Of a stretch of 64,000 nucleotides of DNA, positions 1-64,000 are shown one piece after another (the stretch's first letter is position 1; every line of letters begins with the position of its first letter). The position numbers were made by a program, and so were the translations under genes. The stretch is from Apiospora phragmitis. Its lineage: Eukaryota > Ascomycota > Sordariomycetes > Amphisphaeriales > Apiosporaceae. Under the pieces are notes generated by a model. That model searched no databases. It had not been told where the DNA came from and worked only from the letters and a program-made list of their open reading frames with translations. Location of the stretch: contig JAQQWL010000001.1 of the NCBI GenBank assembly GCA_038363925.1, positions 868,001-932,000 of the forward strand, written 5' to 3'.

Positions 1-1012
1 TCTCAGTGAGACCAAGGATGTCCAGGAAATAGTCAACCTCTTGACCGGCGTTAGTGGGCCAGATAGCGATGTGGTCACCAGTCTGGTAGGACAAGTTCGA
101 GCCACTGATATCGACTTCCATGTGTAGGCAGTTGCGATCCTTGACGTTGAAGATCTCCTTGGACTCGACAATAGGTGCGATGTAAGGGTTGTGGGCGTTG
201 AAGGGACCGCGAGCAGAGCCCTCGAGGTGCATCTTGTTGGGTTCGCCAACGTAAACCTCCGGCGAATCTTTGGTAAGGCCTTCACGCTCAACAATGCCGA
301 AGATAGGCTCGTACTGTGCCTCTCGCTCCTCCAGTCCCATCTTCTTTGCAAGAGCAGCCCACATGGGCTCCTTCCAGGCTAGGAAGTCTTCTTCCATTGT
401 TCCAGCACCGTCATCGCCCTCACCAGCATCGCCGATTCTGTGGGCACCGAGCTTCGTCAAAGCCTTGTCGACGTTACGGACCATAGAGTTGTAGTGTTCG
501 TAGGTGTTGTTGCCTAGACCGAATGTGACATACTTCAGGGTGCCCAGAGGCGGGTCGGCCGACTCGGAGAAGGAGACGTCTTCGCCCGTGATAAATTCGT
601 AGAAATCAACTGCATTATCAGTGGGCTCGCCTTCACCGTAAGTAGCGAGAACGAAAAAGATGACCTTGTCTTCCGGGAGCTGGTCGAGGTTGTCGTAGTC
701 ATAGTCCTCGAGGTCGGCTACCATAGTCTCGAGCCCAAAGCGGCTCTTGCCCTCTTTCGCCAATCTTGAGGCGTAGTCCTCTGCAGTGCCAGTTTGGGAG
801 CCATAGAAGATGATGCAGTTTTTGCCGGCTTCCTCGATCTTCTCGATGATGTTTCTCGTCTTGCCAGCTTTCAAGCCGTTGGTGTTGGCGAACGAGTTGG
901 CATAGGGATCTTTGGTGACACCCCATAACTTGCCCTTGGTGAAATAGGCGGCTGTGGCCAGTAAGATAACCGACAGGACAATAATGTCCAGAGTGTCGAG
1001 TTGCGTTGCCAT
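1..1012 (-). CDS. cprA: NADPH-cytochrome P450 reductase, N-terminal part (runs off left edge)
   Basis: Transfers electrons from NADPH through FAD and FMN to microsomal cytochromes P450 at the ER. An uninterrupted frame of about 337 codons starts at the ATG at 1012 and leaves the window. Seen: an N-terminal membrane anchor (about residues 8-24), then the flavodoxin domain with the FMN phosphate loop YGSQTGTAEDYASRL (about 70-84), ATYGEGEPTDNA and FGLGNNTYEHYN, then the start of the FAD-binding insert with an HLEGSARGPFNAHNPYIAPI-like motif and YQTGDHIAIWPTN. These are diagnostic of CPR. The flavodoxin region could also suggest a sulfite reductase or nitric oxide synthase reductase, but the membrane anchor and motif order fit CPR. 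No intron or frameshift is visible. The C-terminal FAD/NADPH part is outside the window. It faces away from the PAG1 gene across a 3.3 kb spacer. Confidence 0.93.
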   Translation of the reverse strand, partial: MATQLDTLDIIVLSVILLATAAYFTKGKLWGVTKDPYANSFANTNGLKAGKTRNIIEKIEEAGKNCIIFYGSQTGTAEDYASRLAKEGKSRFGLETMVADLEDYDYDNLDQLPEDKVIFFVLATYGEGEPTDNAVDFYEFITGEDVSFSESADPPLGTLKYVTFGLGNNTYEHYNSMVRNVDKALTKLGAHRIGDAGEGDDGAGTMEEDFLAWKEPMWAALAKKMGLEEREAQYEPIFGIVEREGLTKDSPEVYVGEPNKMHLEGSARGPFNAHNPYIAPIVESKEIFNVKDRNCLHMEVDISGSNLSYQTGDHIAIWPTNAGQEVDYFLDILGLTE

Positions 1013-4000
1013 GATGGTGTTGCCTACTTTCACAGAAGCCTCGTAGGAAAGCGGGAGGAACCCGAGGTTTGTCGCTAGCAGTGGCGGGCCACGTTTTGGT
1101 AAAAGTGGCGATGCACTGGGCGTATACTGTATGCGATCAGGGTGGAGAGTGAAGTTGAACCGCTCGTCTGCCCCTAGTCCGGCCCGGAAGTGTCACAGAA
1201 CACGACTTGAAGTCACCCAAACGAAGCAAATCGTTAGGTGTGAGCCTCCTAAGATGTTTGCTGGTGGAGGACAGTAATTGAATGCGGGTTGTGTTTGGGA
1301 AAGTGTGGCCGTAAGCAGGAACAAAAGGGTAACCTAAGTCAATCTCTCGAAAGTTCCCGGCGGGAAATAATCCTCCCCGTAGTCGGGCCCAGGTAAGGCA
1401 GGACCTAGCAGCCTAGGTAAGGGAGAGAGGTGCTTCTGATAGGCGAGCACTGGCTCTGTAGTGTGAGTGGGTGAGTGAGTGGGTGCGTGTGTGCGTGTGT
1501 GCGTGTGTGCGTGTGTGCGCTCGCTGCACGGTTGGGACGGACCAAGACGGCAACCAATTCTTCTGGTTGTTCCCGTCGCACCTCAAATTTGGGGGCGGAA
1601 GGATTAGTGGGATGCGATTTGGCCACGCTGTCCAGTCCGAACCACTCCACTCAATAGCCGTATGGTATCGAGAGTAGGGAACCCCGCAAAGTGCTGCTCT
1701 AGGAAGACCAGAGGGTTGGGTAAGGGAGATACGGGATGAGGGGATCGTAAGACAGTGGAATGGAAAGAAACCCGTGGAAGAATTCGATTGCATATGATGA
1801 AGATGGAGGAGGGTCTTTCCCACGGACTTAGACTGCGGGAGGCGTATGACCTTGAGTTCTGTTGAGGTGCAGCTTGTATCCGGGCTATATATCTGCTATA
1901 TGATTGGTACATGCCTCTCTTCCTGTCCAAACTAGATTGATAACCTCTCGTTTTCAGTCAGTCATACTAATATCTATGCAGGGTGATGACGGCTTGATCA
2001 AATAGTCCAATCAATTACCCAAAGACTAGGCAGTTAATAAGACTATGTTGCCTGAGCACGTCTCTCCTGTCCGTGTGTATATTTCGATTGGTACAGTAAA
2101 CAAGCACTGTATCATGCCACTTGCAGCACACTAACACTTGGCCCGGCTTGACCCGTCTTGTCTTGTTATCCACGTCCGGCTGCTCGAGTTCCCGTCCGTC
2201 GGGGACCGAATATCTATGTATGCAGATAAAGATCTCGCACTTGTACTCAAAATGCTGCAGTTGATGTAATTAACTTTAGAGGCGCATCATCATGTACATA
2301 GATGCCACCTGCTTTATGTACGTACATATGTATCCATGCTCGCTCATACCGGGTCCCGGTAGCTGTCGAGGTCGCCTACCCGTAGGTATCTGCATGTGTT
2401 TCAATGTGTATGAGAGGCAGCATGATTCATAATGTTAATGATTTGAGAATCATGTAGTCATCATCGAACACCTTAAGGTTGAAGTGGATGCAGGCGACCG
2501 AACCAGAAGCTTTCTGTTGATACCCGAATCTCTGGTAAGTTCCAATCTGCTTTCACAGACCACGTCTGATGCGATGGCTGATCGAGAAGGTAGGTATGTA
2601 TTGGCATCGACATGTAGCGCCAAATTACCTTAGGTAATCTTCGGGTTTGGGCACGCCCAGTTTGACCTTAATGCAAGTAGAAACTTCCGACTTGTCAAGC
2701 CACCTCAAGCGGCAGCCCCGAATGCACTTGTCGGCGCCATAATGCTCATTCATATCATACCCAAGTATGTACCTACTTGAGGGGTTCTGCATCTCGCGCT
2801 CCTCATGATGAAGTGCACACAGCTCAGTGAATCCGATTACAGTTCTTAGCCGTAAGGGTATCAATTAGATTCATCAAGATAAGAAGACAGTCATAGCATA
2901 CTTGTTGTGTACAACTTATTGTAACGAGTGCGAGTCTGGTGTATCTTAGGTACATGAGATACCTACATGCAGGTGGCATACCGCGCTAGGTAAGCGCATT
3001 GAAGTGGCTTTGCCCAAGGAAGTAAATCAAATGCCGGGACCAGAACTGGCAGGTGTAGGTAGTGGTAGATGCTAACGCCTGCTGCCTTTCGAGATGCCGT
3101 ACATACACGCAGCACGGCCATCTCAATCGGAGTATATACGATCAGTTCAGGGGCGAGATGACAAGTCGCACACGAGATAGCTCTTGATAGAAAAACGAGG
3201 ATACAGACCAATCTATCAAGTGAACACTGTTCTTGCTTCACGACTTACTGCGACCCCCATTGATGTCTCTAGCAGGTATTGTATGTACCGCCGAGGAGGC
3301 TCCTCGGCTCCTCTAGTATTCTAGAGTCTATCCAGCAAGCTAGGACGCAGTGGAAGAAGGGGACATGTATATCTTATGTGTAGACTTGCCTATATTGGGC
3401 GCATTTGAGCCGGAACGACTCAAAGTGTATATCGCGGCATAATGTACGGCTGGTCTCAGTCTTTACACGTGTATACATACTTGTAGCTTTGCAGCTCTGC
3501 TCTGTACAGCAGATTAAGCTTCAGGATCAGTGAAACCTGTCTTCCGCAGACTGAATTGACTGGCAGCCTTTCGATCCGCCTGTGGCTTGATTGCCGAATC
3601 CCTTCGCAAGTTGACAACCCAACGTTGAGTGAGCAAACAACATGACCGGTGTATGTAAATCTGATAGGTCATCGTCTCGTACCTTGCATGCCCATGGACC
3701 CAAAATTGTGATGGAGCAGCGGGACGATATTAGCGAGTCGTTCGCTAGGAACAGAAGAAGCACGAGGCTCCAAGATGCCATAGCGCGCAACCTCCCTCGC
3801 TAGAAGGCACAGCAGAGGGAAGAAAAGAAAAAGGACGGGGATGCATCATCAGGTGCCCGGGGCATTTTCAATTTAATCCTCCCTCCGTTGCGACCCCGTA
3901 CAGTAAATTTACATCATAGCCATCGATATTATCCGTCCAGCCAATTCATCAAATTCGATGCAGCAAACACAGCCAGTACCGGTCCTGATGCCATAAGAGA

Positions 4001-4306
4001 GATCATGGGGCAAGGTTTATATATGACATGATGATGAGGTGTGAGTGTGTTGGTTTCCATATCTGCCCAACCTTTCAATTACGGTCCTTTTCCTCTCAAT
4101 CCTGGCCGTACCCCGTCCGTACCCCATGTAGCGTCCACCCTGATCAGTCGAAACACAAGCTTGCGGCCGGCGTCGCGCCCCAATCTGAGCGCGCGGAACA
4201 GCGTTTGGCGGCCAAAAAGCTTCCTGACCGCACAAACGTCGTGTTTCACAAGAGAGGGGTGAACCGTCTAGGATAAGGTGTTTGGAGAGTGTAGTTACTG
4301 TATTCG
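1013..4306. other. Large divergent intergenic region between cprA and PAG1
   Basis: About 3.3 kb separates two divergently transcribed genes and must hold both promoters. I see no credible gene: the open frames are short, lack recognisable motifs and sit in mixed composition. It contains a GTGTGTGC microsatellite near 1461-1519 and several TAGGTA/TACCTA-type tetranucleotide runs (for example around 2390, 2595, 2770 and 2950). An upstream non-coding or short coding exon of PAG1 could lie just before 4340, where a TTTGTAG acceptor-like site occurs. Confidence 0.5.
1461..1519. repeat. GTGTGTGC/GTGA microsatellite
   Basis: A GTGAGTGG-type run passes into about four tandem copies of GTGTGTGC. It is simple-sequence DNA in the cprA upstream region and a purine/pyrimidine alternation that can be polymorphic. 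Confidence 0.8.
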
Positions 4307-7300
4307 ATGCCGTTACTGACATCTTCGTCGGTATTTGTAGCTCCGTCGCAGGCGCTCGCAGAACTTGGCCAAGATCCACTGAGGCACTCTCCTCGTTCAA
4401 CATCACGGCTCAACGTCCTCGACGAGGATGAAAGCTGGGAGAACACCATACGACCTCTCCCTCTATCTCTAGAGCCGCCCACTAGCCGGTCGGTTCCGCA
4501 TTCTCGAGAATCTTCCTTCGACAAGATCCAGTCCATTGGACTCGCCGGCATACCAGAGTCCCCGCCACCGTCCGCAGGCCCGATCGCCTCGCCACGGCTT
4601 CCGACCTCAGCCGGTTCTCGTCAGGGCTTTGCTGGTATTCTGGAAAGAGTGATAGATCCGAAGGCGACGGCGTATGGGCATCACCGGCAAACATCCATCG
4701 TCCATGGGTTCCAACACTCGAGGAATGGAAGTTTGGCCAGCACGTCCTCGAGTCCACTGAGCCCACAGATGATTGCTGCCGCCGGCGTTGGGTTACTGAA
4801 CGACAAAACGGAATCGCATGGGACGGGTCGAATGGAGACGGATGCGACCATGGCTTCCCGACCGCCAACAGCCTTGTCAGGCTCAACCGCGAACTCCAGC
4901 ATACATGCCACGTTAGAGAGGACCTTATCCACGACCGAAAGCAATTCGGGAACACTTACGCAGAGAAGGGTAGAGCGTATGCATAGCAGGTCAAGACGGG
5001 ACCATGCCCACCACCCGTCACACTCTTCGCGACATCACAACGAAAACAAAACCGTCGGCGAGTATGCCTTGCATGTCCTATTTACACATGTAAGCTGGAA
5101 AATGACCCCGAGCCCTATATAAGCATGCTAATCCCCACCAAGTTCATCGCGCTCGCTGAGGAGAAGCTGAATGAGTGCATTACTGTCCCATTTGACCCTG
5201 AGCCGCAGATAGAGCAGATCTGCGGCCCCGGGGCAGACCCGGCTTTTGACCAGTTCATTGTAGCTCTTGGACACATTGCAAAACAGAGGCCAAAACCTCT
5301 GATCGATCTGATTATGTTATGGAGGAAACACAAGAGCGAATCAGCCAGTGAAGCAAGACAGCAGCTCCAGCAATCAAGAGGCGCCCCTACTAGTGCCCCC
5401 CTTCTGAGACGCAACACCGAGCCGGTACAAGTCGGTATTGCGAACGCATCGGCTTCAGAGGCCGGGGCAGCAAATAGCCCAACGTCACTTGCCGCGAAAC
5501 AAGAGTATGTGGCCCAGGCCGAACGTCGGTCTATCGTGTCCATCTATATACTCTGTCGTGTTCTCTTGGAGGTTATCAGTCAAAGTAGTCTCAGCTCCAT
5601 CACGGTCGAAATGGAAGACAAACTCGAAAGCATCATCTTTGGCCAACTTAAGATTGCCGACATTGAACAACTCTTTGTGTCTCCATTGAAGTTGGCCAAC
5701 TGGAACCTGTTCGCTCAGCTTCTAGGGGTTATGAGTGAGATCAATTTCGTCAGTGTTACAGATAGATTCATCGTCGACCTCGATCGTTCGCTCCAGGAAT
5801 ATACCGCCCGAAGCCCTACCACGGCAAAAGACCCTGAAGGCCAGATGGAGCTGGTGTTGGGGGGAATGAAGCACCTGCGCATCAATATTGAGAACGACCT
5901 TGCATGGGAGCAGTCGTGTGATTTTCTAGTTTCGCTGGGAAGGCTTTTCGCTAAATCGCATGGCCAAAAGGTCAAATCAGCATTCTGTCAAGTCTTGGAC
6001 ACGCTCCTCCTGCCAATCGCCGCCAAAGCAAGCAATAGTCATTTCACCCATCCCAAATGGGGAGAAGTCATCAGTAACACTACACCTCGCTTGGCGCAGA
6101 TGTTCGTCAAACCCCGTCACTGGCAATTTGCATTCCCCTTGACGGCTACCATGGTCTGCGTCTCACCCCTGAAACGTCAAGTTCACAGTGGTTGCAGCTT
6201 GTTCTACCCCTACAACCACGATTGAAAGACCGGACCATGCGGCCGTTGTGCCTCCAAGTCGTTTCGAGACTCCTCTGGACCTACCTCTACCGGAGCAACG
6301 ACGCCCTGACTGGCGTTGCTCGAAAACTAGATGAAGTCATGAAACTCGTGATACCGCCTACCAAGCGAACTTTCACACCTGCCGACACAGCTGTGTCGGG
6401 CCCCCTCATCCAGATAATCAGAATAATTGGGTACAAGCATACGGAGTACTGCTTCAAGAACATTATTTTCCCCCTAATTAATGCGGATCTATTCAACTCG
6501 AATAAGGATCTGAAAGTCGAGCAACTTGACCCGGACAGGATAGTCATCGGCATAAGAGCATTTCTAGTGGTCGTGTCAGACCTGGAGAAGGGCGAAGACG
6601 GCCGCCCTCCGTTCCCGCTCGAGTACGCACCACCGCCTCCTTCGGACAGGGTCGCTCCAGGCTCGCCTTCAGCTGTCTCAACACAATATCTTCCGCTTAA
6701 TGGAACACCAGCACTGATCCAGGACGATTCGCTCTCCAAGCTCGTCCGGCTCGATGCACTCAGCGACGTAGCGAGGGAGTACTACAAAAAGTTCTCGGAG
6801 ATCCTCGGCAAGATCACCATCATATGTGATAATACATTTGGTGGACAAGCCGCTCTGGATGAAAAGTTCAACAGTCCAGGTCCCAAGACACCAATCGCCG
6901 AGACCTTCAACTTCACTAGGCGAGAAGATCATCAAAGCCCTGCTGAGCAGAAACAGGCGTTCTATGAGCTTCTCCATGTTGCTGTACAGGCACTACCTCG
7001 CTGTCTCTCCAGCGATATCCCGTTCAACCCTCTCATCAACCTTCTATGCACGGGAACTGCCCATGTACAAACAAATATCGCTGAATCTTCTGCCCAATCA
7101 CTCAAGTCCATCGCCCGGCAATCCCATGCGAATCAAGTCACAATGGGATTCGCCCGCTTCATATTCAATTTTGATGACCGATACTCTACAATGTCTGATG
7201 GAGGTATGCTCGGGCCTGGGCATATTGAGAACACTTTGCGGCTTTACGTTGAGCTTTTACAGATTTGGAGAGATGAAATACGAGAAAAGACAAGGGAAGC

Positions 7301-10300
7301 AGTTTCTGGTCCTAATGAAGGCAATATCACGGATAAAAGGGGGATGAAGCTGGATTTATCAAGTATCTGGGCCGAAGTTGAGCATGTCGAAGCGCGCGGT
7401 TTGTTCTTTCTCTGCTCCCAATCTCGGAGAGTGAGATACTTTGCAGTCACAGTTCTTCGACTCATTACAGAATTTGATAGCGCCCTGGGCAAGGACAATG
7501 CGCTCGAAAAGGGGAACCAGCGTCTGATTGACATCCTCGAAAATGATTCGGAGCAAGTCATGAGTTTTAAAGACGAGCTGCTGTCGGTGGCAGAACGGAG
7601 CCGCCTGCAACGCGGCAAACAGAATGGCAACAACCGGGGTGCCTTGATCGAGCTTTGTACGAGTGACGTCTCTTACGACACGACACTATGGTTCAAGATC
7701 TTCCCCAACCTCATCCGGATCGCCTATGATCGATGCCCCTTTACGGTTACGATTGGTCGAGATCTGGTTTGCAACCGAATACTCCAAATGTACAAAGGCA
7801 TTGTGATCATGTCAGAACCCACCCGAGGACTCTACTACGGCTCTGACCCTGGAAGTGCTCGATACAATACAAGAACGCCGGTAGCTCAGCCAGATGTTCT
7901 TGTTGAGCAGTTCAAGCTGTATCTCACATTCGCTTGTACGACCCTAGTTGACACCGGCACTGCTCAACCCGGGCTCGTGCAGGGCAATCACGCACGAAAA
8001 GGGTCGAGGTCTTCTGACAAGATCATCTCTGCCCGGATCCTGTTCAAGTATCTGATTCCTCTGCTACAGGTGTCGTCGGCTTCTGTCCGTGAGGCTGTCG
8101 TCCTAGCTATGGGTTCCATCAACATCAACATATATCGCACGTTGCTAGAAGAACTTGCTAGTCAGGTCGCGAGATGCAATGATGAAGCTCGAGCCCGGAT
8201 TCACCAGCGCACTAATAGCGGCCCTCGTCGAAACCGCAAGATGGATCTGCTGCGAACGGAACTTACTCATGTCTACAAGCTCACCTCCCACTTCCTCAAA
8301 GAGCCCGAGGTCTACAATGATGATTGGATCTTGAATAACCTCACTGCATACACGAAAGATCTCAAGCTGTTCCTAATGGATGGCGAGGTACAGATGGATT
8401 GGGAATTCCAGAAGCTGCGACGTCATTATTGTGGCCTCATGGAGGAATTATTCGAGGGTATCAACCGAGCCCGAGACCCCTCCCGATGGTTGACCTTTGA
8501 GGCTCGCAAGTCCTCTTTCGCGCTGATGGAAGACTGGTGCGGTTTTTCTCCAAATCAACCACAAATTCGACAGAGGGAAGATACGATGAGACAATCCATG
8601 ATCGACCAACAGTCGGTCGGCGAGCGAGGACGCTGTCTGCAGCGATGGAGATCGAGAAAAGGAATCTGAGGACTGCGGCTTTAAGCGCTATGGCGGCGCT
8701 TTGCTCTGGTCCCATCAGCGTTACCACCGAAAGCGGCGTGAACCTGTCCTTTGACATACGACGCATGCTCGCATGGGTCGAGACCATCTTCAACTCAGGT
8801 AGCGACCGTCTGAACCTCATTGGACGGCGTGCTCTGAAAAACCTCATCGTTTTCAACCAAGTCGAACACTCATATCTCCTTGAGCACTGCATCGCACGCT
8901 GCTATTTGGCCGACGCTTCAAAGGTTCTCGAGAGTTATTTCGCCGTCGTAACCGAGGTTCTTCTACAACACACTGACTATCCGTCGCCTTTCTGGAGACT
9001 TCTCGGGCTATGCCTCTTTACGCTTGGTAATGACGCAAGCGAGATCCGATCCAAATCAGCACGCGTTCTGCGAGCTCTCGAAGAGCGGCAACAGGCCGGA
9101 CGTACTTCGAAGATCCAGGATTTCGATATCAGCATATCTGACAAAACAAAGGCCGTATATAAACTGGCTCAATTTGAAATCTCCAAGCGTCTTGCGAAGC
9201 AACATCCAGAGCTCGCCTTCCATATCTTTTCCGAATTCACCCTCTACTTCAAGAGCCTTCAGGCAGGAGCTCAGCGTAATGTGGTGGCTGTGATCTTGCC
9301 CTGGATCCAAACCATTGAGCTCAAAATCGATCCCAATGGGGGCCCTGTAGCCAGCTCATACGTGCTTCTCGCGAATTTGCTGGAGATCACAATCAAATCC
9401 AGCGCGGCTTTGCACAACGAAGTCCAAGCATTGTGGCAAGCGTTGGCAACTGGTCCGCATCCGGGCAATGTTCGACTCGTCATGGACTTCATCATCTCTC
9501 TTCTGCCTCGAAAGGCGGGAACAGAACTTTGTTGAATACGCCAAGCAAATAGTGGTCTTCCTATCGAGCGCTCCAAGTGCGCCTGGTATCAAAGTGGTCG
9601 AGTTTCTACTGATGCAGATCACGCCCAAGGCCATGGTTCCGAATGAGAAAAGAGAAGCCGTACCACCACCCCCAGACGTCAACCAATTACCATATTGTGC
9701 CGACCTTGCCGAGGCTCTTCCGGTTGGCACCAAACAAGCTGGATTTTCTCTTGGGCAACTGGCTCTGATCCTACTCGTGGACCTGATGGTATCCCCCGTG
9801 CAGCTCACCGCCGACAACCTGCCGGTCCTGTTGCAAGTCGTCACAGTTCTATGGGACCACTACACTCCACTTGTCCAGGAGCAAGCCCGTGAGATGCTTG
9901 TTCACCTTATCCATGAACTCGTCATCTCAAAAATGGATGACGCTGCACCGATGGAGACGAAAGAGTCCATTGAAAACCTGATCGATGCCATTCGTCGCCA
10001 CGACCGTACTGTGGTTTGGAATTATGAAGACAACAACGGAAAAGTCGTTGACCGTGAGAACAACGTGCCACAGAGCATGGAGTATCTCACTGCCCAGGTC
10101 GTGAAAACATTCGAAATCACATTTCCTGGAATCAAAGAGCAATGGAGCCGCCTCTCCTTGACATGGGCTACCTCGTGCCCTGTACGGCATTTGGCCTGTC
10201 GGTCATTCCAAATTTTCCGATGCATCTTGACGTCGATGGATCAGCTCATGCTGGGAGACATGCTCGCAAGATTATCTAACACCATTGCAGACGAAGACTC

Positions 10301-12275
10301 CGAAATCCAAACATTCTCCATGGAAATCCTGACAACGCTGAAGACACTCATCGTCAAGTTGGACACCGACAAGCTCTTGGCTTTGCCTCAGCTGTTTTGG
10401 ACCACATGTGCTTGCTTGGAATCTATCAATGAGCGGGAGTTCCTTGAAGCTGTGGATATGCTCAACGAGTTCCTGGAGAAACTTGACTTCTATGATCCAA
10501 CCGTTCGCCGTATTTTGGCGGAAGGACAACCTCCACGGTGGGACGGCTCTTTTGAAGGATTGCAGAATCTGCTTTACAAGGGGCTACGATCATCAATATG
10601 CCTGGAGCCAACTTTGAAGACCTTGGACAAGCTGGTGCAGTTACCGAGCGACCACTTGATCGGGATGGATGACCGCCTGTTTTTCACTACCCTTGCTAAC
10701 TTTCCTCGTTTCTTGGAGGCCCTAGAACAGGACCTGGACAGACTGCCCGACGATGTCATGCAATCCGCGGATATCCTGTTTGCAGTTGCTGAGGCCCAGG
10801 GCTTTCAGACCATCTGTGCTGCTCTAGATGGATTCATGAGCTGTGGGTACCGTAGCAGCCATGACTTCCTTTTGCAGCTATTCTATGCCCTTCGTGACGT
10901 CTATCTACCACGACTGGATGTCAGCATGCTTGTCATGCTGATGGGGTTCCTGACCAATAGCATACCGCCAGTTAAGATCATGACCATGCGGATTCTGAGC
11001 GTCATCATCCCCGAAACGGAGATGAGGAAGCCCGAGATTGCCGGGCACGGTTCAGATCTAATTTCGCCGCTCCTGCGTCTGCTTCAGAGCGAGTACTGCA
11101 TGGAAGCCCTCGAGGTATTGGGTAGCATTATGACCATGTCGGGATCTTCTATGGACAAGCATCATCTCCGAATGAGCATGACAAGGGCGTCATCTAAAGC
11201 CGTGCGCAAAGAGTACGAGAGAACTCAGAGTCTGTTCGGTATACCCGAAGAATCTGGTTGGGCCGTCCCTATACCTGCTAAGAAGACAGACATCACGCGC
11301 GCCAATATCCACGCTGCTTTCTATGTTTGCCAGTCCGATGCGGAGAACGGGACACCGACTGAGCCTACCCCGACTCCCGAGGTCGAATTTCACAATGATG
11401 ACTTCCCCTATGGCTACTTCCAGGCGCCAGATCGCAGCGATACCATGATGTCGGATGATGTTCGTAATGAGGGTCCATCAGGAGCGGACCTGGTCACGAG
11501 ACTCGACAGCCTTGACGACTTCTTCGACGACTTATCTCAGAGCCCACCAAGCGAGGGCCGCTCATCTCGCACCGTTACTGAATTTTCGCCAGAAGGCTAC
11601 GAAAGCACCACTCAGCTCTACGATGAGCAGATCCTACCCATCCTCCATCAGGCCAGCAGCAATACGTCGTTCCAAAACGGCTTCGTCGACCGTCCACCGC
11701 CAGGTGGCTTCTCCCCGCGGGATGTACCTAGCAGTGCCAATACCATGAACCCTGGCGCTTTCAGCATTGCCGCCAACAATCAAAATTCCATGAACCTGAT
11801 GACGACCACCATCGTCCGCCCGCCCTTGCATAACCGCTCCATCACGTCGCCATCGGCGCCCGCGAGCTATACCCCGCAAATGGGCGACTCGTTCGCGTCC
11901 GACGACGAGCTGGCAGAGGACGTCTTCTCGGACGGCGATGATGCCGCGACACTGGCTGGCAGCGGCAGTGCCGGTAGTGTCAGCGGCGGTGGCAGTGGCG
12001 GCAATCAGTATTCCACCGCCGGAGCCGGCGCCGGGGGTGGCGCGCCGGGGCCAGGCGAGAACAGCAACTTCTTTCTCGAGTCCATGATCCGCCCCGTCAA
12101 GCAGGCCACGCGCAGCCACATGCGCCGTCTCACGGGCGGGCGCTCGCGCGACGCCGAGCGCCAGCGCGACCTCTTCCGCACGCAGCAGATCGGCCAGATC
12201 TCCAGCCCCCAGGTGCCCAAGGTGCCCAACAGCTATCTTGTGAAATCGCCGGATTCGCCGGGTGATATGCTGTGA
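4307..12275 (+). CDS. PAG1: Cell morphogenesis protein Pag1/Tao3 (Furry family), interrupted by three apparent frameshifts
   Basis: Furry/Tao3/Mor2 proteins are giant HEAT-like scaffolds of the RAM/MOR network. They activate NDR kinases at sites of polarised growth. The product is about 2,638 residues once one intron (5090-5142, GTAAGC to AAG) is removed and net indels are allowed for. Seen: a Ser-rich N-terminus, a conserved N-terminal block starting FIALAEEKLNECIT, long helical repeats (WAEVEHVEARGLFFLCS, SLTWATSCPVRHLACRSFQI) and an acidic, Gly/Ser-rich C-terminal tail. Homology-like continuity switches frame at about 6161-6172 (one base missing), 8627-8632 (one missing) and 9495-9504 (one extra). 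The summed length then becomes a multiple of three. These could be true mutations, but an essential-type gene with three independent indels suggests consensus errors. The first ATG is uncertain, since an upstream exon is possible. Confidence 0.88.
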
Positions 12276-13210
12276 TCACATACACACACGCTCCATAGGG
12301 ATAGGACAGGGCCGGGGCGGGCGATGTGGGAGGATGGTGATGGTAACGAATGACTTAATTGTACGAAACAGGGAATGAATATGTGGTGGAAGGAAATTTT
12401 GTGTAATAACGAGTCGTGATTGATGTTATCTTCGGCCCGGCGCGGTAGGTTATTACAGAGACATCTGGTTACGTTTCTAGCCACTATATCACTGGAATTT
12501 GGAGGAAGGTTTATATACCTATGTATGTATCGTCGAGACAATACCCAAAAGATTTTACGGTCTAGGCGGAAGGCGAATATAGCAATTCTTCAAATGGATA
12601 ATAGCAAACAGATAATAGCAAGTGTACGAAATGTCGACCTCATATCTATCACTACTGGCCGCTCTGCCTCTACTTGCAGACGACTATCAGGGGTCCGATC
12701 AGAAGAACTACGCGTGTATATATACTATCTTTTGGTGCGTCGTGGTTGTACACATACAGCGCATGATCGCAAATGGGCTGGTCTCCGAAACATGATTAGT
12801 AGTCGGTAAAAACCCCCGAAGAAGCATCAAATAAAAGTGGCAGCCCAATGCATGATTCGTTGTCATGAGCTTGGTACGCCGGAGCCGGCGGGTTAGTGGT
12901 CACAGTAAAATAGGGGATTGGGTACCTGAAGGAATTCACGCGCAATCTTTGGAAAGAAGTATTAGCATCATTTGTGTTCATGAGATATCTTGATTGTTTG
13001 TGAGACGAACCCTAAAAGCAACATTTCTAAACCCTAGCGCAAGACTCCTATCCTGTCAGCCGTGAGTACTCCCTGTTTCTGCAACAGAGTGAAGGGCATA
13101 TCCGCTCGTCGTTATCTGGACCGTGTCCTCGTCATCTAGAAGAAAGCAAGCTTGTGTTGAAGCAGCCAACCACCTTGGGTGGTTGGTATGGGAAGGTGGT
13201 GAAGAAGAGA
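12276..13210. other. Intergenic, convergent 3' ends of PAG1 and dim1
   Basis: About 0.93 kb holding the 3' UTRs of two converging genes. I see no gene. It contains AT-rich tracts typical of fungal 3' ends (12350-12640) and a short perfect hairpin at 13166-13186, described separately. Confidence 0.6.
13166..13186 (-). other. Short perfect hairpin in the dim1 3' region
   Basis: Nine-base arms CCAACCACC and GGTGGTTGG flank a TTG loop, 25 bp past the dim1 stop codon on the minus strand. It would fold in the 3' UTR of dim1. A role in 3' processing or stability is only a guess. Confidence 0.4.
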
Positions 13211-13714
13211 CTAGTATCGGTATCTGGTAGAGTAGTCTTTGGGACTGACGACCAGACCACGGCCCTTCTTGGCGCCCTTGTAAACAGTCTCGGTGATGTC
13301 GATGAGTTCTTGTTTGTCTTCTAGAACCCAGTTGATCTTGTTGTTGTTTCCGGTTCCGCAGTCGACCATGATATGCTTATTGCGGAAGAAGAACATGATG
13401 GTGCAGGCGTCGTACAATTCTGTTGGTTGCGCCGATTGATTAGTTCGTGGCCTGCGGAAAGATGCGCTGAGGGGCTTGATGTGGTAGTACTTACCATACA
13501 TCTGGTTGAAATCTGGGACCTGGTCAATGTCGCACAGGTAGATGACGCAGAAGTTGGATACGGCGTTGGCGATCTTGTAGAGCATCTCGTCCTGCCTCAT
13601 GCAGTCAGGATCCCAGTCTCTGCCGAATCGAATCAGGACGAGGCGATCTTCTTCCGAGAGGATGGCCTGGTCCACATGCCATCCCGTCTTGAGATGCGGA
13701 AGCACGAACGACAT
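13211..13714 (-). CDS. dim1: Spliceosomal U5 snRNP protein Dim1/Dib1 (thioredoxin-like 4A)
   Basis: Dim1/Dib1 is a thioredoxin-fold component of the U4/U6.U5 tri-snRNP, essential for pre-mRNA splicing and mitotic progression. Two exons (13714-13495 and 13419-13211) are joined across a 75-bp intron (13420-13494, GTAAGT to ACAG) to give 142 residues, the usual length of the family. Near-invariant segments are visible: MSFVLPHLKTGWHVDQAI, FGRDWDPDCM, NKHIMVDCGTGNNNKINW and the C-terminal KGRGLVVSPKDYSTRYRY. As in other Dim1 proteins, the thioredoxin CxxC is not conserved as a redox motif. The start was chosen because it begins the conserved MSFVLPHL block; an in-frame 47-codon extension upstream is not conserved in character. 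It is divergent from URB1 across 0.53 kb, so the two may share promoter DNA. Confidence 0.96.
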   Translation of the reverse strand: MSFVLPHLKTGWHVDQAILSEEDRLVLIRFGRDWDPDCMRQDEMLYKIANAVSNFCVIYLCDIDQVPDFNQMYGKYYHIKPLSASFRRPRTNQSAQPTELYDACTIMFFFRNKHIMVDCGTGNNNKINWVLEDKQELIDITETVYKGAKKGRGLVVSPKDYSTRYRY

Positions 13715-14243
13715 GATGAAAACAACAAGAAGTTTGCGTGTAGGGTCGTGAGGCGCGAAGGCGGAGTGGAAGATCCCACGACGTCTGGTGTTTGGAGTTT
13801 GACTGATGCAAGTGTGGGGTTTGGCGTGAGCGGGAAGTACATCAGGTGGGGGCATTCCTAAGTACTTACCTAGCCAGGAGCCGCAAGTACCTGTCAGTAG
13901 AAGCTAGTCCAGAAATAGAAGGCGGTCAGTTGCTCTATCTACAATCAGAAGGACTTGCCGGCAGAATCAGTACGACACCTTCAACTTTTTTAGTGGAGAT
14001 TAACCATTTAGCTTCAATCGATGCATGATACGGAACATTAGGTGAAAAGTGCAGCAACATCGCAAAGAGATACATGTTGCATACACGGCAGATTTACCTC
14101 TTTTCGCAACGATTTGTCTCAGCCGAGGGTCTCCGGGAGCGGCTACAGGATCACTGCATCTTGGATATGAGAGGACGCTGAAAAGACAGCGGCTATAAGT
14201 CTTGTACTCCCATTCGGTTGATCCTCTGAGCCTAGGAGGAAAG
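13715..14243. promoter_or_regulatory. Divergent promoter region dim1 / URB1
   Basis: The 529 bp between the start codons of two divergently transcribed RNA/ribosome genes must contain both promoters. I cannot identify a definite TATA box or named factor site. The arrangement allows shared regulation, which is inference. Confidence 0.4.
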
Positions 14244-17200
14244 ATGATGAAACGGAAGAGGAATCCTGGTCGCGATGCGCCTCATGCCAACCCTACCGAT
14301 ACAACAAGGCCTCCCAAGAGGAAGCGCAATGTTGTCCACGAGGCGCCCACCTCGGAAGAGGTTCACACAGCCAGGCAACTCCACCATCTCTTGACGTTTG
14401 AGCAAGACTTGCGCAATTCCCGGCACGGCCTTCAGTCATTCAAGGAACTCCTCGATGCCATTGTGAACGACAAGCAAGTCACGCATGGCGCCAAGTTGGA
14501 GATTCTCACACAGTACCTTGATCTGACTAAGCCCAGGGAGTTTGAGGACGAGGTGCCCGTCTATCTCCCCGACATCATGGAAACTTGGAGCTTGGCGGCA
14601 CAGATGGACAATGAGATCATCATGTCAGCAGTCGTCGTCGTCCTTGCCCTGCTCTTGAGGGTGTTATCAGACCATGTGGAGCTTGTGCCGACCGGTTTGG
14701 GCATTGCCCGTACCATTCTCCAGAAGCGCCAGCAAGAGCTTCTGGCCAAGAACCTATCAGCGCAAAAGGGGAGGGACTTCATCATATCGCCGAGTTTGAG
14801 ACTGGTCAGGGAGGTAATCTGTCTAGATGGCGGCGCCCTTGCCGCGCCGACATTCCGGGCAAGAAACTTTACTTTGAAGTCATTGGCAAGGAACATGGGC
14901 CTCCGCTATCTCGGTGAAGGTGCAGAGGACCCCCAGAGACCTTCCATCCGAACCAATGCCGTCAGAGTATTCATGAGCTGTCTCAAGTATCTTCAGGTTG
15001 AGGCTAAGAAAGAGCTTCTATACCAGAAGGATGCTGTGGCCGCTCTAATGCGAGAACTCAGAGAAGACCCCTCGTACCTCATTCTGGAGATCCTCCATAC
15101 CTTGAGAGACTCTGTTGTGCTGGATTCGAAATTGCCAAAAGACGTGAAAATTCGGCTCCTCAATGCACAATCACTGATACGGATATCCTCACTTTATACA
15201 TATCATCAGGGGTCATCGCCAGCAGATGCTGATCAGGAGGTCCAGCAGGCAGCCCACACTTTCTTAATCGCAGCTTGCACGAGCACAGCGGCCGGTATAA
15301 TACGACCTCAGAGTGGCTATTATCCCGACGGAGTCGATTCCGATGCCATCATTAACTCCGATCCTGATGATGTCAACGAGCCGGGCCTAGAGAGTGTGCC
15401 ATGGATGGACAAGTTCAACGATGAAGTGCCCGTCCGCAACACTATGCTTGCCGAGTTCATCCAGACGCTTCGGCCGTGGTCAAGTCTAAAGCAGAATGAA
15501 CTGCTTACTGCAATATTCGCAGCTTGCCCTGAACTCGTGGCCAACTACTACACCAGCAAAAGAGCATTTGGATTTGATCCGAAATTGTCCGCCACTTGGA
15601 TCGGCTATTCTACACTCATTTTTAACACTATACGCCTCAACGTCCCCCCATTCTTTGGCCATCCCAACCAGTACGCCAAACTACCACCACCTACCTCAAT
15701 TGTGCTTGGCAACATCCTCCCACTACCATTGGATGCGAAGACCATATCCCGCTGCTTGACCCTTACGCAAAACTCCAAACTCATATCTTTCTTCGCGGTC
15801 CGATTACTCGTAGTAGCTCTAGAAAAGCTTGCAGCTGTGTTGGAAATGCACAGGCAGGCTTCTCTTTCATCCAGTTCGCTTTGGAAGGATGCTGCCCGCC
15901 GGCTCGTGGAGGAATTCTGCCGGCGCGTACCTAACTTGAAAGACATCGTCGTAAGCGCTTATCGTGCCTTGTCCGATGACGACCTTCTACAACGAGTGGC
16001 TGTGACGCGATGCCTCCTATTGTACCATGAAGTAATTCCTCAACTTGCACTAGCGGCCAAGTTTGACTTTTCTTCGTTACTGTCCACTGCTATCAAGAAT
16101 TTCGAAGCGTCAGAAGAAGAGAAAGAGGTTCGTTCGCTGCGGTTGCTAGAACTCGCAAATATCTCTGCGATTGCCGAGTACTCGCCTGGTATGAAATGGT
16201 TCTCTCATGGCAAGGATTACCAACACTCGCCTTTCATGACTCTGCTACGGCTGTTCACCGAAAACACCCAGGAGATGTTTACAGGGAAGTCGACCAACAC
16301 ACTGTTGTTTGTCGCTGAATCGCATGGCCTCGTCACAGGACAGTCACGGGGATCGGGCATCGAGCCGTTGATGGATGCCCTCCGGAAACAGGAGCACATT
16401 GATTCTGATATATGGGCTTTCCTGGACAACTGCGTGGAGCGGTGTGCGAGATCCCCGATCAAGTACCAGGAACTCATCATGGAGTTAAGATCTAAGCATG
16501 CGGATGGAGCAAAGACATTGGGAGACCTATCCATAACACCTTTGATGATGACCATGGTAGAGCAGCTACCTTTTGCGGTATCCTCGATGGCCAAGGGCAA
16601 AGCTCTCACCAGCCTCGCTGTGTTCCTGTCTGATTACCTCGGGGTTTCAAGGGAAGCAGGCATAGCGGATGTAATGCTCAAGGACGTGTTACAGAAGTTC
16701 AAAGGAGCATTCGGGAAGACAGAGACACAGAACAGTCTTTTCTTGTCGGACCTTCACGTTTCAGACGATATGGAGGTTGACGATGTCCCTGCCACGAATG
16801 GTCAAATTGAGGCCGATCACAGCGAACTGGGACGAGAAGAGGCGGAACAGCTTGAACAGCTGCTTCATGTGCCTGTCAAAGCTAGCAAGGACAACAATGC
16901 TTTGATGAACTGGTCATCCAAAACACCGGAAGAGCTGGTGGAAGAAGGCTACACAGCATCGGTTATCTGGCTCCTCTCATCGGAGCACCCTAGTATCCGT
17001 AAGGAGGCTCTGACCAGCTTGACCAAGATCGCACTCAAGGTCAAAGAATCAAGCTACGAAGAGAACGAACAGGTTTGGCTTCTGCTTTCGGAGCTGACCG
17101 AGACAGCCAGGTCGGTCATTGGTGAGGGCACGATGCCCAATACCATCCTGGCCTTTGTCTGTCGCGCGCTTGACATCTTGAAAAGCCCGACGCATGCCCT

Positions 17201-17679
17201 GTACCCGAAGCTCAACACATTTCTCACTCGCGGGCCCATCTGGGATCTCGATAAGGTCCCGATGGTCCAAGAGATCTTGCACGAAGGGCCTACGGCTGAC
17301 GAAGCCTATTATACGGAGCTGAGCTGGCTTCTTTCCTATCTGCTAGATTCTCTCCGTAGTACAGCTGATGTGGCCGTCTTCCACAAGAGGAAGGTGTTTG
17401 AACGGGTGTTGGTACTCATGTCCAACCCTTACATGGGGCCCAATCTTCGCACACACATACTGCGGATCATCTACCGAGCTACGACAGTGGAAGGGAGGAA
17501 GCGATACGCTGGTGACTCGGTTCGGTGGTGTGAGTTGGCTATCGGCACAAGGGTTCACCAGTCCTACGGACGGGGATGTCTGCAGGGCCTTGGCTAAGCG
17601 ATTATGTGCCACCTGCAGCGCGGGACGACTCGAGGCCTGGGCCAAATACTCGGGGAAAGACCTCGAGCAAGCACTGTAA
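14244..17679 (+). CDS. URB1: Nucleolar pre-ribosomal-associated protein Urb1/Npa1 (one apparent frameshift near the 3' end)
   Basis: Urb1/Npa1 is a large nucleolar helical-repeat protein needed for early 60S pre-ribosome assembly with other Npa complex members. The start ATG at 14244 opens a basic KRKRNPGRD N-terminus; a longer frame from 14202 lacks an ATG. The N-terminal Npa1 domain follows (LTFEQDLRNSRHGLQSFKEL to about residue 350) and then the central domain with LRPWSSLKQNELLTAIFAAC and the conserved GYSTLIFNTIRLNVPPFF. Near 17491-17495 a run of GGG appears to carry one extra base. Skipping it joins RAT-TVEGG to SDTLVTRFGGVSWLSAQG and an end at 17679, for 1,144 residues with the length an exact multiple of three. 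Read literally, the frame ends early at 17597. It has no intron. Confidence 0.88.
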
Positions 17680-18277
17680 GAACAATATAGATGGAGATAA
17701 TACTTTGCCCTTTGAAATAAAATACCCACAATTCAGAGAAGCGTGCCACGGGGAAATTGCGGCATTCATTCATAACTTATGTAAACAAATTCCGTGGGGT
17801 TGTAGATCCAGATATCTCAAACTGGGGTATTCTCCCTGTGGAACTCGGGGCCCGTATTTGCGTCAAGCTCGCGCTCTTTCAAGATAAGGTGCATGCCGTG
17901 ATGCATAGGTATGGAGTATACAAATGGATACCTCGTTCTTCCATCCTTCAGCTACCTGGCCAGAACTGGCAGACTGGCTACCTCTCTCAAGCTGCAATCT
18001 TTCATATTGGTAAAAGTGAGAATAGCATGCTTAAGCTTTCAAATTACTATTCAGGGTTATTGAAGACTAATAAATGAAGTCTCCAGGGAATCAAGGGTAC
18101 CTGCTTATATTAGTATCAGGTAATGTGTGTGATACTTTGCTAGGAACCGCACACACTAGGGAGTACCTAGCAATGAGTTTAGAAACAACACGATGGGAGC
18201 GAGCATACTCTGGATTCTAGACTCCAGAGAATACGAACTGCGATATCCGTACGCGCTCCCTTTACATATAGGTCATA

Positions 18278-18868
18278 CCCCTGTTAGTAGATATGGGGGA
18301 AAGTAGATATGTTGGTGTTAATGCATATTTTTCGGCCGTCAGCGCTGATTTTGGTGTACTAACAGATAAAACAGATAACAGATATGCTTTCTGAAAATAT
18401 CTGATTACAAGGGTCTGTACAGGGGGGGGGGGCCGGATCCCTGTACACCCCCTGTACACGCTGATTTTAGGTATAAAATCTGACCTTTTCAGTGTCAACA
18501 GGCCTCCCCCCCCCCCAACCACTACCCGCACCACTATATGCATACAGCACCACCACATACAGTACCACATACAGCACCACATACAGCACCACCACCAACA
18601 GCACTATCTGATACGGTCACATGGGTTATCGCGATTGATCTCATCACAATTGATGTTGTTGGCGGTGTTGTTGGCGGCGCTATTGGTGGTGCTGTATGTG
18701 CTGCATGTGCTGCATGTGCTGTATGCGGTGGTGCAGAATTGGTGCCTTTTGGGTGGGAAAATGCACCAATTATGGAGCCCCATAAAAAGTCACGTGTGAG
18801 CCCTTAAGTAGATATGCTGGGGAAAACGCATAAATATTCGATGCCCGAGTCTCATCTATTAACAGGGG
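18278..18868. mobile_element. MITE-like / foldback non-autonomous element
   Basis: Fifteen-base terminal inverted repeats CCCCTGTTA(G/A)TAGAT lie at 18278-18292 and, inverted, at 18854-18868. Each is flanked by TA (18276-18277 and 18869-18870), consistent with a TA target-site duplication of Tc1/mariner/Fot-type elements. Inside are direct repeats of GTAGATATG, two copies of GCTGATTTT, a G12 tract (18422-18432 region), a C10 tract (about 18506-18517) and a large CA-rich/TG-rich inverted repeat. There is no transposase coding capacity, so mobility would depend on an autonomous partner in trans. Only one copy is visible here, so the boundaries are inferred. Confidence 0.5.
18536..18736. repeat. 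Imperfect long inverted repeat (CACCACATACAG / CTGTATGTGGTG type)
   Basis: The left arm (about 18536-18606) is built of tandem CACATACAGCAC units. The right arm (about 18660-18736) is its near reverse complement with GTGCTGTATGTGCTGCATG units. A roughly 50-base spacer separates them, so the strand can fold into a long hairpin. It forms the core of the MITE-like element. The open reading frame that crosses it is a by-product of the repeat. Confidence 0.65.
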
Positions 18869-20446
18869 TAGGCCCTGTATCTTCTTCTCAGTCTGAAGAG
18901 CGGAGGGATGCCAAGCAGCATTACGAATCGCCAGCCAGCGATCTACAAAAGCCATCCGACGATCCGAATAAGGGACTAGTGGGACAACATACGACGACGA
19001 CTGCCCAGTAGGACGTATCCGTACTGTATGACGAAACGGTCTGTCTCTCCACTTATATCCGCGTCACACAAGCCTGATCTCTCGTTTCAGATGGCCGACG
19101 ACGACGAGAGCGAGTGTGGTCGGAGCATGTTTCATGTCCCTTTTTTCCCTTCGTGTACAGGGCGCATTTTGTCTCAGAATCAGTCAGCAAACTGCTTGCC
19201 TGGCTTGCTGGTGCTTAGCTCTTACTGGGATTGAATGGGTATCCCCTTTTTGGTAGTGATATGGAAAAGATGCATACCAGTATCAATGCTAGTCAGGCCA
19301 AGTCACTGAAATAGTACAAAGCTTATTCGGCCTTGCTGGCCAATAATCGGGCGGCTAAGCGCGTAAAGGTGAAACGGATCAGTGGCCTGGGCCTGGCCGT
19401 CCAACTACCAACCCAACAGGGCGGATGTTTGTGAGGCGCTGACTGTTTTCTGAACATCCATCCGCCGTTGGCAGTTGGGGTCGACTAGCGACCTCGCGAC
19501 CGGGACCCGTAAGCGCCAAACGTTCCGGAAGAAGCAATTACCAGAAGTACGGGCTGGAACATGGAACAAGCCTCTCCTCCAGTGGTCTATCTCGATTGGT
19601 CTCGAGAACGCTCGCACAGAACGGCAGCATTCCAACTCTGGTTACTTCCCCTCCCGATCAGCAAGCCACCACTTCCGACTCCCTGGCCCAAGCAAAGCGA
19701 TTCGCCAGTTCGGATTTGGCCATCTGCTTGCTGCTCGCTCAGGGGAGAGGGGTCTGGTTGAGGGTAAGCTGGCAAGTTCCGGGCCCCCAAGCCAGTCAAA
19801 GCCAGCACCCAAGCACCAAGCCTGTTCCAACTCCCATCTTGGGTAGCATTCGTTTCCTTCCTGGCCCCTGCATCAGCCGACTTTGGACTTTGGGGGCCCA
19901 CAAGTACTTCTGACGACACCCAAGCTGGCCGTGGTTGATCTGTATCAACCGAATATTTTGTAACAATGGTTTGAGATCGGCATCAACCAATTGCGAAGAC
20001 CGGGTCGCCCCGGGGTAGGGAGGGGCGGCCGGGCAAAGACACAAGCTTGACAAGGAAAAAGAAGAGCCATGGCAACGTACGCACATGGGGTAGATTCGTC
20101 AGCTGTGCCCCAGAAATGATGCATACTAGGTGCTAGGTTGTACACAAGCGCTGCCACTCTCTATTCTTGGGATGCACGGGTGGTGCTACTTGTACAATGA
20201 GCCGCGCCCGTTCTGGAACCAACGGCCTTTTTCATTCTTCTGCTTATGCCGGACAGTGAGTGAGTTGAGTTGCTAAGTTTATACCGGTAGTGAAACATAT
20301 CTTAAAGTCGTCAGACCCCCTTCCAGAGAACCAGGCCAGAGAGGACTGTGTCTTCGTCTTCTTCCCCGGAAGTGTAGTATGCTTGCCGCTCACTGATCCA
20401 TCCCATCCTCCACACGCCCGCCCCGTAATAGTCTATCATTATCATC

Positions 20447-21892
20447 ATGTACGCCCATTCTCTCAAGCCGCGCTCTCGGTTACTGTCGCCCGTGTTCGTC
20501 TTCTTCTTCAGTCTCTTTGTCTTCTTTCAGCTCATCCGCTGGTGCCGGCCCACCCCCGGGGCTAGCCATCGGATATTGGTCGAGGAGGAATCGGGAGAGT
20601 CCTGCAAGCACCACGATGGCCTCTCCGACGTCTTCGTCGTCTTCAAGACGGGCGCCACCGAGGCCCTAGACCAGGTGCCCACCCACCTCGCCACCAGCCT
20701 GCGCTGCGTCCCGCACTACGCCATCTTCTCCGACTATGACGAGGTCATCGACGGCGTGCACGTCCAGGACGCCCTCGACGAGGTCCGCAGCGACCTCAAG
20801 GAAACCCACCCGGACTTCAAGTACTACCAGCGTTTGCAGGAGGGCGGCCGGTCCGCCTTTTCCGACAAGGAGAACGCCCTGTGGGCCGCCACCCAGAGCA
20901 CCATCGCGGGCCGCGACACGCCCGGCTGGCGGCTGGACAAGTGGAAGTTCCTGCCCGCCGCCGAGAAGGCGCTGCGCCAGGGGGCCGGTACGGGCGCCAA
21001 CTGGTACGTCTTCTACGAGGGCGATAGCTACATCTTCTGGCGCAACGTGCTGGACTGGATCTCCAACCTCGACCCGGCCCAGCCGCACTACCTCGGCAAC
21101 CCCATGATCATCGGCGACGTCGCCTTCGCCCACGGCGGCTCCGGCTTCGTGCTGTCGCGCACCGCGCTCGAGATGGTCGTCGAGTACCGCCGCCAGAACC
21201 TCGAGTTCTACGATGCCTTCACCGCGAGCCACTGGGCCGGCGACTGCGTCCTGGGCAAGGCCCTCGCCGACGCCGGCGTCCCCCTGCTCTACGCCCGCCC
21301 CAACCTCCACGGCGACCACCCGGCCGAGCTGGGCTTCTTGGGCTCCGTCTCCGATCCCACGAGCCAGGACTGGTGCTACAACATCGCCAGCTACCACCAC
21401 ATGGCGCCATCTGACATTGTGCAGATGTCCATGTTCGAGCGCCAGTGGAACAGAGGGGTAAGTCACCTTTGGCTTTTTTGAAGCTCATCCTTCCCGAATA
21501 ATAAGGTTTACGTTCGCTGACCTCGATTCATGAAACAGAACCGCACGATCTTACGGCACGGAGACGTCTTCACGAACTGGGTCCTACCGCACATCACGTC
21601 ACGCCGCGATGCATGGGATAACTTGTCCGAAGACGCGGTGGAGTACCCCGAAGGCACAACCATCACCATGCGGGACTGCTACAAGGTTTGCCTGGGCCAG
21701 CCGGACTGCATGCAGTACTCGCTCTCTGGGCAGTCGACGTGCAGGACGTCCAAGATGATGCGGCTCGGCCACCGCCGCCCGGCGGTCGAGGGCGAGGAGA
21801 CCATGGCGTCGGGCTGGATGACGCATCGGGTGAATGCGTTTGTGGAAGTCATGGACGAGTACTGCGGCCAAGAGGGCTGGGTATTACCATAG
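20447..21892 (+). CDS. GT31-like type II membrane glycosyltransferase
   Basis: A Golgi/ER-type glycosyltransferase of the fungal GT31 (DUF604-related) group; donor and acceptor are unknown. Two exons (20447-21457 and 21539-21892) join across an 81-bp intron (GTAAGT to ACAG) to give 454 residues. Seen: an N-terminal signal anchor (about residues 14-31), KTGATEALDQVPTHL, the DxD-region equivalent YVFYEGDSYIFW, the family signature YLGNPMIIGDVAFAHGGSGF and HWAGDCVLGKAL, and WCYNIASYHHM. The second exon encodes a Cys-containing tail (CYKVCLGQPDCMQYSLSGQS, then C-R-T-S-K) that resembles a PAN/apple-type module. The DxD motif reads EGD rather than EAD or DDD. The gene is intact and noticeably GC-richer at third positions than the flanking DNA. 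Confidence 0.85.
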
Positions 21893-22595
21893 ACTGGGTT
21901 CTATTCTTTCTTGCTTTCTTTTTTCTATGCCCATTTTGTGTAGAATGGCTTGATTTCTATTTATTTTGTACTTGGGGATTATCTGGAGCGACGGCGTTAA
22001 AGGGGGGTACCAATTAAACATCATCTGCAGGATAGCGGCGGAGATGGGGAAGAGGAGCATTGCATCGTTTGGGGTTTCCAGAACGAAGGTCCCCATACCC
22101 ATGGGTAGAACTGTATAAAATAGCGAGGCTTCACTGGCCATCATCCAGCATATTCATGAATCTCTACTAGAAAATTTCAAATCATCAAGCAACATAATCT
22201 TCACTGCTCCTTTGTCCTTTGGGGGCCTGTAGTGCTCCAACGATGCCAAGGGGAAATGATGTTCGCCACTGCATCTTCCTCCGATGGTAACCCATCCTTT
22301 TGGCTGGGAACCGGCTCCCTCTCCCTGTGCCCCGATCATGCAGTAACACATAGCCGTGCGGAGAATGATATCCGTCCTTTACAGACAGAGGAATGCGGAG
22401 GGCTCGTACGATCCTTTACCCCACTGCGTGATATATATAGGTCGCTCGTTCACCGGGTCTCTAAAATTTAACACACACAATTTGTCGGAGTCAAATAGGC
22501 AATTATAGAGCCTTATGCTCTCCAGACGGACTTCATAGTGACTGGACTGTACTGAAGTACACAGACCACATACCATACACAGCCAAACTGGGATC
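21893..22595. other. Intergenic between GT31-like gene and P450
   Basis: About 0.7 kb in tandem orientation. It should contain the GT31 3' UTR (T-rich 21900-21970) and the P450 promoter. A GATATATATAGG TATA-like stretch lies at about 22431-22440. I see no gene. Confidence 0.45.
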
Positions 22596-24572
22596 ATGGA
22601 GTATTCGGCACATATCTGACTCCTAGCCGGAATAGTGTTATCGTTCTGGCTGGTGTCTACCGCCGTTTCCTGGTGGCGGCTCCGTCACGTTCCGGGCCCT
22701 TTCTTCGCCTCGGTCTCATGGCTATGGACCCCGTACAAGATCTTCCGCTGCCGTGGCAGCGACCACTTGCAACTGCGGAAGTACGGGTCCGTGGTGCGGA
22801 CTGGCCCAAACCAAGTTGTCATTGACGACCCTCAGGCCTTCCGGCAGGTCAACGGGGCCCGCAGCCTGGCCAACCGGAGCACGTGGTACTCGGCCACCAA
22901 GCTGGACCCGCTGCAGGACACCACGTTCTCGTCGCTCGAGATCGGCCCGCACGACCGGCTCAAGGCGAAGTCGGCGTCGGCCTACAGCGGGCGCGACGGC
23001 GGCGTCGACTTCGAGGCGGCCGTCGATAGGACCACCAAGTATTTCATCGAGGCCATCCGTCACCGGCACCTTTCTAAGGGGGGCGACGACCTCGTCGAGG
23101 TCGACTTCGCCCACCTCATTCGCTACTTCACCCTCGACCTCATCACGGACGTCGGCTACGGGCAGAGGTTCGGCTTCCTGGATGGCAAGGACGACGAGTA
23201 TCATTACACTGAGGGGATCGAGCAGTGGGAGGTGTATATTGGCATGCTGGGCGAGATACCGCCGCTACGCAATCTGCTTGTTAATCCTATCATTTCACCT
23301 TGGGTTGCCCCTAAGCCAGGAGGGGAGTATGGGATAAGTAAAATTTTGGGGTAAAGGCCACCTCCCCTTTTCGTCAGCTGCCAATAGACTCGGGGAAGGG
23401 TCGAAGCCAGGCAGATGCTAACAGGATATGTACTCGGATAGTATTGCTCACCAAATCATTGTCGGGCGTTTCGCAGACGACGCGAAGGATCGAGGAGACA
23501 TGATCGTAAGTTCCGAGAAAAACAAACCCGTCCTGTTCCTCAGAATCACCAGCCTAAGAAAGATAAAAGCTTGAATGAAAACTAACCGTCACTCAGGGAG
23601 CCTTCATGCGCAGCGGAATGAGCCAACGGGAAACTCTAGCCGAATCATTCGTTCAGACTCTGGCTGGTTCAGACACTACAGCCATCGTCATCCGCACGAC
23701 CATGTTGCATGCCATAACTGCGCCCAGGGTCTACCAGCGCCTGGAACAGGACATCAAGGCTGCAGGCGAAGGCTGCAGGCGTTGATAAGTCGTCCCCTAT
23801 CAGCAACGAACAGGCTAAGAGCCTTTCTTACTTTCAGGTGAGCAGATCATCCCAGTGCCTCACTCTATAACTATCGTTGTTCTCCTATCTCTCCTCTGTC
23901 GAGTAAAATCGCATCTCCTGGTGAGCAGGAGTTAGGCTGACCCCTGTCTCTCTACCTACCACGCCAGGCCGTCATGTGGGAAGGCTTCCGGATGGGCCCA
24001 CCCGCACTGTACGGCCTGTTCAAGGTCCTCCCGCCGGGCGGCGCGACGGTCTGCGGCGTCCCGCTGCCCGGCGGTACGTCGGTCGGCGCCAACTACGTCG
24101 CCATGATGCAGCGGGCCGACGTCTTCGGCCGGGATGCGCACCTGTTCCGCCCCGAGCGGTTCCTCGAGTGCGACGAGGTGGCCAGGAAGGAGATGGTCCG
24201 CACGGTGGAGCTCCTCTTCGGGTACGGGAGGTGGCAGTGCGCGGGCAAGAACTTGGCGATGATTGAGCTGAACAAGATCTTCTTTGAGGTGAGTGACTTC
24301 CCTTTCGTTTCCCTCTTCTTGCGATGATCGGGGTAGAAAAGGGTATATAAATATGTTCTCTTCTTCTTCTTTTCTTCCCTCTATTGGGAAGGGGAGAAGA
24401 ACGAACTACTGAGCATGCTGTTAATCATAAACTGACTCATTCGCCTCGGTAGCTGCTGAGGGCTTTCGACTTCCAGATTGTATATCCCGGCAAGGCGTGG
24501 GAAGCGAAGTCGACGACTATCAACATACAGAGTAAGATGTGGGTCAAGATCACGGAGGCATCAGATGAATAG
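22596..24572 (+). CDS. Cytochrome P450, pisatin demethylase-like, apparently disrupted
   Basis: A haem monooxygenase, ER-anchored; substrate unknown. It resembles the pisatin demethylase-type group. Seen: a hydrophobic anchor and PGP hinge (RLRHVPGPF), VVRTGPNQVVIDDPQAFRQV, an I-helix AGSDTTA (exon near 23660), an ExxR core EGFR near 23980, and the haem loop FGYGRWQCAGKNLA near 24220. About five exons are implied, with clear introns around 23351-23430, 23507-23595, 23838-23968 and 24289-24452. Problems: the only upstream in-frame ATG (22596) is followed by TGA at 22617-22619; the first 5' splice site does not fit the frame exactly; and a GGCTGCAGGCG duplication at about 23759-23782 shifts frame before the next exon. 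It may be a pseudogene, or it may suffer the same consensus errors seen in neighbours. Confidence 0.72.
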
Positions 24573-24741
24573 TGTGGCTCGGTTTCGTGAAGCGGATATT
24601 CACATTACTCGCAGCGTGTATACTGTCTTTCCCTAATACTAAGTTTGAGCTGCAAAAGGGAACAATACGAGTCCTCCTGGATGTATAAGGTTGGCCACGA
24701 CACAGGTATCTTTATCATACATATTTTACCCCGAAAGCCCC

Positions 24742-24777
<36 letters not shown>

Positions 24778-25019
24778 GCAATAAAAACAGACGGAAAAGT
24801 CGGATGGCTTAGGATGGTGAGGACGACTAGTAAGCAGTGCTCAGCTGAGCCGATAAGGCGGCCATACTCATAAATTGTTCACAAGAGTATTCGAGATGTC
24901 CAGATGTAGTGTTTCAACTTATTCAGGTAATACAAAGCTTAGGTATTAATGCCATGTGGCAGAGCCGGACCCTCTCACGCACGCCCCGCAGGACCCTGTT
25001 ACAGTACTGCGCTACCCCT
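24573..25019. other. Intergenic, convergent P450 and I9 inhibitor
   Basis: About 0.45 kb of 3' flanking DNA with an (AT)n(GT)n microsatellite. I see no gene. Confidence 0.5.
24742..24777. repeat. (TA)n(TG)n compound microsatellite
   Basis: About ten TA dinucleotides run directly into about seven GT dinucleotides. Confidence 0.9.
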
Positions 25020-25402
25020 CTATTGCGTCTTAACCTCCTGATCCAGCTCGACGGCCTTAACGTGCTCGTGGCTCTCCATGGTGCTCATGGAGTCTTTTAG
25101 GGAACTCAACACTGGTATTGGGCAAGAAGTGTCAGCTTGAGTTGAGATTGATGCGGCATTTGGGATAGGAAAGAAAGGCGAAGGTGTAGTAGGTAGCAAC
25201 ATACGAGAATCCCTTGATGAGGTTGTACTCGTGGCCGATCTTGCCGCCCTGGTCCTCGGCATGCTTCTTCGCAGCGGCGATGTGTTCGGCCGAAGCATCG
25301 GGCTTGCAGGTGACCTGTTCCGGTAGATGTTAGAAATCTTCATGGATGAAGAGCCAAACGAAACGTGCGCCACGACGGTAGACGTACAATGTAGGTAGGC
25401 AT
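25020..25402 (-). CDS. Small I9-type proteinase inhibitor (Pbi2-like), one apparent frameshift
   Basis: A free-standing inhibitor-I9 domain resembling the propeptide of subtilisins. Yeast Pbi2 inhibits vacuolar proteinase B in the cytosol and aids vacuole fusion. Three exons are read on the minus strand: 25402-25388 (MPTYI), 25314-25205 and 25111-25020, with introns of 73 bp (GTACGT to CAG) and 93 bp (GTATGT to CAG). Seen: VTCKPDASAEHIAAAKKHA, GGKIGHEYNLIKGFS, VEFPKDSM and a terminal VKAVELDQEVKTQ. The T4 tract at 25095-25098 (AAAA in the coding strand) has one base too many. Removing it gives 71 residues, the usual size. It is divergent from BMS1 across 0.86 kb. Confidence 0.82.
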
Positions 25403-26260
25403 CTTGGCTTGTGTAGATTCGCGGAAGAATCGCTTGGAGGTTGTTGGCTTTAGATAATGGGAGCGTAAAGAAGTGGGCTTGGGAGTTGATGTTTGTCTTG
25501 GGAAGAGGAGAAGCTGTCGAGGAGGCATGGGATATTAATAAGAGAAGAGGCCGCTGCCTTGTTTACCTACTGAGGATCCAACCCCATCAACAGCTACCTA
25601 ACCTACCTACCTAACCATACTACGAGAGCCTACGGATAGAGACAAAGGAGTGGGCGCGCACTGCATACGTCATGCCGCTAGCTTATGCCTAAGGTTGCCT
25701 CTTGAAGCCGAGCAGTCAGTCACGCACACCACATGAGACGAGACGACACGACATCTTCAGTGACCACACACACACACACATGCAACCAGGAACTGCTAGA
25801 ACAAGGACTGGTTTTCGCGGCCCAACCAAGTTTTTGGGAGTCAGCTCTTGTCGTGATGCATCTATCATAGACATACTAGTTGACCGATGTCTTACTTGCA
25901 TCTACTATACTAGTGGCTGCTTGGCAAACGACAACAGCAACCTGCGACGTCGTAAGTATGGGCAGAATGAGGGGTCATCATCACTGTTGCGCCGGCTGTA
26001 AGACTGGTTATCTTATCAAGCCCACTGCCCCTCCCCCCCAAGCCCCTCTTCCCATTGAGGGACTCCACGGTACGAAGGTACAAGTCATAGCGTCCCGTTA
26101 AACTGCCCCACATCGATAGAATCGATAAGCTCTGATTAGATAACCATCTCGAACTTTTTTTTTGCTGGTAAGAGAACTTCCCATATGGAGTGTACATAGA
26201 GATATCGATCCTGGCTTGTGAACGGTTCTGGTGCTTTTTACATGAGAAACGCCGCCCATC
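25403..26260. promoter_or_regulatory. Divergent intergenic region I9 inhibitor / BMS1
   Basis: The 858 bp between two divergently transcribed genes holds both promoters. It includes a CCTA-rich stretch (25585-25620, repeated CTACCTA), a short (CA)n run near 25767-25779 and a T8 tract at 26157-26164 close to BMS1. No gene is evident. Confidence 0.4.
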
Positions 26261-29200
26261 ATGGAGGACCAGTCGCATAAGCCTCATCGCAAGGCAAAAG
26301 AAAAGAAGAAGCACTCCGGAGGTTGGTAATTATCTTTTCCCTTCTCAATTGCCTTGTCCTAACCGCGTTTGTCCTTCTAGATGTCAATCCCAAGGCCTTC
26401 GGTGTTTCCAACCCGGGCAAGCTTGCGAGGCAAGCCGCTCGCTCGCAGGATATCAAAGAGAAAAGCTTTCACGTTCCTCTCGCCGACCGTACACCCGACC
26501 AAGCGCCTGCACCTCGTCTCGTCTCGATTGTTGGCCCGCCCGGCGTTGGAAAGACCACACTTCTGAAGTCGCTGGTTCGCAGATATGCTAAGGAGACCCT
26601 GCAAGAGCCCCAGGGCCCTATTACTGTAGTCACGTCCAAGAAACAACGTTTGACCTTTCAAGAATGCCCCAATACGTTAGAAGCCATGGTAGATACGGCC
26701 AAGGTGGCCGATATTGTCTTGCTGATGATTGACGGTAACTACGGGTTTGAAATGGAAACTATGGAGTTTCTCAACGTCTTGAGTGCCACGGGTATGCCAG
26801 GAAATGTCTTCGGTGTCCTGACTCATTTGGATCTTTTCCGAAAACCCCAAGCGCTGAAAGATGCAAAGAAGCGACTGAAGCACCGACTCTGGAGCGAGCT
26901 CTACAACGGCGCCCACCTATTCTACTTGTCGGGAGTGATCAACGGACGCTACCCTGACCGCGAGATCCACAACTTGTCGCGTTTCCTTTCGGTCATGAAG
27001 AACCCCCGACCTTTGGTCTGGCGTAACTCGCATTGCTACTCTGTCATCGACTCGTTCCGAGACATTACGCATCCTACAGCCATGGAGGAAGACAAAAGTT
27101 GCGACCGAACAATCGCCCTGAGCGGATACCTGAGGGGTACGAACCTTGCGGCCGAGGGACAAAGAGTTACGGTGCCTGGCCTCGGCGACTTCACCGTATC
27201 CCAAGTTCAGGCGTTGCCGGATCCATGCCCGACACCTCAAATGATACAGGCAATGGCCAAAATAACAGGAAAGACTGGCAGGAGGAGGCTGGATGAGAAA
27301 GACAAGAAAGTCCACGCGCCCATGTCTGACAGATCTGGTCTTAAGATCGATGGAGACGCAATCTGGATCACGCGGGAGAAGGGTTTCAACTTCGACAAGG
27401 ACGCCGAGGGCGTCGAACGCGGCGAAGGCGAAGAACTCATCATTTCACTGCAGGATCAGAAGAGGCTGCTCGGCCAAACCGATGATGGCGTACAACTTTT
27501 CCGTGGCGGCGAGAAGATCTCGAAGGTCGCCGAGGAAGAGGACACTGGCAGGAAGAAGCACAGAACCGTCAGGGTGGCCGAGAGAGACGAGGACGAAGAT
27601 GAAATCGTGGACGATGAGGGCTTCGTTAGTAGCGGAGGAGGACGCTGGGTCTGACGAGGAAGCCGAGTTCAGTGAACAGAAACTGGGCAAACTTTTCCGG
27701 CAAGATAAGGACAAGGCTGGTAATGAAGACGACTTCGCCTTCGCCGACAGCGACTCCGATATGGGTGATCTTGGCTCCGAATACGAGGACGAAGAAGCCG
27801 ATGATGATTCGGACGACGATGCAGATCTCGACGACGAATACCAAGCAGAAAGCCGATGGAAGGAGAACCTGACGCAAAGAGCATCGAGTATGTACGGCAA
27901 GCGTCCATCATATCGAACTGCTGACCTTGCGCGGCTGATGTACAGTACATCCATTTCTGCTGATGAGGTTCTACAAAGATGGAAAGGCGAGGTTGAGGAG
28001 GAGGAAGACGAAGACGACATCGAAGCAGCTGACGAAGATGATTTCTTCAAGAAGACCAAGAATGAAAAAGACGCAATAACCGATGATCGTGCTTTGCCTG
28101 CCTACGACTACGAGCAACTCGCTGCCAAGTGGGCCCTAGAAGATAACATCGAGCTCATCCGAGAGCGATTTACCACTGCGAATCTCAATGGCGCTGACGG
28201 GGAAGGTGAAGATGGCGAAGACGGGTTTGGGAACGAAGACAGTGAGGGTGATGGAGAATTTGAGGATCTTGAAACTGGCGAAGTTCACAAGGCCGAATCA
28301 AAGCCATTGGAAGACTTCGACGAGGAGCGTGCCCAGAACGCGAAGCGTAAAGAGGAACTGAAGCTTCGGTTCGAACAAGAAGATCGTGAGGGTTTTGCCA
28401 ACGATAAGGCCAATGCTCGGCGTGAAGCTGGTGCAGATGCCGACGAGTTCGGCGAGAACGAATGGTATGACAGGCAGAAGGCTGTCATCCAAAAGCAGCT
28501 TGACATCAACAACGCCGAGTTCGAGGCACTGGATGAGTCGCAGCGTGTCAGTGTTGAGGGATACCGCGCCGGCCAGTATGTGACCATTACGATCGAGGGT
28601 GTGCCAGCCGAGTTCACCGAGAACTTCGATGCTCGTATGCCAATAATTGTTGGTGGAATTACTCCGACTGAAGACCGATTCGGATTCTGCCAGGCAAGAA
28701 TCAAGAGACATCGATGGCATAAGAAGATCCTCAAGTCCGGAGACCCTCTTATCATCTCTCTGGGTTGGCGCAGATTCCAGACTCTGTAAGCACCATCCCC
28801 TCTACACGTTCCAGTCGACATTAGGATGCCCAAGCTAACTGAATACACCCAGTCCCATGTATAGTATATCCGACAATCGGACAAGGAACCGCCTACTAAA
28901 GTACACTCCTGAGCACATGCATTGTTTTGCTACCTGGTGGGGTCCTCTGATAGCACCCAACACTGGTTTCGTTGCTTTCAACACCTTGTCGTCCCAGAAC
29001 CCTGGCTTCAGAATTGCTGCCACGGGTACGATTTTGAGCGTTGATGAGACGACCGAGACTGTCAAGAAGCTCAAGTTGACCGGTGTACCTTACAAGATCT
29101 TCAAGAACACTGCTTTCATCAAGGATATGTTCAATTCGTCTCTTGAAGTGGCCAAGATGGAGGGTGTGGCCATCAAGACGGTTTCCGGCATCCGTGGTCA

Positions 29201-29809
29201 GATCAAGAAAGCTCTAAGCAAGGACGATGGCAAGTTCCGTGCTACCTTCGAAGACAAGATACTGATGAGCGATCTTGTGATTATGCGCGCCTGGTATCCT
29301 ATTAAACCCCACCGTTACTACAACCCTGTGACGAATCTTCTGGGAGGATGGCAGGGCATGCGGTTGACTGGCGAGGTTCGGCGAGACCAAGGCTTGCCCG
29401 CGCCGCAGAACAAGGACAGTAAGTATAAGCCGATTGAGAGAGCAACGCGCCATTTCAATCCTCTGAGGGTGCCCCGTGCTCTGCCGCCGAGCTGCCCTAC
29501 AAATCCCAGATCATCCAGACAAAGGCTCAGCGCCACAAGACGTACACGCAGAAGCGTGCCGTGGTTTTGGGAGGCGAGGAGAAGAAGGCGCGCGACCTCA
29601 TGCAGAAACTCACGACCATTCGCAAAGACACCATCGCGAAGCGTCACGCCAAAAAGGAGGAGAAGCGTGCGGAATTCCGCAAGAAGATGGCGACTCTCGC
29701 TGAGAAGAAGGAACAGCGCGAGAAGAGAGAGACTAAAGACTACTGGCGCCAAGAGGGCCGCAAGAGGAAGGCGGACGAGAGCGGCGGCGGCGGGAAGAGG
29801 AGACGATAG
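26261..29809 (+). CDS. BMS1: Ribosome biogenesis GTPase Bms1 (two apparent frameshifts)
   Basis: Bms1 is the essential GTPase of the small-subunit processome; it recruits Rcl1 and drives early 40S maturation in the nucleolus. Three exons have introns at 26322-26380 (non-consensus GTTGGT donor, TAG acceptor) and 28786-28852 (GTAAGC to CAG). Seen: a basic N-terminus (HKPHRKAKEKKKH), G1 loop GPPGVGKTT (residues 72-80), the Bms1 hallmark VADIVLLMIDGNYGFEMET, THLD, LFYLSGVINGRYPDREIHNL, a long acidic middle (27600-28280) and the C-terminal AARP2CN/DUF663 region with GQYVTITIEGVPAEF and HCFATWWGPLIAPNTGF. Homology-like frame changes occur at about 27633-27640 (one extra base in GGAGGAG) and 29479-29483 (one missing). 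They cancel, and the total is 1,140 codons plus stop. The protein ends in a Lys/Arg-rich tail. Confidence 0.93.
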
Positions 29810-30970
29810 TCCTGTTCTCGTTACTCGGATTTGCGTGCTGTGTTTCTATCAAAACAAGCTGTATACTTAGACATATAGTATCTGCCCGGCTTAGAGGCGT
29901 ATATAAAACCTTTTATTTTCATGATGCCAGACGTCTCTTGTTCAGCATCTGTAAGTCACTATTGTAACAGGCAATGTTAGCCAGCCCCTGAATCTGGAGT
30001 TAGGGTAGATTTAGAAGCCTGTTGCTGCGATGGGGAAGATGCCGCCAAACCAGATGCCAGCTCAGCAAGGTAAATAATGATAAGCATAATAAACACATCT
30101 TTCAGTTCCGAGAGACCTATCTGGTCGCCCCTTCATCTTGAGGCGGCGCTACGTTGTGTTCCATCCATGAGTGTTTTCAGTGCTTGCCGACGCACTTGAG
30201 CATGATTCTGGAGAGTTATAATCAAGGCCAGCAAAACAGCCACAATACTTCCGTCGTCTTCGCTTTCGGTTTGCCGTTTTAGGTTATGCACAATAGGAAC
30301 TACGGGCTGCACTAGCGATCAGCAAGGCACCTTGGCGGCCCTCGTATCGTCTGGTCGGGACTCGGTATACTGGTACGCATGTGTAGCTGCCACACACTTC
30401 ATCTTAAGCCGCCCATGTTATTCACCTCATACTAGAGCACCATGGCCCACCACGAAGCAGCTACGCCTTGGCTACTCCGAGGAACAGATGCCGTTGACAC
30501 GCATGAACCACCATATCCATATAGTTCATCACCAGCATAACACAAGCATTACCATTGAGTATCCGTTTCTTATGTAAAGATTGGGCAACAGAAGGGCCCC
30601 CAAAAAACATACGTCGGTTGCACTTGAGTTAAGGACCATAACAAGCTCGCCTAGACACCGCAATACCCAGCTGGGCTCACGGTATGCGGTCTAGTCAGTG
30701 AACTTGGCCCACGAGGTTCAACGTATCTTCTGAAGTCGCCAAGCCAAGCCAGGTTTGGGCTAACGCTTCAACGGCCACCGTAAACACACAGCACATCTCG
30801 TGTTGGGGGGCTCAAACATGCTCTAGTTCGTACATCAGGTGCTTATAATATATCCCCTTGTTCATCCTCGTTCGAACAAGGACATCGGAACGTTGCTGTG
30901 ACTTGCTAACCACGTCTTCTCCTCTCTCCTCCCCATCCAGTCACTGGACCCCTCTTCTTGCTTCACCACG
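29810..30970. other. Intergenic between BMS1 and BIM1-like gene
   Basis: About 1.16 kb in tandem orientation with no recognisable gene. It contains the BMS1 3' UTR and the promoter of the secreted-protein gene. A TATA-like TTATAATATAT at about 30843-30853 lies roughly 120 bp before that gene's ATG. Confidence 0.45.
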
Positions 30971-31597
30971 ATGCGTGTTCATATTGCATTGCTCGCCTTG
31001 TTCGGCCTGCTGGCCGATGCGCAGTCCTGGATGCGGATGACCAGCCCGAGGCCCATCACCAAGAGGGGACCCGGTGGGCCATGCGAAGACATGGATCCCT
31101 ACGACCGGTCCCACGTCCAAGAGTGGCCCGTCAATGGCCATGACGTCGGCCTCGCCTTCACCACGAGCAACTCCTTCGTCACCCTCCAAGCGACGCTAAT
31201 CAACAATGGTTCCATCTACGACTTCGAAGACCTGCAGTCGCAGATTCACATCCACCGAGCGGATGACTACTGCTTCATGCGCATCCGGGGCATTGACGAG
31301 TGGATCGGCGAGCCTGCGCTCTTCCAGGTCAAGCAATATGTCCCCGGCCATGGCTACAACTTTACGGTATGTCTGGAAAGAACGGCCCCATGTGCAGGCG
31401 AGAGCGCACTTGGGCGAGATAATAGGCTGACCGAGGCCCAACAGTGTGCGGCCATCAAATTCGTCGAAGGAGGCCCGCACAAGCCGACCTGCCGCGGCTT
31501 CCACGAGCAGCTCGAGGGGGTGGTAGCGAACCCGCTAGATGGTCCGCCGATGCAGGAGGGCGATGGGGAAATCAAGTATGTTGAAGCCGACGAGTGA
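30971..31597 (+). CDS. Secreted BIM1/X325-like (LPMO-related fold) protein
   Basis: BIM1/X325 proteins share the lytic polysaccharide monooxygenase fold; characterised members bind copper and act in copper uptake or at the cell surface. Seen: a signal peptide (residues 1-17, cleavage after LADA), a GPCEDMD segment, WPVNGHDVGLAF, and the family-like end DYCFMRIRGIDEWIGEPALF, QVKQYVPGHGYNFT and CAAIKFVEGG. A GT-AG intron at 31367-31444 (GTATGT to ACAG) removes 78 bases in frame, giving 182 residues; unspliced it reads through as 208. The mature N-terminus is QSWMRMTSP: the usual copper-binding first His is replaced by Trp or Ser-Trp. Copper binding is therefore doubtful. Assignment is by pattern, not by search; a generic secreted beta-sandwich protein is the alternative. 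Confidence 0.62.
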   Translation: MRVHIALLALFGLLADAQSWMRMTSPRPITKRGPGGPCEDMDPYDRSHVQEWPVNGHDVGLAFTTSNSFVTLQATLINNGSIYDFEDLQSQIHIHRADDYCFMRIRGIDEWIGEPALFQVKQYVPGHGYNFTVCLERTAPCAGESALGRDNRLTEAQQCAAIKFVEGGPHKPTCRGFHEQLEGVVANPLDGPPMQEGDGEIKYVEADE

Positions 31598-32672
31598 GAA
31601 GAGTACGACAACGATGTCTTAGACAAGTTGCTTGAGGCGTGGCATCAATAGTCGGCTTTCCTTCATACCTGACAAGCGTGGGATGTCACATAATAAGTCC
31701 TAACGGCTATTTTGTTCTTTTTTTCTCGAGCATAGGGCCACATGAGCACCAGATAGGAAGTTGGAAGCCCCAGATCACAAATGTACAGCCGCTTTCGGAC
31801 AAGCTGTACCTCCCGTCGGAGGAACCGCAGCAGAGACACTATAGTACATACAGTACAACTTAATACATGACATCTATAGTACTAATGCATAACATAATCC
31901 ATGATGGATTAGGCCAGCCAATTCGACCGAGCTGCGGTAGAGTCAGTAGGGCCAGTAGAGATAGAATAAAGAGGCATAAGCTTTGCTATTGGCTGCCTTC
32001 AATTCGACGAAATCAATATCAATTACGGAAATCCCTGCGAACGATGCCGGACAGCCGAGGTTGGACATCGATGTCTGATTGGCCAGAGGACCGGCGTATT
32101 TTCCGGAGTTTTTTTGCTTTTACTGCCTGGGATCACCATGACCAACCAGTCTAAATCATAAGTAGCATTTTTCCCGTGGGAAAATTCTCACGAGATGGTA
32201 ATTTACCATCGACATTCGACCAAATACCATGGCAAGGGTTACTGCACCCTTGTTCCTTGCCTGCGCATGACGTGTAATGACGGATGGAAGGGAGGGTCGG
32301 TGTAGAGGTTGGGGAGTCCCAAAGATGGTTGATCATGCAACTTGGGCGGAGCAACGCGGCTTCTATCGTATAGTTAGATAGGAGTTGCAACTTTGGGGGG
32401 GGCCACGGAGAGGGTGGCAGAGGAGGATCAGAGACAGAAACATACATATGATACTAACCTTGGCATGAGAGTCGCCCGGAGGTAAGTCTCCTTGCCATGC
32501 CTATACATCTAGGTATGTTACCCACTCCCGACTCTCCCTTTTCTGCTGCTCGGGCAGCCATACCGGCGACGCCAAGCAAACGCCCTCAAGTATAACCTGG
32601 ACTATCCCCATCATTCGATTTTGCAGGCGGGTAGTCGTCGACAGCAGTCTATCACACTCATACCATCCTATC
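31598..32672. other. Intergenic between BIM1-like gene and Zn2Cys6 gene
   Basis: About 1.07 kb in tandem orientation. No gene or structured repeat is recognised. Confidence 0.45.
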
Positions 32673-34501
32673 ATGCATCATCAAAACACCCAACATACTC
32701 GGCACCGCCCTTTAGCGCCCAAGGGCAGCCCCCATCCTAGAGTACTGGCACCTCAACCTGACCTGAAGGGCAATATAAGACCCAGGCGTCAGATAACCAA
32801 GCGTGCCGTAAGTCTGAACGGTGCTATACAAACCCATATAATGCACCCGCCCTTTTCCCGACTTCTGGACTCTCTACTGAATGTTCTTCATATCCAGTGT
32901 AAGCCATGCCAAGCGAAAAAGGTCAAGGTATGGCTCCTCCCAAAACCGAGCGGCGCAGCTGCATGGGCGTCGTCATGCACCCCTTCTACTTCCCACCTAA
33001 TAGCCTTGGGTCCTTTGCTAGTGTGACGGCAACTCGCCATGCGCGCGTTGCACCCTGCGCGAGGTAGAATGCGTTTCCAGTGTCCTCAGCGACAAGGCCT
33101 CTTTGCAAAATGCCCGTGCCAATTTGGAAGACTACAAGAGCGTCTTCGCCGCTCTACGAAGCGGAAGCGATGGAGAGGCAGCTGAGATATTGGCACGCCT
33201 GAGAATGGGCATGGATGTCAGCGTCATTGCGGTGCTTTTGCGGGAAGCCCCGGGCGAAACCCCAGCTTCCTGCCCCCAAGGCCAACACACGCAGTTGAGT
33301 CCCTCGAATCCGCACAAGCCGACTTGGTCGTTGCGCACGCTCGAGCAAAGCTTCCTCTACGGATATGAGCTAGCATGACACGAAAATATGGCAAGAGCCT
33401 CTGCTGCAGGTAAGCTACCTACAATGAGCCCTCGACTTGCCGTATTATATATAAATATATATATATCTGAGATGTGCTCTAGCTCCGATTCTTTGGTAAC
33501 CTGCCGTTCTCGAGCGGATTCAAGGCGAACCATTACCCGGCGAAGGTCCAGGATGTGCAGGTATCGAATATTTGCAATGATCTTTGGGCGGCCGTGCCGG
33601 CAAACTGCCGCCCCGGAGGTGTGTTGCTCTGATTCCCAACACGTAACCCTTCACTTTTGGTCTAGGTTTGCTCACGATATATGCAGGATACCTTACCAAG
33701 GGTGCTCTCTCGGGATACTTGACATCGCCCATCAGCTGATTGCCGCCGGCACGCCGGCGCGCGTGATCAACGGGGAACGCCACAACGTGTTGGCCGTCGC
33801 CAGCCCCGCCGAGTTCGCCCGGTCGTCGCTCCTGTCCCAGTGGGCGGCCAGATTCATCTTCAGCATCACGGGCACGACCCGCAGCCTCACGTCCATTACC
33901 GCCGCCTGGCGTGTTTGGGTCCTGATGCGGTGGAGGATCGATCCATCGCCCGAGACGTATGCGGCCATGCCGGAATGGATGCGGCCTACGATCAAGCAGC
34001 TGCTGTATCCCCATGTGGAGATTGTTGATTTGGTTGCCTATCCCAAGCTGCGAGACGCGGTGATTTCCCGGCCTTCTGCGCAGGCCCACCCGGATCTCGT
34101 GTGGCTGATGGATGCGTATCGAGGTTGCAGGTAGGAGGCCCATTCTGAAACCAGCATCACACACACGGCGCTTATGCTTGGATGGAAGCATCGTCTAACT
34201 CGGGTACATTTGCAGATGCAGCTTTGCTATGGAATTTCCCGAGATCGTTTGTTACAACAAGACAACTGGCCAGCCGGACTTCACAGACCACGCAAAGGTA
34301 TGCATTTAACCGCTGGGTAACACGATGTATAACCCCCTTGCCGTGGTGGAAACTTACGAGGACTATGGACAGGCATGCGTCGCAGACCTGGACAATTGGA
34401 CAATTGGCCCAGTTTTCCGCCGGTATCTACCGAATATGGACCAGCTCGTGGACATTGGCCTCGATGATGATTTCCCGGAGCCGAGGACACCGCTAGGATA
34501 G
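32673..34501 (+). CDS. Zn(II)2Cys6 transcription factor with C-terminal DUF3425-like domain
   Basis: A predicted nuclear DNA-binding regulator; target genes are unknown. Exon 1 runs from the ATG to about 32809 and encodes RPRRQITKRA. Exon 2 (about 32898-32927) encodes CKPCQAKKVK. Exon 3 resumes at about 33024 with CDGNSPCARCTLREVEC. Spliced, this is a perfect C-x2-C-x6-C-x5-C-x2-C-x6-C cluster divided by two introns. A short coiled linker (LEDYKSVFAALRSGSDGEAA) follows. After further introns comes a DUF3425-type block: SPAEFARSSLLSQWAARFIF, AAWRVWVLMRWRIDPSPETY, MPEWMRPTIKQLLYPH, then CSFAMEFPEIVCYNKTTGQP and DNWTIGPVFRRYLPNMDQLV to the TAG at 34501. An in-frame TGA at 33376-33378, and unclear junctions at 33380-33690 and 34297-34360, mean the exact model is uncertain; indel errors are likely. 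Confidence 0.72.
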
Positions 34502-34879
34502 CTGGATCGTCAGACCCCTTCTGGCTATGTGATGACCATGGACCATAGATTTGGTGGGCGATTATAGAGCCGCGTAGTTTTCTTATAACGAAGGAGACGT
34601 CCGCGTAGCAGAGTATCTCTAGAGAACGACTTTGGAAGTCAGTAGTAACCTAGCGACCTGGTATTCTCTCGCAGATCTTTTCTCTGTTTTCCGCGTCAAC
34701 TTCGCAACCTCTTCATCGAGAATCCCGCACGGTGTTTCGCCCGCGGGCGGAGGGTTGGGTCCGCTCCATTCTCCGGAAGTAGACGGGCCAGCGCATTGGG
34801 GCAAGAAGGGCGGATTTTAATTAACCTTGGAAGAACGTGGTGGCCACAGTAGGTGCAGAGGCGTGTTCGTCATACCACG

Positions 34880-35293
34880 AAAGGGCCGTGTATGTTTATA
34901 GGAGGGGTGTTTGTTTGTAGCCAGACGATACATCTCGACACTCCGAGTGGTCCAGGAGGTAGCGGGCCAGATCCACCTAGCGTGCAGCGCAGGCGTCGAT
35001 GAGATCTCGTGGCATGCTGGCCCTCACCGACTGCGATCCTGAGTTTCTTGGTACGTGACGAGGGTGCGGTAGGCTTCAATACTTTCATTCACCACGGCAC
35101 ACAAGAAGACATCTTTACTGCGACCCGAGCTAGAGTGAACCGCGCCGTGTTTTGCGAGGTACGCTTCGAGCGCCACGGCATTGTTCCGTCTGCTACTGTC
35201 AGCCAGAGTCTGGACGCAGGTTGCCCACTCTTGGAGCTCTTCGTGGTCGTCGAACCCATACGATGGAGGCGACGATAGGTTCGCCATATCCAC
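34880..35293 (-). pseudogene. Ankyrin-repeat protein remnant or error-disrupted small gene
   Basis: From an ATG at 35293 the minus strand reads HEELQEWATCVQTLADSSRR, then RNNAVALEAYLAKHGAV and CAVVNESIEAYRTLV, the helix-turn-helix spacing of ankyrin repeats, before a stop at 35024. In another frame immediately downstream it continues LIDACAAR, a stop, VDLARYLLDHSECRDVSSGY and KQTPLL, again ankyrin-like, so at least two disruptions are present. No start or terminal domain partner is visible. It may be a decayed ankyrin gene or one hit by the indel errors seen elsewhere. Function is unknown. Confidence 0.4.
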
Positions 35294-36641
35294 TGAAGAT
35301 TGCGATGAATACTACTTTTCGACGTGCCCTGATGCGACTCTGGGCCTTCTTCGACAAACAACTTTCATGGCGCCCTGGGCGAAGGGTTTAGATGGGACCA
35401 CTACACCAAACAACCCAAAAGGAAGAGAAATGAGCCGCCCTGGCTTTGGGTACCTTGAGAGTTTGGATTGGCCAAAATATCTTTGAGAACTTTGCACAGG
35501 CTGTCTCTGAAATAATCGGTCACTCGCCATTCGCTTCGATGATCCCATGGTGCTTAGAAGACATTTGAGCCGCGGAAAAGGCCAAGCGGAAAGGACGGCC
35601 CAGACGGGATCTTGCCAGTGGAGAGTTATTGTTGTTGTTATTGCCTTGTCGGCGGTATGTTTATTACAATTCGTGTCGCTCGCACATAGCCTCTGGACGT
35701 TAATGAAATATTCCAAAGCTGGTTTGACAGTTACAATACGTCAAAGTTAAGACACTCGATCTCCCGTGGTAAACTAGCGGTTCGTTCAAACTGCCGTTTT
35801 AGGTAATTGCCGAGAGGAGGCTAACCATGATCTGCCAGGGAAAGGCCGACAAGTCGCGGAGAAATTATGTCCGCGGTTGGCGGTCGGGACATCAGATGAA
35901 ATTTTCTGGATAGGATCTTAAGATTAGCAGGGTAGTCGGCGATTGCGAGCCTCGAGATGGCTTTGAGACCCCGCTGTCGGGGGACGTGCTGGTCAATTTC
36001 CAGACGAGGTCATCGTCTGGAGTTGCCCATGGCCATGCTAGCCCGTCTCAGAAGCAACCCCCCGTTGCGGCCCCACTTGCGCGTTTCCAGATGATTGCAA
36101 ACCCCCTGGATTTTGGCGATGTCGCTATGCCCGACCTGGTCGATATGATCCCCCGTCACCTCTCCCATCCACCACCTCGGCGCGAACCAAGCATGCGGAT
36201 TGGACCAACGCACTCCCATCTCCACTTGGATCGTCGCAGATACAGCACCAACACATGCATCCTAGACTCAAGTCATATCAGGAGCACCCGCACTGCCGGG
36301 GGTCTATGCTGGTCTGCCGGGGGCTGCGACCTTGAGGCTCTGCGAGTCAACGGCCACTCCAGTCTGTGATTCGGCCTTCATCATGTCATTGGCAAGGGTG
36401 TTGCTACAAAACGCTATCACGACATGGGACGAAACCGTTACCCAATATCAGGAACCAAGCAAGGACCCCCCTCGGTCCATGTCAGCCGACATTTCTCTGG
36501 GCCTCTTCGGCCAGACGTGGGGGGCCCATGATCCATCCAGTCTTGAGGTGAAGGACCGTTCGTTATTCGGAAGAAGCCAGCAGTGCTGTCTCTGGCCGAG
36601 TGGTGGGGGGAAAGGAGGTTTGTAGGTTGCGTCCAGGAAAG

Positions 36642-36648
36642 TATATAG
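36642..36648 (+). promoter_or_regulatory. TATA box candidate for the AA16 gene
   Basis: TATATAG lies 273 bp before the AA16 start codon. That would place transcription start near 36675 and leave a 5' UTR of about 240 nt rich in pyrimidines and CAA, common for highly expressed fungal secreted-enzyme genes. Confidence 0.4.
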
Positions 36649-36914
36649 AGAGGCCATGAGTCGCGGCACTCTCTTCGATTCTTTTGCTACTCTCTCCAGC
36701 AGTCCAGTTCAGATCTCTTCCTCCCTTCGCTTTTAACCATCTTCATTCTTTTCAGGTCGGTGACCTCCACGTTCTTTCTACACTCTACCACGAGACCCAT
36801 TCACAGCACAGGTGCAACCTTTCAGCCCGTTTTCCAAAAACAGATACTAGCAACCTTGCTATAGCCAGCCGCTTCTTCAAAACACCAATCACCACCACAG
36901 CAAATTTCGTCAAG

Positions 36915-37748
36915 ATGCAGTACGCACTTACTTTCGTCGCCTTCGCCGCCCCGGCCCTTATCTCGGCCCATGGCGCCATCTCCTCGCCCAAGCCCCGTTC
37001 TGCCGGTAAGGCCATGGCCGCCGCGTGCGGTCAACAGGTGCAGAACCAGCAGTCCTCGGACGCCTTCGGCAACATCCAGGGCGAGCTGCAGGTGGTGGGC
37101 AAGGACATGACCGCGGACTGCAACCTCTGGCTCTGCAAGGGCTTCCAGTTCGACGACAACTCGGCCAACGTCCAGTCCTTCACCACCGGCCAGAAGGTCC
37201 CCATCACCTTCGACCTGCGCGCACCCCACACCGGTACCGCCAACATCTCCATCGTCGACACCAAGTCCAACAGCATCATCGGCGAGCCCCTCAAGACCTA
37301 CGACACCTTCGCGTCCAACTCGGCGCCCCAGGCCGCCGACGAGAAGAGCGTCACCGTCACCATCCCCGACCTCGGCGGCAAGTGCGCCACCGCCGGCGAG
37401 TGTGTCATCCAGCACTACTGGGACGCCCGCTCCATCGACCAGACCTACGAGTCCTGTATCGACTTCACCGTCGGCGGTGGAGGTGCCGGTGCCGCCGCGC
37501 CCGCCCCCTCGGCTGCGGCCCCCACCACTTCCGCGGCTGCTAACGCGCCCGCCCCTACCACCCTCGCGACCCAGACCCGCACTGCCACCAGCGCTCCTGC
37601 TGCCGGCGGTGATGCTCCCGCTACCGGCGGATCCGGCGCTGCCTTGTACGCTCAGTGCGGCGGCAATGGCTTCACCGGCGCCAGCTCCTGCGCCGAGGGT
37701 ACCTGCAAGAAGCAGAACGACTACTACTCCCAGTGCGTGCCCAACTGA
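36915..37748 (+). CDS. AA16-family lytic polysaccharide monooxygenase with CBM1
   Basis: AA16 enzymes are secreted copper monooxygenases that oxidatively cleave cellulose and boost cellulases. Intronless, 277 residues. Seen: a signal peptide (1-18, ending ALISA) leaving His19 as the mature N-terminus, the first ligand of the copper histidine brace; AA16-like core segments [67 protein letters not shown] and [17 protein letters not shown]; an Ala/Pro/Thr linker (about 195-243); and a C-terminal CBM1 (244-277) with [10 protein letters not shown], four Cys and the YYSQC end. The start was chosen because it begins the signal peptide; an upstream in-frame extension is not coding-like. Third-position GC is very high, typical of strongly expressed secreted enzymes. 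Confidence 0.92.
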
Positions 37749-38202
37749 GGGGTATTGAACCCGAGTTGGATGGATGAATTTCATTGGTGCAGGCTTTAGC
37801 TTCATTGTATATATGATTTCTTAAATTTCCTTCCAAAAAGCATTTAGGGGAGTGGGGAGTATTTGAACTGTGTATAGATGCAGCAAGACCTGGACATATA
37901 TAAAATATTCAGATGTTTTCTCATTGCAAATTTGGTTTCCAACCTACTTGGTCTCTTTCCGTGACCTTCTGTAACTGTTGTAATGATGACGCCCTACGCT
38001 TGCTGAAAAGGAGTGTCCATCAAGTAGTTTGTGGATGCTCGTACACCCTTTGCGCCTGTTTCCTTCAGAATCGACGTGTTAAGTACAGTGAAATTCATTG
38101 ATTTTGTCCTCATAGTCGCAAGTCTCACTCATTTTTTCTCTTTGACAAACTGCCCCGAAAACCAATCTCATGGAATAAGTCCAAGTCGCTAAATACACAT
38201 AG
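37749..38202. other. Intergenic, convergent AA16 and extradiol dioxygenase
   Basis: About 0.45 kb of AT-rich 3' flanking DNA with no gene. Confidence 0.6.
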
Positions 38203-39614
38203 TTACTCTAGGAAGTCACTAGGAACGTCGGGTCCTGAATTTCATTTGGTCAGCTGCCAAGATCATGAAGGGAAGGGTTTTCGGTGGAATGGACTTACCC
38301 CAGACATGCAAGCTATCGGGTGACGCTTTTGAGCGGTGGGGAGGCTGCGTGTCGTCCACCAGATCCCCGTCTACGTAGTGTTCCATGATGTTACCGGTAG
38401 GATCAAACCTGACAAAGTTGGTTAGTATATCCGTTTCATACATGTAACCCATCATGTAAAATGGTCGGGAAAGGAACCCCTTTTCTTTCTCACTTACCAG
38501 TAATCGAAGATCTGGCTGCCTAGAACGTGTCTTCCGACGCCCCAGCAGTTCTTGTAGCCCTTCTCCCTCAGCCAGTCGTGACCCAGGACCTGGGTGTCGA
38601 AGTCATGCGTCTCATAAGAAGTGTGATGGACGTGGAACTTGGGGCCTAACAGTCAGGTTATTATGAGTACTGCAAGAGACATCACTCATCTTTTGGCAAA
38701 GACTTACCTTGGTAGAAGAAGAAGCAGTGGTGGTCGACGGGCTCCTTTCCGCGGTCCAGCCGCAAGAAGCAGGTGATATCAGTACCAGCATCGTCGTGCA
38801 CGAGCTAGGGGAGAGCAATGTCAGCGAATTACTTGAAATCGGATCTAGTCGAGCCCTTTTTCAAAAGGTCACGTGGATATTTCAGACTTACATCACTCGC
38901 GATAAGGTTGAAATGAGTTGTGTAGAATTCGTAGGCCTTGGCGTAGTTAGTACTACAGTGACCCCAGTGGCCAAGCTTGTGCACCGGGGCCGGTCTCTTC
39001 TGGAAGCGCTGGAAGTGGTTCTTCGGTCGGTTCTTCTCGAAAGGCTGATCGAGACAAGATGAAAAACACCACGTCAGTCACATGACGAATCACAAGATTA
39101 CCCCATTGGCGATTCACGTCGCAGGGCGAGCTCTACCGCAGTCGGGGGGGGGGGGGGTAAGAGGGCTGCCATAGATCTAGACTTACGTAATTTATGGGCT
39201 CCTGCGGGAGCGGGACCTCGAGGACTCCCGCCTCCTCCTGGCCGTAGACGAGGTGGAAGGGGAAGTTGTCGACGGGGTCGTAGAAAGTGACGCACTTGCC
39301 CTTGCCGGGGGCGTCCTCGAGCTCGTAGACCTTGGTGGCCTTGGGCAGGGTCTCGGCGGCGTAGCGCAGCTCGTCCTCGGACTCGACGACGTAGCCGACG
39401 CCGGCGAACTCGTCCCGGTCCGCCTTGACGGCGCACACGACCCAGGGCGCCGTGCCGTAGCCGCGGAAGTAGATCTTCTCGTCGCCGTTGACTCGCTTCT
39501 CCTCGGTGAAGCCGAAGTCGTTAAACCACTGACCGCCTTCTCCATGTCCTGGTACTTGTAGTACGCATGGCTGATCCGGTTCAGGATGATCTTCCGGGGT
39601 GCCTCGGCAGCCAT
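38203..39614 (-). CDS. Extradiol (catechol 2,3-) dioxygenase-like VOC protein, one apparent frameshift
   Basis: A type I extradiol ring-cleavage dioxygenase built of two vicinal-oxygen-chelate domains, Fe(II)-dependent, probably acting on catecholic aromatics. Six exons on the minus strand are separated by introns at 39045-39186, 38805-38891, 38646-38707, 38409-38497 and 38235-38298 (all GT-AG), giving 322 residues. Seen: ILNRISHAYYKYQDMEKA, WFNDFGFTEEKRVNGDEKIY, GKGKCVTFYDPVDNFPFHLV, then the metal ligands in VHKLGHWGHC (His), FHVHHTSYE (His) and IMEHYVDGDLVD (Glu), and a C-terminal HVWGPDVPSDFLE. One base is missing at about 39530-39534, between EKA and WFNDF; correcting it makes the coding length a multiple of three. 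Intron 1 contains a C12-13 homopolymer. Confidence 0.88.
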
Positions 39615-41126
39615 GGTGGGGAAGGTTTGCCGGGAGATGTACCGGTAATAATATGTAGTTGCAAATTACCTTGTAGCGGAAGTGAGTAAACGAATCACCG
39701 GTCTCAAATGGCAGCCGTGCAGTTTTATATAACAGCAAGGCTTGTTTGTGAGTGATCTAGGATAAAGGATGGCAAGAAATGAGCTCTTCTCTTAGACGGA
39801 CAAAGCCTTGGGGGAGAAATGGCAGGGCATTGATATATATAGGACGATGGCTAAAACACCGGAGTCCGCCAACTAACCCGGCCACCCTGTATTTCCCCGC
39901 AAAGCATCTATGGATTTAACCCAATCGAGTATATCGAGACTGGATAGAAAGCTACTGATTGGGCCTATCGGGATCAATTGAGCAGAGAAATGCCGAGTCG
40001 GTCGGCAGAGAATAGAGGTAAAATAGATGATCAGCAGGCGCGAAACTGGCCCATGGTCATCTCTGCTAATAGCTTACGCAGACTACTACATAGGGAGCCA
40101 CCACTGTCGCATTCCGGCATCCCGTCTTCACAGGAGCCTCGTTCCCCCGCAGTAACTTGATGCAGGAGTAGTCGGAGATATGTAGGTTGCCTACGAGTCC
40201 AAGTCGGCATTTCGAACGGGGCCCAAATGGGTGAATTGGAGAAACATGAAGGTAACCTATTGCAGATCGTACAGTATGAATGAACGTAGGAGCCACCTGT
40301 GCGTATGTTCGATCCGCCAGCCACGATGGTTTACCGACATGCGCTACTTATTACCCCATGGATTTGCAGCAACGGAAAAGGCAGGTGCAGTTAAATCCGA
40401 ATAAACCCATATTTCCGAGTTGAATACGGAGTAGTCGACGACTGGATTCTACTCCAGTCAGGTCCAACAAGTCAGAGCCCTCCTATCGAGACATCAACAG
40501 TATGAAGTGATCTCGGACATAATTCTGAGTCCGTCACAAGTTGGAGGGGTTATGGTCCCCCTCCCCGCATAGGTTATATGTAGTCCCTATCTCTCCCTGC
40601 ATACTTACTCGGAACTCCTTTATCTAGCTTTTGCCCTAGCTAGCCTTCGCGAGACCTACAGCCTACAGGGGGTGATGTACATCTAAAATCATACAAGGTA
40701 AAGGCACGAGTTCGAAGATATTTAGAATTCACTTCTTGAAAAACATGAACACAGTCCTACTGTATGAAAGGAAGTGAGCGTCTGGCTACATTGTGCTGGA
40801 TATATTTCCCCAGTACGCATACGATGTAGGTACCGTCTGCCGCTACTGTCCAGTGTTCCGCGGCGCTATTGGAGTCCCACAACGCTCTAAATTGGAACCC
40901 CATGACGACAGACAGGCCTGGCCCCCAAAAAAGGCCTGAGATGCAGATGCAGGGCACGGGCAGGGGCTGTTGCGACGTCGCTTGCTCACTGGCCTCGCCC
41001 CCAATTCAGCCCCTCTATCAATCAAAGCAAACCTTGAGGCTGAAGGACCAACACCGCAATTCAGGATCCAAATCCTACCCTAGCCTTACCTGCATATTGG
41101 GAACTGTAACCTAGGCTACAACCTGA
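39615..41126. other. Divergent intergenic region dioxygenase / MDP1
   Basis: About 1.5 kb between divergent genes. A TGATATATATAGG stretch at about 39830-39841 could be a TATA element for the dioxygenase, 220 bp upstream of its ATG. No gene is recognised. Confidence 0.4.
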
Positions 41127-42062
41127 ATGCCACTTTGGCTTTCGCGAGCAACCTTGTTCCTTTTCACTCTCTTGATCGCAATCGTTGCAATTCTATCCAC
41201 CACTGCCCCCGAACGGGCCACCGATCTCACCACCACCACCTCCTCCTCCAACGCCGCCGCTTTCGCCGCCGCCGCTATCGCCAACATGGTCAAGAAGCTC
41301 TCGAAGGCGAGCACCAACACGTCCCTGGCGTCGACGGCCTCGAGCTCGACGACGGACCTCAACCGCGGCGGCCCCTCGCCGGTCCAGCCCCCGCCGCGCC
41401 TGCTGCCCTCGATCCTGACCGACGGCGGCCCGCTGCCGCGCCTCGTCGTCTTCGACCTCGACTACACGCTCTGGCCCTTCTGGGTGGATACGCACGTGTA
41501 CCCGCCCCTGAAGGTCGTGCCCGGCAGCCAGAACGCGGCCGCCGTCGACAAGGTGGGCGAGACCTTCGCCTTCTACGCCGACGTGCCCTCGGTGCTGCAC
41601 GGCCTCGGCATCGCGGGTATCAAGATCGCCGTCGCGAGCCGGACGTGCGCGCCCGACCTGGGCCGCGAGCTCCTGAAGATGCTGCACGTGCCCGCGCTGG
41701 GGTCCATCTTCAGCGGCATCGGCGGCTCCAGCTCCGGCAGCAGCGGCGGCGGGAAGGAGAAGGAAGCCGCCGTGACGGCCTTCACCGCCGCGCTCGGCCG
41801 CAAGGACAAGGCGCGCCGCGCGCTCGACTTCTTCGACGCCGGGCTCGAGATCTACCCGAGCTCCAAGATCCGCCACTTCGAGGCCATCCACAAGAAGACG
41901 GGCATCCCTTACACCGAGATGCTCTTCTTTGACGACGAGAGCCGGAACCGCGAGACCGAGAGCTTAGGTGTCACAATGCGCTTGGTGCGCGACGGCGTTT
42001 CGTGGCAGGAGGTCGAAAAGGGCATCATGGACTGGAGGAAACGCCGGTCTGGCAAAAACTAG
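41127..42062 (+). CDS. Magnesium-dependent phosphatase-1 (MDP1-type HAD phosphatase)
   Basis: HAD-superfamily phosphatase; MDP1 members dephosphorylate protein tyrosine or fructosamine-type substrates. A single exon of 311 residues. Seen: HAD motif I VFDLDYTLWPFWVDTH (catalytic Asp about 110 and 112), a motif II region KIAVASRTCAPDLGRELLKM, ALDFFDAGLEIYPSSKIRHF and the motif III/IV loop TEMLFFDDESRNRE. A Gly/Ser/Lys insertion (SGSSGGGKEKE) lengthens the cap region compared with short MDP1 proteins. The first ATG adds a hydrophobic leader (FLFTLLIAIVAIL) that could target it to a membrane or organelle; an alternative start is Met54 at 41286 (MVKKLSKAS), nearer the usual MDP1 size. Which start is used cannot be decided here. 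Confidence 0.88.
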   Translation: MPLWLSRATLFLFTLLIAIVAILSTTAPERATDLTTTTSSSNAAAFAAAAIANMVKKLSKASTNTSLASTASSSTTDLNRGGPSPVQPPPRLLPSILTDGGPLPRLVVFDLDYTLWPFWVDTHVYPPLKVVPGSQNAAAVDKVGETFAFYADVPSVLHGLGIAGIKIAVASRTCAPDLGRELLKMLHVPALGSIFSGIGGSSSGSSGGGKEKEAAVTAFTAALGRKDKARRALDFFDAGLEIYPSSKIRHFEAIHKKTGIPYTEMLFFDDESRNRETESLGVTMRLVRDGVSWQEVEKGIMDWRKRRSGKN

Positions 42063-42401
42063 AATGGCCACACACTGCGCCAGCGACGAGCCTGGGGACA
42101 ATGATGGGCATCGTACAGTCACTAGAACATGGCCACCACGTGATGCTCTGGACAAAATATGTCGAATGGTTTTGTATTTAAGCGAGGTGTTTGGAGTTGG
42201 TAGATTAGCATAAGTCATGGTATATAGAAGGCAACAAGGCAACCAAAATTCGACATGCCAACAATGTCCATCCACAAGATATATCGTCTATTGCACAAGT
42301 GTACCAAAAGAGATGGTATAAATCTTTCGCCCTTCAATACCCACAAAAAGAGGCCTCAATTATTCGTATGCTCTATACGTAACCCGATAGGATGCCCATA
42401 T
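42063..42401. other. Intergenic, convergent MDP1 and Sec14-like
   Basis: Short 3' flanking region of 0.34 kb with no gene. Confidence 0.6.
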
Positions 42402-44020
42402 TTACTGGACCGCGGTTGGTTCCTTCGAAGGTACAGTGTCTGCCACAGTCTTCTCGGAGAGCTCAGTCGACTCAACTCCCTTGCTCTCCTTCGCTGCTTC
42501 GGAAATGGAGAGTTTGTTCAGGTCAACAGCTGCAGCATCTACGGTCTTGTGTGCCTCTCCATTTGTCGCTGGGGCAGTTGCAGCCGCATCCGCTGGGGCG
42601 GAGGAGGGCGCCACAGCTTTGTCCTCGCCAAACTTTTGGTTCGGGAAGGCCACGGGAATTGTGGCGACGCGCTCGTTTCTTTGCTTCTTATCCTTGGTAC
42701 CGACAGCCATAAGCTCGAGACGCTTGCCGTCGTCGTACGGCCGCCAGTACATGGGTCTCGGGGGCAGCGCAGTGTGGCCGTTCTCCCACGTCATGAGTCG
42801 CTTCACCTCGTCGTCAAACTTGGGCTCTTCGAAGAATTTCCATTCCATCTCGCCGCCGTAGGCCTTGGGAATGTTCTTGATGTCGATGAAGGAAGTCAAG
42901 ACTGGCAGCACATCGGTCGGGCCGAGAATGAAGATCTTGGAGACGGTAACTGGGTCGAACCAGCGCTTGACCCAGCCCCATACTGTCGAGAAGAAGACTG
43001 GAGCGCCGATGATGAAGATGCCTGCACCCATTCGGATTAATACCAAACCCTTACAGAGACAAAAGGGGCCAGAGAAGGAATATACGCACGGTCGAGAGTC
43101 TCGGGGTAGTGGGCAGTCGCCAGCATGCTGGCTGCCTGCATATGCGACTTGAGGTTCCAGAACATGCGCAAGCTGACTTGGGAAATGTCCACGATGTTTG
43201 TGCTCAGGGTGATTGGCGTCTCTGCATACTCTCGATCGGTGCACTGGGTGCACAGCGGCTGCGCGAACCGCGTCAGGTTCTCGTACAGCGCAAAGAGGCG
43301 CAGGAGCTTCGCGGGGGTGGTGCCGTCCGTCTTGGCGCTGCTATAAGTGGTGTCGGTCGACTTCTCATACTTGGCTACCGTGTTGGAGTCGAGGTGCCGT
43401 ATTTGGTAAACGTAGATTGGAATGCCCCTATATTCCCCTCCGTTAGTACATGGACGTGGTGGTGCCCGCAAACTTTTTGTTGAAATGCAAGTCATACCGT
43501 CGATCGCGTCGTCCCGTGAACATGGGGTACTGCACGCTTCTTGGTAAGCAAATCATGTTCATCCACAGTGTTCCGTTTCGTTTCGTTTCGGGGGCTCACA
43601 AGCTTCTTGGAAGTTTCGTAGGCATCGACATCGATGGTGTTATAGAGGACGTCTATCTCGTTGGCCTTGCGGAACTTTTCGGTCTCGCTGAACTGGCCGT
43701 ACGCATCTTGGACTATCCACTTGCGCGCCCGGAGATATCGCCTGTAGGGTTGCCCAATGGCGTCAGCTCTCGCATCCTCTTCTTTCTCTCTCCCGGGTGA
43801 CTACAGCAGGGCAGGACTAGGTAGGCGCATACAGCAACGTAGGGTCATCGTGCGATGGTGGTGGTCCCGGAGTCCAAGCCCCCTTCTCTTGGAGGAAGAC
43901 CTTGAAGTCCTTGAGGGCCTGCTCTTCAGATGCGGTGAGATGGCCAAGGTGACCCTGTGGATATCCGTGTTCGACCCCGCCAGCCGACGGAACCCGATGA
44001 ATCGAGCTCGACTTGGTCAT
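42402..44020 (-). CDS. Sec14-like CRAL-TRIO lipid-transfer protein
   Basis: CRAL-TRIO proteins bind and exchange phosphatidylinositol and other lipids between membranes. Five exons on the minus strand (44020-43833, 43741-43600, 43529-43498, 43427-43090, 43021-42402) with GT-AG introns give 439 residues and no frame problem. Seen: an N-terminal CRAL-TRIO-N helix region (HLTASEEQALKDFKVFLQEK, LRYLRARKW), the lipid-binding domain (RRGIPIYVYQIRHLD, ETLDRIFIIGAPVFFSTVW, WFDPVTVSKIFIL, YGGEMEWKF) and a C-terminal Ala/Pro/Ser-rich extension (about residues 365-439) beyond the canonical Sec14 end. That extension suggests a Sec14 homologue with an added tail rather than the core Sec14p itself. The start at 44020 begins MTKSSSIH. 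Confidence 0.9.
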
Positions 44021-45195
44021 GGTAGGCAACAGATAAGCTATAGAGTATATGGTACGATAGCTATAGGCAAGCAGGAGAGTAGTAGTAAGAAACTGATCCA
44101 AAATAGGAAGGTTTCAAAGGATGCCAACGAAGGAGGGAAGAAACGAAGCGAGGTGTGCTACGTGCAACAACAAGAAGTTCGTCGGTGTTAGTTGAGCACA
44201 GGAATAAGTAAGCCAGGAAATTTGGGTAATGATGAACAATACAAATGCTGCAGGTACCCCCAGTTCTGCCAGCAAACAAGCCAAATTAAGTAATGGGCAC
44301 CCAGCTGTAATAATACCTGTCACTCGGCTAACCTAGCAGTAGCAAGTTAGATTGCAAGGGATTAGAAAGCAAATCTGGGAGACTGGGAGGCGATGGCAAA
44401 TCACCATTTCAATCTTCTTTCCAACCCTCATCTTTTCGTCTGTCCTATGTTCGTCACGTCCTACTTGCACCCGCTCCAGCCGTCTGGGTCTGCCCAATTT
44501 TAGCGCCTGAATCTTCGGTGTTGTGCAGCCGCTGGGCGCTTTAGCAGCTATTCATCCGGATGTGTGCGTGCGTGCCGGCTGAGCTACCCGACGCTTCTGT
44601 TACGCCGCCAGATGAATGACGTTTTACTAGCACTTCTGTGCGATTCGTGCATCTTGTCGTTTGCGTGGTGTCAAGATCGGTCAGATGGACACGAACTTCC
44701 CATCGGGTCTGCCATAGTAAGCAAGGTACGTCAAAGGAAATAACGAAATGAAATAAAATAAAATATCGCAAGCATCAGGTAGGTGTATGGATGTTACGTC
44801 CATTACATCCGCCTTCTCCGTCGCATAAGGGAAGAAATCCATCGTCTTGACGTCAACCCATGCATCCCTTCCCAAACTATGGGCTGCACTAGTGCTGACA
44901 TCCCAACATCCCTAGCCTAATCGTTTTTCATCTCTCTTATTGGAACCTTACCGCATGGTACACAGCAGTGCACTATTGACGCATGTGTCCGGGTTGCACA
45001 CCACCCAAGCAAACCTGAGTAACATTGAAACAATTACTTGAGGCGAAATTGACTTTTGTTTTACTCAATGTGATTAAGACTAACTGCTGCCAAGTACTTA
45101 TTCTGTTGGCTTTTATTCATATTGGGGGTGCCCATAAGATTTGGTGGCTTCGACTAACACTCCATTGGTATTGCCATGGCTTGCCATTTCGCCTA
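44021..45195. other. Intergenic between Sec14-like and DJ-1-like genes
   Basis: About 1.17 kb, both neighbours on the minus strand. No gene is recognised; it should contain the Sec14-like promoter and the DJ-1 3' UTR. Confidence 0.45.
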
Positions 45196-46012
45196 TCATT
45201 TTAGAGGCGGCATGTCCGACAGCCCGTAGTGTTCGCCAAACGGATCCCAGCTCGGGTCGGTGTGCCTCTCATACTCGATCCCCAGCGCCAGCTCCGCCGC
45301 CGCCGCCTCGCCCCACACGTGCCCGATCCAGGCGAACACGGTGTCGATGGCGGCCGTAACCCCCGAACCCGTGAAGACGTGCCCGTCCCGGACCCAGCGC
45401 GCCCGCGCGACCCAGTACGTCCTGGGCCGTACGCCACCGTCACGGCCCAGCTGCGCTTGTTGGTCGTCGCCCGCCGGCCGTCCAGCACGCCCGCGCGCGT
45501 CGCGATCCCCGCTCCCGTGCAGGACGCGACCAGGTACCGCAGGCGCGGGAACACGTCGCGGACGAACTGGATCGTGTTGTCGAGGTCGGGCGCCCGCGTG
45601 CCGAGGCCGCCCGGGACCAGCAGCATGTCGAGCTCGAGGCTCTGGTCCCGGACGACGGAGTCGAAGGTGTGGCTCGGCACGATGACCTCGCCGAAGCTCG
45701 AGTTGGACACACTCATGGCTCGGGGCGCTGTGGATACGGGGTCCAGGGTCGCGGCGATCATGTAGAGATTGAGCTGCCGCTGGAGCGAGAGCAGATTCAG
45801 CGGCTCGAGGGATCCGAAGACGTCGACCACATCGAACGATGGGAAGAGCACGACGCCGATGTTCTTGACCGGCTTGGCTACACAGCCGAGTTAGTTGTTT
45901 TGCGTACCGAAAACATCTCAGTTGCCTTACAACCCGTATCATTTGATTGGCATAGTGCGGCTTGCACCAGGTAAGGGAGCAGCAGAAGCAACCCGGAACC
46001 GTAGGTTTTCAT
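45196..46012 (-). CDS. Secreted DJ-1/PfpI (GATase1-like) protein, one apparent frameshift
   Basis: ThiJ/PfpI-type class-I glutamine-amidotransferase fold; fungal members are annotated as isonitrile hydratase-like or chaperone-like, and the substrate here is unknown. Two exons (46012-45931 and 45877-45196) with a 53-bp intron (GTAAGG to TAG) give 254 residues. Seen: a predicted signal peptide (MKTYGSGLLLLLPYLVQA), the start of the fold KNIGVVLFPSFDVVDVFGSL, LDMLLVPGGLGTRA, the nucleophile elbow VASCTGAGIATRAGVLDGRR (Cys), and the C-terminal VFTGSGVTAAIDTVFAWIGH. One C appears to be missing at about 45422-45427 (GGCCC), shifting frame between VAYGP and RTYWVARARW; correction gives an exact codon number. 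A transposon inverted repeat begins 8 bp upstream of its start codon. Confidence 0.87.
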
Positions 46013-46020
46013 TGTGGCTA

Positions 46021-46060
46021 ACGTATCCCACAAGCGAATGTCCCACACAAGCGAATGTCC
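46021..46060 (+). repeat. Left terminal inverted repeat of the Fot1-like element
   Basis: Forty bases starting ACGTATCCCACAAGCGAATG, identical to the reverse complement of 47843-47882. It holds an internal near-duplication of ACAAGCGAATGTCC, which may be a doubled transposase-binding site. Confidence 0.95.
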
Positions 46061-46581
46061 CATTCTTTTATACCCCTTCTAATAAAATATAAGTTAATTT
46101 CACCACAACGTATTTAAAATATTAAAATTAATCGGAATCCTTATCTCTAGATACTTCTATATCATTCTAATAAGTGCGCGTATTATGCCCGGGCTCTCTA
46201 TAGATTCTATAGCGTTGTGAGTATATCCTAAACGTCCTCGTACGACCACTCCTCCGACGCGATTCGTCTTGTAACTATTTATCAATGTCCTTTTAAAACT
46301 GTAAGTCTTTTCTAGTTTATATACGAAGTGATCTTTTATTTTATAGCCGTTTTTTTTTTCGTACGGCGGCGCCGGCTAAGCATTTTATTTACCTTTTAAA
46401 GTATCGCGTTCTTATTTTTTAAAAGAGTAACTCGGTATATAATATATGTTATAGCCTTTATAATTTAATTAAAACTAATTAAAATAAACGTTAAAAAACT
46501 ATTTTAATATTATACGATACGGTTTCGAACGTATTCGGTTTAAAATTAAACTTTAATCGGGTTATTTAAGGTTTTTAATTC

Positions 46582-47700
46582 TTAAGGAAGAGGTAGGCCG
46601 AAAGATGTCCCCGGAGGTGTTAAAGTACGTAGCTTTATATTTAATTGTGAAATAATATATTCCGGATCGTACGGAACGAGTTTTATCCTTCGAAAGCTTC
46701 CTCGTATATTCGAAACGGTGAAAATCGCCTGGAACGCTTTTAAAAACGTTAGTAGGAAGTCCTCTTTTAAAATATAGGTGATATACGCTCGTATAAGATA
46801 TTTAATTTCTTTCCCGTACACCCTTTTTAATATACGAAAACAGCCGATATTAAAAGGTTAGAGCTTATATAATAAATAAGAAGGTATATAGAGTATAATA
46901 ATCGAGTTCTCTTTATAGTAGAGCTCGAAAGCTATCGAGTAGTGGCTTTCGTGGCCGTTTAGGACTAGGAGGCGATAACGACCCTTCGTACGAGACCTGG
47001 TATATTAATTAAAGTGTCGAATCTAGTCCTCGCCTCTTTTATTCGTGGTCTAGCCATTTTTGGTAACTGCGATCACCTAGTCCTTCGGCAATGGGCTGTT
47101 TTCGTACTAAGAAGAGAGGTGCGTTTTCCCGGTAAAGATGATGTACGGAGGGATGGCGTAACCGTGTAATCCGACGCCCTGGATAACTGTAACCTATTCC
47201 CGGTTCCTTTGCTGTATTGCCTTAGGCTTTCCGCGTCGATTGGAGGTGGTTACGATTATTTCGGACGAGATTTAGCCTATAAGAAAGCCGGTCTCGTCGA
47301 AATTATAAATATCCTCTTTTTAGATCCCGTACTTATAAATTATATTCCGTACGAAGGTAAACTATACGCGATACGTATCGGGATCTTTATAGAGGACTTT
47401 TTAATAATCGATTCTTCGGTTAAAACGCGTCCGGAGGTCTAGTTATTATTATACGAAGTTAAAGGCCTAATTAACGCCGACGCGTCCCGCGTTACGTAAA
47501 TTAAATAATCGATTCGTTATATTTTTTATATTACTTAACCGAGGAAAAAACGATCGCGTATTTAAATTAATAATATATCGAATAATCGTATTTTCTTCGG
47601 AATTTAAAAGCTTTTAAAAATTCGTAAGTATTTCGCGTCGTATAGGTTAATTATTTCGTTTATATTATAAAGTTTTTAATAGGACGTAATAAATTAATAT
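46582..47700 (-). pseudogene. RIP-inactivated Fot1/pogo transposase (DDE)
   Basis: Read on the minus strand, the middle shows VIAVTKNG followed by TAG where pogo-type proteins have a Trp, then RYRLLVLNGHESHYSIAFEL, which matches the Fot1 DDE segment usually reading L-x-L-D-G-H-x-S-H. Here the second catalytic Asp codon has become Asn (GAC to AAC, a RIP-type change). Near the end, FRRIKLVPYDPEYIISQLNI and KLRTLTPPG match the conserved C-terminal part of this family. Multiple stops and the lost catalytic residue make it non-functional. The 5' limit of the frame is not definable. Confidence 0.88.
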
Positions 47701-47842
47701 AGCCTTTCGTACGCTTAAAGTTAAATCTTTCTAGAGCGCTTAAAACGTTAGAATTATATCACTCTCTTTTTAAAGTTATAGCATTTTCGGACGTAAAAGA
47801 ATATAAAAAAAGGTTGAGGCTATGAAGAAATTTATGAAAGTA

Positions 47843-47882
47843 GGACATTCGCTTGTGTGGGACATTCGCTTGTGGGATACGT
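47843..47882 (-). repeat. Right terminal inverted repeat of the Fot1-like element
   Basis: The exact 40-of-40 reverse complement of 46021-46060. It is followed by TA. Confidence 0.95.
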
Positions 47883-48665
47883 TAGGCTTTGTGTGATACC
47901 GGGTAATCCCTTATTGAGAGCTGAAGAATCTAGGGAGCAGCACGATGATAAGTCTTGGTCGCCATGGTCTATATATACCTAGTCAAGCTGTTTGCCATGC
48001 CGTCCGCCTCATGCCAAGATATACCAGGTGTGTTGCTAGTTAAGGGGGTATTTCTTGTTGAGAGGCATCGGTGTGTTGAGTATAATCCATTTCCCAGGGG
48101 TTGGTGTGCATGGACTATTGGTGAGCAAGTTCGAGCAAGTATTGCAGTAATTCGTCTTACACACTCTTTGAACAAAGTCTACTGTATCGGGCAACCGATT
48201 AAGCTCCGTACATGGTTATAGCCACACATAGATATAGCCACACATGGTTATAGCCACACATGGCTAGTATTACTAATAAGTAAGCACCTTCTATACGAAT
48301 CGTGCATTCAAATTCAATCATATGAGATAATCCTTATGAGACAATCAGTATACTATACACCTTGACCAGGCCTGCCACCAGAGTAGATTATTTGAGGTAT
48401 GACTGGGAGGGGGAATACAATGCATCGGACGATGAACCCTGGTGAATTGAGAAGAAGTCTGATCTAGTTGGGATGATGATGATGAGGGATTTGTAAGGTT
48501 GGAGTTATACCCCTCGGCTCGGAGGCGGGGCTTGACTCCGAATGTAAGTGAACCTCCCCGCTCTGCATCGGATCCGTCATGACGCGGTCTTACCGGCGAT
48601 AGGTTGTACAACTCGCATCATTCCCTCTTATACTCGGAGTAAGACGCTGTCTCATAATATCAGAT
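47883..48665. other. Intergenic between transposon and IlvD/Edd gene
   Basis: About 0.78 kb, formerly contiguous with the upstream region of the DJ-1-like gene before the insertion. A plus-strand frame at 47955-48221 has no recognisable family. A 16-bp tandem repeat lies at 48215-48262. Confidence 0.4.
48215..48262. repeat. Three tandem copies of a 16-bp unit
   Basis: The unit GTTATAGCCACACATG occurs three times without gaps (48215, 48231, 48247), with at most two mismatches between copies. Confidence 0.9.
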
Positions 48666-50722
48666 ATGGACGAGCCAAGCAAGGCGTCAGCAAACAAGGT
48701 GGCAACCTCGGACTATGACCTTGCCAAGACCCTATCTTCTACCACTGGTCTCCGCCAGAGTCTGTCGTCATATGGAGATACTCATTTCTCGCTCTTCCTG
48801 CGAAAGGCCTTCATCAAGGCACTGGGTATAGTGAGGATGCCCTCTCCCGTCCAATCGTAGGGATCGTGAACACATCTCGGGGTTCAACCCCTGCCATGCC
48901 AACGGTCCGCAGCTGCTCGAAGCCGCCAAGCGAGGCGTGCACCTCGCGGGCGGCCTGGCGGTCGACTTCCCGACCATCAGTTTGCACGAATCTTTCGCTG
49001 CCCCCACGAGTATGTTTCTACGAAACCTGATGAGTATGGATACCGAGGAGATGATCCGGGCGCAACCGGTGGATTCCGTAGTGCTGATTGGGGGTAAGTA
49101 GACCAATCTCCTGTCCAATTCCGTATGTGGTGCTCCTAAAATCAGAGGTCGGTTGACAACTGGCTGAATCGTTATGTTCTCAAGGCTGCGACAAGACAAC
49201 TCCAGCTCAACTAATGGGCGCCATTTCTGCAAACAAAGCAGCTATACATCTGGTCACGGGCCCGATGATGCCGGGGAGCCATAACGGTGTCCGCATAGGG
49301 GCATGTACAGACTGCCGGAACAACTGGGCCAAATACCGTGCTGGTGGAATCGATATAGAAGAGATCGCTGAGCTAAACGATGAATTGGCTCCTACTGTAA
49401 GTCTATTGTTTTGGCCGGGGACCATAATTGGTAGCTAAGGCTAGTCTCATACCGTGTACGTCTCAAGGCGGGAACATGTGGTGTAATGGGGACAGCCAGC
49501 ACGATGGCTTGCCTTCTAGTCGCTTTGGGGATGATGCCCCTGAAGGGTGCAACCCCCGCCGCCGTCTCTTCAGCCCGCCTCCGCATCGCCGAGGACGCGG
49601 GAGCTCGCGCCGTCTTCTTGACCCAAAACCCTCGCCTGACCCCGCAGGCTATTCTAAGCCGCGAGTCCTTCGTCAACGCCATCACCGTGCTCCAGGCCAT
49701 CGGAGGCTCGACCAACGCCATCGTGCATCTCCTCGCCATCGCGAACCGGCACCCGGCCGTCGCGGGGCAGATCACCCTGGACACCGTCGACGAGGTCGGC
49801 CGCCGCACGCCGCTGCTGGTCGACCTGAAGCCCAGCGGCGACAACTACATGACGGACTTCCACGCCGCGGGCGGCATGCCGGCCCTGCTCCATCAGCTGC
49901 GCCCGCTGCTGCACCTCGACGCCCTGACCGTGACGGGCCAGACCCTGGGGCAGGAGCTAGATCTAGCGGGGCCCGCCCGCCCCATAGCCCCTGATAGCCC
50001 CGTAAACTGTATCCGCCCCTTCGACGCCCCCCTGTACCCGCAGTCGTCGCTCGTGGTGCTGCGCGGCAACCTGGCGCCGCGGGGCGCCGTCGTCAAGGCC
50101 AGCGCGTCCAAGGACCGCCGCCTGCTCTCTCACTCGGGGCCCGCCGTCGTCTTCAGGGGCACCGCGGATCTCGCGCGGCGCATCGATGACCTGCACCTCG
50201 CGGCGACGGCCGACAGCGTTCTGGTGCTGCAGGGCATCGGACCCGTGGGGCACCCGGGGATGCCGGAGGCGGGTATGGTGCCCATACCGCGCGGGCTGGC
50301 GGCGCAGGGGGTGGGCGACATGCTGCGCATCTCGGACGGCCGGATGAGCGGGACGGCGGGCGGGACCATTGTTCTGCACGTGGCGCCGGAGGCGGCGGAC
50401 CCGTCCTCGGTGCTCGGCATTGTCGAGCACGGCGATGTGATTACGTGCGATGTGGAGACTAGGTCGTTGCGGGTCGAGCTCACCGACGAAGAGATCCAGA
50501 GCCGGGTCTTTCGGAGGAGGCAGGCAGCAACAGCAGATACTACAAGTCTGGGTGAAGCCAGTGGCAGTGACAGTGGTGGTGGCGGCGGCTCGGCTCCGCA
50601 CTGGGTTGAAAGGGAGAGAATGAGGGGCTACAGGGGGACTATACATGCGCTCAGTTAACCAGGCAGACGAAGGAGCCGACTTTGAGTTTTTGACGGCGGC
50701 TGGGCCGACAAGGCGGAGTTAG
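48666..50722 (+). CDS. IlvD/Edd-family dehydratase (dihydroxy-acid or sugar-acid type), three apparent frameshifts
   Basis: Iron-sulfur dehydratases of this family act on dihydroxy-acids (branched-chain amino acid synthesis) or aldonic acids. Introns are at 49094-49184 and 49397-49467. Seen: SSYGDTHFSLFLRKAFIKAL, GFNPCHANGPQLLEAAKRGV (first cluster Cys), VVLIGGCDKTTPAQLMGAIS (second), APTAGTCGVMGTASTMACLL (third), SDGRMSGTAGGTIVLHVAPE and a C-terminal SVNQADEGADFEFLTAAGPT. Three indels break the literal reading: one base missing at about 48822-48826, one missing in GGGG at 48879-48882, and one extra at about 50633-50640. That last one explains the early stop at 50656; the true stop is TAG at 50720-50722. 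Corrected length is 631 residues. The absence of an obvious mitochondrial presequence favours a sugar-acid or paralogous role over the canonical Ilv3. Confidence 0.85.
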
Positions 50723-50852
50723 GTGATCAAGAGAACTGCAGGCTTTTATTGAGGACAGGCAGTCCTTCGGTACGCGTAAGGCGCCGGACAACGAATGAGT
50801 GGGAAATAAGGATATCTTGGGACATAACCGTGTTCTAAATGGGTATAAAGAA

Positions 50853-53695
50853 TCAAGTCGCAGGGTCCATCATGCAAAAATCGACATTGCCACGCCTATT
50901 ACCCCAGTACGTCGGAAACGTGACTGGCTTTCCGCTCGCACCAAGAAAAGCAAAAGTGAGGATGAAGATGATGACCTGAGTTCCACCTTCAAGGCCGGCA
51001 CAAAGCACATAGTTAAACTTGAGAAACCACTCCGGCTTGTAACTGCAGAAGTCCCGGTTGTCAGTAAGGAAGTCACGCTCATACACTTATGTATGGAGGA
51101 GCGGGGATTTGGTATATAGGGGGTTGAACTTACCGGCGGAGGTAAAACTGACTCCAGAACGCGATCAGGAAATACATCAAGATGGACGAGTTGATGCCCG
51201 AAACTAAATAGCCAATGTGCCACGCGATGATGGGTATGTTGACCTTGTCGAAGCCGTACTTTGGCATGTAACGGTGCGCGAAGTACAGGGGCAGTGGCGC
51301 CGCAAAGCCGAGGACAAGCCCCAGAGGCACCCACTGGTAAGTGCTTCCCAGGAGTACATGTATTTCGAAAGACCGCCCTTTTCGCGTGGAAGAGGTTGTC
51401 AGTACATGCATTTGAGGGTATGGAGGTCAAGGGGCGGCTGGCTTACCCAGGTAATGGCTTGCGTGTTGAAGCTCTGGAGGTGAGCGCCAGACCAGATGTG
51501 AGTTCCTTCGATGGAAAGCAGGATGTCTCTCTGCGCCTCTGTGATGCTCATCATGACGGCATAGTTGATAAGACCGCCCGACAGAGTCCCCACAAGCTGC
51601 ATCGTCAGCGTGCAGCGCGGCGAGAGCTTTGCGTATTGCGCTAGCTTAAAGTCGGCGAGCAAGACAAGGCCTTGGTAGACGGAGGTCGCGCCGAAGAGAG
51701 TAAAGTACCTGACCGCAGTTGATTAGACGAAACTTCCGTAAACGGCCGTGGGGGAAGGTGTATAAGCGACACGTACATGTTAGCCAATGGCTTGCCAGGC
51801 TCCATGTAAGCTCCTATCATCTGGATGACGGATGTGACAGGGGCACCGAAGCCTGTGATGGCAACCTGCGCTCCAATGAAGAGTATGAACACCCATGCCA
51901 TCCCTATGGCAATGAGAAAGGCCCACCATTGCATGCCGGAATTGGTCTGCTGGATACATATGAGTCCCGCAGCCGCGGCGATGAGGAAGATTATGCCGAA
52001 CCACCAGTCTGGAACAGGCTTGTATTTGAGCATGAGCCGGTAATGGGGATCAAGGCCCTCTTCGTCTCCCTCTTTCTCGCGGGCTTTCTCCTTCTTCTCC
52101 TTCTTCCAAGGCATCCACGTTTCAGCTCTGGCCAACTTTCTCAGGTTCGCCAGTGTTACGGAGGACCAAGCGCATTTCAGGTCGTCCCAATTGTAGAGAA
52201 GCATGTGTGTGATGGTTGCCGTAATTGCTAGGTTCTCTGTAAGCACGTATTGGGCGAAACTGGCCGCCATGTATGGTATGCCTTCTTCCTCGACCTGGAC
52301 ATCATCGACAACGCCCTGGGCGTCCAGAATGGCGTTCTGCGGGTAAACCACGTAGTGCGTGGAGTTTGACTTGGGAGAGAATAGGAGTTGAGAGAGCAAG
52401 GGGAAATCCTTCGCTCTCCAAATGTTTCCGTAGTACATTCCTGAGACAAACTGCCACGTTAAGGCAGATACCTATGACAACATTGACTTGAGTCTGATGA
52501 ATCGTTAGCAAGCACTTCCCGCTCCGTAGCAAACGCGAACAGTACAGTACGTACACTGAGTGGGATGAACAGCGCGGAACTTCCAATGTACTGGAAGTCG
52601 AAGCAGAGGGAAAAGAGCCCAAGTCCCTCGTTTCCATTGGCTCCGCCAAAGATGCGCGTGAAGTGCATGCTGTTTTGCTTTACAAGACAGAAAATGCTGA
52701 CCCCTGTCAAAAGGGGCATGATGTATTGAGGCATGACCTCCCAAACAAACATACAGGCAAACGCCCAGTAGAAGAGCTTCAACTGTGACTTCACCTCCTT
52801 CCTTTTCCGATGGAGGGTTTCGAGTAATGACATGAGGGGTAAACTCCCCGGGTGAACAAACTACAGCATTCGTCAGTCTTTTGCCGAATCTTGCAGGGAA
52901 AGGAGCTTCAACCCACTTTGGTGGGATAAACCAGAGCCTTGCGCAGGACCCCGGCAATACCATAACCCAGACACTGGGAGGAGAAGATCAGGAGAATGCA
53001 GATTGCCGTGTGTGGCAACTGGTGGTACCACAGCTTCTGGACAGCCAGTACCTGTGTTGCTTTAGCAGAGTGGGCCGCGGTCGAAGACATGATCAGTATT
53101 GCGGCGTGCTCCTTGCTATTAAAGGGGTGGGGGTTGAGGAAGCGGCCAAGCCACCCTCGCCGCGGAATCAGCTCCATCGCAAGGGCAATGACATAGCTGA
53201 CAACGCAGAGAAAGATCGTGGAGATGCCCACGCCCTGAGGCTTAAACATGTACACCGTTGCAAGGCTCGAGGATAGAGCAGAAAGTCCCAGACCTAAAGA
53301 ACATCCAAATATTAGTACATTTTCAACCATTATCGCTATTGCGAGACCCGCCTGCGGACCTGATAGAGTTTGGGTCACTCACCTATAAACCAAGTTCTGA
53401 AAGTCCAAGGGTTAAGTGAAGGGTCGTCCTCGACATGAAGGGCATAGAGTCCGATCTTTGCCATGTTGTTGACCTTCTCCGCTGCCGTCCTCCTGACGAC
53501 TGAAGTAGGCCCGGGATCGTCAGAACCACGGCGGGAGTCATCGTTGCAACTTGATCCATGGTCTCCATCTTCAACGGTGGCATAGTGTATGATGGGTTTC
53601 TCCTTGTAGTCTGAATCTTGGGACTCGGAAGCAGTCAGTTGAGCGCCAGTCAATGCAGACGAGCTGCCTTGGTCAGAAGTAACCGTAGAAATCAT
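50853..53695 (-). CDS. OPT-family oligopeptide transporter (possible frameshifts)
   Basis: Proton-coupled plasma-membrane importer of small peptides of the OPT family (S. pombe Isp4-like). Multi-exon on the minus strand. Clear introns are 53294-53382, 52861-52916, 51709-51776 and 51043-51133, plus ones around 52480-52555 and 51400-51450. Seen: a hydrophilic Ser/Asp N-terminus, NPWTFRTWFIGLGLSALSSS, FNSKEHAAILIMSSTAAHSA, QCLGYGIAGVLRKALVYPTK, FDFQYIGSSALFIPLS, GMYYGNIWRAKDFPLLSQLL, a charged KKEKKEKAREKEGDEEG loop, about a dozen hydrophobic helices, KYGFDKVNIPIIAWHIGYLV, and the end YWGNRRGNVDFCMMDPAT. The reading changes frame near 52470 and near 51347 (one extra G), probably consensus errors. 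The start at 53695 (MISTVTSDQG) is the first ATG of the frame. It converges on the IlvD/Edd gene, 130 bp apart. Confidence 0.87.
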
Positions 53696-55561
53696 GGCGA
53701 CGATCGTATTAGCTACCAACCTTACTTCCTATCAATCAGCTAGAGAGTCGACGTGTCTTTATAAAGACATAGGCGCAGTCAACTGATGTCGCCTCTTGCC
53801 GACTGATCCCGACATCATGCGGTAGACAACGCAAGCTTGCGATATTTCCGGGTAAGTTTCAAGATATGCCGCAGACAGGTTGACTCGTGTAAGCCTTCTC
53901 CGTCAAACCAAAAGTCCCATGATTGATGCGCCCCGACGGCGCGCTGCCTCCAATGCCGTTTGGTTTGCGAACGTGCAGGCAACATGCTTTCCACAAAGCA
54001 TACTCCGGTGTCTTGCCTTAGCTGGTCATCTGGTCTTGGGGGCAGGATAGGGCCGACCCATACTAGGGAGAACGGAAGAGTTGGGATGTGGCAGCACAGG
54101 GCCAGAGCCCGAGGCAAGTCCATGAGGAGGAATCCCGGCCACCTTGAGATTATGCGCGCACCCACGGGCACGATTGGCTTCCTTCCCGCTGCCGACGGGC
54201 AGAGTTGACGCGATGATCGGCCAATGACACTCGGCATCTGCAGCTATATAGCGGTAGCGTCCGCCCGGGGGCAGGAGAGTTGATGTGCCATTACTCGCAC
54301 CGCATGCATGCCGGGCTATATCTTTGAAGGTTCCGAAGCCAACTATACGCTAATCGTAAGTTGCAGTGCCCCCGCCGGGATCTCATGCGATCCGAGTAAA
54401 ACCATTCGAAGTGATTATAAGCCTCTCCTTAAAGCCCGATTCTCGACGGGTCTTCGGCATACCACAGTGTTTGCTGGACCAGATCCATTGAAGAGAATAT
54501 CTTGGATGGTTTGATCGAGGGTGGGAAAGTGACGATGGTCTACCTGTTTCATGCGTTGGATCAGATACCGAGTTAAGTCAGCGACGGATAGTATATCCTC
54601 TGGCTGCCTCCCTCCCGGCGGTTATGTGTACCCATCTACTGGAGCAATCGTCGTACCTGGATATTTCCCCAACATAACCCTTCAGAGCACTGCTAAGTAC
54701 TTATACTAGATTGTAAGCTGTTAGATTCATACATTATTGGAGGCCTTCGTTGAGCCGGTGAAGCGAAATTACTGCATCCAGCTATCTGTTCGAACAAGCT
54801 CCAAGTGTTGTCAGGGTCTAACGTAAGCTCCTACAGCTGGTGGAATGCAGACTTAGTTATGTGTCTCCCTATATGTAGTTATGATGTTGCTCATTTCTGG
54901 AAAGGCTCGAATTCAGTCAAGACTTGTTCCATGCCCAGCCCATATTTGTCTTCCATGCTCCGCCACATACTAAGCCACGAGTCTGGAAAGGGGGTTTGCG
55001 AATACTCGAATTAGGTAGCAGGCCACACCTCGTTTGGACTGGACCATGTACGAGCGAGCACGTAGTATGTGATCCCGTAGTCTTTCTCAACGTAACATCC
55101 AGCCAACTCGAAAGGAATACCTAAGATCAGCTTCTTGCCATCGTGAGAAAGGAACCTTAGGTCAAGAGGTAGGTAGGTATGTACTCATTTGTTGAAGACC
55201 TCCAATCAATTGAGGGCTGAATGGTCAAGTATCACGTGCAGGACCTTGACTCCACTACAGAAAGCAGCGGCCATACGATTGGATACTGAGCGACCCACCC
55301 AGCCAAGTCAGATAAGCACCCGATAGCAGCCCTTTGGTGCGATAAAGCCCGTCTCCCATCAAAAAAAATTCCGAAGTGGCAGGACGCGATAAGGCGAAGA
55401 GAAAGTCTCAGTGCTGCACTCTCTCCAATTGCTTCCCTTCTCAACCCACAGCATCATTGTGACTCGACATCCGAGATCACACTGCCTTCCACCCATTCCT
55501 TCACGAGACTACTAGTATTCTGTTGCCTTTTGTTTCTCTTAACTCCTGTATCGTTTTAATA
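53696..55561. other. Divergent intergenic region OPT transporter / MSS116
   Basis: About 1.87 kb between divergent genes. I cannot call a gene. A stretch at about 54425-54574 reads like coding sequence on the plus strand in one frame (WTRSIEENILDGLIEGGKVT, then MVYLFHALDQIPS and a stop) but has no clear start, so it may be a decayed gene end. TAGGTAGG-type repeats occur near 55159-55175. Confidence 0.4.
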
Positions 55562-57836
55562 ATGTTCAAGGCTTCAGTGCAGAGGCAGGTGCGACTCGGC
55601 CATGCCGTCGCCCGCCGTCAAGTCTCTGCTCTTTCTTCTACCAGAGGCCTTCGCTTCCAGACTCTCGAGCAGCACACATGCCGCCTTCGCCAGTCGATAG
55701 GCGCTCAACCCGTCTCCTTGAGATGCCTTTCCCAGAGGCTGTACTCCTCCGAGTCCGCTGCGGCCGCTGAACCAAACGATGATGCCAGTCCTGCCTCTAC
55801 CCCCCAGCTCATCACACGATTCGCCGATCTCTCCAAGCTCGGAGTTCACCCGCGCCTCGTTGATGCCATAACAAATGGCATGAAGTACGAGACCATGACT
55901 GATGTTCAGTCCAAGACGATAAATGCTGCTCTGAATGGCGTTGATCTGTACGCATATGCCCTCTCCCCAGCATTCCCGACTTTGGCTAATCTGCTATGTT
56001 CTACAGTGTCGCACAAGCAAAGACCGGTACTGGAAAGACTCTAGCCTTTTTGGTTCCTCTACTTCAACGACTGTTAACCGCCGAGCCTGACCTGGCTGAT
56101 AAGTACAAGCGTCGGAGTGCTCGATCTGACGATGTCAAGGCCATCATCATGTCCCCTACTCGCGAATTGGCTGAGCAAATCGGTGTCGAAGCCAAGAAGC
56201 TGGTACAAAACACCGGTATCGTTGTACAAACCGCTGTCGGTGGTACTAGAAAGAGAGAAGCTCTCTTCAAGATGCAGCGAGAAGGTTGCCATATTCTTGT
56301 GGCCACTCCGGGTCGTCTCAAGGACCTTCTCACAGACACCTACGCCGGCGTTGCTGCGCCAAACCTGCGAGCATTTGTGCTCGACGAGGCTGATCGCATG
56401 CTGGATGTTGGCTTTTCCGACGATATCTTGGAGATTCTGTCTTTCCTGCCCAAGATTAAGGATGTTGATAGGCAAACTCTTTTGTTTTCAGCTACCATTC
56501 CTCGCGAAGTTGTCGGTCTTGCCAAGAGTCTGGTCAAGACCGACAACTTCGAATTCGTTCAGACAATCAACCCGGATGAAGCCCCTACACACGAGCGAAT
56601 TCCCCAGAACTTGGTCGTTTGCCGCGGATACGAGAATTACTTCCCGCAGTCCTGGAGCTTGCCGATAAGGCCCGTCAGCTACATAATTCTGACCCCGAAA
56701 AGCCCCCTTTCAAGGCCATCTTGTTCTTCAGCAACACCGCCACGGTACAATTCGCCAATGAGGTGTTCCGATCCACCCCTCTTGCCGACCGTCGCTCAGG
56801 TATCCCAGTCTTCGACATTCACTCAAAATTGTCGCAACCGCAACGTACCAGGGCTGCTGAACTCTTCCGCAGTGCTAAAGAAGGTATTCTGGTGTCTTCC
56901 GATGTTACTGCTCGAGGAATGGATTTCCCCGGTGTAACCCATGTTATCCAGATTGGTCTGCCACCGGATCGTGACCAGTACATTCACCGACTTGGTCGTA
57001 CTGGACGTGCTGGACGCTCCGGCGAAGGCTGGCTTCTGCTTGCCCAGGAAGAAGTTGACGAGGCCCGACGCCGTCTTCCAGGTCTCCCGATCAAGCCCAA
57101 CAAGACGGTTGAAGTGGCCCAAGTGGACGTGACCCAGGGCAAAGAAGCACAGGGGGAAACTGGTCAATACATCAGCGACATTGCTAAGGCGTACGAGGAT
57201 GTACCAAAGGCCCTGTACAGGGACACATACTACGCTCTACTGGGTCAGAAATTCGGCGAGGGTTCAGGGGTAGATGACGTTGTTTCCCTCCTCAACAGGT
57301 GGTGTCAACAAGGGATGGGCTGGGAAGAAGTTCCTGCTATCTCTCCGAGCAGTGCACAAAAACGAGGTCTTAGCCGTGTTCGTGGAATAAGGGTTGGTCA
57401 CAATCCAGTGGACGAGGAAAGAAGTCTCGGCGGTTTCGGTGCTCGTTTCGGCTCGCGGGATGGCGGAAGCGGCGACCGATTTGGAGGCAGTCGATCCGGA
57501 GGCGACCGATTCGGAGGCAGTCGATCCGGAGGCGATCGATTTGGTTCTCCAGGCGACCGCCAACCTTCATGGATGGGCCGGGGCTCTCGGGGCAGCCGAG
57601 GCGGCGGCGGCTTCGGTGGAGGCCGAGGCGGCGGCGGCGGTTTTGGTGGAGGCCGAGGCGGCGGCGGCGGTTTTGGTGGAGGCCGAGGCGGCGGCGGCGG
57701 CTTCGGTGGAGGCCGAGGCGGCGGCGGCGGTAGCGGCCGAGGACGCCCCCAGGGCTTCGACGGCAAGTTTTCTGAGCGAGTTGATCGGCCCGACGGTGGC
57801 TACAGCGGTCAAGGTCGAGGCTCTTCCAGTTTCTAG
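55562..57836 (+). CDS. MSS116: Mitochondrial DEAD-box RNA helicase Mss116-type (one apparent frameshift)
   Basis: Mss116-type helicases are mitochondrial RNA chaperones that promote group I/II intron splicing and translation. Two exons with a 59-bp intron (55948-56006, GTACGC to ACAG); corrected length 738 residues. Seen: an Arg-rich presequence-like N-terminus (VRLGHAVARRQVSALSSTRG), the Q-motif region KYETMTDVQ, motif I AQAKTGTGKT (133-140), PTRELAEQ, TPGRLKDLL, motif II VLDEADRMLD, SAT, SSDVTARGMDFPGVTHVIQ and motif VI HRLGRTGRAGRSGEG, then a C-terminal Gly/Arg/Phe-rich tail (from about residue 620) with RGG-like repeats that bind RNA non-specifically. CCC at 56643-56645 appears to lack one base between ENYFP and AVLELADKA, causing a premature end if read literally. 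Confidence 0.92.
57470..57735 (+). repeat. In-frame tandem repeats coding the Gly/Arg-rich tail of Mss116
   Basis: Two kinds of repeat are visible: a 27-bp unit (GATTTGGAGGCAGTCGATCC-like, about 2.5 copies, 57478-57545) coding DRFGGSRSG, and a 30-bp unit rich in GGCGGCGGCGG (about four copies, 57598-57735) coding GGGGFGGGRG. Both keep the reading frame, so copy-number change would alter only tail length. Confidence 0.9.
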
Positions 57837-58522
57837 GTAATTGACTATGGGCATCTTCGTGCCATGTCTTTTGATCTTAAGAGCTTCAACGACGCGTCAG
57901 GGCGAATCTGGCCCTCACGACTGTATAGATATCGACGAGCGATGTACATTACGAGAACTCTGAGCCAGGCGGTTTCAGGCGATGCCATTCTATGATTGGC
58001 GTCATATACCACTTGCGGGAAAGCGCAGTATTGCCTGGAGTTTGAGGATTACTTACTGCTTGATTTCAAGTCACGAAAATGGGCTGGGACGATAGGGTCG
58101 ATGAGGATCCTCGCACAGGAAATCTCTACTTTTGATTTGATGTACGATGAGAGGAGTAGGAGATGATACAGTCTATTCTGATGTACAAAACGCGAGGAAT
58201 TATAAAAATGAAGCAAACTCATTAAACATCATGCTGTGACCTCATCAGCCAACAGGCCAAAGCGAATTGCGAAGTGATCGACGGAAACCAAACTAAACTG
58301 AAGTCGCAACCGCTCTCTATTCATGTCCTCGTAATATGCCAATTCTTGAAGTGGTAAGTTGATGAATACCAATACATATACATGTAGAGAGTGGAGGCCC
58401 CCTTGCCTTTGGTCTCTTCTACTTGATGTTCTTCCCAACCAAATTTGAGTTGAGTAGTTTCGCTGTGTGAATGTTGTCTCTGCACTCTTTCTTGCGGACA
58501 GCCGACACCACTGCTACCGCCA
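57837..58522. other. Intergenic, convergent MSS116 and CUE1-like
   Basis: About 0.69 kb of 3' flanking DNA with no recognised gene. Confidence 0.55.
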
Positions 58523-59218
58523 TTATTGACTGCCAGTCCCGGCCCTTTCCGCAGCAATCTTGGCCTCCATCTTTCGCCGGGCCGCTATTATCATCTCGTC
58601 TCGTCGCCTCTGTAGTGCGCTCTGCCGCTCGTCGCGGTTCGAACTCCAGGCCTTGCCTTTCCCATCCACCGAGTCACCGTTTTCGGCGCCGCCGGATGAC
58701 TCGCTGATCCGGCTCTGCAAGTTGTACCGCGTGATGAGGTCTGGCTCTGTGGACTTGGGGACGGCGGGCTTTTGTTGATGAGACCGAGCTGTCGCTGAGG
58801 AGGCAGCGTTGGCTGGCGAGCGCGGAGGCGATGGCGGTTGGAAGGTGACCGGGGGCTATATGAGTGGAGGGGGTGGCATTATCAGTATCGCATGGTCGTA
58901 GCAGCAGGAGTAGTAAAAAGGAGGCAAGTAAAGAAAGAAAGAAAGAAAGAGCCAAGAAGGTTAACGTACCGTTTCTATCCGCCCGCTCAGGACGCGCTCC
59001 GTCGTCGCCGATATGCTGCCGCCGGTCCGCTGCAGGTCCCACAGGATGGTGCGCCGGTCGAGCTGCGGGAACATCTGCTGTATGCGCTCGACGGCGGCCT
59101 CGCGGGGCTGCTGCTGCGACGCGGGCGCGGGCGACGAGAAGAACAGGTAGCGCACGACCAGCCCGCCGAGCACGACGATCAGGATCAGGGACGGGAGGGA
59201 TATTTGTTCGTCCGCCAT
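58523..59218 (-). CDS. CUE1: Cue1-like ER membrane CUE-domain protein
   Basis: Cue1 anchors and activates the ubiquitin-conjugating enzyme Ubc7 at the ER membrane in ER-associated degradation. Two exons (59218-58970 and 58855-58523) with a 114-bp intron (GTACGT to TAG) that contains a GAAA microsatellite; 193 residues, no frame problem. Seen: an N-terminal transmembrane helix (about 9-26, SLILIVVLGGLVVRYLFF), a CUE domain (about 40-82: REAAVERIQQMFPQLDRRTI, LWDLQRTGGSISATTERVLS), a Pro/Ser linker, and a C-terminal charged helical region (DERQSALQRRRDEMIIAARR, KMEAKIAAERAG) where the Ubc7-binding region lies in the yeast protein. The tail is short but consistent with filamentous-fungal homologues. 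Confidence 0.88.
58928..58951. repeat. (GAAA)n microsatellite inside the CUE1 intron
   Basis: A run of GAAA/AAGA tetranucleotides at the plus-strand position of the intron; on the coding strand it is a TTTC tract inside the intron. Confidence 0.75.
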
Positions 59219-60530
59219 CGTGTTCCGTCGAGTTCCCCCTAGGGCCAGGGAGGGCAACAAGCTCGAGCGGTAGCTAAGGGAGGTTACACAGAGGGAATAA
59301 ATATGTCGACAAGTCCGGATAGTCTCTCCTTCCTTGGTTCCTTGTTTGGATCGAGGCTAGAGGTTGCGTGTAGTATTCGAGGGCCTGTTGGTTGGTTGGT
59401 AAGGGGAAAAAGGCAGGATGGCGAGAGAGGGGAGGTCTGGAGGTCTGCAATAATCGAAAGACAACCCTGGAACCTGTCGCGTGGCTACCGAGTCGTTAGG
59501 CCGGAGCTAAATCGAGGTTATGTTGTGTGCTTACTTAAGGCGACAGCCGTGGCCAGAATTGACTTTCAGTGGACCTGTTTACTGTTTAGGGAGGCATTTA
59601 GTGGGGGTAGATTCCTAGGAATCTGCCTCTTGGCCTCTGTTTCGAAGCCATCCATCTATCAATTGGAACTAGGCCTTGCAGCTTTACCTGGACTTTCAAC
59701 ATTCTAGGTCCGCCCAGAGACACGCAGAATGTTGAACTTCACTTGGCCCGTGGCTGGTTTCTAGAATGAGCACACACTATCATGTCGCACAATACTCGGC
59801 CCAGTGCAGCTAAGAGGTTGTCGTGTGACCCAGCCGATGAAGCAACCTGGCGACAGTTGGGTATACTTGGGTGAAGACCTAGTACATTTGTCGCTGCGGC
59901 CAGCCATGTAGTCTGCCCTATATGATGTATATCACATACGACCGAACTCATGGTAATGTTCACCCTAGAGCTTCTGTAGGAATATGAGTGTATTTGTGTG
60001 CAGTATAAGATATTAGCTAGTCTATGTGTAGACAGTTTGATCACTCTTTGATTTCTATTTATCCAAAACTCCGTCTTCTTCCCGTTAATGCGTGATAAAG
60101 TATGCGCTCTGTATAGCATGGCATGGCAGTCATGGTATAAGGCAATAATTCTCCTTGAAAGTCCGATGTGTATGAGAAAGTCGGTAGTGTCAATATTCCA
60201 GCCAGGTGTTCGGCCGAGTTTCGCTTCAATCGTCCCGAGACCACCCCGAACCCGTGCCGATAGGGATTTCGTTCATGACAGAATATAGGCTACCATTGAA
60301 CTATTAATACAGTTGATGAAGAACTCTGGGTGCCTAAAAATGAGAAATCAGTAGCAAGAACACTGTATACCATTGCTCACAGTCATCTTTGGAACGTTCC
60401 GCCCCACATGGGAGTACCGACAGCCCCTATTAGACAGCGCCGGTACTACAAACATTCCATATCAGAACGCTCGAACGTCCGCAGGCCATCCAACTCGACT
60501 TTCTGTAATAGATTCTACATGTTGAGAACC
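59219..60530. other. Divergent intergenic region CUE1 / SRPBCC gene
   Basis: About 1.3 kb between divergent genes with no recognised coding or RNA gene. Confidence 0.45.
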
Positions 60531-61161
60531 ATGGGGTTGTCCGAACCCATCTTCAACAGAGCTGAGATCGAGATACGGGCACCGCCTGCACTGGTTCAAT
60601 CTGTCGTAGTATCGGACAAGGCCTATTATCCGCCCACAAACACAAACCCCAGTGACACCCTACTGACCTCAGTTCGCAGCTTCTGGACTTTGCCCGATAC
60701 AGGGACTGGACACACAAGTCGCGCTGGTCCATCATGATGGACAAAGAGGTACAAGACCTGAAGCCCGGCGACTGCCTCCGGGTCGATCTGGGCGGCTTGT
60801 CTTTCCGGCCAACTCTTGTGGTGAGTGAAACATCATTTCAGTCTCGCCCTGGCACGCGCCCTCTCTGTCTGATTGGTAGAATCCCGACTAATCAACTGCC
60901 GGCTGACATGTTCAGCACATCGCGGAAGACTCGTTCACTTGGGATGGAAGCTTATGGGGGCTCCTGGTAGGACGCCATTTTTTGACGCCCTGCCGAGCGA
61001 GAAGACACCAGGTAGCACGCTTTTTGTCCAGAAGGGAGGAGTGGTCGGGGCCCTTATCAGTACCTTTCCGTCTAGGGAAGAAGAAGCAGTGGGATCATGG
61101 CGCGGGGTGGGATATGTTCAACGAGGATATCAAAGCCGAGTGCGAGAGAAGGTGTAGCTGA
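60531..61161 (+). CDS. SRPBCC (START/polyketide-cyclase-like) small-ligand protein, two apparent frameshifts
   Basis: SRPBCC proteins hold hydrophobic ligands in a helix-grip fold; the ligand here is unknown. Three exons (60531-60605, 60680-60820, 60916-61161) with introns of 74 and 95 bp. Seen: FNRAEIEIRAPPALVQSV, LLDFARYRDWTHKSRWSIMM, LKPGDCLRVDLGGLSFRPTL, EDSFTWDGSLWGLLVGRHFF and the end GWDMFNEDIKAECERRCS, all in the order expected for fungal members. One base is missing in the T6 tract near 60983-60988 and one is extra in GGG near 61033-61036. They cancel, leaving 153 residues. An in-frame ATG at 60519 is an alternative start, but the one at 60531 has the better context (AACCATGG). Its stop lies 93 bp from a tRNA gene on the opposite strand. 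Confidence 0.72.
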
Positions 61162-61246
61162 ACGGAACATTGTCCCGGCCTCGCCCTCCCCATGACCAGG
61201 AACTCCAGCAGGGCAAAAAGAAGATTGATAAACAGCCTCGAGAGGC

Positions 61247-61254
61247 AAAAGAAA
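61247..61254 (-). terminator. RNA polymerase III termination tract of the tRNA-Arg gene
   Basis: On the minus strand TTTCTTTT follows immediately after the discriminator base of the tRNA, the expected T-run for Pol III termination; the last four T form the minimal signal. Confidence 0.7.
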
Positions 61255-61274
61255 CGACCCAGACGGGATTCGAA

Positions 61275-61331
61275 CTGAATATGGATGTTAGTATTTGGGT
61301 CAATTGAGCCAATTAGAATGGTGTAACATAC
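61275..61331 (-). other. Spliceosomal-type intron inside the T arm of tRNA-Arg
   Basis: Read on the tRNA strand the 57-bp insert begins GTATGTTACACC, carries TACTAAC, and ends ATCCATATTCAG. These are the classic nuclear pre-mRNA 5' splice site, branch-point and 3' splice-site motifs, with about 13 nt from branch A to the acceptor and a length typical of this genome's introns. Exact removal joins GCGGG to TTCGAAT and restores a perfect T arm. The junction is ambiguous by one G, but the GT-AG choice is the one that matches the branch-site context. I know of no standard nuclear tRNA intron at this position in fungi. Confidence 0.75.
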
Positions 61332-61347
61332 CCCGCAATCTTCAGAG

Positions 61348-61364
61348 TGAAGGAAATCGGTGAA
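61348..61364 (-). other. Canonical tRNA anticodon-loop intron (37/38)
   Basis: Seventeen bases between position 37 (G) and 38 (C) of the anticodon loop. The internal CCGA is complementary to the UCGG of the anticodon plus base 37, giving the anticodon-intron helix recognised by the tRNA splicing endonuclease. Confidence 0.85.
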
Positions 61365-61400
61365 CCGAAATCTGACGCGATACCATTTCGCCACCAGGCC

Positions 61401-62627
61401 CGTTGTTGGATGAAAGATTGAGACTTTTGCAAAACTATATACCCCACCATAGCGAAGAATGGCATATTTGTTCTTCAAGTGGGATGGGGCGCCTAGGGAA
61501 TGGATACCTGCACGTAAGAGGTAGGTAGGATGGGTACCGGTTGGTTCCGGACCCTAATCTAAGTATGTAAGTAGGTACCTAACCTTAGGTAGGAGCGTAT
61601 GTATAGCGGTTGCCCCTGAACCTGTATATGAGAGACCCGAATATGCAAAAGTCAATGCATAATGGAGTCGTGCCGCACCATTTCTTATAAATGATAAGTA
61701 CCTACTCTATGAACCAGATGTTATAGATGACCTTGGAGAGAGCGTGCAGTTGAAGGGATTTCTACTATAAAGTTGCTCCAGGACCCCTGTCGTGGGGGCC
61801 AAGCTATAACCCCCACCATCAAGGCTTATTGTCCAAACCGCCAGCACGGCACTCGGGGCATTTTGGTACATGTAAATGTCAAATCACACACGTTCGAGAT
61901 GCTTGTGTACTGGATAATAGCTTTGGACTCATGGTCTGTATACAGCTTTGGTGAACATCAAGGTAGCATGAGTGCTTGACAAAACTCCGAACGAACCATA
62001 TCTAAGCACCAAAAGCTATACATTTCGACATGTTACCGATGCTCGCATAATAATCGGGTGTCTTATCAGTGTCCCTGCTGGCATGAGACCAGGATGGTTC
62101 AAATACCATAGGCTATGCGACAAGTACGAATCCCGTCTAACAACGAAGTGATTCATAATATACCATGGCCCTTCTTAGCGCTTCAGCTCAAAGTAAGGGT
62201 CTCACGATACGAAGATTCCAATCGCGAATGCCCTGATATCAGGTCATTAAAACGCATATGCAGTGTGAAATCAAGACCGATCCGGTTCCTTAGGATGAAT
62301 TCTTTCCCATTTCACTCTTCCTTGGGACGGCTTAATGTAGAGATAAGAGTCACTACGTGAATGCTTCAAAGGGGAATGCATGAGGTGGTGTTCCAAATAA
62401 GAATGATTGCCTGTGGGTACTGTAGTAGCGAGCTAAGGCACTCGGCAGTCGCCCTTTGCCTGCGGCTGCCTCGTCAAACGGGGATTCGCAAGGCAGGATT
62501 AATACTATATCAATGGCTGTCTAGCCCGGTCTCTTTTCTACTTATCCTCCTCCTCAAGTGCTTCAACCGCTTGAAACACCAAAGAAATCACCTCACTCCC
62601 GGAACTAACCGCTAACGCTGCTTCATC
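61401..62627. other. Intergenic between tRNA-Arg and dynamin-like gene
   Basis: About 1.2 kb. TAGGTA-type repeats occupy about 61518-61600 just upstream of the tRNA. No gene is recognised. Confidence 0.45.
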
Positions 62628-64000
62628 ATGGGGCGCGTTGTGAACGATGATGAGGGCGAGATCTGGCAAAGCAGATCTCCCAGAAGACATCAGGCTTTAT
62701 CCAGTCCAGCAATCATCGCGACCTACTGGATATCGTGGACTCTCTCGATCCCATGGCGTCAGCCATTACGTCGACCTTCCTCAGATCATTGTGTGCGGTA
62801 GTCAGTCCTCGGGGAAAAGCTCCACCCTTGAGGCGATATCGGGCATTGCGTTCCCAACCAGCGAGGGACTCTGCACTCGCTTTGCCACTGAGCTGGTCCT
62901 GCGACGCGGCGATAAGCCCGAGATCAAGGTCCATATCCAGCCGGGCGCGAGCAGAAGCGAGGAGGACAGAATCAAGCTTTCTGCCTTCTCGGAAGGGGCA
63001 ACGGAGCAGGATGACTTCGCAAAGATTATTGAGTCGGCCAAGAGCGTCATGGGGCTTGGCGATGGAGAAGAGTCAAAAGTATTCAGTACGGACGTGCTGC
63101 GTATCGAAAGCACGTCGCCCACTGCACCAAACCTGACGCTTGTCGATCTACCGGGTCTCTTCGGTGCGTCGGACAAGAACCAGTTAGATGATGATGCGAC
63201 TCTAGTCGAAAGCCTGGTGTTGTCCTACATGAAGCAACGCCGCAGTATTATCTTAGCTGTGGTTTCAGCCGACAACTCTTTCGCTAACCAGCCAGTGACA
63301 AAGTTCGCACGAAAGATCGATCCGTCAGGAACTCGAACTCTTGGTCTGATCACCAAGTCAGACAGAATCGACCAAGGCTCGGACAGTGAAAGATATTACA
63401 CCGAGTTGGCCCAAAACGGCAATGTGAAGCTTACCTTGGGCTGGCATGTTCTGCGCAACAAGAGCCATGCAACATCTGATGATAGCCCAGAGCAACGAGG
63501 CGAGAGAGAGTCTGAGTTCTTTTCCAGCTCGGCCTGGCGAATCCTTGACCCTTCGCAACTTGGCGTAGAAGCCTTGAGAGACAGGCTGCGCGAGGCTCTC
63601 TGGAACCAGATACGCATAGGGCTTCCAGGCGTCAAGTCCGAGGTACAGCCGGAATAAAAGACTGCTCGAGCAAACTGAAGCAATTGGGAAAGTCTCGAAG
63701 CACACCGAGGGAGAAGCACCACTATCTCCACCAGATTAGTAGTCGACTGAGTGTCTTGGTGCGAGCTTCCATCGATGGGGTGTACGCCGATGCGTTCTTC
63801 GAGTCCTACCCAGGCCAGCCAGATGCCTTTGAGAGACGCCTTCGCGCAAATGTTCAGACAACACTTGCTAATTATGCCGAAAAGATGCGAGTCTATGGAC
63901 ATGCTCTGGAGATAGTCGAGTCAGGCCTTCAACCTACCCGTACTTCAAAGTACAAATATACGTGGAGAGCTGACTATCTCAAAGTCGTGGAAGAATTGAT
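62628..64000 (+). CDS. Dynamin-superfamily GTPase, N-terminal part (runs off right edge; frameshifts)
   Basis: Large GTPases of the dynamin/Mx/Vps1 group remodel membranes; fungal Mx-like members of this type are numerous and mostly uncharacterised. Seen: QIIVCGSQSSGKSSTLEAIS (G1, P-loop), EGLCTRFATELVLRR (G2 Thr region), NLTLVDLPGLFGASD (G3), FARKIDPSGTRTLGLITKSD (G4), then a middle-domain start LREALWNQIRIGLPGVKSEV, KHHYLHQISSRLSVLVRASI and DGVYADAFFESYPG. Homology-like reading starts as SSNHRDLLDIVDSL in a different frame from RSHGVSHYVDLPQ: one base is missing at about 62744-62747, and another at about 63645-63652 creates the stop at 63655. The start codon is unclear (ATG at 62628 or 62647). 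The stalk and GED regions lie outside the window. Confidence 0.86.

What the first reader, a model, noticed from the sequence alone, without database searches (positions are those of the whole stretch)
61275..61331. A spliceosome-type intron sits inside a nuclear tRNA gene
The minus-strand tRNA-Arg(UCG) gene is split at the T-stem/T-loop junction by 57 bp that begin GTATGT, contain a perfect TACTAAC branch site about 13 nt before the end, and finish CAG. Precise removal restores GCGGG-TTCGAAT-CCCGT. Fungal nuclear tRNA introns are known only after anticodon position 37 and are removed by the tRNA endonuclease; that normal intron is also present here. Two introns belonging to two unrelated splicing machineries in one tRNA would be highly unusual. 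If used, either the spliceosome acts on a Pol III transcript, or a Pol II transcript yields this tRNA, or this is a fresh intron gain that kills the gene.
Basis: partly seen in the sequence, partly recalled or inferred. Interest (0 to 1): 0.92.

Follow-up and report, generated by a model that had tools for sequence, protein, structure and literature searches.

The report
Spliceosome introns inside fungal tRNA genes
In an Apiospora fungus, five transfer-RNA genes of two kinds are interrupted in the same place by what looks like a messenger-RNA-type intron, in addition to their normal tRNA intron, and the pattern of mutations suggests these genes still work, which would mean tRNAs that need two different splicing machines.

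Summary
Confirmed and extended. The minus-strand tRNA-Arg(UCG) gene (61255-61400) has its usual 17-nt anticodon-loop intron plus a 57-bp insert exactly at the T-stem/T-loop junction (53/54), GTATGT...TACTAAC...CAG. The genome (Apiospora phragmitis by protein match) showed three tRNA-Arg(UCG) genes, two with the insert. These two have unrelated flanks, 5/57 differences inside the insert with splice signals intact, and 0/89 outside it. Three of the seven tRNA-Phe genes found carry other 58-65-bp inserts at the same site (GTAAGC...CTAAC...TAG). One of them has six stem changes that form three compensated base pairs across the insert, which is hard to explain for a pseudogene. The last G of each insert completes the Pol III B box; none of the five holds a T4 run or a bulge-helix-bulge motif. 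One U6 snRNA gene here carries an mRNA-type intron, an in-genome precedent for a Pol III gene. Best reading: spliceosomal introns in working Pol III tRNA genes, removed before the tRNA endonuclease acts. Splicing is inferred, not shown. Open-access literature searches listed no report of such introns in tRNA.

The parts
61255..61400 (-). tRNA-Arg(UCG) gene, two introns, 72-nt mature form
   Evidence: RF00005 30.4 bits; mature exons identical to the C11 copy that lacks the insert, one difference lies in the canonical intron
61348..61364 (-). canonical tRNA intron (17 nt, anticodon loop); anticodon-side UCGG pairs with intron CCGA in the fold
   Evidence: (same-length intron in C11 copy)
61275..61331 (-). 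57-bp spliceosome-type intron at 53/54: GTATGT...TACTAAC...CAG
61287..61293 (-). branch-site motif TACTAAC (branch A 13 nt from 3' end of insert)
   Evidence: identical in the C6 copy
61383..61393 (-). A box TGGCGAAATGG
61267..61275 (-). B box GTTCGAATC, whose first G is the last base of the insert
61247..61250 (-). first downstream T run (TTTT), candidate Pol III terminator
61435..61441 (-). TATA-like upstream element (TATATAG)
   Evidence: weak: not seen in every copy

Best explanation
The 57-bp segment is a U2-type spliceosomal intron living in a working, Pol III-transcribed nuclear tRNA gene. Pol III uses the A box and a B box that the intron's own last G completes, and stops at the downstream T run. 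The nuclear spliceosome removes the 57 nt, restoring the T arm; only then does the pre-tRNA have the elbow needed for export and for the tRNA endonuclease, which removes the 17-nt anticodon-loop intron. The same arrangement is used by a second Arg(UCG) gene and three Phe(GAA) genes. SHOWN: sequence anatomy, recurrence at one position in two isotypes, conservation pattern, in-genome U6 intron. INFERRED: transcription by Pol III, splicing by the spliceosome, order of steps, and that the products are used in translation.
For: Splice signals in 5 of 5 inserts: 5'ss GTATGT or GTAAGC, CTAAC with branch A 11-13 nt from the end, YAG; 2 per million random 57-mers. All five sit at 53/54 on the tRNA sense strand. 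Arg pair C1/C6: 5/57 insert differences, none in GTATGT/TACTAAC/CAG, against 0/89 in exons plus canonical intron (Fisher p=0.008; 0/72 exons only p=0.015). Phe C4 differs from the intact Phe C3 at 7 of 73 exon sites: nt 57 (A/G, shared with C10) and six stem sites that form three Watson-Crick-compensated pairs 6:67, 7:66, 49:65, all spanning the insert; 0 of 200,000 sets of six random changes did so (a post hoc null). Phe inserts C10 vs C13: 9/12 linker sites differ, 4/46 elsewhere (p=1.2e-5; the linker was delimited after seeing the alignment). GTTCRANNC B box in 5 of 5, A box in 5 of 5 (for Phe with one extra spacer base allowed), no T4 run inside any; runs of T4-T6 begin 5-13 nt downstream. 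The U6 gene at C8:277890-278049 has GTAAGT...TACTAAC...CACAG between ACAGAGAAGAT and TAGCATGG, with a B-box match inside the intron. S. pombe U6 is described as a Pol III transcript whose mRNA-type intron the spliceosome removes (PMC8917221, passage).
Against: No RNA data. Intact genes exist for both isotypes (Arg 1 of 3 found, Phe 4 of 7 found), so the interrupted ones need not work. The Arg 0/89 result also fits recent duplication plus gene conversion, and five differences all missing the 16 signal bases is weak by itself. The C4 compensations show constraint only if they arose after the insert did; I infer that because C4, C10 and C13 share a related insert while C10/C13 exons match the intact C3 (apart from nt 57 in C10). 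In the Phe inserts the 5' splice site lies in a predicted 8-bp hairpin, which could hinder U1. I could not derive this fungus's own mRNA intron consensus for comparison. No related genome could be searched.
Confidence: 0.76

Rival explanations
1. Spliceosome-type introns were inserted but the genes are dead or silent; intact paralogues supply Arg(UCG) and Phe(GAA) tRNA, and the interrupted copies are young pseudogenes.
For: Intact copies exist: C11 for Arg, C3, C5, C9, C11 for Phe. No RNA evidence of use.
Against: 0/89 changes outside the insert against 5/57 inside; three compensated pairs in Phe C4; splice signals, B box and absence of T4 runs kept in 5 of 5; Phe insert ends conserved while the linker diverged.
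Confidence: 0.13
2. The inserts are ectopic tRNA introns of the archaeal / Cyanidioschyzon kind, removed by the tRNA splicing endonuclease at a bulge-helix-bulge motif.
For: C. merolae tRNA-Ile(UAU) has an intron at the same 53/54 position (PMC9602550, figure-legend passage), and intron junctions in that alga are described as BHB motifs (PMC3978253, passages).
Against: No full BHB (4-bp helix plus flanking helices) at any of the five junction pairs, two topologies, registers within 1 nt; shuffled inserts reach one in 4-10% of cases. GT...CTAAC...AG in 5 of 5 would be a coincidence.
Confidence: 0.05
3. Pol II makes these RNAs as part of longer transcripts; the insert is an ordinary non-coding-RNA intron and the tRNA is at most a by-product.
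For: Spliceosomal introns are mostly on Pol II transcripts; protein genes lie nearby in the window, e.g. a dynamin-like ORF at 62647-63657.
Against: All five loci keep A and B boxes and a T4+ run starting 5-13 nt after the gene; the two Arg copies share little flank beyond about 12 bp upstream, so no common host transcript.
Confidence: 0.05
4. Assembly or sequencing artefact.
For: Only one assembly could be read.
Against: Five loci on five contigs (C1, C4, C6, C10, C13) with diverged inserts.
Confidence: 0.01

Closest known systems
mRNA-type intron in U6 snRNA (S. pombe and other fungi)
   Same: Spliceosomal intron in a small structured Pol III RNA; in this genome the U6 intron is 61 nt, has TACTAAC, and contains a B-box match.
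   Different: Host is a tRNA, not U6; here the intron only supplies the first G of the B box instead of carrying the box; the position is a tRNA loop, not the spliceosome's own catalytic RNA.
U3 snoRNA introns of fungi
   Same: Spliceosomal introns in a small structured RNA; presence can differ between paralogues of one species (PMC5832005, passages).
   Different: U3 is not a tRNA. That paper (2017) names U3 and U6 as the only small structured RNAs known to be often interrupted by an intron.
Canonical nuclear tRNA intron (37/38, tRNA endonuclease and ligase)
   Same: These genes also have one, with anticodon-intron pairing in the Arg fold.
   Different: The second insert is at 53/54, has GT-branch-AG signals and no BHB; the tRNAscan-SE 2.0 paper describes eukaryotic tRNA genes as limited to one intron (PMC8450103, passage).
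Ectopic T-arm introns of Cyanidioschyzon merolae
   Same: Same position 53/54 in tRNA-Ile(UAU), alongside an anticodon-loop intron; there the anticodon intron is removed last (PMC9602550, passages).
   Different: C. merolae tRNA introns are described as BHB-type (PMC3978253, passages; I did not see the Ile 53/54 junction itself discussed); no BHB here.

Membership tests
U2-type spliceosomal intron | GT 5' splice site close to GTRWGT, branch CTRAY, YAG 3' end, fungal spacing | tested here: met
   5 of 5 inserts; branch A 11-13 nt from 3' end
U2-type spliceosomal intron | removed as a lariat by the spliceosome | not testable with these tools
   needs RNA or splicing mutants
Functional nuclear tRNA gene | cloverleaf pairing in the spliced form, internal A and B boxes, downstream T run, no internal T4 | tested here: met
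   (97% of 101 cells paired; the alignment was fitted to the structure)
Functional nuclear tRNA gene | exons under selection despite the insert | tested here: met
   0/89 vs 5/57; three compensated pairs; indirect, nulls set after the fact
Functional nuclear tRNA gene | mature tRNA made and charged | not testable with these tools
   no RNA data
Canonical tRNA intron (37/38, Sen) | position after nt 37 | tested here: not met
   insert is at 53/54; a separate anticodon-loop intron is present
BHB ectopic tRNA intron | 4-bp helix flanked by two 3-nt bulges holding the cut sites | tested here: not met
   0 of 5 (the test covered one topology only)
Spliceosomal intron in a Pol III transcript (U6 kind) | mRNA-type intron in a gene with Pol III signals | tested here: met
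   Pol III use itself not tested
Introner / multi-copy intron family | near-identical copies at many unrelated sites | tested here: not met
   Arg insert: 2 places genome-wide, both tRNA-Arg. Phe inserts: one search listed only C4 and C13; it scored 40 of 47 candidates and did not list the known C10 insert, so for Phe this is incomplete

The most novel reading that the evidence does not exclude
Apiospora phragmitis keeps a class of spliceosomal introns at one universal site (G53|T54-T-C) in Pol III tRNA genes of at least two isotypes. Site choice is explained by promoter logic: an intron ending in AG placed before TTCRA rebuilds the B box, so the gene stays transcribable. Each such tRNA needs two splicing machines in fixed order, which ties part of the Arg(UCG) and Phe supply to spliceosome activity. 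Arg and Phe inserts share no similarity that I could see, so the site may have been hit more than once.
Probability: 0.62. Interest if true: 0.93.

Novelty: new variant of a known kind. Interest (0 to 1): 0.88.

Why it matters
tRNA introns and mRNA introns are taught as two separate systems. tRNA precursors containing both would show that the spliceosome can act on tRNA transcripts, that intron gain extends to Pol III genes beyond U6, and that promoter architecture limits where such an intron can survive. It also means that tRNA finders can miss genes: ARAGORN found neither Arg insert copy here. It is easy to test, because the Arg intron carries the S. cerevisiae consensus signals (recalled: GTATGT, TACTAAC).

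Tried and rejected
Chance motif: rejected. BHB intron: rejected; my first test used only one helix topology, so I repeated it with both. Mobile intron family (introner): the Arg insert occurs only in the two Arg genes; for the Phe inserts the search was incomplete. Interruption of other tRNA families: judged from the spans of scored hits, no other T-arm split in Gly(UCC), Ala, Val(UAC), Glu, Arg(CCU), Ile(UAU), Leu(UAG) (36 of 36 candidates scored), Tyr, Lys, Met, Ser(GCU), Thr, Trp (40 of 47), Leu(CAG), Ser(AGA/CGA), Arg(UCU), Glu, initiator Met, Val(AAC) (40 of 43); split hits there fall at the anticodon loop. 13 places read afterwards hold no intron-sized T-arm insert. Asp, His, Gln, Cys, Pro and Asn were NOT assessed: S. 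cerevisiae sequences typed from recall matched only at initiator Met (7 of 7 candidates). Gly(GCC), Ile(AAU), Lys(UUU), Arg(ACG) were not tried. The tRNA family search scored 63 of 1715 candidates. The SRP RNA match spans 301 bases for 293 model positions, no intron-sized insert. A scan of viral contigs for the Arg junction gave 0. An ORF-based hunt for the window's own mRNA introns was inconclusive: three candidate introns of one gene did not extend a reading frame when removed. Literature: ten searches of open-access PubMed Central; I saw the listed rows only (e.g. 15 of 356, 20 of 32), plus passages of PMC5832005, PMC8917221, PMC10484740, PMC3978253, PMC11782384, PMC9602550, PMC8450103. The 2016 U6-intron survey (Canzler et al., seen only in a reference list) is not held.

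Full report
WHAT IS THERE. The window is C1:868001-932000 of a 52.7-Mb, 19-contig genome. A window protein (Urb1) matches a protein of Apiospora phragmitis at 100% over 97% of the query, on a contig of 2,906,023 bases, the length of C1, so the organism is taken to be that fungus. The minus-strand gene 61400..61255 reads: 36-nt exon, 17-nt canonical anticodon-loop intron, 16-nt exon ending GCGGG, 57-nt insert, 20-nt exon TTCGAATCCCGTCTGGGTCG. Rfam's tRNA model finds it despite the insert (30.4 bits); ARAGORN does not.

NOT CHANCE. GTATGT...TACTAAC...CAG at intron spacing, a pattern taken from the insert, occurs once in the window and only here (mean 0.02 in 100 shuffles). Removal gives a 72-nt cloverleaf identical in its exons to an uninterrupted gene elsewhere (C11:7799950-7800038).

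A SECOND ARG GENE. A search with the mature tRNA found three tRNA-Arg(UCG) genes (3 of 3 candidates scored): C11 without the insert, C1 (the window) and C6:2865353.. with it. C1 and C6 share little flank beyond about 12 bp upstream. Between them the insert differs at 5 of 57 sites, none in the splice signals; the other 89 positions (72 exon, 17 canonical intron) are identical (Fisher p=0.008; exons only 0/72, p=0.015). A genome-wide search with the insert finds only these two places.

THREE PHE GENES. A concatenated search gave split or truncated hits for tRNA-Phe(GAA). Read out, C10, C13 and C4 carry inserts of 58, 58 and 65 nt at the same 53/54 junction: GTAAGC...CTAAC...CTAG|TTCRATCC. The four other Phe genes found (C3, C5, C9, C11) have only the ordinary intron. 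The Phe inserts are related to one another; I see no clear similarity with the Arg inserts in the MAFFT alignment. Their ends are conserved and their middle is not: C10 vs C13 differ at 9/12 linker sites and 4/46 others (p=1.2e-5; linker delimited after seeing the alignment). They are predicted to form two hairpins, one holding the 5' splice site, one around the branch site.

EVIDENCE THAT THE GENES WORK. Phe C4 differs from C3 at seven exon sites: nt 57 (also G in C10) and six stem bases that make three new Watson-Crick pairs, 6:67 (C-G to T-A), 7:66 (A-T to T-A) and 49:65 (G-C to A-T), all closing across the insert; none of 200,000 random six-change sets did so. This null is post hoc and ignores phylogeny, and the argument needs the changes to postdate the insert, which I infer from the shared insert and the unchanged stems of C10 and C13. 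On the five insert-bearing genes 97% of 101 stem cells pair; that alignment was fitted to the structure, and differences between Arg and Phe are not independent evidence, so I rest nothing on its covariation score.

POL III LOGIC. All five genes keep an A box (Phe with one extra spacer base) and a B box GTTCRANNC, and the B box's first G is the last base of the insert. An AG-ending intron at 53/54 therefore leaves the promoter intact. No precursor holds four T in a row; a run of four or more begins 5-13 nt downstream. TATA-like upstream elements are seen in some copies only.

PRECEDENT IN THE SAME GENOME. The RF00026 search gave two U6 places (47 of 2681 candidates scored). The one at C8:277890-278049 has a 61-nt intron GTAAGT...TACTAAC...CACAG between ACAGAGAAGAT and TAGCATGG, with a B-box match GTTCAAATC inside. 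S. [quoted passage not shown]

RIVALS. BHB intron: C. merolae tRNA-Ile(UAU) has a 53/54 intron (PMC9602550, passages) and that alga's tRNA introns are described with BHB motifs (PMC3978253, passages), so this had to be tested; none of the five junction pairs forms a BHB in either topology, although 4-10% of shuffled inserts do, while GT-branch-AG signals are in 5 of 5. Pseudogene: not excluded, because intact paralogues exist, but the conservation pattern speaks against it. Pol II host transcript: unlikely given unrelated flanks and kept Pol III signals.

MECHANISM, SHOWN AND INFERRED. Shown: anatomy, recurrence, conservation, U6 precedent. Inferred: Pol III makes the precursor; the spliceosome removes the T-arm intron in the nucleus; the restored elbow allows export and tRNA-endonuclease cleavage of the anticodon-loop intron. 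The order is supported by analogy only: in C. merolae the anticodon intron goes last and Pus4 does not act on precursors with a T-arm intron (PMC9602550).

HOW COMMON. Adding up by hand the nuclear places printed gives 108 tRNA-like places, including at least one fragment (C8:1261925); 5 have a T-arm insert. This is a lower bound with uneven coverage: most searches scored only the best candidates and several isotypes were not assessed.

NOVELTY. [quoted passage not shown] the tRNAscan-SE 2.0 paper says eukaryotic tRNA genes are limited to one intron (PMC8450103). The rows listed by ten searches of the open-access library held no report of spliceosomal introns in tRNA; most subscription papers are not held there. 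Known intron type, new kind of host gene: I call it a new variant of a known kind.

Noticed in passing
L051 (G000:C4:2638371-2638501, minus): A tRNA with an Arg(UCU)-like body whose extra 58 nt can be cut as GTAAGT...CTAAT...ATAG at 33/34 (ARAGORN's choice; leaves anticodon UUC) or at the canonical 37/38 (leaves GUA). Possible sixth spliceosome-type tRNA intron, or a pseudogene.
   Followed up: partly
L076 (G000:C8:277890-278049): U6 snRNA gene with a 61-nt mRNA-type intron that contains a B-box match.
   Followed up: yes
L075 (G000:C9:3094216-3094328): Second, diverged U6-like gene (64.1 bits) without an intron and with a T run; functional paralogue or retro-derived copy unknown.
   Followed up: no
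Phe inserts in L079, L080, L081: Two predicted hairpins shared by the three inserts, one of them enclosing the 5' splice site, with a fast-changing linker between; role unknown.
   Followed up: partly
G000:C19 (224,601 bases): Looks like an unusually large mitochondrial genome, judged only from 11 tRNA hits in a 225-kb contig.
   Followed up: no
G000:C8:1261925-1261952: 28-bp tRNA-Lys 5' fragment about 200 bp upstream of a full tRNA-Lys gene.
   Followed up: no
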